Shown here: one piece after another, positions 1 through 23,650 of the stretch
How the letters are laid out: each line of letters opens with the position of its first letter
How positions within the stretch are numbered: the first letter of the stretch is position 1
Assembly (NCBI GenBank): GCA_000310025.1
Contig: FN648476.1
Location: 14,584 to 38,233 of the forward strand
Origin: Ectocarpus siliculosus
Taxonomy: Eukaryota > Sar > Phaeophyceae > Ectocarpales > Ectocarpaceae
Reading direction: 5' to 3'
Length of the DNA: 23,650 bases
Notes under the pieces: model-generated
Told to the model about the DNA's origin: nothing
Databases searched by the model: none
The model's input: the letters and a program-made list of their open reading frames with translations, nothing else
Program-made: the position numbers and the translations under genes

Positions 1-2378
1 TTTACTACAAGGAGAGAGGGGACGGGAACCGAACTTGTACATTGCACAAAATGTGAAAACTAAACGAAAAAATGCAGACGTTGCTTGATGGTTTGTGGCG
101 CCTCTGTTTGAGACTTTTTTTTCGTCCTCCACCCGCCGATCGGCGTTGTTGTTCGTGGGTATCATCAGTGTTGCGCTTGTTTTCTTTTGTCATGGTGAAT
201 CTTTCGAAGATCACGTTGTTTCTCCGGACACTTCGGGGGGGGGGGGAAGTGTCGGTTGTTTCTACTCCCCCCCAGCCTTTGCTTTCTGCTTGGGGGGGAC
301 ATCAAGCCAAGACGGCGACATCGCTTTCGTTGTGTAACAATAAGTTTTCGGGTAATAAACGATAAAAGAGTGACTAGACATCATGTTTTTCCCTTTAGCG
401 CCGCATGACTGCTGCGTGCGATCGGAGCTCCTCACAACGGCTTGCTGCTGTTGCGTGTGTTTGTTTCCCAATTTTACTGTCATCTTTTGCACACCCCTTT
501 TCTGCGTTTCCAATGGTCTTGGAGTGCTTGGAAGCTAAAAACGTGGCGTTTTGTTTTGGGTTCGTGCTACATGTAGTTAGCACAGCACCGCATAGATACC
601 TACGAAGCGGCAGTTAGGGGGGCGTGATAGCGTTCGGCATTAGTATCTCACGCTATTGTACTAGCCTTGCATTGGCAAATTAACAGTCGTTAATGCTCTT
701 TTAATCTTGGGTAACACTTCCGGTGTGGCCGGGATTTTTTTTCTCAAAAGCTGGAGAGATGTGTCTCGCGCCGGATGGACGACGCGGCAAAAATCATCCG
801 CGGCACATGCCTACTGCTGTTTTGTTGCTGTCGTTTTCTTTCGCTCAGCGCGAGAAGGACAGAGCGAGCAGCATTAGCAGTTGGTCGGCGGTTCCTCCCA
901 GAAATTTCTTTCGGGCCGAGAGAGCGCTCTCTCTCCTCTAGTTCACTGCCAGGCGAGAATAAATTGCGACACCAACCTAAATAGATTCGAACTTATCATC
1001 CAGAAACTGGTTCAACGGCGGGTGCATGCATGCATGCTCCCGTGTGTCGTGATGATGACGCAAGCGTGCCACTAAACGATGCCGGGTATTCGGCGAAATT
1101 GGATCCTCATGTGAGAAGACGCCAGTCTCTCTCGTAATCGAGACAATGCTGCTGTTCCATGTATAGATGACACGGGATTGCCGGCGAACCGAACCGGAGA
1201 AGACGGTCAACCCCAGTGAACGGCGTACAATAGAGATCAAAGTGTTTGCAGCACACCCCTCGCCTTCACGTGATGCGAAAATCCAGAGCCCTTCTCTCAC
1301 AAGAAACAAAGTCAAGCCGAACAGCCCAGGCACGAACTCTGCAGGACCATTGTATTCTCTCAGCAAGCATTCACCCATGATGAACAGACGCAGCGCATCC
1401 CTCCGGGCATTTGGATTTTATCTCGAGACGGGCACTACATCCTTCTGTGATCTCTGATCAGATGTACATTAAACATGCTAAAACTAAAAAATACGGGGAA
1501 AAAAACTATGTTGTGGCGGGGTTATCGTGAAAGGCGTCGGGCTTTAGTTGAGGCCGGGGAGGTTTTGTTTCCCTTACAGTGGGGGGCCCCGGATGAGGTG
1601 GTCGTCCTGTATGAGGCGGGTGAGAGACTGTCTGTGGCATATACGGAAGAATCACTAAGCATTCGAGGCGGCTGCCCCTTCCTGATAAGGCGGTCATTAT
1701 CAGCTGCCACATCACTGTCTTATTCGGGTACCCACACTGCTGTACCGTAGGTGGTCTGGTCGATGAAGTCGGGACTGATGTCTTTGGAAGCTCGGGTGAA
1801 AAAAAAACGAAAGAAAAGCAGCAGCAGCTTTTGCTGCTGCTGCTTTGATCGAAATGCTCAGTTTTACGTGCAGAGCCCGTCTAGCGGCTTAGGTTCCACC
1901 TCTCATCATGCCGAACACGCTTCGCGAGGGAAAAAGAACACCCCCTGGCTGCTCTGCTCCTTACCGCCAAAGAAAAGCTGTCTTCTCGCGTTCGTACGAC
2001 CAGGCAGGCCAGGCCCGACAACTCAGACGTTGAGTTACCCAGACGTACGGCACCATCCCACTTTCTCTATCATCTGCAGATCCGACAAGCCAGCCCCGTA
2101 TCTACTTCTAGAACATGAACAACAGGCCAAGAAGGACAAAATGAGAGAGAAGAGATTCCGCCAGGTTACATCAAAGCCAAAAAAGATGGATCTTCTAGGC
2201 GACAGACATCCTGTTTCGTCTCATGATCTCCAACTCACCCAAACCTTCCTCCCCCATCAGAAAAAGAAAGCAAACACACCACACACACGCAAGCAACCGC
2301 AACACCCCAAACACTGGTCGATTGCAGCGGGAGTGAGTGAGTGAGTGAGTGCGAGTCCCCCCCCCCCCCCAAAAAAGT
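1..2378. other. Non-coding flank, probable 3' UTR and 3' flank of the MoeB-like gene
   Basis: I see no supportable gene here. Open frames exist on both strands (up to 197 codons at 1751-2344 plus, 133 codons at 977-1378 minus), but they have low-complexity composition, no recognisable domain and no splice partners. The stretch holds homopolymer runs (G at about 236-246, C at 2357-2370), a GTGA repeat just downstream of the stop codon of the minus-strand gene (2331-2352) and a perfect CAG/CTG hairpin at 1815-1846. Brown-algal 3' UTRs are often long, so the part next to 2379 is likely the 3' UTR of the minus-strand gene; this is inference. Confidence 0.5.
1815..1846. repeat. Perfect CAG/CTG inverted repeat
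   Basis: A 14-bp arm AAAGCAGCAGCAGC (1815-1828) is followed by a TTTT loop and its exact reverse complement (1833-1846). On either strand the RNA would fold into a perfect 14-bp hairpin. It lies about 530 bp downstream of the stop of the minus-strand gene, so it may be in that gene's 3' UTR. No function is known. Confidence 0.7.
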
Positions 2379-8504
<6,126 letters not shown>

Positions 8505-9458
8505 GAGGCGATGAGTGCAACAAGCTGTGAATGCGTTAGTGTAGTCCCGCCGCGTCCTCCCCCGAAAAGGCACTTTGTCGGTGGAGATGCCTGCCATCGT
8601 CCGAACAGAGCACACGGATAAGAAACGGGGTAGGTGCTCCACCACCAATAGCGTCGCCGAGAGATTGTGGCGGTCAGGTGGCAGCCGAGAGGCAGGGAGC
8701 AGCAGCAGAGTCCATGTTTGCCAACGTGGGGGGGGCGCAGAAGGGATATATCTGCTCAATAGCTCGCGGGCGGGGGGTGGGGGGGGGCAATTTGTAGAGA
8801 TGATTTTCGCTTTTCCCTGCTGCTGCTTTTTTTCCCGAAAAAAAAAAACCCGGCACTGGATTATGCATGCAGGAGCCAGCCAGACACGTAACAACATCTT
8901 TCAAACTCGATTCCCGTCCCGCATCCGATTCTGGGGAAATTTTTGCGGTTTACTTTCCCGTTCCGGTTGGGTGAATAGATGCGGGAATCCCCATGGTGGT
9001 TTCAAACTTGCCCTCCCGCCTTTTTTCGGATTTTTTTCACGGCCGAATGCCAACCGCCGTTCGTTCGTTCCGCGCTTTGCTACTTTTTCTGGTGCACGAA
9101 CAAACGTGAGGAGAACGCCCGGCTTTGGAGTTGAGTCAGAGGGCACACAGCTTTGGATTTCTCACTCGACAGACCACCTTTTTCTTTCGAGCTGAAAACT
9201 GCTAGGACATGGCATCCTACCACCGCTCACTGACTGCTGCTCTCTATCTATCTATCTATGCATTGAGCGTACAGGGAGGGGCAGTGGTGTGTGCTGATAA
9301 AACGACATCAATCAAGGAGAGAGAGAGCAGCAGCAGCAGCAGCAGCGGCGGCAAAAGAAATCCGTTGCGAAGTTCGTTCGGCTCTCTCTGGACATCCCCT
9401 GTCTTCCCCAAAGTTTTTTTCGACTTGGTGTTCTGGCAAGTAATAAGTGCATTTCAGG

Positions 9459-9767
9459 TGTATGTATGTATGTATGTATGTATGTATGTATGTATGTATG
9501 TATGTATGTATGTATGTATGTATGTATGTATGTATGTATGTATGTATGTATGTATGTATGTATGTATGTATGTATGTATGTATGTATGTATGTATGAATG
9601 TATGTATGTATGTATGTATGTATGTAGGTATGTATGTATGTATGTAGGTATGTATGTATGTATGTATGTATGTATGTATGTATGTATGTATGTATGTATG
9701 TATGTATGTATGTATGTAGTATGTATGTATGTATGTATGTATGTATGTATGTATGTATGTATGTATG
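9459..9767. repeat. TATG microsatellite, about 309 bp
   Basis: Nearly pure TATG units with a few interruptions (for example ATGAATG near 9595, two TAGG variants near 9627 and 9647, and a one-base loss near 9719). The long YVCMYVCM frames on both strands are translations of the repeat, not proteins. The interruptions indicate an old, slowly degenerating array. Confidence 0.97.
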
Positions 9768-9795
9768 GCATAGACCGCGCTAACCGGCTGACCAA
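9768..9795 (+). repeat. 28-bp dispersed repeat, copy 2
   Basis: Directly abuts the 3' end of the TATG microsatellite and matches 3931-3958 (inverted) with one mismatch. Its position next to a simple repeat suggests it may be the end of a mobile element that carried the microsatellite. Confidence 0.7.
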
Positions 9796-10083
9796 AAGGT
9801 GTGCTTCATTCAGGTCTTGCAAAACGGGGAGAATTTCTGATAATATAAAGTCTATATATGTATGGGGAAAAAAGCACATATCTATTATATGAAAACACGC
9901 GGGAATTGACTCTTTATTATACGAAAACAGACGCCACGACGCCACAACGATTCCCGCGCCGAAAAAACGAACAGCCCGCCACCGCTTTCAAACTCAAAAA
10001 GGCGGGGATTCCCGCATATATATTTCTGGATTTTCACGTGCTGAGTGCCCGCATGCGGGAAGCGGGAATCCGAGTTTGAAAGA

Positions 10084-11937
10084 CGTCTATTGGAGCAACA
10101 TTCATTGCTGCTGCTCATTCCTGTGACCCCCTTACGCACAGAGCGGCTTGATCCAAGAGGAAACGAAGACAGGCCCCAGAAGGAAGGCAGAATCCAGCCT
10201 CATTCTGCTTGCGGTCGCGTTTATTCAAGGTTGCAAAGAAATAAAGAGAGGTGAGAGAGCCTAATGCGGGGGGATGGAAGATCCTCCGCGCGCGGACTTC
10301 TCGTCGACGGGAGCAAGCAGAAATATGTATGTTGTGCAGAGATTAGAGGTTTCGTATGTATGCAAGAACATTGGGAAACGCGGCGGGAAGCCCCCCGAAG
10401 AAGTTTGGCGCGTGACTTGACAGCTTGACTTGTTCGCTCACCCCGCCACGCGTGTGTGATGAGCTGAGCTCTGTGTCGAGGCTTGTTGATTCTTTTTCCG
10501 TTCTCTTCTTTGGCATCTGTGGTCCGTCCGGGCTACAACAACATGTCAATTTGTAGCCTTTTCTTGCTGAACGGATCGCCGCGCGTTGTGTCCTGGAAGA
10601 CCTCCTGGGACCACAGACGACAGACTTCACTCGTTTGTATCTCTTACGGGACAGCAGGGCTTGCTGTCCCTTGCTAGGAACCTTGGTTGGCGCGCGATTG
10701 CATTAACTAAGTTGGTTGACGCTGAAATTATCGGCAGCGGACAGCGGCCTTTTTGTACGTTGAAAGCAAGTTGGGCATTTTTTCGTGTGCAACAATTCAT
10801 CTACTACTGGTGGTATGTGTTATATATAGTTGGTTATAGGGGTAGCCGGGTAAGATACCCGTCTTCCACCGTCCTCTTCACGCATAGACTTTGTACGTAC
10901 AAGGCATGTTGTATTGTTACTCCGGAGTATGCGGCAGGCTGGCTGATCGATGATGATCGGGCGATCGGCACGACGCTCGGGGAGAATCCCTGAAATAAAT
11001 CCTCGTAGTAACCAGACGCAACACAGCAGCAGCACACGCAGACAACATGCGAGACAACAACCAGCACAGCAAGCAGCATACGTACGAGACTATACTGTAG
11101 GCCAAGGGCAGCCAAAAACACACATCACCAGTTGTGACTCTTAGAGCACATTGCCTGCTGCAGCACAAAGCGAGGGACGACGCAGCAAGACAACAATCTA
11201 TCTGCGGTCCGTCTTCCCCATCTGGAGGCCGATCTTTGGAGCTTCCAACATGGACGCAACCCCAAAACAGAGACAATGAGACGTACACACTGCCGTACGT
11301 AGGCCAACGGCGGCCAAAGGCACACATCATGGCGTCGTAAGCGATTTCTAGAGGCGGAGGCCTGCTGCTAGGTATATATTCAGAATATTCCGACCACCTG
11401 GTGCCCAGATTACCGGGATTCCGACGTAGTCTATTCCAATGCGAATGAATGTAGGGAGGTAGCGGTACTACGATGAATGGTCGGTCTGTCTTTGCTCCGT
11501 GTTGCCTGGGAGTCGGCGATAGCGAGCGACTAAGAAAGAAAGGAAATACAAGAAGGGATCGGACTGAAGCGGAGGGGCTCTAACTTGCACACAGTGACCG
11601 GATACGCTCCACACTGCAATCTCGTTACAGCAGACAACGTTGCCGCCAAATGGTAGTGACACAGGAACGATGTCGTTCCGACATTTGGAGAGCTGAAAAC
11701 AAATTTGGTCGGCTTGCATGCATACAGCAGTAACCCCCCCGAGAAGATGAGGAGAAAAGGGAAACAGCAGTGACACAAGACTCAACTCCCTTTTCTCCCG
11801 GTCCAGTATCATGTCGCGGTGTCCTAACCATACCACACGCAGCAGAATTCAGACATGGACGGACACGGAACATTTCAGCGCGCGCATTAGCCCTTAAAAT
11901 TAATTGGTGCTCGTGGCACATTTTTTCTTTGCCGTGA
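10084..11937. other. Intergenic stretch without supported genes
   Basis: No frame here shows a recognisable domain or convincing exon structure. A 9-bp perfect hairpin (GGGACAGCA, 10648-10656, with TGCTGTCCC, 10662-10670) is present. A diverged direct repeat of about 30 bp occurs at 11098-11127 and 11300-11329 (202 bp apart; TAGGCCAA…GCCAAA…CACACATCA). Confidence 0.6.
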
Positions 11938-12200
11938 ACGCCTACCGCCTACCGCCTGAAAAGTACCGCCATATTGCAGTATGTACCGCCGAAGAAGCCG
12001 CCAAAAAACGAAGTACCGGAACCGGCTAAAAAGAACCGCCATATTGCAGTACGGCCAGAAAAGTACCGCCATAATTGGCACTACCGGGAACCGCCAAAGG
12101 CGGTACAGCCGGAAAATGAAATACCGCCTACCGCCAAAAATATACCGCCACATTGAAGTACCGCCCCGCCTGAATCCGCCTAAAAAACTAGTACCGAGGT
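11938..12200. repeat. ACCGCC-rich degenerate repeat array upstream of the LRR gene
   Basis: At least a dozen ACCGCC or closely related motifs occur within 260 bp. They include two copies of ACCGCCATATTGCAGTA (11965-11981 and 12035-12051, 70 bp apart) and diverged ones at 12065-12083 and about 12144-12165. GGCGGTAC also appears inverted near 12099. The array ends about 210 bp before the ATG of the LRR gene, so it lies in its presumed promoter or 5' UTR. Mobile or tandem origin is unresolved. Confidence 0.75.
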
Positions 12201-12410
12201 GTACCCTGTTTTTTTCGCGTTTTCATGCGTGATCGCCTTCCGCCATGGCTCCGTTGTGGTGAAGATGTCGTTGATGGCCGCGTTCAGCTCGTGTTGACAA
12301 CATCTTATATGTTTCAGATTGCTGCTGTGTTCGTATGTATGCCGATACGTTGTTTCGTTTTCCCGCAACTTCCGCCCCTGGTTGTGCTCCCCACAGGTAT
12401 CTCCATCAAA

Positions 12411-12582
12411 ATGGCTCAGACGGACCGTGCCGCATTGCTTGCCTTATATCACGCGACCGGCGGGCCCGCATGGACTCGCAACTACAACTGGGACACGGAT
12501 TCCCCCATCTCGCAATGGTACGGGGTCACGGTCATCGGAGACCGCGTCGTGAAGCTAAATCTGATGTGCAACAACGTCCAAG
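12411..12582 (+). CDS. LRR gene exon 1: N-terminal cap
   Basis: Encodes 57 residues plus one base, from MAQTDRAALL to the Asn-Asn-Val-Gln-Gly end of a first half-repeat. The aromatic WTRNYNW and QWYGV segments are the capping motif. The donor GTAGCG follows at 12583. An in-frame upstream extension is open to 12225 but contains low-complexity sequence and a likely splice acceptor, so I start at 12411. Confidence 0.85.
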
Positions 12583-15500
12583 GTAGCGTGGGCCCAAACT
12601 CTCTGGCGGTGTGCTTTACCGACTTCGTTGACCGAAAGTTCCCCTTTCTTAGCATGGCAAATTAAGTTTTACAACAAGCCATAAGACGTTGGTCTTCTGG
12701 GTACCTCCCCGTGTTCTGCACGCGGTCTACGCCCGAATATCTCTTGAGCGCATGTTCACCGCCTTGCCAGCATGCTTCGCAAATGATGCTGCCGTCCTCG
12801 TCAAGCGTACGTAGTGGACACCGAAATATTTCGTCTCCTGTCCCAATCCTTGAACACGCCACCTATCACATACCATGGCATTGAATTTCCTGGCTCTCAA
12901 GTGGCTTTGGTACGCGGGGGACATTCGGTATCACTTCTTTTACATGGCTCTGATGCGTGGCATGTTGTACTCTGGAGCCTTCTCGACCACGAACCCATTC
13001 ATTTGCTGTCGCTTGTTGTAGCGATGCCTGCAAGCTTGTCGCGAATACTTGTGTATTCCGCCGTCCATTATGTTTGCCGGACGGCAATCTTGTACTCATG
13101 GGGCAATTTTACATAGTTTTCGTGTCATAAACGACACCTTCTTAGATCCTCTGTTGCCGAAAAGCTTATTGCTGTGCAGCAAAAGTGTTTTCAGCTCTCT
13201 GGGAGCTCCCACCCCTGCAGGGATGGGTGCACGAGCAACACAGCTCGCGGGGAGGGAGGCGTACTCATGTTTTGCATGCCTCAGCTGTTAGACCGTTGAC
13301 CACGCGTCCACGGATGGACGGAGCATTGTACCCACAAAGCCGATCACCAACGGCCAATCGTTCCTTCCTACGTTGCCGAGGGTGGCTTAAAATACTTTTC
13401 TATCCTATCAATCCTACATATGTTTAATGTATCGATATCGCTTCCCCCCTTTCTATTCCCCAGTGTAGCTTTCGTTTTCTCCTGGCTTTTCTATGCCTCA
13501 AACAGCTCTCTTAACAACTCCCTTGAATTTGTCCCAGTTCAGTCATTTACATCTCCCTCTCTCCTTTTCGTAAAACGGACATGCTTCCAACACATGAACC
13601 CGGTCTTCGCACTCGGAGCGGCATTCACACTTGAACTTGTCGTCGTCTTCGTCTACCTTCCCAAAAGTTCGTCTGCGTTCTCGAACGCCAATGTCTCCAG
13701 TACTAAATTTGACCAGCTTTGTCCCTGCATCCATTGGGGCATGCAGGTCCTCCTTCAACCCAACTCCTTCTTCCAACATTCCGTACACATCTAAACCTTG
13801 CTTATCCTTGGTTTCTTTGAGTTGATTCCGTTCTTTTCTATCGGGAAACAACAGTTACCGCCCTCTTCAACCCTAGTAGTCCTACCGTTTCCAGTGTACC
13901 GACTTCGTCAATGTCGAACCCCTTGCATATATCCCCTACTTACACCCCCACTCTGCTGGGTCCTCACAATCCTCGTTGCACACACTTTCAGCGTTGGTAG
14001 ACAAGCTCCACTTATCCGCGAAACTCTTCCCTGCGTCCATCTGCAGTTGAAGTCCCTCAAGGGTATCATACATCCCTACAAAATCGTTGTGGAACAGCAT
14101 CCCCGACATTTAAGTTTTCCCTACCTTAACTCCCGTCCGAACCGCCTCAACGACTTTCAACAACTCGTTGATGAACACCGATACACTGTTGGGGACAAAG
14201 TGAAACCTTGTGGAACCCCTTAAACCAATTTTGAAGAGTGTTCATAGTTCTCCATCTAGCATCACGGCGCTTTTCGTGCAGTTGGCAACCTTCTTCAGCA
14301 CCCTCCACATTTCCCCCTTTATCCCTTATTTGGACGTTGTTTCGAAAGCCCGTTTCTCCATACCGTATCGTATGCCGTATTTCACGTCCAAGAACAAGCA
14401 GTACGGCGGCAACCCCACCCTCTTCAAACCCTAGATGGTTCTCCCTAGCATAGTACGTGGTCTACGCACCCCACCTTACGTCGGAAGCCTGCTTGGTTCT
14501 CACTTATCCTACCTTCCTTCTCCATTACTCTGGGAGCTGACTCTATCATTCAGCAGGTTACAGAACACTCCCACCGTATTCAACAGCGTGATCCATTTAT
14601 GTTCCTGAATCAGTCTTAATCTCCCTTCTTGAACAAGTTCACAACCACCCTTTTCCCTCCATCTTCTCGGCGCGTACTCATTTTTCCGCACCAAGTTGTA
14701 CAGCAGCACCATCAGCTGGGTCACTCTCTTCCCCTCACTCTTCATGGATTCGTTGACTATCCCACCCGGCCCTGCTACTATGGCACTGCACAAAAGTCAC
14801 AACATGTTCTCAATGAAATCCTTCTCTGTACCTCTATCTTCTCAAATCCTGCCTTCGATGCCTCTTCTTCTCCTTGGACCCATGTGCCCACCTCCTTCTT
14901 AAACACGTGGTCAACAATCTTCATTTTCCTACGGTAGTCTGAGCAATACAGCGGGGGTGAAAGTAAGTGAGAGAGCCTCAGCTGCATGAGTGAATCTCCG
15001 TGATCTCCTGGTAAGCATGTAGCACAACGGTGACGTATGAAATGAGTAAAACACGTCCCATATGTGTGGGCGTTTGCCCCCCGTACGTTGGGATTTATTC
15101 TGAAATTGTTGGGGAACCTTTTCTACGTCGTCGCTGGTTTAGACCAAGCCAGAATTTAATCAGTGCTGTAGTGTTTTCCAGCTTCAGCGGATTAGGTCGT
15201 TCAGCCAAGACCAAAAATAAGAGTGCAGCGACTTACAGAAAATCGATCCTACCAACACCTTGGCATGCGTCTTGTCGGTTCGCATGAAAACGTGACTTTA
15301 GTGACTCATGGGTTGGCCGGTTTTGATCAAGGTGGAGGCCTTGCAATGCTGCGAGCTCTCCTCTCCCGGGATGGGTCCTGTAGCAACAGAGTAAACACGA
15401 GAGGAGTATAGCACAGTAATCCCCCCGGCGTGTAGAACGTTCATTGCCAACGCGTGGGTGACTAGGTTCTATTTGCTTCGCCATGCAGGACGTTTTGTGG

Positions 15501-18500
15501 TAAACGGCGTGAAACCCTTGGGCAAATTAAATCGTTGGACAAGCTCCTAGCCGGTAATGTAACAGTTCCAAAAGCCTACCCTCACCTTTTGTCTTCGCTC
15601 TCTGTTCGTGAACGTGACGACTCACGGAGGCCTGAGCTGTTTCCTTTGTCTTCTCTCTAATCCCCCTCTCTCGAGCTGATGTCTCGAGACCGGGTCTTGG
15701 CGTGGTTGGAGCTGAGATTAATGTACAACCGGTCGCAATACGTTCAAATAACACGACGGCACGTGTTCCGAATGAGAAGTGGACAAGTGTGCACGCGACA
15801 CGTTTACAATGGACAGTGTTTACAGAGTTCTTATTCTTCACGGGGGTGGTTTTGACGAGAAACCGGGTGCTTCGTCGACAGGTCTCAGGCACGAGACCGC
15901 CTCCTCGAAGAAACGTAACGGTTTCGTCTTTGTCGAAGCTTGCGGTTTAACCACGGACGTTTCGGCATCCGTAGGACAGACGAGGGAGCATGCGACCGCT
16001 CTGGATCCCTGTCCTTACTCGGAGTATGTCCCTTACTTAACCCTAGTATCGTGACCAGTACGGAAAATCGCGTACTTGGATTCAGTCACGGCACATCGTC
16101 GTATATAGGGTATCCACACACACCAACTCCTTGGGACTTTTTCCTTCATATGCAAGGAAACAGCATCACAAAGAAATCACTATTTTAAAGACATATTTTT
16201 TCAAGACACGGACATTTTTAGTTTTATTTGGATGTGTCCTTCGTACGTATTATTGCACAGAAACGTTGGTGAGTCTGTCACCACAAGTTCAAGAAACAAC
16301 AATTTGTTGTTCGTATTCAGAGGTCCAGCAATATGCTTGATTTGACTTTCATGTCTGTCTACAGGACACATGCCATCTCTCACCTAGGAAATCTTAGGGC
16401 CTTGGATGGCCTCAACCTCATATTGACAACCAGGTTTGGTTATTTCGACTTCCGTAGAAAGAACAAGTGTGAATGGAATGCAGCGCGTGGTGGGTGAGCA
16501 CGTGGTCTAGTTCATATGATCGTGCGTAGGCCATCACACGTGGTAGAAACAGCCGATTTTATTCTCCGGACTTACTTGCATATCTACAGGAAAAATACCA
16601 CCGCAGCTTGGGGATCTTCGCGCCTTGGAGGCACTGGACCTCAGCTTGAACAAGTTGAATGGTGAGCCCAAGAGGTTGAACAGAGAATCGAGTGATTTCG
16701 GCTTCTGCGGGCAGCGTTGATTTCTAGTGTGCTGAAACCAGAATGACGTTGCCCGCCCCTTATCGGCAAGTTGGTACTCGGACAGCCAGAGCTGCTTCAA
16801 CTCCCTCTAGCCTCCCAGCTCCACTGGGATGCGCCCTGCAAAAATCGGTACAGAGGGTGATGAGACAACGGGTGCACTTTGTAATTTGTTGAAGGGCTGC
16901 CTCATCTCCTTGTAAGATGTGTCCTGCCAACGCATCGGCGGGATTCATTCTGAAATTCCTGTAAACGTCTCACAAGTCAGTTGGTTACGGAGAAGGTTGA
17001 GCTCTCTCAGTGCCGCGAGCTTTCCCAGCTCCGGCAGGTAAAAGCTGCAACCAGAAGAGCCGTTCGAATATTGCGGGGAATGAAAAATGCATTATACCGG
17101 CTGTCTTTATTCTCGATCATCGATCTCCGTAGATCTTGGTCCGCCAATGCGTGGGCAGGACACATGCATATTCTCAACAGAAAAAGCAACCCCAGGAGCT
17201 TGCGTGGGCGTGACATCTGTGTTTCGCACTTATTGTGTGGAAAACTAATCCGCTGCATTTTGATTTTGTCATCTCGCCCTACAAACTCGTGCAGGAACCA
17301 TACCCGAGGCGCTCGGGAACCTCTCAGCTCTGGTTTCCCTGTGGCTCAGCAATAACAGCCTGGAAGGTGATCGAACAATCTTACTTTTCTGAAGAATAAA
17401 TCAAGCAATATGGAACACTATTGTTATTTTTCTAGAACAAGATACGGTATCCGTACATGCGGTTGGCGTTGGCGGGACTGCATCTACGGAGATCGTCTTG
17501 TTCCATAAAAATACGTAACAATGTTCACTTTTGCTCGGTTTGTTCTCAACTGTCAGCTTATTGATCCCCACGTGGAGAGTTTTCAGGGCACCAACGTTCC
17601 CCAGCTCAGGGGGAATGGGACCTGCAGCGCACGCAAAAGTCCAACTTTAGAGAGGTCAGAACGTGGGTCCCGCGGCTTCTAGAACATGTACAGTATCATC
17701 TCCGTATGCATAGATCGCGTCTCGCCCACGCGTTGGGATCCATGTTTACGTTGGTGGTGTTTCTTGATGCGGGGTAATTTTCTTTTGATCCCCCGCCAAA
17801 TTCGCATTTACTCTTCTGCTTGCAGGCCCCGTTCCGCCGCAGCTGCGGAACCTTGCGGCATTGGAGAAGCTCTCCCTACGGAGAAACCAGCTCAGCGGTG
17901 AGTCACTGTTTGGGCACAGAAATGTCTGGTACTCCCCATTTCAAGTTTTGAAGCCTTGGAAGTTGATCGTGAATCCCTTTCGACTTCTACAGAAACACAT
18001 ATTATATGGACGCCGACGCGTGGGCGGGACTGATTATTCGAACCTGATCACAACAAATTTCCGGTAGTTTCCCACTTTTGGTTGTATCTCTGTGCTGAGG
18101 CCGAGTCTTACGTCGTGATTATGTCGGATTTTTTTTGCTCTCGGTCGAGGGGGGGTGGTCTGCAAGGGAAAAATTATCTGGATCCAAACGACCTTCTTAC
18201 TGTTCCTCGAGACAATTTTTTTTCTCAGGGGAAAAAAAGGGTCGATTCAGGTCTTTGTGGGTCACAACATGCTTCAGTTCACAGTTTTGGCTCGTGTGCG
18301 ACCAACAAGACACCGAGTGCCCTGTTTTTGGGTCGCCTCCAGAGGGCATGTATACAATCGCACGCCAGTGACTGCAGTTTGTGGATGTCGTCGGCCGAAG
18401 GCCTCTCTCTGGCATGCGTTGTGGATTGATCACGCTCGGAGCAACCAGAAAAAAAAAGGCAACGTTAAAAAAAGTCAACACCGCAACACACTTCGGTTCA

Positions 18501-20876
18501 CGTTTACAGGCCGTGCGCAATCAAAACTGGACAATACGCTCTGCTTCTGGGACGCGAGCAGAGCGATTGTGTATGATCACACGCCATTGGCAGTAGTTTG
18601 TGGATGTCATCGGCCGAAAGCCTCCCTCTGGCATGCGTTGTGGACTGGTAGCGGGTGACACACGGAGCAAACACGCGGCGGAACAAGAAAAATGTCCAAA
18701 AAGTCAACACCGCAACGCACTTCGGTTCACGTTTACAGGCCGTGTGCAATCAAAACTGGACAATACGCTCTGTTTCTGGGACGCGAGCAGAGGGTATGTA
18801 TATGATCACACGCCACTGGCTGCAGTTTGTGGATGTCGACAGCGTAAAGCCTCTCTCTGGCGTGCGTTTTGACTGGTCACACATATATGCAGCAGGCACA
18901 AAAACGGCTCTTTTCGGCCTAAAGGCAACAACGTCAGCAGAGCAATTTGGCAGGGTTGACGTTATGGGCTCGTGTGCTGCCAACACGACGCAGAACGGCC
19001 TGATTTTTTTTTACCTGCAGAGGGTTTGTGCATGACCTCATGATACTGGCCTCTGTTTGGCCAGCAGACGGTGTAGTTCCTCGTTCTGGCACGATCGGGG
19101 TGTGACCAGGGGGTGACCCCCCCCAATTCCAAACTGGAAATTATCAGCCGATCCTGTTTGGAAAATGGGCCTATTTTCCAACGCGGCAGCTGGGATCCTA
19201 GGAAATATTCGGCGATTTGGAATTTGGGCGTTTGGAATTGGCCAAATTCCTCCGCGTAAGACGCTCAAATAATTATTTGGGCTGAAAAGCCCCCCCCTCT
19301 AAAAGAAAAACCCGAAATAATCACGACGTAAGACTCGGCCTGATCTGGGCAGGGCCGATACCAGAGGAGCTGGAGGATCTCACTGAGCTTAAGGAGCTAT
19401 GGTTGGACAACAACAACCTTACGGGTAAGGGATGCTGGATTCGGCACGATGTCTCCTCTACGTCTCGGGTTGTTTGAACTTGTGGAAACTATGATCTGCC
19501 TATGCGTGACCGGGACACGATCGACGGAGATCGATATTGTACACGTTCTAGAAGCCGCGGAACACACGTCAACGTTCTGACCTCTCTAAAGTTTGACTTT
19601 TGCATGTGCTGCAGTTGAGCTGGGGAACCTGGGTACCCTGACAACACTCGACCTGTGGGGATCAATGAGAACAAATCGAGATTAATTGAACACTCTGTTC
19701 TTGTTTTTTCTACAAGACGGTCTCCGTAGATGCTGCCCCACCAACAACGCGTACGCGGAATTCATGCACGTTCGGAACTCGAAAGAAAAAAAACGCTTTT
19801 CGATCTGTTCAACTCGCTATCTAACTTGTTGTTGGAGGGGTAGCGGTGAAGAGATCAAAAGCGTTTTTTTTTCTGTCGAGCTCTGAACATGCATGAACCC
19901 CGTCCACGCGTATGGGGGATTCATGCATGTCTAGAATTTGAAGGAAAAAAACACGCTCTTCGATCTGTTCAACTCACCATCATCTAACTTTGTGTTGAAG
20001 AGGTTGGGGTGCTCGAGGGCGCCAAGATCTCCTAGCTGCGGTGGGATGGGGCCTGTAGACGAACGAGTCAAAGAAGAGCACTTTGGCGGTGTAAAGCAAA
20101 AATATCCCCCGAGTTCTAGAACATCGGTCCCGCCTGCGAGTTGGCAGGACCGATGGTCTAGAAAATCCGTCATACGTTTGGAAACCGACAATAGAAATAG
20201 TCACGTTGACGCACTCCTCACCGTCAAAGCCTCTGCAGCTGATTTAGAGCTCCTAGCTCTTTGGAGATGTGTCCTTTGCAAGTAGCATATCAGCGGGCAT
20301 ACGAAAGTGAATGAGGGGAGTGCGAAGCTTCTACAACATGTGTCCCGCCTACGCGTGGTGGGAAAATATCCACGGAGATCGACGCCTTAGAATAAATACA
20401 TGTGTGTTCCACGATCCACCCACGAACGGAATGTCCCTTCCCATCCCACAAATACCACCATGCAGGCGAAATCCCGGCGTCGCTAGGAGAACTCGTCAAG
20501 CTGGAAACGCTTTACCTCGGCGGAAACAAACTCAGCGGTAAGTTTCTCCGACAGACTCGGCGCGTTTGCAGCACACCAGATTTAATCCTGCCCGCGCGTG
20601 TGCGGGATCGGTCTTCTAAATCTTACATCGCAACCTGTACTGTCAGGTAACTCCGTAGGAAGAGCAGTGAACGAAATCCACGGCATGGGTGAGCAGGTGG
20701 TATAGTTTATTTGATCGTGCGTAGACCATGACATGTTGTAGAAACAACCGACTTTTCCTTCGGAATTCCAACCATATGCCGTGCTTCGACTTCCTAATCT
20801 ACAGGACACATCCCACCAGAGTTAGGAAATGCTAGCGCCTTGAAGGCACTGGACCTCAGCTTCAACAAGTTGGACG
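12411..20876 (+). CDS. Exon-modular LRR gene (ROCO-type LRR candidate), 5' part, seven exons in window
   Basis: Exons: 12411-12582, 16590-16661, 17295-17366, 17826-17897, 19353-19424, 20466-20537 and 20805-20876, all ending in phase 1, so they join in frame for 201 codons plus one base. The first exon encodes an N-terminal cap (MAQTDRAALLALYHATGG, then a W-x-G segment, then VVKLNL..NNVQG) typical of brown-algal LRR proteins. Each later exon is exactly 72 bp and encodes one 24-residue plant-type LRR of GxIPxxLGxLxxLxxLxLxxNxLxG form. Such proteins bind ligands through the LRR solenoid; in Ectocarpus, LRR-ROCO GTPases with one exon per repeat have been proposed as immune receptors. No ROC/COR, kinase or membrane segment is present, and no stop is reached, so the 3' part must lie beyond the window or be lost. 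The ATG has a strong context (A at -3, G at +4); an acceptor (AG at 12395-12396) 14 bp upstream suggests a 5' UTR intron. Confidence 0.75.
13158..13229 (-). pseudogene. LRR exon remnant M1 (minus strand)
   Basis: Exactly 72 bp and open in the module phase, reading PIPAGVGAPRELKTLL then HSNKLFG, a clear LRR. Both splice sites are damaged: the acceptor dinucleotide reads TG instead of AG and the donor GC instead of GT. It lies antisense inside the first intron of the plus-strand LRR gene. Confidence 0.75.
13300..14990 (-). mobile_element. Degenerate non-LTR (LINE-type) retrotransposon, reverse transcriptase region
   Basis: Minus-strand fragments in several frames together follow the order of a LINE reverse transcriptase. 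A segment before the fingers (about 14937-14778) is followed by GPGGIVNES and NLVRKNEYAPRRW (about 14770-14640), ITLLNTVG (about 14600) and CLFLDV (about 14390). A diverged catalytic box reads FHND (14076-14100) where a [FY]xDD motif is expected. A Cys/His tail motif with CEC, C, H and C (13579-13629) follows. Stops and frameshifts separate the pieces and the catalytic aspartate pair is not intact, so the copy is dead. Its insertion explains much of the length of the LRR gene's first intron. Ends are approximate. Confidence 0.8.
15307..15377 (-). pseudogene. LRR exon remnant M2 (minus strand)
   Basis: After an intact CTACAG acceptor the module starts GPIPG, then a one-base loss shifts it into GELAALQGLHLDQNRPT. 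Length is 71 bp instead of 72. The donor is lost (CATGAGTC where GGTGAGT is expected). A clear but broken LRR exon. Confidence 0.75.
15441..15466. repeat. Palindromic spacer element E1
   Basis: ATTGCC-ACGCGT-GGGTGA core, with outer TAGAAC (about 15433) and GTTCTA (about 15465) arms in inverted orientation. Lies after M2. Confidence 0.6.
16365..16438 (+). pseudogene. Frameshifted plus-strand LRR exon
   Basis: Follows a good CTACAG acceptor and begins GHMPSL, but the second half (LGNLRALDGLNL) lies in another frame: the copy is 74 bp, two bases longer than a module. Its sequence and downstream intron closely match the exon at 20805-20876 and that exon's upstream intron. Inclusion would break the reading frame, so I leave it out of the gene model. 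Confidence 0.75.
16590..16661 (+). CDS. LRR gene exon 2 (module P1)
   Basis: 72 bp, acceptor CTACAG, donor GTGAGC, phase 1 at both ends. Encodes GKIPPQLGDLRALEALDL and the SLNKLNG end. Intact. The exon with both flanking introns is a close relative of exon 7 (20805-20876). Confidence 0.85.
16764..16835 (-). pseudogene. LRR exon remnant M3 (minus strand)
   Basis: 72-bp module after a TTTGCAG acceptor: GRIPVELGG, then an in-frame TAG, then RELKQLWLSEYQLA. The donor reads GATAAG where GGTAAG is expected, so the GT is lost. Dead by stop codon and splice loss. Confidence 0.85.
16921..16943. repeat. Palindromic spacer element E2
   Basis: GTCCTGCC arm, ACGCAT centre, GGCGGGA arm; between M3 and M4. 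Confidence 0.7.
16974..17044 (-). pseudogene. LRR exon remnant M4 (minus strand)
   Basis: Reads LPELGKLAALRELNLLRNQL. The donor TGTGAGA is intact and the acceptor TTGCAG present, but the 5' part lacks one base (71 bp), so it would shift the frame if spliced in. Confidence 0.8.
17139..17161. repeat. Palindromic spacer element E3
   Basis: GTCCGCC arm, ATGCGT centre, GGGCAGGAC arm, preceded by GATCTCCGTAGATC; between M4 and exon 3. Confidence 0.75.
17295..17366 (+). CDS. LRR gene exon 3 (module P2)
   Basis: 72 bp, acceptor GTGCAG, donor GTGATC, phase 1-1. Encodes GTIPEALGNLSALVSLWL and the SNNSLEG end, an intact plant-type LRR with its variable xLxLxx face free of stops. Confidence 0.9.
17431..17507. 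repeat. Palindromic spacer element E4 with long arms
   Basis: The core GGTTGGCGTTGGCGGGAC (17461-17478) is flanked by arms of about 27 bp (17432-17460 and 17479-17507) that are imperfect inverted copies. They contain GAACAAGA and TCCGTA-ATGC. Between exon 3 and M5. Confidence 0.75.
17550..17621 (-). pseudogene. LRR exon remnant M5 (minus strand)
   Basis: 72 bp and open, GPIPPELGNVGALKTL then HVGINKLT, with a good CTGCAG acceptor. The donor reads GTTGAG where GGTGAG is expected, so GT is lost. Together with its flanks it is an inverted relative of the plus-strand remnant at 19615-19673. Confidence 0.85.
17719..17740. repeat. Palindromic spacer element E5
   Basis: GTCTCGCCC arm, ACGCGT centre, TGGGATC arm; between M5 and exon 4. 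Confidence 0.65.
17826..17897 (+). CDS. LRR gene exon 4 (module P3)
   Basis: 72 bp, acceptor TTGCAG, donor GTGAGT, phase 1-1. Encodes GPVPPQLRNLAALEKLSL and the RRNQLSG end. Intact. Confidence 0.9.
18011..18030. repeat. Palindromic spacer element E6
   Basis: CGCCG, ACGCGT, GGGCGGGAC; between exon 4 and the inserted 1.24-kb element before exon 5. Confidence 0.7.
18099..19340. mobile_element. Putative non-autonomous DNA transposon (1.24 kb) with about 40-bp inverted ends
   Basis: The left end GGCCGAGTCTTACGTCGTGA (from 18099) is repeated inverted at the right end (to 19340). Both then continue similarly through an ATTAT-TCGG, a T-rich tract and a run of G. A 3-bp TGA flanks each side (18096-18098 and 19341-19343) as a possible target-site duplication. 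The interior carries about 229-bp tandem repeats and no transposase. A GG start and a 3-bp duplication would suit a PIF/Harbinger-like family, but TGA is not the usual TWA. It sits 12 bp upstream of LRR exon 5 and inside the plus-strand gene. Confidence 0.65.
18229..19030. repeat. Tandem repeat of about 220-229 bp, three to four copies
   Basis: GTGGATGTC followed by GGCCGAA-type sequence recurs at 18381, 18600 and 18829 (spacings 219 and 229). GTCAACACCGCAAC followed by TTCGGTTCACGTTTACAGG recurs at 18474 and 18703. The first copy (from about 18229) and a fourth (about 18890-19030, with GGCTCGTGTGC…CCAACA) are more diverged. Open frames across the array come from a unit with few stops and show no domain. 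The array lies inside the inverted-repeat-bounded element. Confidence 0.85.
19353..19424 (+). CDS. LRR gene exon 5 (module P4)
   Basis: 72 bp, phase 1-1, donor GTAAGG. Encodes GPIPEELEDLTELKEL then WLDNNNLTG. The acceptor AG (19351-19352) is present, but the upstream 12 bp join directly onto the end of a putative transposon, leaving a poor polypyrimidine tract (GATCTGGGCAG). The exon may be spliced less efficiently or skipped; skipping would keep the frame. Confidence 0.75.
19495..19518. repeat. Palindromic spacer element E7
   Basis: TCTGCCTATGCGTGACCGGG followed by ACAC; diverged copy, with GATCGACGGAGATCG just after it. Between exon 5 and the truncated exon at 19615. Confidence 0.55.
19615..19673 (+). 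pseudogene. Truncated plus-strand LRR exon
   Basis: After an intact GCTGCAG acceptor the module begins at VELGNLGTLTTLDLWG. Compared with the related minus-strand module at 17550-17621 it lacks about 12 bp at the start (the GPIP part) and about 12 bp near the end, including the donor region. Not usable as an exon as it stands. Confidence 0.75.
19733..19767. repeat. Palindromic spacer element E8
   Basis: TGCCCCACC arm, ACGCGT centre, CGGAATTCATGC arm, preceded by TCTCCGTAGATG; between the truncated exon at 19615 and M6. The right flank resembles that of E9. Confidence 0.65.
19818..19856 (-). pseudogene. LRR exon fragment M6 (minus strand)
   Basis: Only the 3' third of a module remains (SNNKLDS followed by ELNRSK-type intron sequence); the donor reads GC instead of GT. 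With its flank it is a direct tandem relative of M7 (19978-20052). Confidence 0.65.
19889..19928. repeat. Palindromic spacer element E9
   Basis: ATGCATGAACCCC on the left and GGGGGATTCATGCAT on the right around GTCCACGCGTAT: a 40-bp near-perfect palindrome between M6 and M7. Confidence 0.85.
19978..20052 (-). pseudogene. Intact-looking minus-strand LRR exon M7 (orphan)
   Basis: A 75-bp module (one extra GAT codon at the end) with acceptor GTCTACAG and donor GGTGAGTT both present, phase 1-1. It reads GPIPPQLGDLGALEHPNL then FNTKLDDG. It is the only minus-strand module with open frame and both splice sites. Without a minus-strand partner gene in the window it is an orphan exon; a minus-strand transcript could in principle use it. 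Confidence 0.7.
20114..20163. repeat. Palindromic spacer element E10
   Basis: Left arm TTCTAGAACATCGGTCCCGCC and right arm GGCAGGACCGATGGTCTAGA pair almost completely around TGCGAGTT. This 50-bp palindrome is the clearest example of the family's outer arms; between M7 and M8. Confidence 0.85.
20222..20273 (-). pseudogene. Truncated LRR exon M8 (minus strand)
   Basis: GHISKELGALNQLQRL followed by TGA; only 52 bp between an AAG acceptor and a GGTGAGG donor, so about 20 bp of the LRR is deleted and the frame is broken. Confidence 0.75.
20341..20363. repeat. Palindromic spacer element E11
   Basis: TGTCCCGCC, ACGCGT, GGTGGGA, preceded by TTCTACAACATG and followed by CCACGGAGATCG; between M8 and exon 6. 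Confidence 0.75.
20466..20537 (+). CDS. LRR gene exon 6 (module P5)
   Basis: 72 bp, acceptor ATGCAG, donor GTAAGT (the best donor in the gene), phase 1-1. Encodes GEIPASLGELVKLETLYL and the GGNKLSG end. Intact. Confidence 0.9.
20585..20608. repeat. Palindromic spacer element E12
   Basis: ATCCTGCCCGC, GCGT, GTGCGGGAT, followed by TTCTAAA; between exon 6 and exon 7. Confidence 0.7.
20805..20876 (+). CDS. LRR gene exon 7 (module P6)
   Basis: 72 bp, acceptor CTACAG, donor GTGAGT, phase 1-1. Encodes GHIPPELGNASALKALDL and the SFNKLDG end. Intact and the last plus-strand module I can find; the following intron runs past 21 kb and no further plus-strand exon is recognisable to the window end. Confidence 0.9.
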
Positions 20877-20990
20877 GTGAGTCCAGGAGGTCGGATGGCG
20901 GAATTAGCTATTTCGACTTCTTCTTCTGTAGAAGCAACAGTGATGAATCCCACACACCTACACGTGCAAAATGATTGCCACTCCTCTCAC

Positions 20991-21062
20991 CTGCGAGTTG
21001 GGTGGTGGTAAGGTCAAGAACCGTGAGCTCCGCAAGGATTCCCAGCTCTTTAGGGATGGAAC
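20991..21062 (-). pseudogene. LRR exon remnant M9 (minus strand)
   Basis: 72 bp and open: GSIPKELGILAELTVLDL then TTTQLAG, with an intact donor GGTGAGA. The acceptor is lost (CTCGCTG where a CAG is expected). It lies antisense in the intron after exon 7. Confidence 0.8.
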
Positions 21063-22194
21063 CAGCGAGCAGTGAGTTGACAGCCGAAGGTAACTGGTTC
21101 CTTTTTTTATATGTCGGCGTACTAGAAAGCAAATATTTGGAATAAGTGATCCGTTCGGAATGGGCTCATGATAGTACAGTGTCAGTGTCATCAAGGAGTG
21201 ATGCAAGGGTGTGCAAAAAACTAAACACGTTATCCCACACCCCCGAGAGGACCCAGCATTTGAAAAAAAAACTTATTTTCCTCATGATACTTTTTTTCAT
21301 CTTATGTATTCAATAATGCATGTCAAACCTATTTAACTTGTCGTGCACAGATGACACGCAGTGTGACACTAAAATGCGCCTTACATGCCTGTCCTTGGGG
21401 GAGAAACCACGCATTATCCACACGACATCGTCGAATGAATTTGCGGTGACTCAAAGCCCGGAGTAGCATCACGCCTCTACGCGCGTGAACGAAGAACCCC
21501 AAACCTCGACGGAAACCGCGGTACCCTATGTCATGTGGGAGCTCGCACGTAGGTGGGAGTGTTACGTTCGCCTACCGTTCCACCTACCACTGTCCGACAT
21601 TCTCGCACGCAGAACTACGCCACCCAAAACGAACGCCTATTCGGGGTGAGTTTACGCCACATCGAACGTACGTTCGGCTCCTCTTCTTCCTTCTTCTCCT
21701 TCTCCTCCTCCTTTTCCACCGCGTCCTCCTCCTCTCCCCTTCCTCCTTGTCTTCTCCCCCTTACCCCGACCCCTACCCCCCTACCACCATGTTCCTCACA
21801 CTGCGCTCTTCCCTTCTTCGCTAGACTCCGAATTGACATCTCCCACTGCGCGCCAAGAGCACTTTTTACTGTACTCTTGCGCCGCAACAGCCTAGGCCAA
21901 ACCTATTACACCCCTGAGGGTGCGCTGTGATCGTGCTCTCTCTAGTCGTCTAGGTGTAGTACACCGTGCAGCGTGTAGGCGCGGCGAGCGCACACCGTAG
22001 GGGCACGCAGATGCACAATATCCCCCCTATACAGGCACGATCCCCCTTCAAATGTAAAGAAGACCAATCAGTAACCAGAAACGGGTTACCCGGGTGGTGT
22101 ATCACCTTTTTGGGGTACACTTTAGCAACTCAACACACATGCACCCCCAGGCAGCCAGCTGATTGGCCAAAACACCATCGTACTCACTTTTGGA
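21063..22194. other. Non-coding stretch downstream of the last LRR exon
   Basis: No recognisable gene or LRR module. It contains a pyrimidine-rich TCCTTCTCC-type tract (about 21678-21770) on the plus strand; the open frames across it are low complexity. Possibly intron of the LRR gene. Confidence 0.5.
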
Positions 22195-22880
22195 GAAACC
22201 TCCACCGGGTACAAGTCCCGCCTGCATCTCGACCCTGCAAACGATGCTGGTTACTGGTGTACCCCGATTTTACCTCCAGAAATGGTCCTGTAATCCCGGC
22301 GCCCGACGACCCTGAAACCCGCAAAAAGAACCGTGAACCGCACATACCCGCACAACACACCGTGTACCGCACGTACCGCACAATAGCCACAAAACCAAAA
22401 ACCACAAATGCTCGTTGAAGGGACCGCCTCCAAAGGATACTAATCTCCGACAGCCTCTTCCGTAGATCTCGGCGCAACCAAACCGTCGTGTCCTGTGCCT
22501 CGGAGGCTTGACGAGGCAAGCATGAGGCAGGTCGTGCCCGTTTTGTTTCTCTGTGCCTCTCTGTGCTCGCTTATCAGCACCACAGCGAGCTAACTCGCGC
22601 GTCGAGCGAGTTCGACCCTCTTGGGAGAGGGGCCGGTATCCTCTGGAGGCGGTGCGCATCAACGAGCGTTGGTGGTTTGGTTGTGTGGCTAATGTGCGGT
22701 ACGTGCGGTACACGTGTGTTTTTCTGCGGGTTTTAGAGTCGTCGGGCGTCGGGATTTTTTTGATCATTTCTGGGTACAAAATCGACCCCTTCCGCCTACA
22801 CTGGGAACCAGCGTCGGTTGCACTAGAGGGTCTCCAGATGCCACTGGCTACCTGAGTTCTAAGTCTACCCGGTTGTGGTT
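22195..22880. mobile_element. Long inverted-repeat (fold-back) element
   Basis: Arms of about 245 bp: the left arm (about 22195-22440) in reverse complement matches the right arm (22636-about 22880) through many blocks. Examples are GTATCC-TGGAGGCGGT, TGTGCGGTACGTGCGGTACA, GTCGTCGGGCG, ACCATTTCTGG-like and CCAGTAACCAGC-like segments. A 195-bp spacer (22441-22635) separates the arms. No protein-coding capacity is evident. A transcript through it would fold into a long imperfect hairpin and could feed small-RNA production. Exact ends and target-site duplication not determined. Confidence 0.75.
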
Positions 22881-23160
22881 ATTGTTTTTTCAAGAAATTG
22901 GTATGGTCAGATTTTATATAGGATGTAATAGACCGTCCGCGGGGGGGGGAATGGTCATTTCGTATCCTCCCCCCCAAAAATCCTCCCAAAAAAGCGAGTA
23001 CCTAGGTGAGCTCACCCTTGAGGGTTGCAACTGTTACGTAAAACAGCAGCCTTTCAGGACCGCCCATTGCTGGCTTCCAGCTGCCATTGTGACGTTTCCC
23101 CAGCTCAACAGGTCACAAGCTGACATCGAACATCTTGCGAACGTCACGATTTATCTTTTC

Positions 23161-23232
23161 TAAAAAGTAGTACAATTATATGCAATGTCGCATGAACATG
23201 TATCAGATTTCCTAGCTCCGGCGGGATAAGAC
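23161..23232 (-). pseudogene. Decayed LRR exon M10 (minus strand)
   Basis: After a CTAAAG acceptor-like site the first half reads GLIPPELGNL, then the LRR pattern is lost (HVHATLHIIV). No donor at the expected place. A further, weaker ELG-like scrap lies near 23080-23105 on the same strand. Confidence 0.6.
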
Positions 23233-23320
23233 CTTTAGCGACACAGCAATTATGAATTCAGCTGGAAAAAGGAAATTATCCCGGAAAATGCCCTGGTGGT
23301 CCTTTCAGCACCAACTACTC

Positions 23321-23345
23321 ACCCACGCCACCATAGGCAGGACGC
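23321..23345. repeat. Palindromic spacer element E13 (diverged)
   Basis: CCCACGCC…GGCAGGACGC; its reverse complement resembles E7 (CTGCCTATG). About 90 bp from M10. Confidence 0.45.
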
Positions 23346-23650
23346 ATCTTCTGCAGTCTAGTATTTCGGGACAATGTTGTTGTTGTTGTCTTCACATTTA
23401 AAACCGTTTCAATCTCTGTATCCAGTACCTTCTTGTGTCCGCACTAGTCTAACACTTGGCGCGGTCGATTCCCGCGGTCACAGACCAACTTACCCAAAAA
23501 AGGTATACGAAAACAAAATGGACCCGAAGTGTCTGCAAGTCAATAGAAATCAACGACAGAAAGTCTGGGACACTCCGCTCGCCTCTACACGCTATGCGAG
23601 GTAACCAACCATAGACTGGAAAAGGAAAGAACACGACAAAGAAAAGGAAA
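23346..23650. other. Window end, nothing recognised
   Basis: No supported gene. A short GCGCGGTCGAT match to the 28-bp dispersed repeat is near 23459. Confidence 0.5.

Follow-up and report, generated by a model that had tools for sequence, protein, structure and literature searches.

Imperfect palindromes in the LRR-exon arrays of Ectocarpus siliculosus look like the joints of an exon-shuffling system

Small coding cassettes bounded by recombination sites are known from bacterial shufflons and integrons, and at the hix and gix sites of serine invertases strands are exchanged at a two-base core, the outcome being inversion. In V(D)J recombination the signals are heptamers and nonamers with 12/23 spacing. 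To our knowledge, symmetric recombination sites on either side of single receptor exons have not been described in any other eukaryotic system. In brown algae, somatic recombination of receptor exons has been a standing question since 2012. For the ROCO genes of these algae, the available part of PMC11378527 reports exon shuffling and alternative splicing, and states that neither site-specific recombinases nor somatic recombinant loci were known or reported in brown algae as of 2024; no word beginning 'palindrom' occurs in that text. The 90-bp LRR exon arrays of Tetrahymena are like those described here in their uniform LRR exons, phase-2 introns and massive exon shuffling, which its authors explain by ectopic recombination and retrotransposition (PMC6564038, available sections); both uses of 'palindrom' in those sections belong to the name CRISPR. 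A search of the open-access literature, with Zambounis 2012 outside its scope, found no description of palindromes such as those reported below.

The window, the whole stretch of 23,650 nucleotides that was analysed, is C80:14584-38233 of an assembly of 189 Mb in 492 contigs. According to the original prediction, each of the eleven gaps of an LRR-exon array at 16764-20876 contains one imperfect palindrome (E2 to E12). A consensus-seeded profile, trained partly on window sites and for the most part on sites from other loci, detected nine full palindromes of at least 9 bits inside this interval; in 200 shuffled controls of the interval the number averaged 0.145 and never exceeded 2. None was detected at this threshold, with the same profile, in window positions 1-12000. 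Nine of the eleven predicted sites therefore stand as full palindromes, E8 being weak and E4 being reduced to a half-site. E2 (16920..16945; 31.6 bits) and E3 (17137..17162; 25.0 bits) are full palindromic joints with core GC, the first being among 31 strict genome-wide matches and the second having a left end common to other loci. Core GC is also found in the palindromic joints E5 (17718..17743; 14.9 bits), E6 (18006..18031; 24.1 bits), E9 (19896..19921; 20.1 bits), E11 (20341..20366; 19.9 bits) and E12 (20584..20609; 24.6 bits). E7 (19492..19517; 16.8 bits) is a palindromic joint as well, and E10 (20126..20151; 24.8 bits), a strict match, has the mixed core GA. At E8 (19734..19764, profile start 19737; 7.4 bits) two half-sites are separated by the 5-nt spacer AACGC in place of the usual 2 nt, and at E4 (about 17467..17479, plus strand) a single right half-site of 17.4 bits is present, the left half (0.7 bits) having been lost.

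The mixed orientation of the LRR exons in the array was borne out by exon scoring on both strands. With a threshold of at least 17, the scorer recovered nine of the twelve modules or remnants named in 16764-20876; those that it missed are too decayed for it. Intact exons were located on the plus strand at 16592..16663 (score 27 of 27), 17297..17368 (27), 17828..17899 (26), 19355..19426 (26), 20468..20539 (27) and 20807..20878 (25). Decayed exons were located on the minus strand at 16762..16833 (score 17, with a stop), 16972..17043 (22), 17548..17619 (22), 19979..20050 (20) and 20989..21060 (24, counted as not intact). One gap of the array contains a separate transposable element (18099-19340), which we take to be PIF/Harbinger-like; its terminal inverted repeats start with GGCCGAGTCTTACG, it has a 3-bp duplication TGA (TAA at the copy in locus L027), and at least 46 further genome-wide matches with 81-94% identity are listed. 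Elsewhere in the window, a microsatellite at 9459-9767 (unit TGTA, 77.5 copies) gives spurious open frames on both strands. What may be the first coding exon of the LRR gene, N-cap-like in character, lies at 12411..12590 on the plus strand, its end being approximate; it was recognised from the translation read by eye, and no Pfam family was found for it.

The specificity of the palindrome was assessed across the genome with a strict search pattern describing the palindrome alone, which contained no LRR information and allowed at most three mismatches. Across the 189 Mb it matched 31 sites, its reversed control matching nothing, and LRR exons were present in the fetched flanks of all 31. A second pattern, in which the core was left free, gave 45 sites genome-wide and 3 in its control. 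Of these 45 strong palindromes, 43 are at 72-nt LRR-exon loci, mostly arrays with both exon orientations, the exceptions being C10:408609 and C51:81405; at L039 the exons are on a single strand, and at L014 and L051 one or two exons are found in the part read. A looser pattern returned 528 matches genome-wide versus 318 in its control. That census is swamped by chance, and the confinement to LRR loci holds for strong copies. The strong palindromes are concentrated in LRR arrays and are not spread through introns, so that the original prediction survives the test by which it was to be refuted. It had also been suggested to look for them in TPR exon arrays. All 45 sites are more than 100 kb away from each of the 27 listed NB-ARC matches, and at one NB-TPR locus, of which 3 kb was read, there is no palindrome. 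TPR loci do not seem to be involved. A viral origin of the site was considered and set aside, there being no exact match to it in viral contigs.

Mixed and one-directional arrays were compared by position, using clusters of at least three exon matches among the first 100 of 242 listed places. A strict or second-pattern site was present in three of five mixed LRR clusters (four of five with the looser pattern counted) and in one of five one-directional clusters; a further cluster, on C8, with its exon orientations in the ratio 6 to 1, has no site by either of the two patterns. One-directional LRR arrays are situated at C1:3304k, C3:6318-6374k and C9:5989-6015k. The mixed array at C4:4685-4690k also has no strict or second-pattern site, though it has cassettes in common with L025. 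Among 165 exon gaps, 52 are without a full palindrome, and these retain both half-sites in 11 cases, one in 22 and neither in 19.

The unit of rearrangement extends from palindrome centre to palindrome centre and has a half-site at each end. Such a cassette consists of an LRR exon, half an intron on either side and a 12-bp half-site at each end, the consensus of which, read outward, is (G/A)TNGGCGGGAC; a joint is 26 bp long and is composed of two inverted 12-bp half-sites around a 2-base core. Exactly one LRR exon is contained in 82 of 91 centre-to-centre intervals of 140-420 bp (none in 7, two in 2), and the one-exon intervals have a median length of 236 bp. The median distance from exon to centre is 93 nt on the 5' side and 67 nt on the 3' side, values with which the median exon gaps fit according to orientation: 133.5 nt tail-to-tail, 162 and 173 nt in tandem and 195 nt head-to-head. 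Unlike ends are joined in 46 cases, two 3' ends in 35 and two 5' ends in 27. The outer arms noticed around some window palindromes (TTCTAGAA, CATGCAT, GATCTCCGTAGATG) fall outside the shared palindrome. Two types at least, GATCTACGGAGATC and TTCTAGA, belong to the ends of cassettes of particular families.

Cassettes were found in 27 pairs of at least 80% identity. In 17 of these pairs neither flank is related, in 8 one flank is unrelated and the other intermediate, and in 2 the pairs resemble each other on one side; in 11 of the 27, one cassette has the opposite orientation to the other. The best pair, 99.6% identical, is on contigs C26 and C4, inverted and with unrelated neighbours. Ordinary tandem duplication of exon-intron units is disfavoured by such near-identical cassettes with unrelated flanks and free orientation. 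A block of the L024 array is duplicated (1466-2989 and 5568-6813, about 80% identity); its copies differ by one cassette, and in the second copy a joint is eroded with loss of a half-site. One of the two original suggestions was that exon and palindrome move together. The exon does move, but the palindrome is not carried whole; it is made at the joint.

Reading the sites of L025 and L027 in order showed that left and right arms behave as separate labels: a given arm is found again and again next to one exon type, and its opposite arm varies. Breakpoints were then defined from cassette ends that are at least 90% identical outward and have different partners, which yielded 90 pairs in 23 clusters, 76 of them between different loci and 40 on opposite strands (a set of 67 pairs represents an earlier version of this comparison of like ends with unlike partners). 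On the cassette side, identity is 0.89-1.00 at positions 2-12. On the partner side it is near random (0.51 vs 0.56 at position 2, 0.26 vs 0.25 at position 4) and exceeds that level at positions 7 and 13. Both sides have position 1 in common (0.82 and 0.81, random 0.70). Since similarity stops at the centre and position 1 is equal on both sides, the exchange point is placed at the central two bases.

The ends of sequence alignments point to the same place. In 370 alignments inside arrays, 142 of 740 ends are, in each of the two copies, no more than 15 bp away from a centre, stretches this close to a centre making up 7.4% of the arrays. When one array was searched against the whole genome (453 matches; ends from the matches listed, at least 85% identity), 100 of 180 listed ends were at query centres, with 15.1 expected, and for five arrays at least 10 kb distant from those chosen by palindrome the figure was 39 of 70, with 5.9 expected. 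Several of the remaining ends are at joints missed by the profile, for example L025:5585, a perfect palindrome of another half-site type. The breakpoint and alignment-end tests thus support, at near base-pair resolution, the earlier suggestion that the palindromes are break or recombination sites. It looks as if they mark the exact points where single LRR exons parted and rejoined in either direction, in what would be an undescribed exon-shuffling system.

We consider it probable that site-specific breakage and rejoining at the 26-bp palindromes, with a two-base stagger, shuffles the LRR-exon cassettes, a model based on one genome assembly. A protein would recognise the 12-bp half-sites and cut the core with a two-base stagger, presumably leaving a 2-nt overhang, and ends with matching cores would be rejoined. 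With a symmetric site, one reaction could bring about inversion, excision or insertion of cassettes. An excised cassette may serve as intermediate; its reinsertion into another array, followed by segregation, would lead to near-identical cassettes on different contigs, and receptor diversity would be the putative benefit. Splicing uses gene-oriented cassettes only, and 72-nt exons can be included in any number with the frame kept.

The composition of the joints is consistent with separate recognition of their halves. The core of 140 joints is GC in 106, TA in 16, GA or TC in 5 and other in 13; homotypic cores dominate, though 3-nt mixed-type spacers occur. Symmetry between the arms is clearly above chance only at position 1 (z 9.0). 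Weak coupling is seen at two further positions, 9 (z 2.8) and 12 (z 1.8-2.0), and the arms are independent at positions 2-8, 10 and 11 (119 and 140 joints). Independent arms together with a coupled core argue against hairpin pairing and in favour of two half-sites read separately by a protein, with a match required at two bases.

A variant of the model, which we regard as quite possible, replaces the self-religating recombinase by a site-specific nuclease (e.g. a domesticated transposase) that leaves 2-nt overhangs for host end joining. When the half-sites were located separately, the spacer between them was 2 nt in 109 of 141 joints and 3 nt in 21, and there was one 4-nt spacer, TAGC. The 3-nt spacers GTA (6), GCA (4), TGC (4) and TAC (3) account for 17 of the 21. 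These, like TAGC, are what would result from joining a GC overhang to a TA overhang with the loss of one base or of none; some joints have lost bases at the core. Typing of the halves by homology, which is error-prone (10 of 30 TA halves typed as GC) and unreliable for heterotypic ends, agrees with this for GTA, GCA and TAC (9 of 9 typed halves) and for TAGC (2 of 2) but fails for TGC (1 of 6), and the precision of the 2-nt spacer in most joints also speaks against end joining. We take the 3-nt spacers as a hint of it.

Alternatively, the cassette could itself be a small element of transposon type, bounded by 12-bp terminal inverted repeats and inserting into palindrome cores; the 2-base core would then be its target duplication. 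Its inverted half-sites at both ends, the near-identical copies on different contigs and the two-base length of the core would suit such an element. We nevertheless think it unlikely: equal cores at the two ends are predicted, but cassettes that combine a GC end with a TA end (16 of 91) outnumber those with TA at both (2 of 91), which argues against a target duplication, and a mobile element would be expected elsewhere in the genome, when only 2 of the 45 strong sites are outside LRR loci. A MITE with target duplication is likewise disfavoured by the unequal end cores.

If homologous recombination of the ordinary ectopic kind were at work, or unequal crossing-over among the repeated introns, the palindrome would be a conserved passenger. 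Ectopic recombination is the published explanation for LRR exon shuffling in Tetrahymena (PMC6564038, available sections), and the duplicated block of L024 would be in keeping with it. However, the breakpoints concentrate at the centre and are not spread over the shared intron sequence, half of the joints are inverted, and near-identical cassettes have unrelated neighbours, so that we hold this explanation to be very improbable here. Finally, the palindromes might be hairpins in the introns, formed as RNA or as a cruciform, or regulatory sites that have nothing to do with the rearrangements. The long imperfect palindromes of copies such as E9 and E10 lend this idea some appeal, but it is scarcely credible: at nearly all of positions 2-12 each arm varies without regard to the other, so that pairing is not maintained, compensatory arm changes as expected of an RNA or DNA hairpin function were not seen in 119 and 140 joints, and the breakpoints coincide with the centre.

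As to the enzyme behind site-specific breakage and rejoining, serine (PF00239) and tyrosine (PF00589) recombinases gave one genome-wide match each, and neither is a dedicated gene. For PF00239 the match is a broken insertion of IS607 type, though a gene that is divergent or split by introns could escape such a search; for PF00589 it belongs to an abundant mobile family. The IS607-type serine recombinase (L053, C16:5122087) adjoins a TnpB/Cas12f-like frame and is probably of giant-virus origin. For the tyrosine recombinase family (L054, C76:55437), 150 of 480 first-look candidates were scored, and all of them matched.

The palindrome-bearing genes are of the same kind as the brown algal ROCO genes, with which they share 72-nt LRR exons, ROC downstream of some arrays and hypervariable sites 14, 16, 18 and 19 (PMC11378527, available part). 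At the palindrome loci, the 72-nt exons have AG/GT borders. Roc matches numbered 54 genome-wide, and ROC domains were found beside four mixed palindrome-bearing arrays, in reading direction, at C15:2430101+, C11:4822709+, C5:1693304- and C483:68593+. Because the ROC domains adjoin them, these four arrays are ROCO receptor candidates. Together with the 72-nt exons and an insertion of giant-virus type, the neighbouring ROC domains point to a brown alga. No ROC match was found on C80, the contig of the window, so ROC adjacency holds for other arrays. Of the 182 exon substitutions that distinguish the cassettes of 26 near-identical pairs, 115 are in codons 14, 16, 18 and 19, which corresponds to 115 per 312 sites in these four codons versus 225 per 4300 sites in the intron halves. 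The same four codons are the LRR sites reported as positively selected in brown algal ROCO genes in the accessible text of PMC11378527. The contrast with the intron halves is strong enough to ask whether mutation is also targeted there. The four variable codons lie on the concave face, as seen in L025, L027, L044, L049 and others.

The arrays differ in the state of their exons. In the window, all six scored exons on the plus strand are intact and none of five on the minus strand, one of which (13156) is outside the array; at L024, 17 of 20 and 2 of 16 are intact by strand. Both strands are largely intact at L025 (11/12 and 6/6), L027 (7/8 and 9/10), L044 (5/5 and 6/7) and L049 (4/4 and 8/8), arrays of this state being those at C15:2424-2428k, C26:5007-5011k, C234:43-46k and C4:2034-2037k, and all eight cassette pairs of at least 95% identity are among L019, L025, L027 and L049. 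Since its antisense exons are decayed and the closest cassette pairs are at other loci, the window array is probably old, and L019, L025, L027 and L049 are probably more active. Old and young arrays seem to coexist in the genome. Antisense exons would be expected to stay intact only if they are flipped often.

More tentatively, and with considerable doubt, the shuffling could be a programmed, enzyme-driven process, germline or somatic, that builds LRR receptor repertoires in a brown alga through inversion, excision and insertion at 26-bp palindromic sites without polarity, as an independent counterpart of V(D)J recombination. If this were true, the arrays now active would be those with both strands intact (L025, L027, L044 and L049). 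The joints provide candidate cis-acting sites at base resolution, and the question of somatic recombination thereby becomes directly testable.

Compared with known systems, the joints share with the hix and gix sites of serine invertases a 26-bp imperfect palindrome, 12-bp half-sites, a 2-base core and the occurrence of inversion. They differ in being located in eukaryotic introns, with many sites per array and cores of GC or TA; deletion and movement between contigs occur here, and no serine recombinase gene was found. Bacterial shufflons and integron cassettes are alike in that small coding cassettes flanked by recombination sites are shuffled and inverted, whereas the cassettes described here are single eukaryotic exons with half-introns, and their symmetric sites are formed at the joint. 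With V(D)J recombination, they have in common signals beside receptor coding segments, at which breaking and joining take place. The site consensus, however, contains no heptamer or nonamer with 12/23 spacing, and here the joint retains the signal, with no cut in the exon.
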